A stretch of DNA of 40,931 nt from an uncultured Bacteroidia bacterium. Its GTDB lineage: Bacteria > Bacteroidota > Bacteroidia > J057 > CALLMJ01. Each line of letters opens with the position of its first letter. The first letter of the stretch is position 1. This document shows positions 1-40,931 of this stretch, piece after piece. The stretch covers positions 1 to 40,931 of the forward strand of contig CALLNY010000010.1 of NCBI GenBank assembly GCA_938005475.1. The letters run 5' to 3'. The position numbers were made by a program, and so were the translations under genes. The notes beneath the pieces were generated by a model. It was not told the DNA's origin, did not search any database, and saw nothing but the letters and a program-made list of their open reading frames with translations.

Positions 1-2
1 GA

Positions 3-59
3 ATAATTCAAATGGCTCACCATCCAAGCATAGCGAATGTATCGAAACGTGAACGTTGA
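3..59 (+). CDS. Possible 3' end of an upstream gene
   Basis: An open frame enters from the left edge and ends at TGA 57-59; its last residues read HHPSIANVSKRER. The basic, non-repetitive tail looks like a protein C-terminus, but only 18 codons are visible and another frame is also open to base 53. No family can be assigned. No hairpin terminator follows before the next gene. Confidence 0.3.
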   Translation: MIQMAHHPSIANVSKRER

Positions 60-94
60 GTAATACAAATCCGTAGTTATTTTATTTCAATCTC

Positions 95-125
95 TTGAGA
101 TGTAAAGTTTTATTCTTAACATTTG
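95..125 (+). promoter_or_regulatory. Candidate Bacteroidota promoter for the 136/345 gene pair
   Basis: TTG at 95-97 is followed 19 bases later by TAACATTTG at 117-125. This is one base longer between TA and TTTG than the TAnnTTTG consensus, so the match is imperfect. It lies 10 bases before the ATG at 136. Confidence 0.35.
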
Positions 126-135
126 CAATGTCTTT

Positions 136-345
136 ATGGAAAAAATTATTATTCTATCAGGATTAGTATTGAGTACTTTTATTTTAATTTTAGGTTTGTT
201 AATGCTTATACATCCCCCTGATAACATGAAAGGTGGACCAATATCTCCAGGTTTACTAGGTCTTTTATGTATTTCGTATGCAATTTTTAGGGTTTGGAAA
301 TCGTTACAAATGCTAAAAAGATTAAAAAATCAAAATGAGGAATAA
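136..345 (+). CDS. Small two-helix membrane protein, unknown function
   Basis: The 69-residue product has two hydrophobic stretches, about residues 4-25 and 36-57, separated by a short Pro/Gly-rich loop, and ends in a basic tail with several Lys and an Arg. This predicts a small inner-membrane hairpin protein. I do not recognise a family. Its stop codon TAA (343-345) shares its last base with the ATG of the next gene (345-347), so the two are probably co-transcribed and translationally coupled. The function may be tied to the downstream lipoprotein, but that is inference from spacing only. Confidence 0.6.
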   Translation: MEKIIILSGLVLSTFILILGLLMLIHPPDNMKGGPISPGLLGLLCISYAIFRVWKSLQMLKRLKNQNEE

Positions 346-1766
346 TGAAATTTAATATCTTCATATTAACTAATTTGCTTTTCATTTTAGTCAGTTGTAA
401 GAAAGAGTTTATTTATAAAGCCTCTGGAGAATTAGGTTTTAGTACTGATACCGTAAAAATCGATACTATTTTTACCACTTTCTCTTCTCCTACTTACAGA
501 CTTTTTGTTTACAATAAAATGAACTATTCTCTGAAAATCAAAAAAATTGAGTTAAACGGTGGTAATAATTCTGAATTTCAAATGGTAGTGAATGGTGTTT
601 CAGGGCATATTCATCAAAATGTTACGCTGGAACCCAAAGATTCCATTTATATTTTTATAAGTTTGAAATCAAACGAAAAAGAGAAAATTGTACAAGATTT
701 CATTGAATTTGAGTTAGATAATAATCAATATAAAGTAGTTTTACAAGCATTTGTAAGAGATGCTTACTTTTATCGTGGAGTAGATAGTATTTTTGTTTTC
801 GGTTGTAACACTTTTTTAGGCAACGATAAACCCCATATCATTGACGGTATAGCTTATGTCCCTAAAAATTGCACTCTGACGATACAAGCTGGTGCAGAAA
901 TACGTTTCTCCTCTATAAAAAATGAGTATGCTATACCTATTTCTCAAATATTAATTGATGGTACTTTAAGAATTGAAGGAGACAAAAACAATCCCGTTTT
1001 ATTAGATACTTGGCGTTTAGATGATAACTACAAAGAAGGTTCAGGACAGTGGTTTGGATTACATTTTCTCAAAGAAAGTAAAGATTCTAAAATAAGCTAT
1101 GCGTTAATCAAAAATGGGCATATTGCTATTCAAGTGGATTCTATGGCATTAAATAACCAACCTAAACTACTAATAGAACAAACGGAAATACGAAATTTTG
1201 CTAATTTTGGTGTACTAGGTTTAGGTGCTCATACACAAAACGCTGTTCCTTCAATTCGAGCAGTAAACACCTTAATTCACAATTGCGGACAAAATAATGT
1301 GGGGTTATATTTCGGTGGGAATTATGAATTTGAGCATTGCACTTTTGCAAATTATTCAAGAGAAATACGAAGAAGCGAACCCGTATTAGCAATCTCTGAC
1401 TACCTCGATTACGAAGAAAATGGGCAAGGCATACGATTGACTTATCCTATAACTGCAAATTTTACCAGTTGCATTATCTATGGTTCTGAAGAACAAGAAT
1501 GGAAATCCGATTTTAAAGGTACGCAATTCAATATACAATTTGAAAATTGCCTTATTAAAAATAAACCTAATGTAGTGGTACCTGGAATTAATAATATCTT
1601 TAACCAAGACCCTAAATTTAAAAACATCGGCGAAAGAGATTTTAGCCTTTTAGAGGGAAGTCCATGCATAGATAAAGGGAAAAACAATCCATCTACCAAT
1701 ATTGATTTATATGGTAACATGAGATTGCAAGTGCCTGATATTGGAGCAATTGAGTATTTACCATAA
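345..1766 (+). CDS. Lipoprotein with right-handed beta-helix (choice-of-anchor Q type)
   Basis: The 473-residue protein starts with a lipoprotein signal: a hydrophobic stretch at residues 3-17 ending in the lipobox LVSC, with Lys-Lys-Glu following the Cys. Residues about 20-140 look like a beta-sandwich region. From about 150 onward there are repeated short beta/turn units (for example NGHIAIQVD, NCGQNNVGLYFGG), and the end reads SPCIDKGKN then DIGAIEY. That closing pattern is typical of Bacteroidota right-handed parallel beta-helix proteins with a choice-of-anchor Q / polymorphic-outer-membrane-repeat type ending. It is likely an outer-membrane-anchored or surface protein, but the ligand or substrate is unknown. 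No catalytic residues of polysaccharide lyases could be identified by eye. It overlaps the preceding small membrane protein gene by one base. Confidence 0.75.
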   Translation: MKFNIFILTNLLFILVSCKKEFIYKASGELGFSTDTVKIDTIFTTFSSPTYRLFVYNKMNYSLKIKKIELNGGNNSEFQMVVNGVSGHIHQNVTLEPKDSIYIFISLKSNEKEKIVQDFIEFELDNNQYKVVLQAFVRDAYFYRGVDSIFVFGCNTFLGNDKPHIIDGIAYVPKNCTLTIQAGAEIRFSSIKNEYAIPISQILIDGTLRIEGDKNNPVLLDTWRLDDNYKEGSGQWFGLHFLKESKDSKISYALIKNGHIAIQVDSMALNNQPKLLIEQTEIRNFANFGVLGLGAHTQNAVPSIRAVNTLIHNCGQNNVGLYFGGNYEFEHCTFANYSREIRRSEPVLAISDYLDYEENGQGIRLTYPITANFTSCIIYGSEEQEWKSDFKGTQFNIQFENCLIKNKPNVVVPGINNIFNQDPKFKNIGERDFSLLEGSPCIDKGKNNPSTNIDLYGNMRLQVPDIGAIEYLP

Positions 1767-1796
1767 TTCAATTAACATTTTTTTGAAAAAAATTTT

Positions 1797-1827
1797 TATC
1801 TTTGTATTGAAAAACCCCCTATCTTTG
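1797..1827 (+). promoter_or_regulatory. Two tandem TATCTTTG -7 boxes
   Basis: TATCTTTG occurs at 1797-1804 and again at 1820-1827, both exact matches to the Bacteroidota -7 element TAnnTTTG. Neither has a clear TTG at the usual 19-21 base distance. They lie 62 and 39 bases upstream of the ATG at 1866 and probably drive the small lipoprotein. Confidence 0.5.
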
Positions 1828-1865
1828 TTGCAGTTTTATTAAACAACTTTAATCAACACACAACA

Positions 1866-2081
1866 ATGAAAAAGTTATTTGGTTTATTAATGATTGCAGG
1901 ATTATTAACAGTTACTGCTTGTAACAAACCTGCTGAAAACAAAACTGAGCAACCTGCTCAAGAACAACCAGCTCAACAGCAAGGTGAGCAACAAGGCGAA
2001 CAACAACAAGGCGAACAAAAAGCTGACGAGCAAAAAGCTGAAGAGAAAAAAGCTGAAGAGAAAAAAGAAGAGAAGAAATAA
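1866..2081 (+). CDS. Tiny Q/E/K-rich lipoprotein
   Basis: The 71-residue product has a clear lipoprotein signal (hydrophobic residues 4-18, lipobox VTAC) with Asn after the Cys. The mature part has no hydrophobic core: it runs through short EQPAQ and GEQQ units and then EEKKAEEKK units, so it is probably disordered and strongly charged. It has promoter boxes upstream and an intrinsic terminator 20 bases after its stop, so it is a monocistronic unit. Such short lipoproteins can be abundant envelope spacers or peptidoglycan-contacting proteins, but no family was recognised. Repeat number may vary between strains. Confidence 0.7.
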   Translation: MKKLFGLLMIAGLLTVTACNKPAENKTEQPAQEQPAQQQGEQQGEQQQGEQKADEQKAEEKKAEEKKEEKK

Positions 2082-2100
2082 TCTCATTTTTTCTCCCACG

Positions 2101-2132
2101 AACGGTTACTTACTAAAAGTAACCGTTTTTTT
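2101..2132 (+). terminator. Rho-independent terminator
   Basis: A perfect 11-bp stem (2101-2111 with 2117-2127) closes a 5-base loop, and seven T residues run from 2126 to 2132. It ends the small lipoprotein transcript. Confidence 0.9.
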
Positions 2133-2253
2133 ATTCACATTTTTTTAAACTAATTACTTATCGTGTTGATACTTTTTTTAAACATAATAACCTTATGTTC
2201 AACTTTTTATATTTAATCAGGATTTTATGAATTATAATTATGTTTAAAGGCAT

Positions 2254-2261
2254 TAGCTTTG
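2254..2261 (+). promoter_or_regulatory. -7 box TAGCTTTG
   Basis: An exact TAnnTTTG match lies 8 bases before the ATG at 2270, downstream of a terminator, so a new transcript must start here. No TTG is seen at the usual -33 spacing. The short distance implies a very short or absent leader. Confidence 0.45.
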
Positions 2262-2269
2262 CTAATTAA

Positions 2270-2632
2270 ATGAAAAGAAAAGTAGTAGTACTTGGGGCTT
2301 CCGAAAATCCTAATGCTTACAGCAACAAGGCTGTCCGTTTACTGAACCAAAAAGGTTTTGAAGTAATCGCTATCGGAAAAAATCCAGGTTATATAGACTC
2401 TACCCCAATTCAAAATTATACTAATGACCTGCAAAATGTTGACGTTGTAACTGTTTATTTATCTCCCCAAAATCAAATATCTTATTACGATTGGATACTA
2501 AACATAAAACCTCAAAAGGTAATTTTCAATCCCGGTGCAGAAAATAGAGAACTCCAATTCATCCTAGAAAAAAATCAAATCCCTTACGAAAATGCTTGTA
2601 CGCTTGTTCTTTTAAATTTTAACCAACTGTAA
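2270..2632 (+). CDS. CoA-binding (Rossmann) domain protein
   Basis: The 120-residue protein is a stand-alone CoA-binding domain. It opens with a beta strand and a glycine-containing turn (VVVLGASENPNAYSNKAV), a typical nucleotide/CoA-binding start, followed by FEVIAIGKNPGYIDSTPIQ and VTVYLSPQNQ. Proteins of this YccU-like family resemble the CoA-binding domain of succinyl-CoA ligase alpha subunits but lack the catalytic half. It is full length for the family and cytoplasmic. The enzymatic role, if any, is unknown. The next gene starts 7 bases after the stop, suggesting one operon. Confidence 0.8.
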   Translation: MKRKVVVLGASENPNAYSNKAVRLLNQKGFEVIAIGKNPGYIDSTPIQNYTNDLQNVDVVTVYLSPQNQISYYDWILNIKPQKVIFNPGAENRELQFILEKNQIPYENACTLVLLNFNQL

Positions 2633-2639
2633 TTCCGTT

Positions 2640-4247
2640 ATGAAAAAATTTTTTATACTATTCATCTTCACATTTTTTGTTTTTGTAATACCAATTAAAG
2701 CCCAGAATTTTGAAAATCTGAAAAAGCTACAAAAAGAACTTGACCAAGACTATGACTATTACGCCAAAGCAGACCCCAAAAATATCGGAGCAAAAAGACT
2801 TGCAGGCAAAATTGGTATATTAGACCAAGGTATCACAGTTCTTTTGCAAAAAAAAGATAAAACTACTTTTGAAGACGTACAAGCTTTAACCGAAGACTTG
2901 TTTCAGGAAACTAAAAAATATAATTCCGAAAAAGCTAAGAATACACAAAAAATTGCTAAAAACATACTATCAGAACTCCAAAACTTAAGTAAAGCACTAG
3001 GTTTTACTACTACTAATACTACAAAAATTGAGGAAAATTCAAAAACTAATCCAAACAATAAAGCCAATGAAAATAAAATAAAAGCAGAAACCAAAGAAAA
3101 TACTAACTTCGAGAATAAAAAATCTGTACCTCAAACTGAAGATACTCTTCAACAAGATAATTCAGAGACCTCTTCAATGGAAGATTATAACGAAAATCAA
3201 CAACCTAAAAATAAAATCAAAATATATGAAGAACCCTACCAACAGCCTGTTGACCTGTCGTTAGTTTATGCGGCAATTGCCTTACTATTTTTAATGATAT
3301 TAGTGATGTGGTTCAGTCTAAATAACGCCGTAAAAAAAATAGCTCATGAAATGCGAGAACGCCTCAAAGAACACGACCGAGAAATTGAAAGCTTGGAAAA
3401 AATTCTGCTCAGCGCCCAATTATCTGACTCACGACTAACTAATCATAAAGAAGAAGTAGAAAAACGTTTTGAAGCCGTTGAAAGAAGTACTACTCTTTTG
3501 CTCATGGAGGCAGATAAGAGACTATCGCACCTTGAAAATGAAATCAAACTCTTTGATAAAGCTAAACTCGATTTAGTTCAATTTGAAGCCTTTAAAGGTA
3601 CTTTAGATAACTTTATAACTCGTGAACACTTCGAACGAACCCTCAATAGCATACAAGATAAAATTAAAAATACCGAAAGTTCCCTCAAAACCAGTGCTAT
3701 AATTCATAGCGTCATTACCTCCAAACTCACCCATCATTTTGAAGAACATAAAATCCAACTCATTGAAGCATTAGAAGAATTTAAACGTAAATCTACTCAT
3801 CCAACCTTAATAGAACTTATTGAATCTCAACTACCTTTGCTTCATGTAGCTAAAACCTTAGAAGATTGTAACATCACTGCAATTGCCAAAATCGTGCAAC
3901 TTGGTTTTGTTGCTTCTTACAACGAGAATTTATCCAATGCCTACGAAAAACTTACTAATACCTTACGTCTCGAAAATTTAGACATTGAAGATGCACTTAT
4001 CGGTAGAATGGCTCTATCAGATTTTAATGCAGAAAATGTTACCGTTACAGAGTTCTTAACTGCAAATCGTTTCAGAAACGCTGACTATCCTAATTTTATT
4101 GCCGCCAAATATGAAATAGAAAATAGCCCCCTATTTTCCACTGCTTTACCTAACACTGTAATTTTCATTTTATATCCAACTGTTTTTAGTGCTCGTCAAG
4201 GTTCTAAACAACTCATCAAAAAAGGAGAGTACGTAATAAAAGCTTAA
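2640..4247 (+). CDS. Signal-peptide, single-TM coiled-coil protein, unknown function
   Basis: The 535-residue protein begins with a signal peptide (hydrophobic residues 4-21, cleavage likely after KAQ). A periplasmic alpha-helical segment (about 22-125) leads into a polar, Asn/Lys/Glu-rich linker (about 125-200). A strong membrane helix follows at about 205-227. After it come a long coiled coil (about 230-330, many heptad-like Leu/Glu/Lys) and a compact C-terminal region (about 380-535). Topology therefore predicts a cytoplasmic C-terminal half. The layout suggests an envelope-spanning scaffold or sensor, but no catalytic motif is visible and no family was recognised. It sits between a CoA-binding protein gene (7-base gap) and a DUF486 gene (2-base gap). 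Confidence 0.65.
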   Translation: MKKFFILFIFTFFVFVIPIKAQNFENLKKLQKELDQDYDYYAKADPKNIGAKRLAGKIGILDQGITVLLQKKDKTTFEDVQALTEDLFQETKKYNSEKAKNTQKIAKNILSELQNLSKALGFTTTNTTKIEENSKTNPNNKANENKIKAETKENTNFENKKSVPQTEDTLQQDNSETSSMEDYNENQQPKNKIKIYEEPYQQPVDLSLVYAAIALLFLMILVMWFSLNNAVKKIAHEMRERLKEHDREIESLEKILLSAQLSDSRLTNHKEEVEKRFEAVERSTTLLLMEADKRLSHLENEIKLFDKAKLDLVQFEAFKGTLDNFITREHFERTLNSIQDKIKNTESSLKTSAIIHSVITSKLTHHFEEHKIQLIEALEEFKRKSTHPTLIELIESQLPLLHVAKTLEDCNITAIAKIVQLGFVASYNENLSNAYEKLTNTLRLENLDIEDALIGRMALSDFNAENVTVTEFLTANRFRNADYPNFIAAKYEIENSPLFSTALPNTVIFILYPTVFSARQGSKQLIKKGEYVIKA

Positions 4248-4249
4248 TC

Positions 4250-4621
4250 ATGCCTAAACCCCTGCTAACAATCCTTTTACTCATCCTCTCTAATATTTTT
4301 ATGACCTTCGCTTGGTATGGTCATCTCAAATTTAAAGAAATACAACCCCTTAAATCGTTCGGTCTTTGGGCAATCATCCTAATTAGCTGGGGATTAGCCC
4401 TCTTTGAATACATCTTTCAAGTTCCAGCGAATAAAGTAGGCTACGAAGGAAATGGTGGTCCCTTTAACCTATGGCAACTTAAAGTCATTCAAGAATTTAT
4501 TCATTTAACCGTCTTCACTTTATTTGCTATCTTCATCTTCAAAACTGAAACCCTTCGCATCAATCACATCATCGGTTTTCTACTTCTTATATTAGCCGTG
4601 TATTTCCTTTTCAAAAAATAA
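4250..4621 (+). CDS. DMT-like membrane protein of the DUF486 family
   Basis: The 123-residue protein has four predicted membrane helices (about residues 5-22, 36-54, 82-99 and 104-120). It carries signature stretches of the DUF486 family: TFAWYGHLKFK near the first helix, ALFEYIFQVPANKVGY after the second, and LKVIQEFIHLTVF in the third. The family resembles a half-size drug/metabolite transporter; its substrate is unknown. Length is normal for the family. It starts 2 bases after the previous stop and is probably the last gene of the 2270-4621 operon. No terminator hairpin follows. Confidence 0.85.
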   Translation: MPKPLLTILLLILSNIFMTFAWYGHLKFKEIQPLKSFGLWAIILISWGLALFEYIFQVPANKVGYEGNGGPFNLWQLKVIQEFIHLTVFTLFAIFIFKTETLRINHIIGFLLLILAVYFLFKK

Positions 4622-4670
4622 AACTAATTAGCAATAACTTATAAAAGTCAAAAATAATTTTTTTACCTTT

Positions 4671-4702
4671 TTGATGTTTTCTTTAATTAAATAATATTTT
4701 TG
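4671..4702 (+). promoter_or_regulatory. Bacteroidota promoter for the TonB-dependent receptor
   Basis: TTG at 4671-4673, a 21-base spacer, then TATTTTTG at 4695-4702 match the -33/-7 consensus. The ATG at 4724 is 21 bases after the -7 box. Confidence 0.65.
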
Positions 4703-4723
4703 CAAGAAAATTTCAAATTTGAT

Positions 4724-7564
4724 ATGAAAATATCTTTTTCAGTTTTTTGCTTTATTTTTTTAGTAGGACTTCAAACCCTTTATGCTCAAAAAATTAGTGG
4801 AACAATCAAGGATGATGCCTCAAAAGAACCTATTGAAGGAGCTACCGTCGTAATTAAAGGAACTAACCAAGGAACCTATACTGACGCCAACGGCAAATTT
4901 GAAATTCCCTACACAGGGACTTTGCCTTGCACCCTCGTCGTAACCTACGTAGGACTAAAAAAGCAAGAAATTGAAGTTAAATCACTTAATAAACCTATCA
5001 CTATCAATATGTTTCCTGATGAAGAACTTTCACAACCCGAAGTAGAAATCGTAGATACTCGTATCACCGAAAAACAAAAAGAAAGCCCCTTGACCATTGA
5101 ATCTATGGATATTGTAGCCATCAAAGAAACGCCTGCCGCTAACTTTTATGATGGACTGGGCAACTTAAAAGGTGTAGATGTAACCGCATCTTCCATGGGC
5201 TTTAAAATTATCAATACTCGTGGTTTTAATACTACTCGCCCCGTGAGAAGCTTGCAATTAATTGATGGTATGGACAACCAAGCCCCCGGGCTTAACTTTT
5301 CATTAGGTAACTTCGTTGGAGCTTCCGAGCTTGATGTACAATCCGTTGATTTAGTCGTAGGAGCAAGTTCTGCTATTTATGGACCTAATGCTTTTAATGG
5401 AGTAATAGACATGAAACTTAAAAATCCCTTTTATCATGAAGGTTTATCCGTAATGCGTAAAAGTGGAGAACGTTATCTCTTTGACGGCGCTATACGTTAT
5501 GCAAAAGCCTTCAAAAATAAAAATGACGAACAAAAATTTGCTTTTAAAATCAATATGGCTTACATGCGTGCAGATGACTGGCGCGCTACGAATTACCTCC
5601 AAACTGAACAATCTTTAAATCTTCAAGGTGATTTTAGAGGCTATGACGCCGTAAATGTTTATGGTGATGAAAGAGCTTTCGGAGATAATACCGTCCGTAG
5701 TAGAAGATTACGTACAGGACTCGGTAGAGTATATAGAACCGGTTATCGGGAAGAAGATTTATTAAATTATGATGTCCAAAGTTTCAAAGGTTCTATTGGT
5801 TTGCACTACAAAATCACCAAAGATATAGAACTCTCTACACTTTCTAATTATGGGACTGGTAATACTATCTTCCAAGGAGATAATCGATATGCACTCCGAA
5901 ACTTGCAATTCTTACAAAACAAATTAGAACTCAAAGGTAATAAATGGTTTGTTAGAGCTTATGCTACCCATGAAAACGCTGGAAATTCTTATGACGCCGT
6001 TTTTACTGCCTTGCTACTCCAACAAAAACAAAAACCCGATGATAGATGGTACGCTGATTATGATGGGTATTGGTCACAAACCGTTATGCCAAAAATTAAA
6101 TCTATTCCAGGATACATGGATGCATACAACCAAACTTTCGCTATTGGTAACCCTAATACAAACCCCAATTTTAACCACCAAATGGACAGTCTATTAAATG
6201 TTATGGAAAGTCTAATCCCCCATGACTCTCTTGTTCAGTGGCATAAAGAAGCAAGATCTTACGCAGATGGTATTGGTAATCCTTTCTTCCAATTTAGACC
6301 CAGACTCGAACCCGGAACTCAAGCCTTTAAAGATAGTTTAAACAAAATTATACAAGGTAACAATTTTAATGATGGTGGTAGCCGTTTAGTAGACCGCTCC
6401 GCTCTTTACCATATTCAAGCTGAATATAAATTCACTCCTTCTTTCATGGATATTATTGTCGGAGCAAGCTACAGAATCTATGTTCCTAACTCGAACGGAT
6501 CTATCTTTTCGGATACCTTAAAAGACCGTAATAACCCAGAACAAGGTAAAGTAAATATCAATATCTACGAAGTAGGTGCTTACACTTTACTAGAAAAAAA
6601 AGTGCTTGCCGATAGGCTTAAAATCAATGCTTCCGCAAGAATCGATAAATCTCAAAATTTTAATGCAGTTTTTTCCCCAGCCGCTTCTATGGTTTATACC
6701 GTACGCAAAAAACATAATTACCGCTTATCGTTTAGCTCGGCATTAAGAAATCCTACCCTTCAAGACCAATATTTATATTACAACTTCGGTAGAGCCTTAC
6801 TAGTTGGCAATATTAAAGGAGTGGATACTCTAATTTCAACAGAATCTTTATTAAAGTTTTTAGAAACTAATGATTATAGTGTAAGAGATACTGTTAGGTT
6901 AAAACCTGTTCGCCCAGAAAGAGTTCGTTCTATTGAAATTGGTTATAAAGGAGCTTTAACTAACAATATCTTTGTTGATGCTTCTGCTTATGTAAGTTGG
7001 TACCGTGATTTTTTAGGTTTTCGTTTCCTCGCTCAATACGACCCCTCAATCAATAAATCAGTACCTCTAAAAATTTATCGTTTCTCCGCAAATGCTGATG
7101 AAACAGTTCGTTCACAAGGTTTTTCTTTAGGAATTAATTATTTCTTCAAAAAATATTATACCATAAACGGTAATTATTCTTACAATGAACTCAATAAACT
7201 GGGTGCAACTGACCCTATCATTCCTGCTTTTAACACCCCTAAACATAAGTTTAATATAGGTTTTGGTTTCAGAGACTTAGTCGCTGACATAAAATTGGGA
7301 GAAAAAACTATCAAAATTAGAAATTTAGGGTTTAATACCAATCTAAAATGGCAACAACAATTTTTCTACGAAGGCTCTCCCCAATTTACAGGTACTGTTC
7401 CCAGTTTTACATGGTTAGATGCTCAAGTCAATTATCGTGTTCCTTCTATTAAAACTACCTTCAAATTAGGAGCATCTAATTTACTCAACCAAAAAAGATT
7501 TTTAGCTTATGGTAGCCCCTATATCGGCAGAATGGCTTATTTCCAAGCTCTACTAGAATTGTAA
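4724..7564 (+). CDS. TonB-dependent receptor with carboxypeptidase-regulatory-like domain
   Basis: The 946-residue outer-membrane receptor has a signal peptide (residues 1-22, ending LYAQ). A carboxypeptidase-regulatory-like beta-sandwich follows (about 23-105; SGTIKDD, GATVVIKGTNQGT, DANGKFEIP). Next is a TonB plug domain (about 120-235; INTRGFNTTRPVR, LIDGMDNQAPG, VVGASSAIYGPNAFNGVI), then a beta-barrel to the end (YFQALLEL). Such receptors import a large ligand across the outer membrane using TonB energy. No SusD-like lipoprotein or siderophore gene is adjacent, so the substrate cannot be inferred. I choose ATG 4724; a TTG 24 bases upstream (4700) lies inside the promoter -7 box and would spoil the signal peptide. 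Confidence 0.92.
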   Translation: MKISFSVFCFIFLVGLQTLYAQKISGTIKDDASKEPIEGATVVIKGTNQGTYTDANGKFEIPYTGTLPCTLVVTYVGLKKQEIEVKSLNKPITINMFPDEELSQPEVEIVDTRITEKQKESPLTIESMDIVAIKETPAANFYDGLGNLKGVDVTASSMGFKIINTRGFNTTRPVRSLQLIDGMDNQAPGLNFSLGNFVGASELDVQSVDLVVGASSAIYGPNAFNGVIDMKLKNPFYHEGLSVMRKSGERYLFDGAIRYAKAFKNKNDEQKFAFKINMAYMRADDWRATNYLQTEQSLNLQGDFRGYDAVNVYGDERAFGDNTVRSRRLRTGLGRVYRTGYREEDLLNYDVQSFKGSIGLHYKITKDIELSTLSNYGTGNTIFQGDNRYALRNLQFLQNKLELKGNKWFVRAYATHENAGNSYDAVFTALLLQQKQKPDDRWYADYDGYWSQTVMPKIKSIPGYMDAYNQTFAIGNPNTNPNFNHQMDSLLNVMESLIPHDSLVQWHKEARSYADGIGNPFFQFRPRLEPGTQAFKDSLNKIIQGNNFNDGGSRLVDRSALYHIQAEYKFTPSFMDIIVGASYRIYVPNSNGSIFSDTLKDRNNPEQGKVNINIYEVGAYTLLEKKVLADRLKINASARIDKSQNFNAVFSPAASMVYTVRKKHNYRLSFSSALRNPTLQDQYLYYNFGRALLVGNIKGVDTLISTESLLKFLETNDYSVRDTVRLKPVRPERVRSIEIGYKGALTNNIFVDASAYVSWYRDFLGFRFLAQYDPSINKSVPLKIYRFSANADETVRSQGFSLGINYFFKKYYTINGNYSYNELNKLGATDPIIPAFNTPKHKFNIGFGFRDLVADIKLGEKTIKIRNLGFNTNLKWQQQFFYEGSPQFTGTVPSFTWLDAQVNYRVPSIKTTFKLGASNLLNQKRFLAYGSPYIGRMAYFQALLEL

Positions 7565-7818
7565 TCCATCCACATAAATTTTTAATTCATCAGAACTTTT
7601 TTACTAAATAAGAGCATAAGTCATGTGATGAATTGGCTATATTAATTAGACTGATTACAGAAATACTATCCATTTGAACTTAAAACCAATAAAATTAAAA
7701 ATTACGTTGAGCTTTTATTTAAGAAAAAAGAAACTCAAAAAACGAACTCATGATTTATTCAATATTCACAATTATTTCCTTACAATACTTTTTGGGCAAT
7801 TTATTTTCCAAACGAAAC
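7565..7818. other. Intergenic stretch with no gene seen
   Basis: About 290 bases separate the receptor stop from the mqnC start. I see no ORF with family features, no RNA gene and no strong terminator hairpin. The only signal is the mqnC promoter at its right end. Confidence 0.6.
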
Positions 7819-7849
7819 TTGTTAAACATTTGTTATTAATTTAATTTTG
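7819..7849 (+). promoter_or_regulatory. Bacteroidota promoter for mqnC
   Basis: TTG at 7819-7821, a 20-base spacer, then TAATTTTG at 7842-7849. The ATG at 7859 is only 9 bases downstream, so the mRNA is likely leaderless or nearly so. Confidence 0.65.
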
Positions 7850-7858
7850 TGCTTTATT

Positions 7859-8998
7859 ATGAACTTATCCGTAGAAAATTTACTACAAAAAGCCTTAAAT
7901 TTTGAGTTTTTAAGTATTGAAGAGGGAGTTTATTTATACTATCACGCTCAAACGGCTGATTTAATGTATGTCGCTAATGAAATGCGATTAATCCATAAAA
8001 AAGATACTCCTAATATTGTAACCTGGCAAATTGACAGAAACGTAAATACTACTAATGTTTGCGTAGCGAATTGTAAATTTTGTAATTTTTATCGTGTACC
8101 AGGACACCCTGAATCTTATATTACTGATGATGAAACTTATAAACGCAAAATTGAAGAAACGTTAGCGCTCGGCGGAGACCAACTACTTTTACAAGGGGGG
8201 CATCACCCTGAATTAGGTATAGAATTTTATAGAGATTTATTTAAAAAAATCAAAGAATGGTATCCTAATTTAAGACTGCATGCTTTAGGTCCTCCTGAGA
8301 TTGTCCATATTGCGGAACTCAGCAAACTATCATACACAGAAACCTTGTCCATTTTAAAGGAAGCGGGTTTAGACTCTTTACCTGGTGCAGGTGCAGAAAT
8401 TTTGAACAACCGCGTAAGAAGACTGATTTCAAATGGTAAATGCACCGGAGAGGAATGGTTAGAGGTGATGCGTTGTGCCCATCAACTAGATATTACGACC
8501 AGTGCTACTATGATGTTTGGACACATAGAAACAATAGAAGAACGCTTTGAGCATCTAGTCCTTATTAGAGATGTGCAAGCCCAAAAACCTAAGCATGCGA
8601 ATGGTTTCCTCGCTTTCATACCTTGGCCTTACCAAGATGATGGTACGCTTCTAAACCGAAAAAAAGGTATCAAAAATAAAGTTACTCCCAACGAATACAT
8701 ACGCATGATTGCATTAAGCCGAATTATGTTACCTAATATCCCTAATATACAGGCTTCCTGGTTGACAGTGGGTCCTAAAGTAGCACAAGTCTGTCTTTAT
8801 GCAGGTGCAAATGACCTTGGTTCTATTATGATTGAAGAAAATGTAGTTTCTGCCGCTGGTGCTCCCTATCGTCTCACTGCCAAAGAGATACAACAATGCA
8901 TTCTTGATGCAGGTTTTATCCCCAAATTAAGAAATCAACTATACCAATTGCGAGAAATTCCTCCCGTCCTAAAAAAGGAAATCCTCGAAATAGTTTAA
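7859..8998 (+). CDS. mqnC: Cyclic dehypoxanthinyl futalosine synthase (radical SAM)
   Basis: The 379-residue radical SAM enzyme carries the CxxxCxxC iron-sulfur motif at Cys68, Cys72 and Cys75 (CVANCKFCNFYR). It also shows the family stretches GGDQLLLQGG, LPGAGAEIL, SATMMFGHIET and GFLAFIPWPYQ. MqnC cyclises dehypoxanthine futalosine in the futalosine route to menaquinone, the respiratory quinone. MqnE and other radical SAM relatives are alternatives, but GAGAEIL together with FIPWP favours MqnC. I choose ATG 7859; an in-frame TTG at 7847 lies within the -7 promoter box and cannot be a real start if that promoter is used. No other mqn gene is in the window. Confidence 0.92.
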   Translation: MNLSVENLLQKALNFEFLSIEEGVYLYYHAQTADLMYVANEMRLIHKKDTPNIVTWQIDRNVNTTNVCVANCKFCNFYRVPGHPESYITDDETYKRKIEETLALGGDQLLLQGGHHPELGIEFYRDLFKKIKEWYPNLRLHALGPPEIVHIAELSKLSYTETLSILKEAGLDSLPGAGAEILNNRVRRLISNGKCTGEEWLEVMRCAHQLDITTSATMMFGHIETIEERFEHLVLIRDVQAQKPKHANGFLAFIPWPYQDDGTLLNRKKGIKNKVTPNEYIRMIALSRIMLPNIPNIQASWLTVGPKVAQVCLYAGANDLGSIMIEENVVSAAGAPYRLTAKEIQQCILDAGFIPKLRNQLYQLREIPPVLKKEILEIV

Positions 8999-9039
8999 TC
9001 CTGGAACCATCTATAAAATGACCTCCATTGCTTTATGCG

Positions 9040-9666
9040 ATGATTGTATCCTTTGAATATACTTTTGAAAATACTATTTTTAGAGTAGTCCCCCATCTCT
9101 CTCAAAATGTAATTTATGTCGAAACCACCACTCCCCAGCATCCTGGTCTTAACTTATTCCACTGTAATTTAGAAAATTCTTATCAACAATTTTTATTTAG
9201 TTACGACGAAAAACAATTGTTAGCCCTTGCGGCTTACCGTTTTTTAGTTTTTAAGCAATATCCTTCCAAAGTGCTACCTCTTGCCAAAGGCATTAGAATA
9301 TATGACGAATTAGAACAAAAATTCGTTTTTCAAGAGCCTGAAGCCGAAAACTTTCAATACGGTGAAGATTATTTTTGTTTTAGTGTATTCAATCAAAAAC
9401 AAACTATTCGTTTCCCAAAGCAAAATGCTAATCAGTTGTTCTTCCCTGAAATTCACGGCTCTAACTCATTAATCTATTTAAAAAATTTTCATTGGATTTT
9501 TGAACCCAACAACTCCTCTTTACATTGCATGGTTTTTTATAAAGATAAATTACAGGATACTTTAAATTTGGAAAATGTAGATTTTTACAACATTATGGGA
9601 ATCAATGATTTTATTATTCTACAAACTTCTTTAAATAAAATTAAATATCTACAATGGAAATCGTAA
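9040..9666 (+). CDS. Protein of unknown function
   Basis: The 208-residue protein has no signal peptide, membrane helix or recognisable catalytic motif. It is rich in aromatic residues and beta-prone segments, with few glycines, and is probably a cytoplasmic beta-rich protein. The ATG at 9040 is chosen over a TTG 12 bases upstream. It begins 41 bases after mqnC and ends 31 bases before the next start, so it may share the mqnC transcript. Its place next to mqnC does not prove a quinone role. Confidence 0.6.
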   Translation: MIVSFEYTFENTIFRVVPHLSQNVIYVETTTPQHPGLNLFHCNLENSYQQFLFSYDEKQLLALAAYRFLVFKQYPSKVLPLAKGIRIYDELEQKFVFQEPEAENFQYGEDYFCFSVFNQKQTIRFPKQNANQLFFPEIHGSNSLIYLKNFHWIFEPNNSSLHCMVFYKDKLQDTLNLENVDFYNIMGINDFIILQTSLNKIKYLQWKS

Positions 9667-9677
9667 TCGTTTTATAC

Positions 9678-9685
9678 TAAATTTG
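9678..9685 (+). promoter_or_regulatory. -7 box TAAATTTG
   Basis: An exact TAnnTTTG match sits 12 bases before the ATG at 9698. No good TTG is seen at -33, so this is a weaker candidate. Its last three bases form a false in-frame TTG start. Confidence 0.4.
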
Positions 9686-9697
9686 TGCGAAATTGTT

Positions 9698-10387
9698 ATG
9701 AATATACGATTTATCGGAACAGGTGGTGCTTTTGATATTGACTACGGAAATAGTTCGGCTATCATAACGTGTCAAGGAAAAAATATCTTAATAGACTGCG
9801 GGCATACTGTCTTCCCCAAATTAATGCAATTAAACCTAGTCCAAACGATAGATTATATTTTGATTACGCATCTTCATGATGACCATGCTGGCTCGCTTTC
9901 CACCCTGATTTTTTACTTGTATTTTTTCTTTCCCCAGAGGAAAGTCCCTGTTATTGCACCACAAAAATTCCAACAAGAATTAATAAATTTCCTTAACTTT
10001 TCCCAAAAAAATACATTACAATTTACTACTTTTGAAGATCTACCTGATTTCATTCAACCTATTGATACTTTTAATCGCCATTACCCTGATATGCAAACGT
10101 ATGGCTATGTTTTTTCTGAAAGCAATAAACACATTGTTTACAGCGGAGATATTAATGATGTTCATTTTCTTGTAGAGGAAGTAAAAAAGCTTAATTTGGA
10201 TGGAGAAATAATAATTTTTCATGATGTAACTTTTAATGAATTAGCGAAAATATCACATGCCTATTACAAAGACCTAGAACTTTATCTTCATGAATATCCT
10301 ATATGGGGCTATCATTGTAATCCTAAAATGAAACCAAAGGATTGTAAAATCCCATTAGTGGTAGAAAATCCTAACTTATTGTTTTAG
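9698..10387 (+). CDS. Metallo-beta-lactamase-fold hydrolase, RNase Z-like
   Basis: The 229-residue protein begins with FIGTGGAFD, then strand-turn residues NILIDCGHT, then the zinc-binding signature THLHDDHAG (HxHxDH). Further metal-site features follow: YSGDIND (Asp ligand) and a late YHCNPKM (probable final His). This is the complete metal set of the superfamily, so the enzyme should be active, and the length is normal. The GTGGA start and overall order resemble RNase Z-type and related phosphodiesterases, but tRNA processing is not shown. It ends one base before the ATG of rsmG, indicating co-transcription. Confidence 0.82.
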   Translation: MNIRFIGTGGAFDIDYGNSSAIITCQGKNILIDCGHTVFPKLMQLNLVQTIDYILITHLHDDHAGSLSTLIFYLYFFFPQRKVPVIAPQKFQQELINFLNFSQKNTLQFTTFEDLPDFIQPIDTFNRHYPDMQTYGYVFSESNKHIVYSGDINDVHFLVEEVKKLNLDGEIIIFHDVTFNELAKISHAYYKDLELYLHEYPIWGYHCNPKMKPKDCKIPLVVENPNLLF

Positions 10388-10388
10388 G

Positions 10389-10994
10389 ATGTTGAAGCTA
10401 ATAAAAAAATATTTTCCAGAATTTCATAAAGATACATTCGAACGTTTAGCGATTGCAATGCGACTTCACCAAGAATGGAATGCTAAAATCAACTTAATTT
10501 CCCGAAAAGATATAGAAAATTTGGAGTGTCATCATTATTTACATTCGTTAAGCATATTAAAATTTATAACTATCTTTGACGGAGCAGAAGTATTAGATGT
10601 AGGCACGGGAGGTGGTTTTCCAGGTTTACCGTTAGCAATTGTTTTGCCTAAAGTACAATTTTACTTGTTAGATAGTATTCAAAAGAAACTGAATGTAATT
10701 GAAGATATTAAACAGAATTTAGGTTTAGAGAATGTTCGGACTGTGTGGAGCAGAATAGAGGACTACAAGTTCAAACATGACATTTTGACAGCAAGAGCTG
10801 TTTCTTCTTTGCCAAAATTTTATAGTTTAGTTAAAAAAAACGTTAAAAAACAAATTCTTTACTTAAAAGGTGGGGATTTTGCAGGAGAACTACAACAAAT
10901 TCCTATGCCTATTGAATTGTACAAAATACATGAAAAAATATCTGAACCCTTCTTTGAAACAAAAAAAATAGTATCTTTGCGAATTGTTTCGTGA
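10389..10994 (+). CDS. rsmG: 16S rRNA (guanine-527-N7)-methyltransferase
   Basis: The 201-residue protein matches RsmG (GidB): an N-terminal helical part with HQEWNAKINLISRKD, the SAM-binding loop DVGTGGGFPG at residues 70-79, the acidic strand end YLLDSIQKK, and the later ARAVSSLPK motif. It transfers a methyl group from SAM to N7 of G527 in 16S rRNA; loss of this in other bacteria gives low-level streptomycin resistance. Length is slightly short but within the family range. It lies one base after the preceding hydrolase gene. A promoter -7 box for ftsH is embedded in its last codons. Confidence 0.93.
   Translation: MLKLIKKYFPEFHKDTFERLAIAMRLHQEWNAKINLISRKDIENLECHHYLHSLSILKFITIFDGAEVLDVGTGGGFPGLPLAIVLPKVQFYLLDSIQKKLNVIEDIKQNLGLENVRTVWSRIEDYKFKHDILTARAVSSLPKFYSLVKKNVKKQILYLKGGDFAGELQQIPMPIELYKIHEKISEPFFETKKIVSLRIVS
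10972..10979 (+). promoter_or_regulatory. -7 box TATCTTTG upstream of ftsH
   Basis: An exact TAnnTTTG element lies inside the 3' end of rsmG, 84 bases before ftsH. A TTTG at 10953-10956 is 15 bases upstream, shorter than the usual spacing. A leader of about 75 bases would result. Confidence 0.5.
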
Positions 10995-11063
10995 TAATAA
11001 TAGAATTGAACAATTTATTGAATAGACGTGTTTTTATTGGTCAACTTATTATAAAATAGCATA

Positions 11064-12941
11064 ATGTCAAACGAGGAACAACCTAAAAGTGGATTTAATC
11101 TTTTTTGGATATACGGTATAATTTTTCTTTTCATCATTTTATCGTTCTTGTTTTTACCGGAACGTAAAAATGGTGATGAAATATCTTATGATAAATTTGC
11201 TAATGAACTAGTTGCTAATAATTTAGTGAAAAAAGTTAATATTGTCAATGAAAAATTAATAGAAGTTTTTTTAAATCAAGAAGGACAAAAATTATTGCCT
11301 GCGGAGAAAAAAAATAAAACTGAATTATTCGGAAGCGTCTATCCTGATTATACATTCAAAATCATTTCAGGAGAAAAATTTGAAGAGTTTCTAATTCAGA
11401 AACGTATTCCCTATGAAATTGTAGAGAGGACAGACTACTTTGGTTCTTTTGTATCTTTAATGCTTCCTATTGCTATTTTAATTTTAATTTCTCTTTTCTT
11501 TATGCGAAGGATTGGAGCGAGCATGGGGGGAGGGCAAATATTTAATATTGGCAAAAGTAAAGCTACACTATTTGATGAAGAAAATAAGATTAATGTAAAT
11601 TTTTCGAATGTAGCGGGATTAGAGGAAGCAAAGCAAGAGGTTATGGAGGTGGTAGAGTTTTTGAAAAATCCCAAAAAATTTACTAAATTAGGGGGAAAAA
11701 TGCCCAAAGGCGTTTTATTAGTAGGTCCTCCGGGAACAGGAAAAACTTTGTTAGCCAAGGCTGTAGCGGGAGAAGCAGGAGTACCTTTTTTTAGTTTGAG
11801 TGGCTCGGATTTCGTGGAAATGTTCGTTGGAGTAGGTGCTGCAAGAGTACGCGATTTGTTTAAAACTGCAAAAGAAAAAGCCCCTTGTATCATTTTTATT
11901 GATGAAATTGACGCTATCGGGCGTCAGAGAGGTAGAGGAAATTTTACAGGTGGTAACGACGAAAGAGAAAACACCCTCAACCAATTGCTCGTTGAAATGG
12001 ATGGTTTTAATACGGATTCTGGTGTCATCATCATGGCGGCAACCAATCGAGCCGATATTTTAGACCCCGCCCTGTTAAGACCCGGCCGCTTTGACCGCCA
12101 AATTTCTGTAGATAGACCCGAACTCAAAGAACGAGAAGCCATCTTCAAAGTACATATCGCTAAAATTACGGTTAGTGAAGATGTTGATATCGCTAAATTA
12201 GCCGCCCAAACACCAGGTTTCGTAGGTGCAGACATCGCTAATGTATGTAACGAAGCCGCTTTGATAGCTTCACGAAAAGATAAAGATAAGGTCTCAATGG
12301 AAGATTTTATGCAGGCTATTGATAGAGTTTTGTTGGGATTAGAAAAAAAGAGCCGCGTAATTCACCCCGAAGAAAAAGAAACTATAGCCTATCACGAAGC
12401 AGGTCACTGTATTGCAGGGTGGTATTTAAAATATGGATCTCCCCTTGTTAAGGTTACTATCATTCCGAGAGGTACAGCATTAGGTTACGCACTTTATCAG
12501 CCCGAAGAACGTATTATTACTCCATACCATAAACTCATCGACGAAATGTGTGTTTCTCTTGCTGGTAGAGCCGCCGAAGAAATTGTTTTCAATGAAATTT
12601 CCACCGGCGCTCTCGATGACCTACAAAAAGTTACTCAAAAAGCTTATGCTATGGTCAGTTACTTTGGTATGAACGAGAAAGTAGGAAATGTATCTTTCTA
12701 CGACCCCCACTCCGATATGGCTCTCACAAAACCCTATTCCGACCAAACCGCTAAACTCATTGACGATGAAGTCCGTAAATTGATTGATTACGCCTATAAT
12801 AGAGTTAAAGCCCTTCTAATAGAAAAACGACAACAACTTGAAACAATCGCAAAAGCATTGCTAGAAAAAGAAGTATTATTACAATCTGACGTAGAAAATC
12901 TCATCGGACCAAGACTTTTCCCTACTGCTTTTGCTTCCTAA
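11064..12941 (+). CDS. ftsH: ATP-dependent zinc metalloprotease FtsH
   Basis: The 625-residue membrane protease has an N-terminal membrane helix (about 12-30), a periplasmic domain, and a second helix (about 128-148). The AAA+ module follows, with Walker A GPPGTGKT at 221-228, Walker [12 protein letters not shown], and the arginine-finger region ending [11 protein letters not shown]. The zinc protease site is His444-Glu-Ala-Gly-His448, with Asp519 as probable third ligand. FtsH degrades unneeded or damaged membrane and regulatory proteins, including LpxC in some bacteria. It is full length. The next gene, lpxH-like, overlaps its last 11 bases, which fits a shared envelope and lipid A role. 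The second half uses visibly more C-ending codons than the first. Confidence 0.97.
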
Positions 12942-13704
12942 AAAAGTGGAACCCAAAGTTCTCATTTTCGCTGATTTCCATTTAGGAATACCAAATATCC
13001 AACAATCTTTAATACGTGAAAAAAAATTTATTCATTTCATAAACTCCCAACACGATCTGAAAGAAGTTGTTATCTTGGGCGATTTATTTGATTTCTGGTT
13101 TGAATATAAACACGTTGTCCCCAAAGGTTATTTCCGTATTCTAGCCAAACTCGCTGATTTACACGATAATGGTGTTAATGTAACTGTTTTTTCAGGTAAC
13201 CACGATATATGGTTAAAAAACTATTTCCCCGAATACTTAAACATTCCCGTTTATCATGAACCTTTAATTAAAGAATGGTTTGGTAAAAAATTTTTTTTAG
13301 CCCATGGAGATGGTTTAGGTCCTAATGATTATGGATATAAATTCATGAAAAAATGCTTTAAAAATCCTTTTTTACAGTTTTGTTTCCGTTGGATACACCC
13401 TGATATAGGTATTGCCATTGCCCATTATTTTTCGCGAAAAAGTAGAAAAACACATCAAATTTCAGATGTCGTTTACCATGGAAATCAAGAATGGGTCTAT
13501 CAATATTTTGAAAAAAAAAGTATACAACTACCTGATATTCAATATTTTATTTTTGGGCATAGACACTTGCCAATTATTAAGTCCAATGCAGATGCTCAAA
13601 TGGTAGTTTTAGGAGATTGGATACATCATTTCGCATACCTTGAAATAACTCCCAATGATGTCCAATTAAAATTCCTTGAACAAAATTATGAAATCAAAAA
13701 TTAG
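12931..13704 (+). CDS. lpxH: UDP-2,3-diacylglucosamine diphosphatase (LpxH-like phosphoesterase)
   Basis: The calcineurin-like phosphoesterase (257 residues from TTG 12931) shows all metal-site motifs in order: ADFH (Asp15, His17), GDLFDFW (Asp51), GNHD (Asn90, His91), the substrate-recognition stretch HGDGLGPNDYGYK, and FGHRH near the end. LpxH hydrolyses UDP-2,3-diacylglucosamine to lipid X in lipid A synthesis, peripherally at the inner membrane. The family includes close homologues of uncertain specificity, so the symbol is probable. No ATG exists in the N-terminal region; the start is TTG 12931, inside ftsH, or GTG 12946. Translation is probably coupled to ftsH. Its 3' end overlaps the next gene by 17 bases. 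Confidence 0.85.
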   Translation: MLPKKVEPKVLIFADFHLGIPNIQQSLIREKKFIHFINSQHDLKEVVILGDLFDFWFEYKHVVPKGYFRILAKLADLHDNGVNVTVFSGNHDIWLKNYFPEYLNIPVYHEPLIKEWFGKKFFLAHGDGLGPNDYGYKFMKKCFKNPFLQFCFRWIHPDIGIAIAHYFSRKSRKTHQISDVVYHGNQEWVYQYFEKKSIQLPDIQYFIFGHRHLPIIKSNADAQMVVLGDWIHHFAYLEITPNDVQLKFLEQNYEIKN

Positions 13705-14308
13705 CTTTATCGGAATACTAGCTTCTTTGGTATTGTCTGCCTGTCAAAAAGAAAAATTTATAATTTTTATAGACGAACTATCCGAAGCGTATGCCGATAA
13801 AATTATAAAGGCATACCAAAAAAAATACCCCCAAAAAACTTTTGAAATTTTTTACTACAATACAGATTTCATTTTTCAATCAATCAAAATGGGCAGAACC
13901 CCTAACCTCATCATCAGTTTTGATACTTCATATGCTCGTAAATTTGGTATAAATATCCTCAAAAAACATCTTATCTACCGAGATGCATTAGTTTTTGCGG
14001 TATCAGATTCTAATTTATTTAGCATCAATGATTTACTAACCAAAGGAAAATATTTAGCTATTCCAATGCATAATACTGCTTTACAGCCTCACGTAAAACC
14101 ATTTCTCCAATATCATAACTTATCCAGCGAAAACTATTATCCTATTTATCCCCATGACTTTAAAAGCATGGCTCTTTATTTAAATAAAAAAATGGTAAGT
14201 GCAGGAATAATGCTTAAAAGTCAAACTGAATACTACAATATTCGCGGGATGCTTCCGTATTTTCATCAAGCGTTATTACATTATTACGCGGAACTAGAAT
14301 CCCATTAA
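13688..14308 (+). CDS. ModA-like substrate-binding lipoprotein
   Basis: The 206-residue protein has a lipoprotein signal ending in LSAC. The mature part resembles the molybdate/tungstate-type periplasmic binding fold: FIIFIDELSEAYADKIIKAYQKK at its start, then TPNLIISFDTSYARKF, RDALVFAVSDSNLF and a hinge-type return strand. It is shorter than typical ModA (about 250) and no permease or ATPase gene is adjacent, so transport is unproven. ATG 13688 is chosen; a TTG 12 bases upstream is less likely because it extends the n-region. The gene begins inside lpxH, and its stop TAA (14306-14308) shares bases with the opposing HMA gene's stop. Confidence 0.65.
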   Translation: MKSKISFIGILASLVLSACQKEKFIIFIDELSEAYADKIIKAYQKKYPQKTFEIFYYNTDFIFQSIKMGRTPNLIISFDTSYARKFGINILKKHLIYRDALVFAVSDSNLFSINDLLTKGKYLAIPMHNTALQPHVKPFLQYHNLSSENYYPIYPHDFKSMALYLNKKMVSAGIMLKSQTEYYNIRGMLPYFHQALLHYYAELESH

Positions 14309-14517
14309 TTTTTTATTGCTTCTATGTAAATTTGTGTTCTTTCAAAAATTTGGTTCTCAAACTGTTCTATATCTAAAATATCACCTGAAATTTTTAGTTC
14401 TTTGGTATTAATGTCTATCTTCCAAGTACTAACTTCTTTATGGTTTTGGAGTTCTTTTTCTAGTTTAGTAATGCAACCGTTGCAATGAATATCTGTTTTA
14501 AAGCGGTATATTTTCAT
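14305..14517 (-). CDS. Small heavy-metal-associated (HMA) domain protein
   Basis: The 70-residue protein is a single HMA fold: an opening strand, then HCNGC with Cys12 and Cys15 (the CxxC metal site), helix ITKLEKEL, and strands with Trp/Ile and LKISGD. Such proteins bind Cu(I) or similar ions and act as chaperones, but some members have other roles and the residue after the first Cys (Asn) is unusual compared with GMTCxxC. No P-type ATPase or metal regulator is nearby. It starts 6 bases after ugd and probably shares its transcript. Its stop overlaps that of the convergent lipoprotein gene. Confidence 0.8.
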   Translation of the reverse strand: MKIYRFKTDIHCNGCITKLEKELQNHKEVSTWKIDINTKELKISGDILDIEQFENQIFERTQIYIEAIKN

Positions 14518-14523
14518 GGGATT

Positions 14524-15834
14524 TCAAGGGATGATAGGTTTTCCGATACTTTCATAATGAAAGCCGTGTTTTTTTATGAGTTGAGTATCCAAAATATTTC
14601 TTCCATCAAAGATAACAGGATTTTTTAGGAGAGATTTAATTTTTTCATAGTTGGGGGTTCTGAATTCGTTCCATTCTGTAATGATTATTAAAGCATCACT
14701 ATTTTCAAGAGCTTGATAGGGCGATTCTGCATATTGAATAGGTAAGTTTGGATAATATTTTTGATAGGTTTCCATGGCAACTGGGTCATAAGAAATGATT
14801 TTAGCCCCTAACCTCAATAGTTCGTTAATAATCACGAGCGAAGGAGCTTCACGAATATCATCGGTATTGGGTTTAAAAGCTAAGCCCCATATAGCAAATT
14901 GTTTATCATGAATAGCCCCAAAATAATTTTGGATTTTTTTTACGATATGGGATTTTTGAATGGAATTTACTTTTTCAACGGCTTCCAAGATTTTGAATTC
15001 GTAACCGTGCTCACGTGCAGTATGAATCAAGGCTTTAACATCTTTGGGAAAGCAAGACCCCCCATAACCAACACCTGCAAATAAAAATCTATTCCCGATA
15101 CGAGAGTCCGAGCCCATGCCTTTGCGTATTAAATCAATATTTCCTCCTACGATTTCGCAAAGTTGTGCCATCTCGTTCATAAAACTAATTTTAGTCGCAA
15201 GAAAGGCATTAGAAGCATATTTGGTGAGTTCTGAACTTCTTACGTCCATATAAATTAAAGGGTTACCACTTCTCAAAAATGGGGCATAGAGTAAATCCAT
15301 CATCTCTTTTACTTTATCAGAAGAAGTTCCAACAATCACTCTTTCAGGTTTCATAAAATCCTCCACGGCTGAACCCTCACGTAAAAATTCAGGATTAGAT
15401 GCTACATCAAAAGGAACGTTCGTTTTATTTTTTATTATCTCCGTAACTTTGTCTGCTGTACCAACAGGAACAGTACTTTTATTCACAATCACTTTGTACT
15501 TTTTCATGTATTCAGCAATTTGCTCTGCCACCTTCAAAACATACTGTAAATCCGCTGAACCATCTTCCATTGGAGGCGTAGGCAGAGCTAAAAAAATCAT
15601 CTCCGCAAAATCCACAGCCTCTTGAAGGTTATCAGTAAAAAATAAACGTTTTTCTTTAATATTCCTTGAAAAAATAACCTCAAGTCCAGGTTCATAAATC
15701 GTTAATATCCCCGATTGGAGTTTATTCAATTTATCAGGGTCTACATCTACGCATAATACTTCATTGCCCGTTTCTGCAAAGCAAGTGCCCGTAACTAAAC
15801 CAACATATCCTGTACCAATTACCGCTAATTTCAT
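14524..15834 (-). CDS. ugd: UDP-glucose 6-dehydrogenase
   Basis: The 436-residue protein starts with the NAD-binding motif VIGTGYVGLVTG. It has the central family stretches STVPVGTAD and NPEFLREGSAVEDF, and the catalytic cysteine Cys261 in GGSCFPKDV. It oxidises UDP-glucose to UDP-glucuronate in two NAD-dependent steps, feeding capsule or exopolysaccharide synthesis. Length is normal. ATG at 15834 is chosen; a TTG 21 bases upstream lies next to a promoter -7 box (TAAGTTTG, 15847-15840). It follows pgk after 33 bases and precedes the HMA gene by 6. Confidence 0.95.
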   Translation of the reverse strand: MKLAVIGTGYVGLVTGTCFAETGNEVLCVDVDPDKLNKLQSGILTIYEPGLEVIFSRNIKEKRLFFTDNLQEAVDFAEMIFLALPTPPMEDGSADLQYVLKVAEQIAEYMKKYKVIVNKSTVPVGTADKVTEIIKNKTNVPFDVASNPEFLREGSAVEDFMKPERVIVGTSSDKVKEMMDLLYAPFLRSGNPLIYMDVRSSELTKYASNAFLATKISFMNEMAQLCEIVGGNIDLIRKGMGSDSRIGNRFLFAGVGYGGSCFPKDVKALIHTAREHGYEFKILEAVEKVNSIQKSHIVKKIQNYFGAIHDKQFAIWGLAFKPNTDDIREAPSLVIINELLRLGAKIISYDPVAMETYQKYYPNLPIQYAESPYQALENSDALIIITEWNEFRTPNYEKIKSLLKNPVIFDGRNILDTQLIKKHGFHYESIGKPIIP

Positions 15835-15839
15835 TGGAT

Positions 15840-15847
15840 CAAACTTA
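15840..15847 (-). promoter_or_regulatory. -7 box TAAGTTTG upstream of ugd
   Basis: On the minus strand this exact TAnnTTTG match ends 5 bases before the ugd ATG (15834). No TTG is found at the usual -33 spacing. It may give a separate, short-leader ugd transcript in addition to read-through from pgk. Confidence 0.4.
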
Positions 15848-15867
15848 AAACACAAAAAATAATTTTT

Positions 15868-17058
15868 TTAACTTTTACTCAAACATACAATACCAGGTAG
15901 TGCCTTCCCTTCTAAATATTCTAATAAAGCTCCCCCACCCGTTGAAACGTAAGACACTTTTTCTACGAGTTGGGCTTTTTCTATAGAGGCGGCAGAGTCT
16001 CCCCCACCTATTAAAGAATAAGCCCCTTGTTGAGTAGCCTGCGCTACCAAGTCCGCTATTGCCAATGTACCTTTCGCAAAATTATCCATTTCAAAAACCC
16101 CCATCGGACCGTTCCATAGTATCGTTTTAGAAGCTAAAATTACCTTTCCATATTCCTCGATGGTTTGGGGACCAATATCCAATCCCATACTATCAGAAGG
16201 AATGGAATTGATATATACCGTCATAAATTCCGCATCATTTTGAAACGCTTTTGCTACTACCACATCTAATGGTAGTAACAATCTAATATTCAACGCTTTA
16301 GATTTATCAAGTATTTCTTTTGCCGCCTCTACTCTATCCTCTTCACACAAAGATTTTCCTATGTTGTAACCAAGCGCTTTAAGAAAAGTAAAAGCCATGC
16401 CTCCCCCTATCAAAAGGTTATCCACTCTTTGAATAAGATTTTGAATGATGAGAATTTTATCCGAAACTTTTGCACCACCAACTATTGCGGTGTAAGGTTT
16501 TTGAATATTATTTAGGACTTTATTCCCGTTAATTACCTCTGCTTCTAATAAGAAACCTGCATATTTTTCTTGAAAAAATTGAGCCATAACCGCAGTTGAT
16601 GCATGAGCACGATGTGCTGTACCAAAAGCATCATTGACATAAACTTCCGCTAATGTGGCTAGTTCTTTTGAAAATGCTATATCCCCTTTCTCTTCTTCTG
16701 GATGAAATCGTAAATTCTCTAATAGGATGACCTCACCAGGCTTTAAAGATTGTACTTTCTGTAAAGTTTCAGGTCCTATACAATCCTCAGCAAAAGCTAC
16801 CGGCTGTCCTAACAAATTACTTAACACAGAAACAACGGGCTTTAGACTATATTTTTCTTCGTAGCCTTTCTTGGGTCTTCCAAGATGAGAAGCTAAAATA
16901 ACTATTGCCCCTTTTTGGATTAAGGTTTGAATAGTAGGGATAGCGGCGCGAATACGTCTATCGTCAGTTACTTGGAGTTGCTCGTTTAATGGGACATTAA
17001 AATCCACACGAACAAATACTCTTTTGTTATGTAATTCAGCGTTTTGTATATTTTTCAT
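15868..17058 (-). CDS. pgk: Phosphoglycerate kinase
   Basis: The 396-residue glycolytic enzyme shows VFVRVDFNVPL near the N-terminus, the substrate-binding ILASHLGRPK, GEVILLENLRFHPEE, the NDAFGTAHRAHAS motif, GGAKVSDK, and the C-terminal nucleotide-binding WNGPMGVFE and GGGDSAA. It transfers phosphate from 1,3-bisphosphoglycerate to ADP in the cytoplasm. It is full length with ATG 17058 as start. It lies 68 bases downstream of gap on the same strand, and a near-consensus promoter is found in that gap, so it may be both co-transcribed and independently expressed. Confidence 0.97.
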   Translation of the reverse strand: MKNIQNAELHNKRVFVRVDFNVPLNEQLQVTDDRRIRAAIPTIQTLIQKGAIVILASHLGRPKKGYEEKYSLKPVVSVLSNLLGQPVAFAEDCIGPETLQKVQSLKPGEVILLENLRFHPEEEKGDIAFSKELATLAEVYVNDAFGTAHRAHASTAVMAQFFQEKYAGFLLEAEVINGNKVLNNIQKPYTAIVGGAKVSDKILIIQNLIQRVDNLLIGGGMAFTFLKALGYNIGKSLCEEDRVEAAKEILDKSKALNIRLLLPLDVVVAKAFQNDAEFMTVYINSIPSDSMGLDIGPQTIEEYGKVILASKTILWNGPMGVFEMDNFAKGTLAIADLVAQATQQGAYSLIGGGDSAASIEKAQLVEKVSYVSTGGGALLEYLEGKALPGIVCLSKS

Positions 17059-17088
17059 AAAAATTTAAATTGAATAAAACAGAATTAC

Positions 17089-17119
17089 CAAAGTAAAATA
17101 GTACTCTTGGGCATTCAAA
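17089..17119 (-). promoter_or_regulatory. Near-consensus promoter for pgk
   Basis: On the minus strand TTTG (17119-17116), a 19-base spacer, then TTACTTTG (17096-17089). The -7 box has one mismatch (TT instead of TA). The pgk ATG is 31 bases further on. Confidence 0.45.
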
Positions 17120-17126
17120 CGTGAAA

Positions 17127-18190
<1,064 letters not shown>

Positions 18191-18226
18191 TAGTAGTAGG
18201 TAAAGTTGAATAAAGAGACCAAGTTA

Positions 18227-21200
18227 TTAGGCCAATGGCAAATCATTCGTAAAAGGTAATGTTACAAAGAAAGTAGTTTTACCGGGTTGTGTTTCTACAT
18301 TAATGGTACCATTATGTTTTTTAATGATTTTGAGGGTGATATCTAGTCCCATACCTGTACCTTCGCCTTGGGGTTTTGTAGTGAAGAAGGGGTCAAAGAT
18401 TTTAGGTAGAATGTGTTCGGGGATACCAGGACCGCTATCCGTTATAGCGACTTGTACACCTTGCTCAACGGTTTTAATTTTCACGTGTAATGTTCCTGCG
18501 TAGTTCATAGCTTGCAAGGCATTATGTATAATGTTCGTCCATACTTGACCAATTTCATCGGGGTAGGCAGGAATTTTAGGGACTTCTTCAAAGTGGGTAG
18601 TAACCTCTACTCCGTATTTCATTTGATTATGGTACAACGTGAGGATAGTGTCTACGCTTTCTCTAATATCCACCATAACCGCTTTTTCGTCTTGCTTTTG
18701 ATAGGCATGATTTTTTAAAGCAAACACAATCTTTTTTGTTTTTGCGGCGGCAACAGAGATATTATCTAAATTTACTTTGAGTTGTCCTATCTGATAAACT
18801 ACATTCAAGATTTCCATAGCTTGAGAAGTTAGGAACAAGGGTATGAAAGGTTCTATGTTATCGTAAATACCGATTTCAATTAGTTTTCTACCGATATCCT
18901 CTGCATTCTCAACTCCTATTTTTTCTAATTCTTGAATTAACCATTTTCTTTTAGCACGTTCTTCTTTCGAAGTTAAATTTTTTTGAGCGTTCAATGCTTT
19001 TTGGGTGAGTTCAATAAAATTAGGGATTAAGGATTTATCCAGAGATTGAATTAAAATAGGATAGGACTGTATGACGAGGGGAAGTACATCATTCATATTT
19101 TCGGAGGAGGCTTTGACAGCACCAATGGGAGTGTTGATTTCATGAGCGATGCCTGCTACCAATTGCCCTAGCGAAGCCATCTTTTCGGATTGTATTAATT
19201 GAGCTTGGGTATTTTTTAAGTTTTCTAAAGCTGTTTCGAGTTCGCTTGTACGTTCTTTTACGAGATTTTCAAGGTTTTCATTGAGTTTTTTGAGGTTATC
19301 TTCACTTAATTTAAGTTCGTCAGCAGTTTTTTTGAGTTCATCTTGCGTTGCTTCCAGCTCTTCCATATTTTGAAGTAGTTCTTCTTCTTGGGCTTTCAAT
19401 GCTTCGTTGGCTTGTTGCATTTCTAACATTAAATTTTTAATTTTTTCTTCCGCTTCTACTTGTTGAGTAATGTTCGTAAAGAATTCCAAAACTTTGATAG
19501 GTTTTTCATTTAGGTTTAGGATAGGATAGAAAGTAGTATTAACCCAGATATAGCCATTTTCGCCTTTTTTACGTTTCATTTTGGTGGTATAAGCTCTTCC
19601 AAAGCGAATTTCATTCCATATTTTATTGAATAACTCTTCTTTATCGTCTTCATTATCAAAGAAAAGGGTATCCATCACATGAGTAGGGGTGGGCTCGCTT
19701 TGTAGCAGTAGATTAGCGAGATTATTCATTTTCAATATATTACCTTTTAAATCGTATTGAATAGAAGCAGTAGATTTATTGATAGCTTGAATCTGTCCTT
19801 CGTAGTCTAAGGCTTTAAGTTTATCTTCTGTGATATTGTTAGCGAGCATGATTACTTTATAAGGGATGCCTTCAGAATTTTTGACGGGGGTGTAAGTAGC
19901 ATAATGCCAAACTTCATTTCCATTCTTATCATAAGTGATGTATTCTCCGGATTGAGGTATCCCCTTGTTAAGTTCTTCCCAAAATTTTTCCCAATATCCA
20001 AAATTACTATTATCTTTATTGTAGACTAAAATTTTATGGTGCTTATCTAGTAGCTCTTCAGGTTGATATCCCACTGATTTAAGAAAAGCTTGGTTTACAC
20101 GCTTTATGAAGCCATTCATATTAAATTCTATCGTTTCAAGCGTGGAATCAATAGCATTTAATTGCCCTGATATTTCGATATCTTTTTGTTGCATTTCTAT
20201 TTGAGCGGCTTCCAAGGCTTCAATGGTTTTTTTCATGACCAATTCTTGAGCTTCTAAACGCTCATTTTTGTCTTGTGCTTCGGAAAGTAATTTTTGTATA
20301 TTCTCTCTATTTTTGATTACTAGCAAAGTAAATGCAGTAGTTTCAGCCACTTTCTTAATAAAAAAAATTTCATTTTCATTTAAAGGCTTTAAGGAAGCAA
20401 TTTCTAATACTCCTTGTACTTGATTTTCAGCAATTAAAGGTACAATCAATACACAAACAGGTTTGGTTTCCCCAAGTGCAGTTTTGACTACCAAAAAACC
20501 ATCAGGTAAATCCGTTAAATAGACGGTTTCTTTATTTTTTACGGCTTGTCCTGTGATACCATCACCTGCTTCAAAAGCTCTTTTGAGCATCGTTTTAATA
20601 TCGTAAGCATAACTACTTATCAATTTAAGCTTAGAGTTACTTTCTACAGATTCATCTGTAATATACAGAACTGCCATATCTGCTTTTACAAACTTGACTA
20701 AATGGTACAATAAATTATCTCCCCATCGCTCTATATTGTTGTAGGCACTAGAAGAAACTACTTCCGCAAATTTAAGAATACCTTCATCAATTCGTTGTTT
20801 ATTTTTTAATTCCTCAGTTAATTGATTAGATTTTTGAATTTCTAACTCTAATTCTTTTACTCTTTCTTGGATTTTTTTTTCTAAATCCTGATTGATTTCT
20901 TGAATGGTTTGTTGCTGAAAATTAATTTCTTTGAGCATATGCCCGATGGACTGGTATAAACGACTAATTTCATCAGAACCTTCACGTTGAACTATCAAAC
21001 TATAATCTTTTTTTTCAGTAATTTGTTTGGCGATTTCCGATAGTTCATTGATAGGCTTAGAAATACTGTTATCCAATAAATAAATAGAAGGAATGCACAA
21101 AACCACCATTATAATTACAACGATAAGTACGATATGTAAGAATTTTTGTTTTAAAATATAAAGTTCTTGTAGAGAAACTCTTACCATTACATCAATTTTC

Positions 21201-21601
21201 TGATTATTTATATAGAAAGTTTCTTTTAAGATAGCATAATCCTCAAAGACTAGTCTATTTTCTTTTTGAGAAGTATTAAAATTGAATTTAGGCTCATTTT
21301 TTGTATAAAAACCGACTTCAAAGTCATTTTTAAAAATAGCAATATCTAAAATTTCGTCATATATACTAAATGTTTGTAGAACAGAGTACACTTTGGCATT
21401 TTTGTCCATTTGGTAAAGAGTATTGATTTTACTTGCTATTAAGGAGACCAATTTTTGATTTTCTTGGACGGTTTTTTGGAGGATGTTTTGGTTAAAGAAT
21501 TGATATTGAGAGTAAAATATAATGAACCCAATAGTTAATATACTGAACAAAATAATCAGCAATAATTTTTTTCTCAGGCTGAGGTGCTTAAAATTTATCA
21601 T
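18227..21601 (-). CDS. Membrane sensor histidine kinase: HAMP-GAF-PAS-PAS-HisKA-HATPase
   Basis: The 1124-residue kinase has TM1 (about 12-29), a periplasmic sensor region (30-155), TM2 (about 157-178) and HAMP (about 179-232). A coiled coil leads to GAF (about 280-430), a second coiled coil (about 440-490), two PAS domains (about 495-605 and 610-730) and a third coiled coil. The phosphoacceptor is His820 in LVAGIAHEINTP. The ATPase domain has its N box at Asn1027, D box DSGPGIP from 1055 and G box GEGTGMGLD. The H-to-N-box distance is about 207 residues, roughly 100 more than usual. There is no receiver domain or neighbouring response regulator, so it is an orphan kinase. It lies upstream of gap on the same strand but has no functional link visible. 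Confidence 0.92.
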   Translation of the reverse strand: MINFKHLSLRKKLLLIILFSILTIGFIIFYSQYQFFNQNILQKTVQENQKLVSLIASKINTLYQMDKNAKVYSVLQTFSIYDEILDIAIFKNDFEVGFYTKNEPKFNFNTSQKENRLVFEDYAILKETFYINNQKIDVMVRVSLQELYILKQKFLHIVLIVVIIMVVLCIPSIYLLDNSISKPINELSEIAKQITEKKDYSLIVQREGSDEISRLYQSIGHMLKEINFQQQTIQEINQDLEKKIQERVKELELEIQKSNQLTEELKNKQRIDEGILKFAEVVSSSAYNNIERWGDNLLYHLVKFVKADMAVLYITDESVESNSKLKLISSYAYDIKTMLKRAFEAGDGITGQAVKNKETVYLTDLPDGFLVVKTALGETKPVCVLIVPLIAENQVQGVLEIASLKPLNENEIFFIKKVAETTAFTLLVIKNRENIQKLLSEAQDKNERLEAQELVMKKTIEALEAAQIEMQQKDIEISGQLNAIDSTLETIEFNMNGFIKRVNQAFLKSVGYQPEELLDKHHKILVYNKDNSNFGYWEKFWEELNKGIPQSGEYITYDKNGNEVWHYATYTPVKNSEGIPYKVIMLANNITEDKLKALDYEGQIQAINKSTASIQYDLKGNILKMNNLANLLLQSEPTPTHVMDTLFFDNEDDKEELFNKIWNEIRFGRAYTTKMKRKKGENGYIWVNTTFYPILNLNEKPIKVLEFFTNITQQVEAEEKIKNLMLEMQQANEALKAQEEELLQNMEELEATQDELKKTADELKLSEDNLKKLNENLENLVKERTSELETALENLKNTQAQLIQSEKMASLGQLVAGIAHEINTPIGAVKASSENMNDVLPLVIQSYPILIQSLDKSLIPNFIELTQKALNAQKNLTSKEERAKRKWLIQELEKIGVENAEDIGRKLIEIGIYDNIEPFIPLFLTSQAMEILNVVYQIGQLKVNLDNISVAAAKTKKIVFALKNHAYQKQDEKAVMVDIRESVDTILTLYHNQMKYGVEVTTHFEEVPKIPAYPDEIGQVWTNIIHNALQAMNYAGTLHVKIKTVEQGVQVAITDSGPGIPEHILPKIFDPFFTTKPQGEGTGMGLDITLKIIKKHNGTINVETQPGKTTFFVTLPFTNDLPLA

Positions 21602-21715
21602 TTATCAAATTTTTTGGTTACAAAATTGCGTTTTATCGTTCATAACTGCAAAAACTTTTTTTAGATTTTCAAAGTATTTTAGTATTTTCAATAAAATTTG
21701 AAAACTTCAAAAAAA

Positions 21716-21747
21716 TTTGATTATTAAATAATTTCCTACTATCTTTG
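21716..21747 (+). promoter_or_regulatory. Bacteroidota promoter for the phasin-like gene
   Basis: TTTG at 21716-21719, a 20-base spacer, then TATCTTTG at 21740-21747. This is a full consensus match, 25 bases before the ATG. Confidence 0.75.
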
Positions 21748-21772
21748 TGCCATAAACTTAATATATATAAAT

Positions 21773-22075
21773 ATGAAAAATCCATTTGTCAATTCAACAG
21801 AGATGTTTAACAAAAGTTTTCAACAACAAACAGAGTTAAGCACAAAATTAATGTCTTCTATGATTGAGACAATGAATGAACAATTGCAATTAACGATGGA
21901 AACGAATCGTAAAATTGCTGAATTAGTAACTAATCAATTAAATGCAGCAGCTAAAGCTAATTTGAACATGTGGAATGAATTTTCCCAAATGTTTAACAAA
22001 CAAATTGAAGTTATTTCGGATAACGTTCAGAATGTTCAAAAAGAAGCTGAAAAAGTCGTAAAAGTGGCGAAATAA
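21773..22075 (+). CDS. Small phasin-like helical protein
   Basis: The 100-residue protein is almost wholly amphipathic helix, rich in Gln, Asn, Met and Lys, with no Cys, Pro only at position 4, and no signal or membrane segment. The pattern (FNKSFQQQTELSTKLM, LNMWNEFSQMFNKQIE) resembles phasin-type proteins that coat polyhydroxyalkanoate granules, but no PHA synthase gene is in the window and any small coiled-coil protein could look similar. It has a strong promoter and an intrinsic terminator, so it is a monocistronic and probably well-expressed gene. Confidence 0.65.
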   Translation: MKNPFVNSTEMFNKSFQQQTELSTKLMSSMIETMNEQLQLTMETNRKIAELVTNQLNAAAKANLNMWNEFSQMFNKQIEVISDNVQNVQKEAEKVVKVAK

Positions 22076-22107
22076 ATTAGCCTAACAAAATCCCTAAACA
22101 CTTTATT

Positions 22108-22145
22108 ACCCAGAAAAACAAAATACTGTTCTTCTGGGTTTTTCT
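22108..22145 (+). terminator. Rho-independent terminator
   Basis: An 8-bp stem ACCCAGAA (22108-22115) pairs with TTCTGGGT (22132-22139). An inner 4-bp stem (AACA with TGTT) lies past one A-C mismatch, and a T-rich run follows. It ends the phasin-like transcript. Confidence 0.85.
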
Positions 22146-22253
22146 TTTAAATAGCACTCATTCATAAATAAAATCAATAATTTTCGTTTTGACGCAACTT
22201 CAAAAACCGTTTATTCATCAAAAGAAAAATAAATTTTTAGATAAAAAGTTTAC

Positions 22254-22261
22254 TATTTTTG
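22254..22261 (+). promoter_or_regulatory. -7 box TATTTTTG
   Basis: An exact TAnnTTTG match is located 16 bases before the ATG of the helicase gene and after the preceding terminator. No TTG is seen at -33. Confidence 0.45.
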
Positions 22262-22277
22262 AAAATAAAATCATAGT

Positions 22278-25200
22278 ATGAAACAAACAGCTCTAGTAAA
22301 AATTATAAAGGCTTCAGCAGGTACAGGAAAAACTTTTAATTTAGTAAAAAACTACCTTAGTTATCTACTACAAAATCCTGCTAATTATCGCCGTGTATTA
22401 GGGCTTACCTTTACCCAAAAAGCGGCAAAAGAAATGAAAAAACGTATTATTGAAGAAACGCTACTCATCGCTGAAAGTCAACTTGAAAGCAATATTTTAC
22501 AGCAAATCCGTTCTAACACTGCTGTAAATCCTTACAATGCACAATCGATATTAGAGTATATTTTATTTGATTATTCAAGATTTGATTTTCAAACGATTGA
22601 CTCTTTTTTTTATAAAATTGTTAAAATATTTGGAAAAGAATTGGATATTCATCCGAACTTTCAAATTGAAGAGGATACAGATTTATTCATCCAACTTTGT
22701 ATTGAACAACTTTACAAGGAAAGTAATCAAAATGATGAAATTAGAGACTACCTTTACAACTTTATTTTATATAGATTAGAAGAACAAGAAACTTGGAATA
22801 TAGACTATCCTATCCAACAACTTACTAGCGAAATCATTAAAACTAGTTCTTATGATTATTTGCAATTATTTAAAAATAAACATTTTAACGATTTTGAAGC
22901 CCTTAAAAAAAAACATGGTGATTTCATTCAAAAATATGAAACGGAAATACAAAATTTAATTCAAAATATTCAAAAACTTATTCAACCCTACGAAAATCAA
23001 AAAGATATATGGAAAGAAAAATCTCGTGGACTGCCCAGTAAATTAAAAAAATTTAAAAATTTGCGATATTTACAATTTCAAGATATTAGGAAACTATTAA
23101 TTTTTCTTTCAAACAAAGAATATTTCAACCAAAAAAAAATAGAATTTGAGAATATTACTGAAAAAATATATCCAATCTACCTAGAACTAAATCAAAAATT
23201 AGATATTTCTAAATGGAAATTATATAAAACTAATTTATTCGCTTATCAAAGTTTACAGACCTCTGCCCTACTATCTAAATTATGGGAAATTGGAGAAAAA
23301 ATTAAACAAGAAAATTTTTTCATTTTAATGTCAGATATAAACACTAAAATAAAAGATTTTTTAGAAAAAGAACCCTCTGAATATCTGTATTGGCGTTTAG
23401 GTAATCGCTATGAGTATTTTTTATTAGATGAATTTCAAGATACTTCTGAAACACAATATAACAATTTAAAGCCCTTAGTAGAAAGTGTTATTCAAACAAA
23501 AATGGGATATGCCTTATTTGTAGGTGATATAAAACAATCTATCTATCGATGGAGAGGTAGTAAACCGTCATTACTCCAAAATTTATCCAATGAACACGCT
23601 TTTCATGATTTCGTAACTGAAGAAGTATTAGATACTAATTTTAGAAGCGCACCTGAAATTATACAATTCGTAAAAAATTTTTTTGACGTTATTACGAAAA
23701 ACTTCAATAATTACAAAGAACTATTTTCTATTTATGAAAACCTCAGCGATAAAGCCCATAAAATCTCTGAAAAAGGATACGTAAAAATTAAAAAAATCAA
23801 TAAAGAAAACAGCACAACAAAAAGTATTGCTAAATCTGAACTGAAAGAACAAATATTGATGGAACTATATCAAGAATTACAAAATCTAAAAAATTGCCAA
23901 GATATAGCCATTTTAGTCAGAACTAATGCTGAATCTCGTTTAGTTGCCCATTTTTTAGCTCAACATCAAATTCCTTTTACAGCATCAGATTCCCTCTTGA
24001 TGAGTAATTCTCTTTTAATACAATTCCTATTTGAAACCCTGAAATTCCTTCACTTTCCCCAACAACCTATTAACGCTTTAACAGTAAGAAACCTAGCTTA
24101 TAATCTCAATATAAGATTTATCCAAGAAGAATTCTTAAATTTCGCAAAGTCTATCCGTGGTTACAACTTATACGAGCAAACCGAAAATATTATAGATTAT
24201 TTTGGTCTTTATACCCATCTAAATGATGACATAGTACAGTTTTTAGAATTTGTACATCATTACGAAAATATTGAGTACAACAAAAATTTATCCTTTTGGG
24301 AATGGTTTGAGCGATACTCGCACGAGGAGTCTATTGTATTAGAATCCAAAGAGCCCATAAAAATTATGACTATACACCAATCCAAAGGATTAGAATTTGA
24401 TGTCGTTTTTTGTCCTTTTCTGGACTGGAGTTTAAAACCTAAAGCTGGAACCAAATATTGGGGTATTTATGACGGAAATCCTTACCTATTAAGCTACAAA
24501 CAAGAACATGAATGTACCTTATTTTATACTTTGAATAAGCAAAATGCCTTCCAGACTGAAACTCAGGAAACTATCCTTGAAAATACCAATATTTTATATG
24601 TCGCATTAACCCGCGCTAAAAAGCAATTGTATGGCTGGTTCATCGGAAAAAAAGACTCCTCTAATCACGAAATTTTAAATGATTTTACTAATGTAGCAGA
24701 CTTTTTTGAGCTATTTTTTAAATTTATTGCAAAAAATGAACATGAATATGTTGCTGGTAGCTTCGAGGATATATGGAATAACCCTAACGAAATTCGCCGA
24801 GAGGTAATACAAAATCTAGACTACCATCCTTGGCGTAATCATATTTTCTTAAAACCTGCTACCAAAAAAGATTGGAATTTCCTGATTCAAAATAACGATA
24901 AAGCAACTCAAAGAGGAATTATTATCCACAAGCTGCTAGAACAATTAAAACATATTAACAACTTAAAATCATTGGTTCAAGACTTCGTTAATCAAGGAAA
25001 AATTACTCTTGAAGACCAAACAACCATCATTGAAAAAATTGAAACTTTGTTTCAGAATCCTTTAGTAAAATTATGGTTTTCTGAAAATGCTTTTATTCTC
25101 AAAGAACAAAAAATTATACAAAAAAATCAAGAAAGTAAAATCCCAGATAGGTTGGTAATTCATGATGGTGTTTTATATATCATTGAGTATAAAACAGGAC

Positions 25201-25346
25201 AAAAATATTCCGAACATACACAACAACTTCAAGAATACGCTCACATCATACAACAATCCAACTTAAAATATATTAAACCTTTCCATACTATCAAGCAATA
25301 CCTCCTTTATATTGATGAAAACGAAATCGTAGAAGTAAAAAATTAA
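22278..25346 (+). CDS. AddA-like UvrD/Rep-family helicase with C-terminal nuclease
   Basis: The 1022-residue protein is a superfamily 1 helicase-nuclease. Motif I is ASAGTGKT (12-19); then come GLTFTQKAAKEMKKRI, QTIDSFF, motif II LLDEFQD (about 384-390), motif III FVGDIKQSIYRWRG, motif IV TNFRSAPEI, motif V MTIHQSKGLEFD and motif VI YVALTRAKKQL. The end is a PD-(D/E)XK nuclease with Asp957, Glu970 and Lys972 (IIEYKTG). It should unwind and cut double-strand DNA ends to prepare recombination, as in AddAB/RecBCD. An AddB-type partner is usually adjacent but is not seen here. The next gene on the same strand is unrelated. Confidence 0.9.
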   Translation: MKQTALVKIIKASAGTGKTFNLVKNYLSYLLQNPANYRRVLGLTFTQKAAKEMKKRIIEETLLIAESQLESNILQQIRSNTAVNPYNAQSILEYILFDYSRFDFQTIDSFFYKIVKIFGKELDIHPNFQIEEDTDLFIQLCIEQLYKESNQNDEIRDYLYNFILYRLEEQETWNIDYPIQQLTSEIIKTSSYDYLQLFKNKHFNDFEALKKKHGDFIQKYETEIQNLIQNIQKLIQPYENQKDIWKEKSRGLPSKLKKFKNLRYLQFQDIRKLLIFLSNKEYFNQKKIEFENITEKIYPIYLELNQKLDISKWKLYKTNLFAYQSLQTSALLSKLWEIGEKIKQENFFILMSDINTKIKDFLEKEPSEYLYWRLGNRYEYFLLDEFQDTSETQYNNLKPLVESVIQTKMGYALFVGDIKQSIYRWRGSKPSLLQNLSNEHAFHDFVTEEVLDTNFRSAPEIIQFVKNFFDVITKNFNNYKELFSIYENLSDKAHKISEKGYVKIKKINKENSTTKSIAKSELKEQILMELYQELQNLKNCQDIAILVRTNAESRLVAHFLAQHQIPFTASDSLLMSNSLLIQFLFETLKFLHFPQQPINALTVRNLAYNLNIRFIQEEFLNFAKSIRGYNLYEQTENIIDYFGLYTHLNDDIVQFLEFVHHYENIEYNKNLSFWEWFERYSHEESIVLESKEPIKIMTIHQSKGLEFDVVFCPFLDWSLKPKAGTKYWGIYDGNPYLLSYKQEHECTLFYTLNKQNAFQTETQETILENTNILYVALTRAKKQLYGWFIGKKDSSNHEILNDFTNVADFFELFFKFIAKNEHEYVAGSFEDIWNNPNEIRREVIQNLDYHPWRNHIFLKPATKKDWNFLIQNNDKATQRGIIIHKLLEQLKHINNLKSLVQDFVNQGKITLEDQTTIIEKIETLFQNPLVKLWFSENAFILKEQKIIQKNQESKIPDRLVIHDGVLYIIEYKTGQKYSEHTQQLQEYAHIIQQSNLKYIKPFHTIKQYLLYIDENEIVEVKN

Positions 25347-25426
25347 CCCAAAAATCCAATTTTCTTACTAAAATAAAACATTCTTAAATGAGTTTACGTA
25401 ATATTACTATATCAATTCAACATTTT

Positions 25427-26194
25427 ATGAAAAAAATAGTAGTTTTTTTAGCCGTTATTATTTTTCAATTTTTGAATGGTCAAGAAAAAAAATGGGATCA
25501 ATTATTGGTAGCTTTTCCAATAACGGATTACATCATTGATTCCGACGGTGTTATCCTGGTGCAAATTCATGTTACAGATGAAAATGTTAAAAAAATAATT
25601 AAAGAAGGACAATTGGCTGTACTTGAACCCCTCGGTAACGTTTTTAATGAAAATACGAAAGGATATTATAAATGTGCCCTCATTAAAGGAGATTATTTTT
25701 ATTTTGGTTGTAGTAAAAATGATAAGAAATCTTTTTTTAAAGATCCCACTGAAAAGGATTTACTTTACTTATTCGTTGATAAGCCTAAAAATTATTATCT
25801 TGACGGAATAGTGTACTTTTCTTTAGTAATGAATAGTATCAAACTATTTAATATTTATGATGAACCTCTCTACAATCATCAAGAGCTTATTACCAAATTG
25901 ACAATAGAAAAAGAAAAAGAAATCCTAAAAAAATGTGTAGAAGATATTCAACTTACTGCACAATTGATGGAAAAAGAAGAAAGTGGTATGGAGCAAAATA
26001 TTTTAATTGATGAAGGACCCTACAAAGGAATTAGATTATTTGATGCAATGAAAAAAGCAAAAGAAAAAGATGTACAAGACTTTTTTAGTTACATCAAAGT
26101 AAGACCCCAAAAATACGCAGGAAATGAATATAGAATATCAGAAATTTACGCCACATGGATTGCTGCTGGATGTCCCGTACCCGTAAAAAAATGA
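25427..26194 (+). CDS. Secreted protein of unknown function
   Basis: The 255-residue product from ATG 25427 has a signal peptide (KKIVVFLAVIIFQFLNG, cleavage probably near the following Gln). The mature part is a mixed, Lys/Asp/Tyr-rich protein without Cys pairs that I can assign, with an acidic stretch about residues 165-190 and an ending ATWIAAGCPVP. An earlier in-frame ATG at 25388 would add 13 residues before the signal and is less likely. No family was recognised. It is convergent with accC, 47 bases apart, with no clear terminator between them. Confidence 0.6.
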   Translation: MKKIVVFLAVIIFQFLNGQEKKWDQLLVAFPITDYIIDSDGVILVQIHVTDENVKKIIKEGQLAVLEPLGNVFNENTKGYYKCALIKGDYFYFGCSKNDKKSFFKDPTEKDLLYLFVDKPKNYYLDGIVYFSLVMNSIKLFNIYDEPLYNHQELITKLTIEKEKEILKKCVEDIQLTAQLMEKEESGMEQNILIDEGPYKGIRLFDAMKKAKEKDVQDFFSYIKVRPQKYAGNEYRISEIYATWIAAGCPVPVKK

Positions 26195-26241
26195 TGGGCA
26201 TCCACATTCCTAATTTAAAGATACAAATTTATGATAATAAC

Positions 26242-27579
26242 TTAGAAACTAAATTCTTGCAGGAATTTCGTGGAGTATTGTCCTTTTCTAAATCTCTCAT
26301 CTTTCATTAATTTACGATGAAAGGGGATAGTAGTTTTAACTCCTTCAATTACGAACTCTTCTAACGCACGAGACATCTTATCTATCACTTCTTCTCTCGA
26401 GAAAGCAGAAACGATTAGTTTAGCAATCATAGAATCATAATTAGCTGGTACAACATAACCTTTGTATGCGTGGGAATCCACTCTAACACCATGCCCACCG
26501 GGTAAGTGAAACTCTGTAATTTCACCGGGGCAAGGTCTAAAATCGTTATAGGGATCTTCCGCATTGATACGCACTTCCATCGCATAACGCCCAGTAGGAT
26601 AGTAATTTTTGCCACTAATTGGTATTCCTGCATGTACCTTAATTTGTTCTTTGATGAGATCGTACAAGAAAATTTCTTCGGTAACAGGGTGTTCTACTTG
26701 GATACGCGTATTCATTTCCATGAAATAGAAAGAGCCGTCTTCATCTAAAAGGAACTCTACTGTACCAACACCTTCATAATTTACGTATTTTGCGGCTTTG
26801 ATTGCGGCTTCGCCCATTTTTTCGCGAATTTCTGGAGTAAGTACAGGACTGGGGCATTCTTCTACTAATTTTTGGTGTCTCCTTTGAATGGAACAATCCC
26901 GCTCCGATAAATGACAAACATTCCCAAATTGGTCTCCCACCACTTGTATTTCTACATGTCTTGGATTTTGGATATACTTTTCTAAATACAACCCAGGGTT
27001 ACCAAAAGCGGCTCCCGCCTCCTGCGAAGCTTGTTGAAAAGCCGATTCTATCTCTTCCTCCTTCCATACTAGTCGCATACCACGACCTCCACCGCCCGCA
27101 GTAGCTTTTAATATTACTGGATAGCCTATCTCCTTAGCAATTCTTTTCGCCTCTTCAACACTAGATAATAAACCATCAGAACCCGGAATAGTGGGAACTC
27201 CCGCTTTTTTCATGTTTTCTTTTGCTGTGGACTTATCCCCCATGGCTTCTATAATCTCAGGACTCGGTCCTAAAAATTTGATATTATAATCTTTACAAAC
27301 TTGCGCAAACTTTGCATTCTCCGCCAAAAAACCATAACCTGGATGAATACCATCCACCCCAGTAATTTCTGCCGCAGATATAATATTAGGAATATTAAGG
27401 TAAGAATCTTTACTGGGCGCAGGACCTATGCAAACTGCTTCATCCGCAAATCGTACATGCAAACTATTTTTATCAACCGTAGAATACACCGCAACCGTTT
27501 TTATACCCATCTCCCTACATGTACGTATAATACGAAGAGCAATTTCTCCTCTATTTGCAATTAAGATTTTCTTAAACAT
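26242..27579 (-). CDS. accC: Acetyl-CoA carboxylase, biotin carboxylase subunit
   Basis: The 445-residue subunit begins [18 protein letters not shown] and has the ATP-grasp glycine loop [17 protein letters not shown], the catalytic region [16 protein letters not shown], and [13 protein letters not shown]. It carboxylates the biotin on AccB using ATP and bicarbonate, the first step of malonyl-CoA formation for fatty acids. It is full length. It begins 4 bases after accB on the same strand and the genes form an operon with efp. Confidence 0.97.
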
Positions 27580-27583
27580 AAAC

Positions 27584-28084
27584 CTAAATTAGTTCAACTT
27601 CAAATAAAGGCTGGTCATATTCTACAGGCTGTGCATTTTCTACTAATATTCTAACAATTTTACCATCCACCTCTGACTCTATTTCATTGAATAGTTTCAT
27701 CGCCTCTATCAAACATAACACTTGTTTTTTAGTAATTATATCTCCCACTTTTACATAAGGATCCTTATCAGGTGCTGGAGAACGATAAAATGTTCCTATC
27801 ATGGGAGACTTAATCAATATCGTGTTCGCTTTCGTAGTACTAGCTGATGCTTTACTTTCTGATGGAGTAACCGTCTCTTGCGCACTAGTCTGAGAAGGTA
27901 ATACCGGCAAATTTACATTAGTAGAAAGCACAGGATTAATAGGTAACACTTGTTGCGGAATAACTTCATAACTTCCTGAACCTTTTTTAATTTTTATTTT
28001 GAACTCTTTTTCTTCGATTTCCAATTCCGTTAAGTCTGATTTATTGACCGTTCTAATGATTTCTAAAATTGACTTTAAATCCAT
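27584..28084 (-). CDS. accB: Biotin carboxyl carrier protein of acetyl-CoA carboxylase
   Basis: The 166-residue protein has an N-terminal helix ([17 protein letters not shown]), a Pro/Ser/Thr/Ala-rich flexible linker (about 48-85), and a C-terminal biotinyl domain ([22 protein letters not shown]). The biotin attachment site is EAMKLFNE, with Lys130 the modified residue. It carries carboxyl groups from AccC to the carboxyltransferase, whose accA/accD genes are not in the window. It lies between efp (34-base gap) and accC (4-base gap). Confidence 0.96.
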
Positions 28085-28118
28085 ATTATTATTGATTAAG
28101 CAATTATCTTTAATTAAA

Positions 28119-28682
28119 TTATTTTACACGTTCAACGTATGTTTTTGTCCTCGTATCTACCTTAATAATTTCATCATTATCTATGAATAATGGCACCTTG
28201 ACTTCTGCACCTGTTTCAAGTTTAGCAGGCTTCATAGCGTTTGTAGCAGTATCTCCTTTTATACCAGGCTCCGTATAAACCACCTTCATAACCACGAAAA
28301 TAGGAATATCCACCGTTAGAATCTTGTCCGTATCGCTATCTATGACAACATCTACCATTTCATTTTCCTTCAAAAATTCTACTCCATCAATTTTGTCTCT
28401 TGGTATGGATATTTGGTCAAAAGTTTCTGGATGGATAAATACCAAATCATTACCATCAGGATAGGAATACTGATATTTCGTTCGAGTTAAATTTACAATT
28501 TCAATTTTTGTACCTGAAGGAAACGTATTATCAATCACTTTTCCTGATGTTAAACTTTTTAACTTAGTTCTCACAAAAGCTGCTCCTTTCCCAGGCTTTA
28601 CATGTTGAAACTCAACCACTGTATAAACATCATTATTAAAACGAATCGCTAAACCGTTTTTGATATCAGATGTATCTGCCAT
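28119..28682 (-). CDS. efp: Elongation factor P
   Basis: The 187-residue factor has the three-domain EF-P order: N-terminal KOW-like domain with the ribosome-tip loop [14 protein letters not shown], an OB domain with [19 protein letters not shown], and a C-terminal OB domain with [22 protein letters not shown]. It relieves ribosome stalling at proline runs. The tip residue is Lys32 in PGKG, the position that is modified in many bacteria. The modification enzyme, if any, is not in the window. It heads the efp-accB-accC operon; no full-consensus promoter was found upstream. Confidence 0.96.
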
Positions 28683-28766
28683 ATATAATTAAAGCGCAAT
28701 TTTAAACATAAAAATTGATTTATAAAAATCATTTTTTATTTTTATTTTTAAGTCTCTAAAACAATT

Positions 28767-28774
28767 TATCTTTG
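28767..28774 (+). promoter_or_regulatory. -7 box TATCTTTG
   Basis: An exact TAnnTTTG match 11 bases before the ATG at 28786. No TTG at the usual -33 spacing; the upstream region is AT-only. Confidence 0.45.
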
Positions 28775-28785
28775 CAAAAACATTT

Positions 28786-28989
28786 ATGCGTATCCTTAAT
28801 CCACTTTATGATTGGGCTTTTAAGTACTTGATGGATAACAATGAAATAGCAAAGAAATTTTTAAGTATACTACTCAAAAAGAACGTTATCCATCTTGAAA
28901 ATGCGAAATATTTGAAGTCTTTAAATATTGAGATAGAAATTATTGCAAAGACAACGGGTTTATCTGAATCGGAAATAGAAAAATTATGA
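28786..28989 (+). pseudogene. Internally deleted Rpn/PD-(D/E)XK nuclease-transposase family gene
   Basis: The 67-residue frame joins two ends of a protein family normally about 250-320 residues long. Residues 1-40 (NPLYDWAFKYLMDNNEIAKK, then FLSILLKKNVIHLE) resemble the N-terminus of the PDDEXK_2/Rpn family. Residues 48-67 (LNIEIEIIAKTTGLSESEIE, Lys-Leu) match the typical C-terminal helix ending in TGLSxxEIEKL. The whole nuclease core between is absent, so catalytic activity is not expected. It keeps a start, a stop and a -7 box, so a small protein could still be made. The alternative is that it is an unrelated small gene with chance similarity; that seems less likely because both ends match in the right order. 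Confidence 0.6.
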
Positions 28990-29067
28990 ACGACTAAAAC
29001 TTAAAGCACATAACTTTCTTATTTTTAATAATAACACAAAATTTACCTTTATTTATATCAAAAACGT

Positions 29068-29075
29068 TATATTTG
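29068..29075 (+). promoter_or_regulatory. -7 box TATATTTG
   Basis: An exact TAnnTTTG match 10 bases before the ATG at 29086. The -33 element is not visible. Confidence 0.45.
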
Positions 29076-29085
29076 CCAATTTCTT

Positions 29086-30801
29086 ATGAACGCAAGAAAT
29101 CTTATCTTTTGGGTTATAAATTACATAAGTTTTGGATGTTTAGTAGGACAAGATGCTGATTTGCCTCAAAATCATTTCATTGAGTATTTTATGGATAGAA
29201 TGGACATAATGGGTAAGTTTGAAAATACATTTCAATCCTCTTTAAAACCTTTACCAAGAGAATATATTGCTTGTTATATAACTCAAATAGACTCTAACGA
29301 ACTGTCCTACAAAGATTTACATACCTATTTCAGAGCACGTTATGTTGTAGATGATGATTTTAATGATTCCTTACGTTGTATACCAGAATTTAATGTTGGA
29401 TTTAGAAAATATTTTAGTGGATTGTATCAAAATCGTAGGGATTTAGTTAGTTATTGTACAGAGAATTTTAAGGTGTATATAAATCCTATTTTAGAATTAC
29501 GGTTAGGGCGAGAGGGGAGTAATCGCCCGAATAGTATTCCTAGTATATATCAAAATACTCGCGGAGCTAATTTCAGGGTTCGTTTAGGGAAAAAATTAGG
29601 GTTTTATTCCGAGTTTATGGAAAATCAAATTCGTTTTCCTTCTTTTGTTCGTTTTATCGATTCTACTTCTGTTTTGAGAGGCGGTATATTCCCGGGAGTA
29701 GGATACTGGAAACCTTTCAAAGAAAATGGAGTAGATTTTGGTTTAACAAAAGCCTATTTAACCTATTCTCCCCTTTCTCAATTACGTATAAAAATGGGTA
29801 GAGACCGCAACTTTCTTGGAAATGGTATACAAAGCTTATTTTTAAGCAATTTTGCGGTTGATTATTGGTTTACTAGTTTTCGTTTAGACCTCAAAAAAAT
29901 TCATTATTACTGGCAGGTCTCTCAAATGGTGGACTATATTCCCTATAAATCGGATGCTTATGGAAGACAACCTGCAAAGTACGCTGTCCACCATCAACTT
30001 TTTTGGAATCCACGAAAGAATTTGTCTTTCAGTGTTTTGGAATCGGTCATTTATGCCTCTGCTTCACCTAATCAGAGTAGAGAATTTGAATTACAATATT
30101 TGAATCCTTTAATTTTTTATCGTACCGTTGAACAGCTTATTGGGTCTGCGGATAACTCTTTACTTGGAATTTCTTTTAAATGGAACTTTCTCAAGTCGTT
30201 ACAAGTCTACGGGCAATTAGTTATTGATGATTATAATTTTGGAAATCGTAAAATAGGGAAAGGTTGGTGGGGCAATAAAACGGGTATCCAAGCAGGGATC
30301 AAATATCTTAACGTAGCTACTATTGACCAATTAGACTTGCAACTTGAGTTTAATCAGGTTTCCCCTTACACTTACGGACATACTAACCCCGCTTCAAATT
30401 ACAGCCATTACGGGCAATTTTTAGCGTTTACTTATGGAGCTAACGCAAGAGAAATTACCGCTAAATTATGTTATCAACCTCTCCCAAGGCTCTATGTAGT
30501 CCTACAAGGCATTTACGCTCAAAAGGGTATGGATAAAAACGGGCTCCATTACGGAGGTAATATTTTTAGGACGGGGAACGTTCATTTTCAGGACTACAAT
30601 AATCAAATTTTACAAGGTAGATTATTAGATTTAAAGGTAGGGCATGCTCGTTTTTCGTATCAATTATTTTATACGGATATTTTTTTGGAGTTAGACGCAT
30701 GGTATAGAATACAAAACCTTGAAAATACCAACTCTATTAGGGAATGGGTTATTTTAGGAGGTTTAAGACTAGGAGGATTCAAAAGTTTATGGCATTTTTA
30801 A
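29086..30801 (+). CDS. RemB/Wzi-like outer-membrane protein
   Basis: The 571-residue protein has a signal-like N-terminus (hydrophobic residues 6-21) and a long region of alternating beta strands ending in aromatic/polar residues, as in an outer-membrane barrel. Recognisable stretches include TKAYLTYSPLSQLRIKMGRDRNFLGNG, the YLNPLIFYRTVEQ segment, DDYNFGNRKIGKGWWGNKTG, and SPYTYGHTNPASNYSHYGQ. These fit the capsule-assembly Wzi fold family, which in gliding Bacteroidota includes the RemB motility/surface protein. A role in surface polysaccharide attachment or gliding is possible, but not proven. Its last 13 bases overlap the ATG-initiated tsaD. Confidence 0.7.
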   Translation: MNARNLIFWVINYISFGCLVGQDADLPQNHFIEYFMDRMDIMGKFENTFQSSLKPLPREYIACYITQIDSNELSYKDLHTYFRARYVVDDDFNDSLRCIPEFNVGFRKYFSGLYQNRRDLVSYCTENFKVYINPILELRLGREGSNRPNSIPSIYQNTRGANFRVRLGKKLGFYSEFMENQIRFPSFVRFIDSTSVLRGGIFPGVGYWKPFKENGVDFGLTKAYLTYSPLSQLRIKMGRDRNFLGNGIQSLFLSNFAVDYWFTSFRLDLKKIHYYWQVSQMVDYIPYKSDAYGRQPAKYAVHHQLFWNPRKNLSFSVLESVIYASASPNQSREFELQYLNPLIFYRTVEQLIGSADNSLLGISFKWNFLKSLQVYGQLVIDDYNFGNRKIGKGWWGNKTGIQAGIKYLNVATIDQLDLQLEFNQVSPYTYGHTNPASNYSHYGQFLAFTYGANAREITAKLCYQPLPRLYVVLQGIYAQKGMDKNGLHYGGNIFRTGNVHFQDYNNQILQGRLLDLKVGHARFSYQLFYTDIFLELDAWYRIQNLENTNSIREWVILGGLRLGGFKSLWHF

Positions 30802-31772
30802 TTTTAGCGATAGAAACTTCTTGTGATGATACTTCGGTAGCGATTCTTTGTGATAAAGTAATTCTAGCGAATGTAGTAAGTAGTCAATTAGACCATAGCC
30901 AATACGGAGGGGTTGTTCCAGAGTTAGCTTCTAGGAAGCATTTAGTTAATTTACAAATTGTACTTGAACAAGCTCTTTACCAAGCCCAAATTTCTCTAAT
31001 AGATATAGACGCGATAGCATTTACCCAGGGACCAGGTTTATTAGGTTCTTTATTGGTAGGAATAAATTATGCCAAAGGATTGAGTATAGCTTTACAAAAG
31101 CCGCTCATCGCAGTAAATCACATGGAAGCTCATATCTTAGCACACTGGATTGACTACACTCCCGAACTTCCTTTCTTGTGCTTAACAGTATCCGGAGGGC
31201 ATACCTGCCTTACATTAGTACAGAAAAATCCTTTAAATCATCAAGTAATAGGACGTACGCTTGATGATGCGGCTGGCGAAGCTTTTGATAAAATTGCTAA
31301 ATTGTTGGGATTACCTTACCCTGGTGGTCCTTTTATTGATAAATATGCCCAACAAGGACAACCTATCTATAATTTCCCGAAACCGCAAATCCCCAATTAT
31401 GATTTCAGTTTTTCAGGATTTAAAACTTACATTAAAAATTTTGTAAACAACTTTTCTGCTGAACAAGTACAGCAAGAACTTCCTAATCTTTGTTGTTCAA
31501 TTCAGAATGCCATTGTAAATATTTTGATAGATAAATTTTTTAAAGCTATTCAAGATTTAAAACCAAAATCTGTTGGTATAGCAGGTGGTGTTTCTGCTAA
31601 TTCTACTTTAAGAAAGAAAGTCCAAGAATTGGGAAATACATTGCAAATTCCTACTTATATTCCTAAATTTGAATATTGCACAGATAATGCGGCTATGATA
31701 GGTATTACAGGTTATTACAAATTGCTGTCTCAAAATTTTGGTGATTTAGGTACTGTTCCTTATGCTCGATAA
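30789..31772 (+). CDS. tsaD: tRNA N6-adenosine threonylcarbamoyltransferase
   Basis: The 327-residue protein begins ILAIETSCDDTSVAIL, has YGGVVPELASRKH, FTQGPGLLGSLLVG, the metal-binding His111 and His115 in NHMEAHILAH, LDDAAGEAFDK, and the C-terminal GGVSANSTLR and CTDNAAMIG. It transfers threonylcarbamoyl to A37 of ANN-decoding tRNAs together with TsaB/TsaE, which are not in the window. ATG 30789 is chosen because all family members begin close to it; an ATG 45 bases upstream (30744) would add a basic extension that no TsaD normally has. It starts within the 3' end of the RemB-like gene. Confidence 0.95.
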   Translation: MAFLILAIETSCDDTSVAILCDKVILANVVSSQLDHSQYGGVVPELASRKHLVNLQIVLEQALYQAQISLIDIDAIAFTQGPGLLGSLLVGINYAKGLSIALQKPLIAVNHMEAHILAHWIDYTPELPFLCLTVSGGHTCLTLVQKNPLNHQVIGRTLDDAAGEAFDKIAKLLGLPYPGGPFIDKYAQQGQPIYNFPKPQIPNYDFSFSGFKTYIKNFVNNFSAEQVQQELPNLCCSIQNAIVNILIDKFFKAIQDLKPKSVGIAGGVSANSTLRKKVQELGNTLQIPTYIPKFEYCTDNAAMIGITGYYKLLSQNFGDLGTVPYAR

Positions 31773-31779
31773 ATCTATT

Positions 31780-31787
31780 TAACTTTG
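31780..31787 (+). promoter_or_regulatory. -7 box TAACTTTG
   Basis: An exact TAnnTTTG match just 4 bases before the mscS-type ATG (31792). If used, transcription would start on or next to the start codon. No TTG at -33 is seen. Confidence 0.4.
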
Positions 31788-31791
31788 CAGT

Positions 31792-32625
31792 ATGTTTGAG
31801 ACGTTTTATAACGAGATTTCTGATTTACCTCATTTGATTTGGATAGGTATCGTTATTGTTGTAGCTTTTATTACGCACCGATTAGTCAAGATAGCTATAA
31901 CCAAGTCTATTAAGTTATGGTCTCAGCGGTTAAAGCTAAATCCCACGAAGTTTAAGTTTATGCAGCACTTTTTAGTGTTCATAATTTATTTTACGGCTGT
32001 AATATTGATAGGATATTCTATACCCTCTATTCGTTCCGCGATATTGTCTTTGTTAGCGGGAGCGGGGATTGCGGCGGCAGCAGTAGCCTTTGCCTCTCAA
32101 CAAGCTATCGCTAACACTATCAATGGTTTATTTATTGTCTTTTTTGAACCATTTCGTGTAAATGATAGAATTCGTGTTAACAATGAATTTTTGGGAGTAG
32201 TAGAAGATATAACTATGCGTCATACTGTCATAAGAGATTTTGAAAACAATCGTGTGATTATTCCTAATGCTGTGATTGGAAATGCCGTAGTAATCAATAT
32301 GACCATTGAAGACGAAAGGGTCTTCCGAAGAATGCTTTTTAGAGTAGCTTTTGATGCGGATATTGAAAAAGCAAAAGCTCTAATTTATGAAATAGCAATG
32401 AAACATCCTCTACGAATTGATACAAGAACGGAAGCAGATAAAAAGAATAATCTGCCTGCGGTATTAGTACGAGTACAAAGATTTGATGATAAGGGAATTA
32501 CCTTAGAAACCTATGTTTCTGCCGCTAACTCAGCAGATGCTTATACTATGAGTTGCGAAATTTATGAACAAGTATTAAAGGCTTTCCAAGAAAACGAAAT
32601 ACCATTAGTCAAAGCATTGATTTGA
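31792..32625 (+). CDS. MscS-family mechanosensitive channel
   Basis: The 277-residue protein has three membrane helices (about 12-32, 58-80 and 82-110). The third is the Gly/Ala-rich pore helix (LLAGAGIAAAAVAFASQQA), followed by the conserved FEPFRVNDRIRV and the beta domain (VVEDITMRHTVIRDFENNRV, IPNAVIGN). It opens under membrane tension to release osmolytes on osmotic downshift. Length fits the small MscS class. A -7 box almost touches its ATG. The next gene follows closely but has its own promoter. Confidence 0.93.
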   Translation: MFETFYNEISDLPHLIWIGIVIVVAFITHRLVKIAITKSIKLWSQRLKLNPTKFKFMQHFLVFIIYFTAVILIGYSIPSIRSAILSLLAGAGIAAAAVAFASQQAIANTINGLFIVFFEPFRVNDRIRVNNEFLGVVEDITMRHTVIRDFENNRVIIPNAVIGNAVVINMTIEDERVFRRMLFRVAFDADIEKAKALIYEIAMKHPLRIDTRTEADKKNNLPAVLVRVQRFDDKGITLETYVSAANSADAYTMSCEIYEQVLKAFQENEIPLVKALI

Positions 32626-32636
32626 TATTACAGGGC

Positions 32637-32670
32637 TTTGCAATTGGAAAACAAAAAAACATTATTTTTG
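32637..32670 (+). promoter_or_regulatory. Candidate promoter for the following four-gene cluster
   Basis: TTTG at 32637-32640, a 22-base spacer, then TATTTTTG at 32663-32670. Spacing is at the long end. It precedes the ATG at 32682 by 11 bases. Confidence 0.5.
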
Positions 32671-32681
32671 CTTTTAAAAAA

Positions 32682-33236
32682 ATGATTGGGTTTAAGTATT
32701 GGATGAGCATATTGCTCTTCGTTTATATTCAAATAGCTTATGCACAACAAGATACAAGCAAAGTAAAAAAGCCTAAGCAAGAACGTGATAAGGATATTAC
32801 TAGTTTTCAAGAAAAACAAGACGCTATCATGCAATTGATCGAGCAACAAAAAACGCCATTAGAAAAAATCTTGATGACCGTAGAGCATCACCAAAAAATA
32901 TTAGCACAATGGTCTGAATTATTACGTAGCCCCAAAAAGGTAGAACAATACCGCTATGAAGCAAGAGACTCTGTTTACAACATTCGTAAATACGTAGATA
33001 AAGAACTTATTAAATTAAAAGATTTGTATATCAAATGGCAACCCTTTACTTACGACCTGATGGCAGTCTTTACCAGATATGGAGAACTTCTTGTTCTAGA
33101 AAAGGTAGATGAAAAACTCAAAAAAATGATTATAGCCTACCGTGAACATAATGATAAAATTGATAAAATCCTTAAAATATCTGAAGACATTAACAATGAA
33201 TGTAGTTACTTGTTAGATTCTAAGTTAAAACAATGA
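32682..33236 (+). CDS. Secreted coiled-coil protein of unknown function
   Basis: The 184-residue protein (from ATG 32682) has a signal peptide ending in AYAQ, followed by a Lys-rich stretch and long helices with heptad-like Leu/Ile (QDAIMQLIEQQKTPLEK, VDEKLKKMIIAYREH). No membrane helix beyond the signal and no catalytic motif is visible. A shorter start at ATG 32703 is possible; TTG 32622 inside the mscS stop is unlikely. The next gene's ATG (33233) overlaps its stop codon in an ATGA arrangement, so translation is coupled. Function is unknown. Confidence 0.6.
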   Translation: MIGFKYWMSILLFVYIQIAYAQQDTSKVKKPKQERDKDITSFQEKQDAIMQLIEQQKTPLEKILMTVEHHQKILAQWSELLRSPKKVEQYRYEARDSVYNIRKYVDKELIKLKDLYIKWQPFTYDLMAVFTRYGELLVLEKVDEKLKKMIIAYREHNDKIDKILKISEDINNECSYLLDSKLKQ

Positions 33237-33850
33237 AAATTATTTGTATTGGCAGAAATTATGCTGAACATGCACATGAATTGCAGCATGCAGTTCCTGA
33301 AGAGCCAGTTGTATTTTTAAAACCAGATACCGCTTTAATGAAAAACGGAGAAAAATTTTGGATACCTCCTTTTTCTAATGATATTCATTATGAATGTGAG
33401 CTCGTTTTGAAAATTGCAAGACAAGGTAAATTCATTCAACCCAAATTTGCTTATACTTATATTGATAGTGTAAGTTTAGGGATTGATTTTACGGCTCGTG
33501 ATATACAAAATGAACTTAAAAAGAAAGGTTTGCCATGGGAAAAAGCTAAAGCTTTTAATAATTCTGCTTTATGCTCCGATATTTTTGTTCCTTTTGAAAA
33601 CTTTCGAGATATTCATGATGTTCATTTTTCTTTAAAAGTGAACGGTGAAGTGCGGCAGGTCGGGCATACTAAAAATATGATTTTTCCTGTGGATAAGATG
33701 ATTGAACATGTATCTCAATTTTTTGTTATCAAAACGGGAGATTTAATTTATACAGGCACTCCTGCAGGTGTAGGTAAAGTCAATCCAGGGGATAAATTAG
33801 AAGGCTTTTTAGAACACCAAAAAATGTTTGAAGTAATTATTGCAGGTTAA
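33233..33850 (+). CDS. Fumarylacetoacetate hydrolase (FAH) family protein
   Basis: The 205-residue protein has the compact FAH fold: IGRNYAEH, KPDTALM, the metal ligands Glu54 and Glu56 (HYECELVLKI) and Asp85 (GIDFTARD), then KGLPWEKAKAFNNSA and TGTPAGVG. Members hydrolyse or decarboxylate beta-diketo acids such as oxaloacetate or acylpyruvates, with Mg2+ or Mn2+. The exact substrate cannot be read. Length is normal for the short, single-domain subgroup. It overlaps the preceding gene by 4 bases and the next gene begins 2 bases after its stop. Confidence 0.9.
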   Translation: MKIICIGRNYAEHAHELQHAVPEEPVVFLKPDTALMKNGEKFWIPPFSNDIHYECELVLKIARQGKFIQPKFAYTYIDSVSLGIDFTARDIQNELKKKGLPWEKAKAFNNSALCSDIFVPFENFRDIHDVHFSLKVNGEVRQVGHTKNMIFPVDKMIEHVSQFFVIKTGDLIYTGTPAGVGKVNPGDKLEGFLEHQKMFEVIIAG

Positions 33851-33852
33851 AA

Positions 33853-34482
33853 ATGGATGCTTTACAAATTTTTCAAGAAAATTTAAATCAGATTGTTGCG
33901 AACGTAAACATTCACGCTAAATTTTTGAATACATTAAGCTACATGGAACACATTGGTTCCTACAAAATTATCAGCACACAACATGGTGAAACAATTGATG
34001 AAATGATATTAAAACACGCCGCAGAAGAAGCAAGACACGGTTATTATTTGAAAAAACTTTCTCATAAAATTTTACCTAATCATAACTCTGATTATAGCCC
34101 TTCTTTTTTATTAGCCCCTATCGCTTCAAAACAATATCTATCACGTTTAGATATTGGCATCAACAGAATGTTAAAAAAATTTAATTTAACAAATTCAGAA
34201 AAAAAATTTGCCGCTTATTTACTAGTCACTTATGGTATAGAACAAAGAGCAGATAGCCTCTATCCTTTGTACCAGAAAGTACTTGATGAAAATCAAGTGA
34301 AAATTTCCGTTAAATCGATTATTACAGAAGAAGTGGGGCATTTACAAGAAATGAATAAGGCGTTAGAACGATTTGGAAAAATTAGTGAAGACTGGAAGCA
34401 AATTGCACAAAACATAGAAAATCAGTTATTTATAGATTGGAATGAACAAATGGCACGAGATTTGATACGCTTATTAAAATGA
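33853..34482 (+). CDS. Ferritin-like di-iron protein, function unknown
   Basis: The 209-residue helical protein carries a full di-iron carboxylate ligand set by position: Glu32 in helix 1, Glu59-Ala-Arg-His62 in helix 2, Glu130 in helix 3 and Glu160-Val-Gly-His163 in helix 4. That is the E, ExxH, E, ExxH order of ferritin-like oxygenases and peroxidases. It has no signal peptide or membrane helix. I do not recognise a named subfamily; it could be an oxygenase, oxidase or rubrerythrin-like stress protein. It sits 2 bases after the FAH-family gene and overlaps the next gene's ATG by 4 bases, so it is central to a tightly packed operon. Confidence 0.7.
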   Translation: MDALQIFQENLNQIVANVNIHAKFLNTLSYMEHIGSYKIISTQHGETIDEMILKHAAEEARHGYYLKKLSHKILPNHNSDYSPSFLLAPIASKQYLSRLDIGINRMLKKFNLTNSEKKFAAYLLVTYGIEQRADSLYPLYQKVLDENQVKISVKSIITEEVGHLQEMNKALERFGKISEDWKQIAQNIENQLFIDWNEQMARDLIRLLK

Positions 34483-35006
34483 AGGTTCACTTGATTGTTG
34501 TAGTATTTTTGCTAGTAAACATTTTATTTGCTCAAAATCCTGACAATATCAAGGAATGGAAAACTTATAAAAATAAATTCTATGAGCTTCAATATTTGAA
34601 TAAATGGGATGTAGAACTAGATAAACCATTTGAGGATTTTATTGCTTATCTACGCCCAGCCGCTCCGGGCTTACCCATGCGTGAATCCCTCATTATGACC
34701 ACTATTCCCATCACCGACCAACCCATCTATAACCTAGATAGCTACCAAAGAATTAAGGAGGAAGAAGTTAAAAATCAAATCTTTAGAGCAGAAATCCTTG
34801 AAAGTAGAATCGTTAAAAAAGCAGGTATTCCTACTCACATTATCGTCTATAAAGGAGAAAAAGAGGGGCTACGCATGAAATGGAAAGAATGGACCTGGCT
34901 TAAAGATAAATACTTATTCCAACTCGTTTATGCTGCTCAAGAATCTACTTTCGATACTTTTATTCGCTCTGCTGAAGTTTTACAAAGCTCTATTAAATTT
35001 AAGTAA
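34479..35006 (+). CDS. Small secreted PsbP/DcrB-like protein
   Basis: The 175-residue product has a signal peptide (residues 1-19, ending LFAQ). The mature part starts WKTYKNKFYELQYLNKWDVE and continues through EDFIAYLRPAAPG, an LIMTTIPI strand and IIVYKGEKEG, ending with a VLQSSIKFK strand. This order, a Y-x-F/Y-P-like opening then strand pairs around a helix, resembles the PsbP/DcrB fold common in secreted Bacteroidota proteins. The role is unknown. It starts within the stop of the di-iron gene (ATGA). Confidence 0.6.
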   Translation: MKVHLIVVVFLLVNILFAQNPDNIKEWKTYKNKFYELQYLNKWDVELDKPFEDFIAYLRPAAPGLPMRESLIMTTIPITDQPIYNLDSYQRIKEEEVKNQIFRAEILESRIVKKAGIPTHIIVYKGEKEGLRMKWKEWTWLKDKYLFQLVYAAQESTFDTFIRSAEVLQSSIKFK

Positions 35007-35103
35007 CCCCCTGAATTGAATTACATTTTGATTCAACTCTTCCATATTAACATAAAACATATTAAAAGATACTATGTTTAAATAAAAAATCAATAGTTCA
35101 AAG

Positions 35104-35132
35104 TTGGTGAACACAATAAATTTGTAATTTTG
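35104..35132 (+). promoter_or_regulatory. Candidate promoter for the giant secreted protein
   Basis: Two overlapping -7 boxes, TAAATTTG (35117-35124) and TAATTTTG (35125-35132). A TTG at 35104-35106 lies 18 bases before the second. A 5-bp inverted repeat (GTTCA 35096-35100, TGAAC 35108-35112) surrounds the TTG. Confidence 0.5.
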
Positions 35133-35146
35133 AGGTGATGATAGTC

Positions 35147-38100
35147 ATGAAGTACCTATTTTTAATAATATGTTTTTGTGGAATAACTATTTTTTCGTTA
35201 GCCAATTTAAACGCACAAACATTCCCTACAAATCCCATTGATTTTGAAGATGAAGTTAAAAAACGTCTAGAACGATATAAAAAAGAAGATAGCGAAGAAT
35301 TTTTAAAAACTTTTTCTGAAAAATGGACAGCAGGAGGGCTCACTACTACCGATAAACAAATGGCTATCGACCAAATCAATCGCCTCGTAAAAAAAGGTTT
35401 TTTGACCTATCCCGATGTTATGGTTTATTTAAGAACACTCTTGCGTTGTAGAGAAATTGATACTAAAATTAAAATCAATATTCAGGAATTTTTACAAGTC
35501 TCTGATAAATGTATTGACAAATTAGACATCAACGAATTAAGAAATTTTTATAGTTATATTGGAAAATACGTTCGTGAAGGAATTGCTTACCAAACTTCGC
35601 AGTTTCAATGGCGATTTACTAAATTAGAACCTAGATTAACTATCAAACCCATTTACAACGAAAAAATTGAAAATTATGAAGATACTCCTGTTCTAGAATT
35701 TATTAAAACCGATTTGATATACGCTTCTAAAACCGATACAGGAATTATACAAAATACCAAAGGAATTTTAGATTTAGTAACTAAAAAATTTTATGGCGAA
35801 GGGGGGCGTTATGACTGGTCAAGACTAAAAAAAAATGGAGTATCTGTTTTACCTGCTAATGCAGTATATGTTGACTTTAAGAAATTTCAAATAAGCCTAA
35901 ATTTACAACATTTTAAAGCAGATAGCGTAACGTTTTATTATACTACTTTATTTTCTAAACCTCTACTGGGAACGCTCTATGAACATTTCATTCATTATGA
36001 AAATCCTAATAGTGCCAAATTCCCTTATTTCAGAAGTATTGAGGGCGGAATTAATATTCCCGATATTACCAAAAATGTAGATTACAGTGGTGGATTTTCT
36101 TTAAGAGGAATCACACGCATAGGCTCTAAAACAGACCAAGAATGGGCTACCTTAACTATCAAAAACCGTGATGGAAAAAAAGTTTTATTGCTTCAATCTA
36201 ACGAAACTGCTTTAAATGATACTTTTCTTACCACAAAAAACGCTCATATCACTTTGTATGTCGGGAATGACTCTATCACCCATCCTTGTATGGATTTGCT
36301 TTATGACGTTTCTACTGGTGACTTGACCATCAAAAAAGATGCAAAAAATAAATATTCCTGGCAACCTTTGAGTAGCTCTTATCATAGAATGGGGCTATGG
36401 GTAGATGCTATTAAATGGAACCCCAAAGATGATATCATGAATTTCACTGCCTTCGTTGATAAACAAAACAAACCCGCCGCCATTGAATCTTATGACTTCT
36501 TCCTTAAACAACAAATGGAACAATTCAGAGATTTACTCCATTTTAATCCTATCCCTATGCTCTACAAATACTACCGTGAAGTTTTGAATTATGGTAAAGT
36601 AGAAGATATAAATCCTCAAATACAGGCAGATAATTATTCCGCAACCGGTGACGATGAAGATGAATTCTTTGACTCCTATACCCCTAATCCAATTGAAGGA
36701 GACAATCCCGATGAAATTTTTGCCTCTGATGATGACCTTACCGATGAAGAAATCAAAAAAAAGGAAGAAGAAAAAGCTAAACGCGATTCCCTTGAAAGAC
36801 AAAAAAAATTAAAAGACCAACTCGATAAAAAAGGTAATAAATTTATCCCCAAAATTTACATTAGCAACTTTTTAATATGGGCAGACACTGTCGGTAAGCA
36901 CATTGATAGAAAAGAATACGAAAAATTAAGACGTAATAATTATGATAAAGTGATAAGCTATGAAAACCAAAAAAAAGTCTTAGAGCCTAAAGGTTGGTTT
37001 GAAGCCTCAAAACAAAAAAAATTATTTATTCAGGTCTTACAAGATTTACAAGGGGCTGGGTTTTTAGAAGTATTTTATCCCGATGAAGATACAGGTTATG
37101 TTATTCTGAAAGCAAAATTAGCAAGATGGGCAAAATCTTTACGTAATACCAAAGATTACGATATTATTCAAGTCGTTTCTCGCGTGAAAGATGGTTATCA
37201 TGGCACCCTAAATGTCAATAATTTGACTATTAACATGCATGGTGTTAACTTCTTTTATTTAAGTGACTCCCAGTATGTTAAAGTTTATCCTCAAAAAGAA
37301 GGCTTTAAAAAAGCTGTTACCGATTTTGATTTAGCAAATCCTGATTTTGTCAATGAAGGAGATATTTATGTAAATAAAAACCGAAATATTCAATTTGGAG
37401 GATTAGTTATAGCAGGAAAAACCAATCTATGGGGAACAGGAAGTAAACGTTTTGATTATCAATACGAAAATCATAAAATCTATTGTGACTCTCTTGATTC
37501 CTTAAAATTTTACCCCCGAAGAGACCCCCGTTTTAACCCTAAAACCAACCCCAAATTAACTCAAGCCCTAGAAAAACTCAAAATTCAAGGAGTAAATGGT
37601 GCTATCTATATCAATAGACCTACCAATAAAAATTCCCGAAGACCTCGCCCTGAATACCCTGTATTTGACTGTTATTCTGACTCCTACGTCTACTGGGACG
37701 ATAAACATATTCAAGGTGGTGTATATAAAAGAGATAAATTCAAATTTACCATTGACCCTTTCATCATTGATAGCTTAGAAACCTTTGATATGACCGGGTT
37801 ACAGTTCGCTGGTACTGTAAATTGCAGTGAAATCATGCCAGAATTTAGAGATACCCTTGAACCCGTTAATGATAACTCTTACGGTATAGTCCATTATACT
37901 CCCGAAGAAGGTGTACCAGTATATGATAACAAAGGACGATTTTATAACGAAATTGAACTAGACCAAAGCGGTTTCCATGGAAAAGGACAATTAGATTTTT
38001 TAGCAACTTCCGCTACCTCTGATACTTTTATGTTCCACTTCGACTCCGTAATGGCAGTCACTAAAACTTTTGAACTCAAACAAGGAACTTATCAAAATAC

Positions 38101-40537
38101 TAAATACCCCGATATTAAAGGAAAAAAATTGCTGTATAAGTGGTATACCAAAAAAGATGAACTGGTTTTGCAAAGTCTTGAAGAACCTTTCACTTTTTAT
38201 GATGGAAAAGCCTCTTTCAATGGGCAAATTAAAATTACGCCCAAGGGTGTGCGTGGTGATGGTATTTTAACCATCGATGAAATCTCATTAGAAACTCGGG
38301 ATGTAGATTTAGGACAATATGCCTTTGAAACTCCCGCAGGAAGCTTCCAAATTAACGACCCCAAAGACAAAAGCATTATTCACCTAAAAGCTGATAGCGT
38401 TAAAGTAGTTTATGACCTCAAAAATGATACCGTCTATTTTGAAGCCAATAGAAATGGATATCCTTACATTGAATTTACCAATAATAAATTTAAAACCTCT
38501 CTCGGCTCAGGGCATTACAATAAAAAAACAGGAAATATTGACATAGAAGCTAAATCTTCTTACGCCGCTAATAATTTCTTTGAAGCTACTGACCCCAAAA
38601 TGAAACAATTGAATTTCTTTGCTAAAAAAGTCCACTATAATAATAATGAAAAAACCTTAAAAATTGACGGTGTAGACTCTATACTAGTGGCAGATATTGT
38701 AATCTTCCCCGACAGCGGAAAAGTAGAAATTCAAGACGGAGGTAGTATCAAAACACTCTTTGATGCTAAATTTATAGCCAATACAACCGATAGATATCAT
38801 AATCTTTTTGATGCCGATATCAAAATTTTAAGCCGTTTAGATTACAGTTCTGGAACCAAATATCAATATCCTATTTACAACCAGAAAATTCAATTTATTG
38901 ATATATCAGCCTCTGAACGAGATACCGTTTCCAAAGGATATGCTATGATCGCAGAAGACCAAAACTTCTTTATTACTGACCGTGTATTTTTTAGAGACTC
39001 CGTGATTTTTACAGCCAATCAAAAATTTATGCGTTTCAATGGCGAAGTAAAAATTGATTCCCGTAACCCCGCTCTTAAAGATGCTTGGATACCTTTCAAT
39101 CAAATCGTTAACCCTGATACCATTTTTATCCCTATTGATAAAAGTATTACAATCAGTAAAAAAACCAAAAAGGAACTTACCGTAGGATTACATTTTATCC
39201 CTTATCGTAGAGTATTCTATTCTAACTTCTTGCAAGAAAGAAGAGACCAGAAAAAAGATAAGGATATTTGTTTAGCCAAAGGAGGACTTTCCGTAGAAAG
39301 AAACTCTGGAGAATTCAAAATTGGCCCTAAAAACAAAATAGAACAACAACAATACAGAGGTAATCTAGTCATTTATAACGATAGTTTGAATATTATTACT
39401 ACAAGAGGGCTTATCAATCTTAACTATTTAATCTACCCTAATACCGCTAAAATTAAAATTGCCGGTGAATTTGTACAAGATATGAATAAACAAACTATCC
39501 GAACCGACCACTGCATGACCGTAGATTTTAGTATTATCCCTAAAAATGCTTCCTCCATTATTGCTACCAAATTTTATTCCTATACCGCAGATAACCCCGA
39601 CATAGAATATGATAAACGCTTACTTCAAGAAAATTTAGCAGAATTTATCGACTCTACCGATACCTCTGAACCCAACACCAAAAAACTCGTGCAATCCCTC
39701 GAATTTATAACGAATATTCGTAACCAAATTAAAATTGGGAAAAATATTGAAGACCTCTTATTCTTTTCTAATGTTCGCTGGAAATGGATAGACCAATTCA
39801 AAGCTTTCTACCATGATGGTCCAATTGGAGTTGTTTCCATTAACGGGCAACCTATCAATAAAATGGTCAATTGCAAAATGGATTATGTCATAGGAACTAC
39901 TAACCCCGACGGTAAAATGCAAAAACCCGATACCTTGCGTATCTATCTGAATATTGATGATGATACTTGGATTTTCTACCACTTTGCTGGTAATGTCCTT
40001 AAAACTACTGCCTCTACCACAGCTTATAACAACGCCATCAAAGAAGCTCTCAATAAACAAAATAAAAAGAAACTAGACCCCACCAAGCACGAATTTCAAT
40101 TAGCACCATGTGATGAGGACAATAAAGACCTGTTCTTAAAACTCTTTTCTCGTTATCTTTTAACTAATGAAGGTTCTACTACACCATTAGATACTCCAAA
40201 AGAAGAAGAAACCAAAGAGGATACTCCGCAAACCGATGAGAAAAAAGAGGATATCCCACAAAATAATCAAGAAAATCAACCACAAGAGCAAAATAAACCC
40301 CAAAATGAAGAAACAAAAGAAGATAAACCCCAGAAAAATCCTAATGAGGACCTAGATAATCTCAATAAACCTAATCCTAACTTTAATATCAACCTTCCTC
40401 CATCTGAAGAAAAAGAAGAAAAGAAAAAGAAAGAAAAAGAACCGAAAGTAAAAGATAAGGATAAGAAAAAAGATAAAAATACCAACACAGAGAATCCCAA
40501 AGAAGAACCTAAACCCGAAGAACCCAAGAATGAATAA
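35147..40537 (+). CDS. Giant (1796-residue) secreted envelope protein, unknown function
   Basis: The protein has a signal peptide (about 1-24 from ATG 35147, ending NAQ), an N-terminal helical region (about 25-160) and then a very long beta-rich body. Near residue 260 it shows LNLQHFKADSVTFYYT followed by KPLLGTLYEHF, a pattern found in large uncharacterised Bacteroidota proteins. A strongly acidic Asp/Glu then Lys/Glu linker lies about 505-570. Repeated beta units of the type Lys-Ala-Asp-Ser-Val, as in IIHLKADSVKVVY, recur later. The last 110 or so residues are low-complexity Glu/Lys/Pro/Asn. No membrane barrel end, sorting signal or catalytic site could be seen. Upstream starts at GTG 35135 and ATG 35138 are possible but shift the signal only slightly. 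Confidence 0.75.
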   Translation: MKYLFLIICFCGITIFSLANLNAQTFPTNPIDFEDEVKKRLERYKKEDSEEFLKTFSEKWTAGGLTTTDKQMAIDQINRLVKKGFLTYPDVMVYLRTLLRCREIDTKIKINIQEFLQVSDKCIDKLDINELRNFYSYIGKYVREGIAYQTSQFQWRFTKLEPRLTIKPIYNEKIENYEDTPVLEFIKTDLIYASKTDTGIIQNTKGILDLVTKKFYGEGGRYDWSRLKKNGVSVLPANAVYVDFKKFQISLNLQHFKADSVTFYYTTLFSKPLLGTLYEHFIHYENPNSAKFPYFRSIEGGINIPDITKNVDYSGGFSLRGITRIGSKTDQEWATLTIKNRDGKKVLLLQSNETALNDTFLTTKNAHITLYVGNDSITHPCMDLLYDVSTGDLTIKKDAKNKYSWQPLSSSYHRMGLWVDAIKWNPKDDIMNFTAFVDKQNKPAAIESYDFFLKQQMEQFRDLLHFNPIPMLYKYYREVLNYGKVEDINPQIQADNYSATGDDEDEFFDSYTPNPIEGDNPDEIFASDDDLTDEEIKKKEEEKAKRDSLERQKKLKDQLDKKGNKFIPKIYISNFLIWADTVGKHIDRKEYEKLRRNNYDKVISYENQKKVLEPKGWFEASKQKKLFIQVLQDLQGAGFLEVFYPDEDTGYVILKAKLARWAKSLRNTKDYDIIQVVSRVKDGYHGTLNVNNLTINMHGVNFFYLSDSQYVKVYPQKEGFKKAVTDFDLANPDFVNEGDIYVNKNRNIQFGGLVIAGKTNLWGTGSKRFDYQYENHKIYCDSLDSLKFYPRRDPRFNPKTNPKLTQALEKLKIQGVNGAIYINRPTNKNSRRPRPEYPVFDCYSDSYVYWDDKHIQGGVYKRDKFKFTIDPFIIDSLETFDMTGLQFAGTVNCSEIMPEFRDTLEPVNDNSYGIVHYTPEEGVPVYDNKGRFYNEIELDQSGFHGKGQLDFLATSATSDTFMFHFDSVMAVTKTFELKQGTYQNTKYPDIKGKKLLYKWYTKKDELVLQSLEEPFTFYDGKASFNGQIKITPKGVRGDGILTIDEISLETRDVDLGQYAFETPAGSFQINDPKDKSIIHLKADSVKVVYDLKNDTVYFEANRNGYPYIEFTNNKFKTSLGSGHYNKKTGNIDIEAKSSYAANNFFEATDPKMKQLNFFAKKVHYNNNEKTLKIDGVDSILVADIVIFPDSGKVEIQDGGSIKTLFDAKFIANTTDRYHNLFDADIKILSRLDYSSGTKYQYPIYNQKIQFIDISASERDTVSKGYAMIAEDQNFFITDRVFFRDSVIFTANQKFMRFNGEVKIDSRNPALKDAWIPFNQIVNPDTIFIPIDKSITISKKTKKELTVGLHFIPYRRVFYSNFLQERRDQKKDKDICLAKGGLSVERNSGEFKIGPKNKIEQQQYRGNLVIYNDSLNIITTRGLINLNYLIYPNTAKIKIAGEFVQDMNKQTIRTDHCMTVDFSIIPKNASSIIATKFYSYTADNPDIEYDKRLLQENLAEFIDSTDTSEPNTKKLVQSLEFITNIRNQIKIGKNIEDLLFFSNVRWKWIDQFKAFYHDGPIGVVSINGQPINKMVNCKMDYVIGTTNPDGKMQKPDTLRIYLNIDDDTWIFYHFAGNVLKTTASTTAYNNAIKEALNKQNKKKLDPTKHEFQLAPCDEDNKDLFLKLFSRYLLTNEGSTTPLDTPKEEETKEDTPQTDEKKEDIPQNNQENQPQEQNKPQNEETKEDKPQKNPNEDLDNLNKPNPNFNINLPPSEEKEEKKKKEKEPKVKDKDKKKDKNTNTENPKEEPKPEEPKNE

Positions 40538-40812
40538 TGTGCTCACAAGTTAAGCAATTCAACGAAGTCATATGTACCGAAACAACCAAGATAGTTCATA
40601 ACGTCTTAACTTATTAAATCTTATATATAGAACAATTCAGCCTCCTTTCACGAACGAGTAGTTTGGTAAGCTTTCTAACTTTAAACAATAAATTACACTT
40701 TGCGAAAGTCTGGTTCCATTTAGAAAATAGGCTTGTTCTTAAATCTAGAAAACGACTTACAAAGTTTTGGTTCCCTGTCTGTTTATTTTTAATGTGTAAA
40801 TATTTTAAAAAT
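40538..40812. other. Intergenic stretch with no gene seen
   Basis: About 320 bases lie between the giant gene's stop and the stop of the likely minus-strand gene. I see no ORF with family features, no tRNA and no consensus promoter; the only structure is the hairpin at 40813-40836. Confidence 0.5.
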
Positions 40813-40836
40813 CCACGGAGGGTGGATACTCCGTGG
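40801..40836 (-). terminator. Terminator for a minus-strand gene at the right edge
   Basis: A perfect 8-bp stem (CCACGGAG with CTCCGTGG, 40813-40820 and 40829-40836) has an 8-base loop. On the minus strand it is followed by ATTTTTAAAATA, giving a short T run; on the plus strand the following bases are not T-rich. It lies 23 bases past the minus stop at 40860. Confidence 0.6.
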
Positions 40837-40859
40837 TTATTCGCAAATTTATCGTTTTA

Positions 40860-40931
40860 TTACCTTAACAAGGTTACATTACCAAATCGTGTGAAAGTTT
40901 CACCGTTAAATCTTTTTGCTTTGAAACGATA
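40860..40931 (-). CDS. Probable 3' end of a minus-strand gene (partial)
   Basis: On the minus strand a frame is open from the window edge to TAA (40862-40860), giving 23 residues ending FTRFGNVTLLR. A terminator-like hairpin lies just downstream, supporting a real gene end. Another frame is open for 18 codons, so the reading frame is not certain. No family can be named from so few residues. Confidence 0.35.
   Translation of the reverse strand, partial: YRFKAKRFNGETFTRFGNVTLLR

Follow-up and report, generated by a model that had tools for sequence, protein, structure and literature searches.

The window, meaning the whole 40,931-nucleotide stretch of DNA that was analysed, is contig C10 of genome G000 (2.63 Mb, 105 contigs). 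Translation of its open reading frames combined with a search of its own genome identified a 67-residue frame (protein P0001) at 28786-28989 on the + strand, which is probably chimeric. The open frame had been predicted at this position, and it runs from an ATG to a TGA; the reverse strand of 28786-28989 has stops in the frame that was translated. The frame is flanked by the divergently oriented efp gene, whose product has EF-P domains in Pfam, and by a Wzi-like gene (PF14052) on the same strand as the frame.

The 20 bp immediately 5' of the ATG (28766-28785, + strand) form a leader that is identical, by DNA comparison, to that of C87, an rpn copy of subfamily A. The leader contains the box TATCTTTG at 28767-28774, upstream of the 67-residue frame, which fits the Bacteroidetes -7 promoter form TAnnTTTG. 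A -7 box with intact start and stop codons had been predicted, and each is present. Beyond the stop codon, 28990-29020 (+ strand) has patchy similarity to copies of a second subfamily, B, with values of 0.76 to C23 (+16 to +32) and 0.73 to C79 (+1 to +15).

Parentage of the two ends and the junction

A search of G000 with the 67-residue protein generated 26 matches, the window included. Residues 1-39 were 100% identical to C87 (E 3.9e-21) and residues 1-41 were 95% identical to C15 and C36, while residues 33-67 matched three other copies at 69-74% (best E 7.9e-10). At the DNA level, residues 1-39 are encoded by 116 bases (28786-28901, + strand) that are identical to the start of C87. With the 20 upstream bases, identity to C87 is unbroken over 136 bases (28766-28901). 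The C-terminal tip, AKYLKSLNIEIEIIAKTTGLSESEIEKL, is encoded by 28902-28989 (+ strand) and resembles the tails of subfamily B. It matched C93 and C103 at 77/88 bases, C23 at 75/88, C19 and G001:C44 at 74/88 and the truncated copy C79 at 69/88. The A-type tail of C47 shared 57/88 bases with it, and C33 shared 53/88. The closest B copy is therefore 87.5% identical, and among the copies compared neither an exact donor nor an exact repeat of this part was found. Here G001 is a genome of the same genus as the window genome, and G059 one of the same class.

Subfamilies A and B were assembled by comparison of partial copies. No complete A gene was seen in G000, and no complete B gene was seen within one contig. 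In subfamily A the sequence continues as HLENRNIELPL (C15, C36, C47) or, in G059, as HLESRNIEMPL. The full-length subfamily A protein is G059:C145 (315 aa), whose C-terminus is unlike that of the 67-residue frame; A-type C-termini that could be read (C47, G059:C145, G059:C149) have a tail like KLLKELNMPIQEIINRTGLSEREIQNL. The N-terminus of subfamily B, MLIANPIYDAVFKYLMQ, differs from that of A. Its link to the B tail was made with G001:C150 (N-terminus and middle) and with G001:C173 and G000:C103 (middle and C-terminus); the two G001 genes are incomplete.

The original prediction had derived the frame from one Rpn-family gene by internal deletion, and had proposed alignment to homologues in the same genome as a check. 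Paralogue matches at both the N- and C-terminus bear out the Rpn-like ancestry of the two ends, which are joined in frame as claimed. The single parent gene is not borne out, since the ends derive from paralogue subfamilies A and B.

At the junction C87 reads CTTGAAAACC, C93 reads CTTGAAACTGCG and the window reads CTTGAAAATGCG. The three share the microhomology CTTGAAA (28894-28900, + strand), and judging from the aligned bases the A-to-B switch is within or just after it. A shared run of at least 7 bases occurred at 0.10-0.16% of position pairs when random A/B breakpoints were taken between C15 and four B copies. The shared run depends on the donor: it is 7 bases with C93 and G001:C44 and just GAAA with C23, C103 and C19, so the 7-base microhomology holds only for a C93-like or G001:C44-like donor.

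Two AT words, AAATATTTGA and AAATATTGA, had been proposed as deletion scars near the junction. They occur at the positions given for them, and both lie 3' of the junction (28894-28902) in normal B-type sequence; as scars they were rejected.

Family assignment and the missing nuclease core

The parent family was compared with the Rpn group (recombination-promoting nuclease, YhgA-like; TIGR01784, PF12784 PDDEXK_2, COG5464). TIGR01784 matched 4/13 parent-family members at E <= 0.01 (best 1.9e-10), and a direct search with Pfam PDDEXK_2 matched 0/13. When 10 parent-family sequences were aligned by hhalign to four PDDEXK_2 proteins, all of which match PF12784, the probability was 97.2 with E 4.6e-11 over 279 columns, and both the IEIQ segment and the C-terminal TGLSxxEI segment were aligned. 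The parents thus align with Rpn proteins over most of their length and are homologous to PDDEXK_2 / TIGR01784 proteins. On these results they are best regarded as a diverged branch within the Rpn/PDDEXK_2 group.

The full-length A protein of G059 was modelled from 13 sequences (pLDDT 79). Its N-terminal part has helices at 9-17 and 19-30 and a strand at 33-40, followed by strands with D58 and E76/K79. Its C-terminal part has a long helix (226-293) and short helices at 298-305 and 309-314. When the alignment was mapped on this model, the 67-residue frame proved to retain helices 9-17 and 19-30 and strand 33-40, which correspond to its A-derived residues 1-39, together with the tip of the long helix and both short helices at the end. 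D58 and E76-x-Q78-K79 are conserved in the family alignments and fall in the part that the frame lacks. We take D58, E76, Q78 and K79 to be catalytic, as in PD-(D/E)XK enzymes. The prediction that the nuclease core is missing was correct, and the frame, unlike the Rpn family, is without the entire core; it does not have the catalytic residues of a functional Rpn / PDDEXK_2 nuclease.

P0001 matched TIGR01784 at E 4.7e-6, best over residues 37-67, but its 26.6 bits are below the curated cut-off of 52.1; an A-type parent scored 24.9 against the same cut-off. The sole Pfam match of P0001, RNA12 (E 0.021), was unrelated and sub-threshold. P0001 had no match in a PDB sequence search, and the family alignment had only weak matches there, in its C-terminal half (best E 0.01). 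Foldseek with the full-length A model found no PDB match at E <= 0.001, which, like the low number of direct profile matches, counts against the homology of the parents to PDDEXK_2 proteins. A single-sequence model of the 67-residue frame predicted five short helices, at low confidence (pLDDT 68.5).

The Rpn family is multi-copy (PMC10327210), and so is the parent family here. Apart from the window, 24 copies were found in G000 with the window protein, two of the 25 other matches belonging to one gene, C33. Two copies are full-length inside a contig (C33, 299 aa, and C35, 315 aa), five are broken inside a contig (C36, C71, C8, C85, C79), and 17 run off a contig end. With 17/24 copies at contig ends, the family is apparently among the causes of breaks in the assembly of G000. 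A TIGR01784 search found further places outside the 24-copy count, among them C16 and C2, both with internal stops, C35:9-755, C82 and C83. In another rpn subfamily, C71 (L019, from 1267 on) has a 135-nt internal deletion relative to C8 (L020). The missing segment begins at nt 114 of the gene, near where the window has its junction (nt 116), and the comparable 140 nt downstream of it are identical in the two copies. Tandem rpn genes were seen in the congener, where an A start in G001:C35 lies 13 nt past the stop of an A-type C-terminus.

Origin of the frame

Our preferred reading, to which we give a probability of roughly 0.8, is that the 67-residue frame is a young A/B chimera formed by microhomology recombination of two rpn genes and is probably non-functional. 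A break or template switch would have placed the final 28 codons of a B-like gene directly after codon 39 of an A gene. The event could have been a deletion in a tandem array, between an A and a B gene lying side by side, or ectopic recombination of copies lying far apart. RecA-independent joining, as reported for Rpn nucleases, is a plausible route. Kingston et al. (PMC5350276) report that overexpression of 4/5 E. coli Rpn proteins raised RecA-independent recombination, and the A/B join at a microhomology fits that report. They also discuss template switching and microhomology-mediated assembly, and suggest Rpn cleavage as a possible feed for them. Zhong et al. (PMC10327210) describe rpn arrays and found no evidence of autonomous transposition. 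A chimeric Rpn gene was not found within the part of the literature that was surveyed.

The fusion looks recent, judged from an A part without differences from C87. Since that part is identical, the C-part most likely had its differences of about 12% before the fusion took place, and they say little about the chimera. The product, if translated, would be a short, nuclease-dead, mostly helical peptide, and is probably non-functional. The intact frame and -7 box make translation possible, which counts against the non-functional reading. The assembly is fragmented at these very genes, and given the 136-base exact repeat the left flank could be mis-linked.

A match over residues 1-67 was found in the window's own genome only: 0/99 and 0/246 other genomes had one, in two overlapping sets. 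In the 246-genome set 24/38 candidates were scored in G001 and 24/36 in G059; in the 99-genome set all candidates of these two genomes were scored. Likewise, none of the at least 11 loci listed in a seed-limited contig scan matched residues 1-67, and no relatives of P0001 were found in the viral contigs, plasmids and phages searched. Widespread homologues of the same 67-residue length, the pattern named in the original prediction as the mark of a normal small gene, were thus not seen in these genomes. Taken alone, the frame is an unremarkable remnant from a nuclease family with many copies. What it does show, resolved to the base, is where two Rpn-like subfamilies join at a short microhomology.

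The alternative that comes nearest to the original prediction among those compatible with the data, although we consider it unlikely, is an internal deletion in one pre-existing mosaic Rpn gene with an A-like N-terminus and a B-like C-terminus. The 135-nt deletion that distinguishes C71 from C8 indicates that a deletion at nearly the same position is possible in the family, and mosaic paralogues are conceivable because Rpn C-termini are described as variable by Zhong et al. (PMC10327210). Against this, none of the loci examined combines an A N-terminus or middle with a B C-terminus, and the three A-type genes with a readable C-terminus (C47, G059:C145, G059:C149) all end in an A-type tail.

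Less probable still, in our opinion, is that the frame is a retained decoy or antitoxin, a short RpnS-like protein that would be expressed from the A promoter and would bind and inhibit the full-length B-type nuclease. The in-frame join and the kept -7 box are compatible with such a role, and G000 also contains fragments that would fit longer A and B genes. According to Zhong et al. (PMC10327210), RpnS is a C-terminal product that inhibits RpnL; the published examples consist of three helices from the C-terminus, and rpnS also occurs as a separate gene. Like these intragenic antitoxins, the 67-residue frame closes with the helical C-terminal portion of an Rpn protein, and its model has five predicted short helices, albeit from one sequence and with a pLDDT of only 68.5. 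RpnS, however, starts with a long helix that holds a variable number of four-residue repeats, on which its specificity is reported to depend (PMC10327210). In the frame that place is taken by residues 1-39 of a different Rpn protein. Of the RpnS arrangement, a long repeat-bearing first helix followed by C-terminal helices, the frame keeps only the tip of the long helix ahead of the last helices, whereas B copies carry RAEEEKK-type repeats. The loss of the repeat helix, which tunes antitoxin specificity, argues against an RpnS-type role and leaves that role weakly supported. The absence of a whole-frame match in the other genomes searched and the presence of at least five other plainly broken copies also argue against retention. 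In a published account, a separate rpnS gene can be lost through fusion of rpn pieces, among other ways. The likeness to our frame is the fusion itself; that account, in the sections considered, describes neither loss of the nuclease core nor a join of two subfamilies.

An assembly artefact joining two repeat copies is equally improbable: the family appears to break the assembly at 17/24 other copies and the N-part repeats 136 bases of C87 exactly, but at the junction the parents have no more than 7 bases in common, in our judgement not enough for a mistaken overlap, and among the copies compared the C-part is not exactly repeated (best 77/88).

Edges of the rpn copies and gene neighbourhood

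Ten B copies were compared at their 5' edges, six from G000 (L089, L026, L027, L028, L113, L121) and four from G001 (L109, L112, L116, L147), giving 45 pairs. Coding identity was 88-100% over the first 110 nt. Upstream identity, calculated without a shuffled control, was 75-100% at -1 to -16, 38-100% at -17 to -24 and 19-58% at -25 to -60. For the window and C87 the same four intervals gave 100%, 100%, 75% and 28%. Among nine A-type copies (36 pairs), identity above 70% at -1 to -16 was found only for the window with C87 and for C36 with G001:C35 (88%). C15 and C36 ran contrary to a sharp edge, with 64% at -25 to -60 and 44% at -1 to -16. The 3' edges were compared in eight copies; G001:C173 carries three additional residues and is out of register. 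Similarity was lost within 15-32 bases of the stop codon in most pairs, although at +33 to +80 the window still had 50% identity to C93 and 48% to C79.

The B copies thus have common sequence mainly from the -7 box (about -20) to just beyond the stop codon. Such edges could mean that a minimal mobile unit was copied recently, or that coding regions underwent gene conversion within old unrelated flanks. A wider and rather doubtful proposal is that rpn genes spread across the genus as minimal cassettes, from the -7 box to past the stop, which would enter unrelated intergenic sites by RecA-independent, microhomology-primed template switching, perhaps started by the nuclease. The window frame would then be a mis-switch between two cassettes, and its promoter-bearing short form possibly an RpnS-like regulator. 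In the genomes of Zhong et al. (PMC10327210), the rpn-bearing region is reported to have variable ends. The narrow unit common to B copies makes rpn mobility testable in the genus.

The adjacency of efp and the Wzi-like gene (28119-30801) is not common to the congener G001, in which efp adjoins an MgsA/RarA-type ATPase gene and the Wzi-like gene adjoins a glycosyltransferase. Homologues of these two partners are on other contigs in G000, so the adjacency differs between the congeners. One idea is that the chimera marks a rearrangement junction at which two chromosomal loci were fused, efp to the left and the Wzi-like gene to the right. Within the stretches compared, only small blocks are common to G000 and G001, and the more distant genomes G002, G006 and G010 did not polarise the direction of the change. 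The adjacency therefore counts neither for nor against a fusion of loci.

C79 at 694-2407 (L097) and G001:C44 (L079) are 100% identical over 1714 bp, although efp and the Wzi-like gene have 94% and 80% protein identity, respectively, between the same two genomes. Such identity points to recent transfer or to an error in binning. The rpn C-terminus in C79 adjoins a reverse-strand frame with a haem-NO-binding match.
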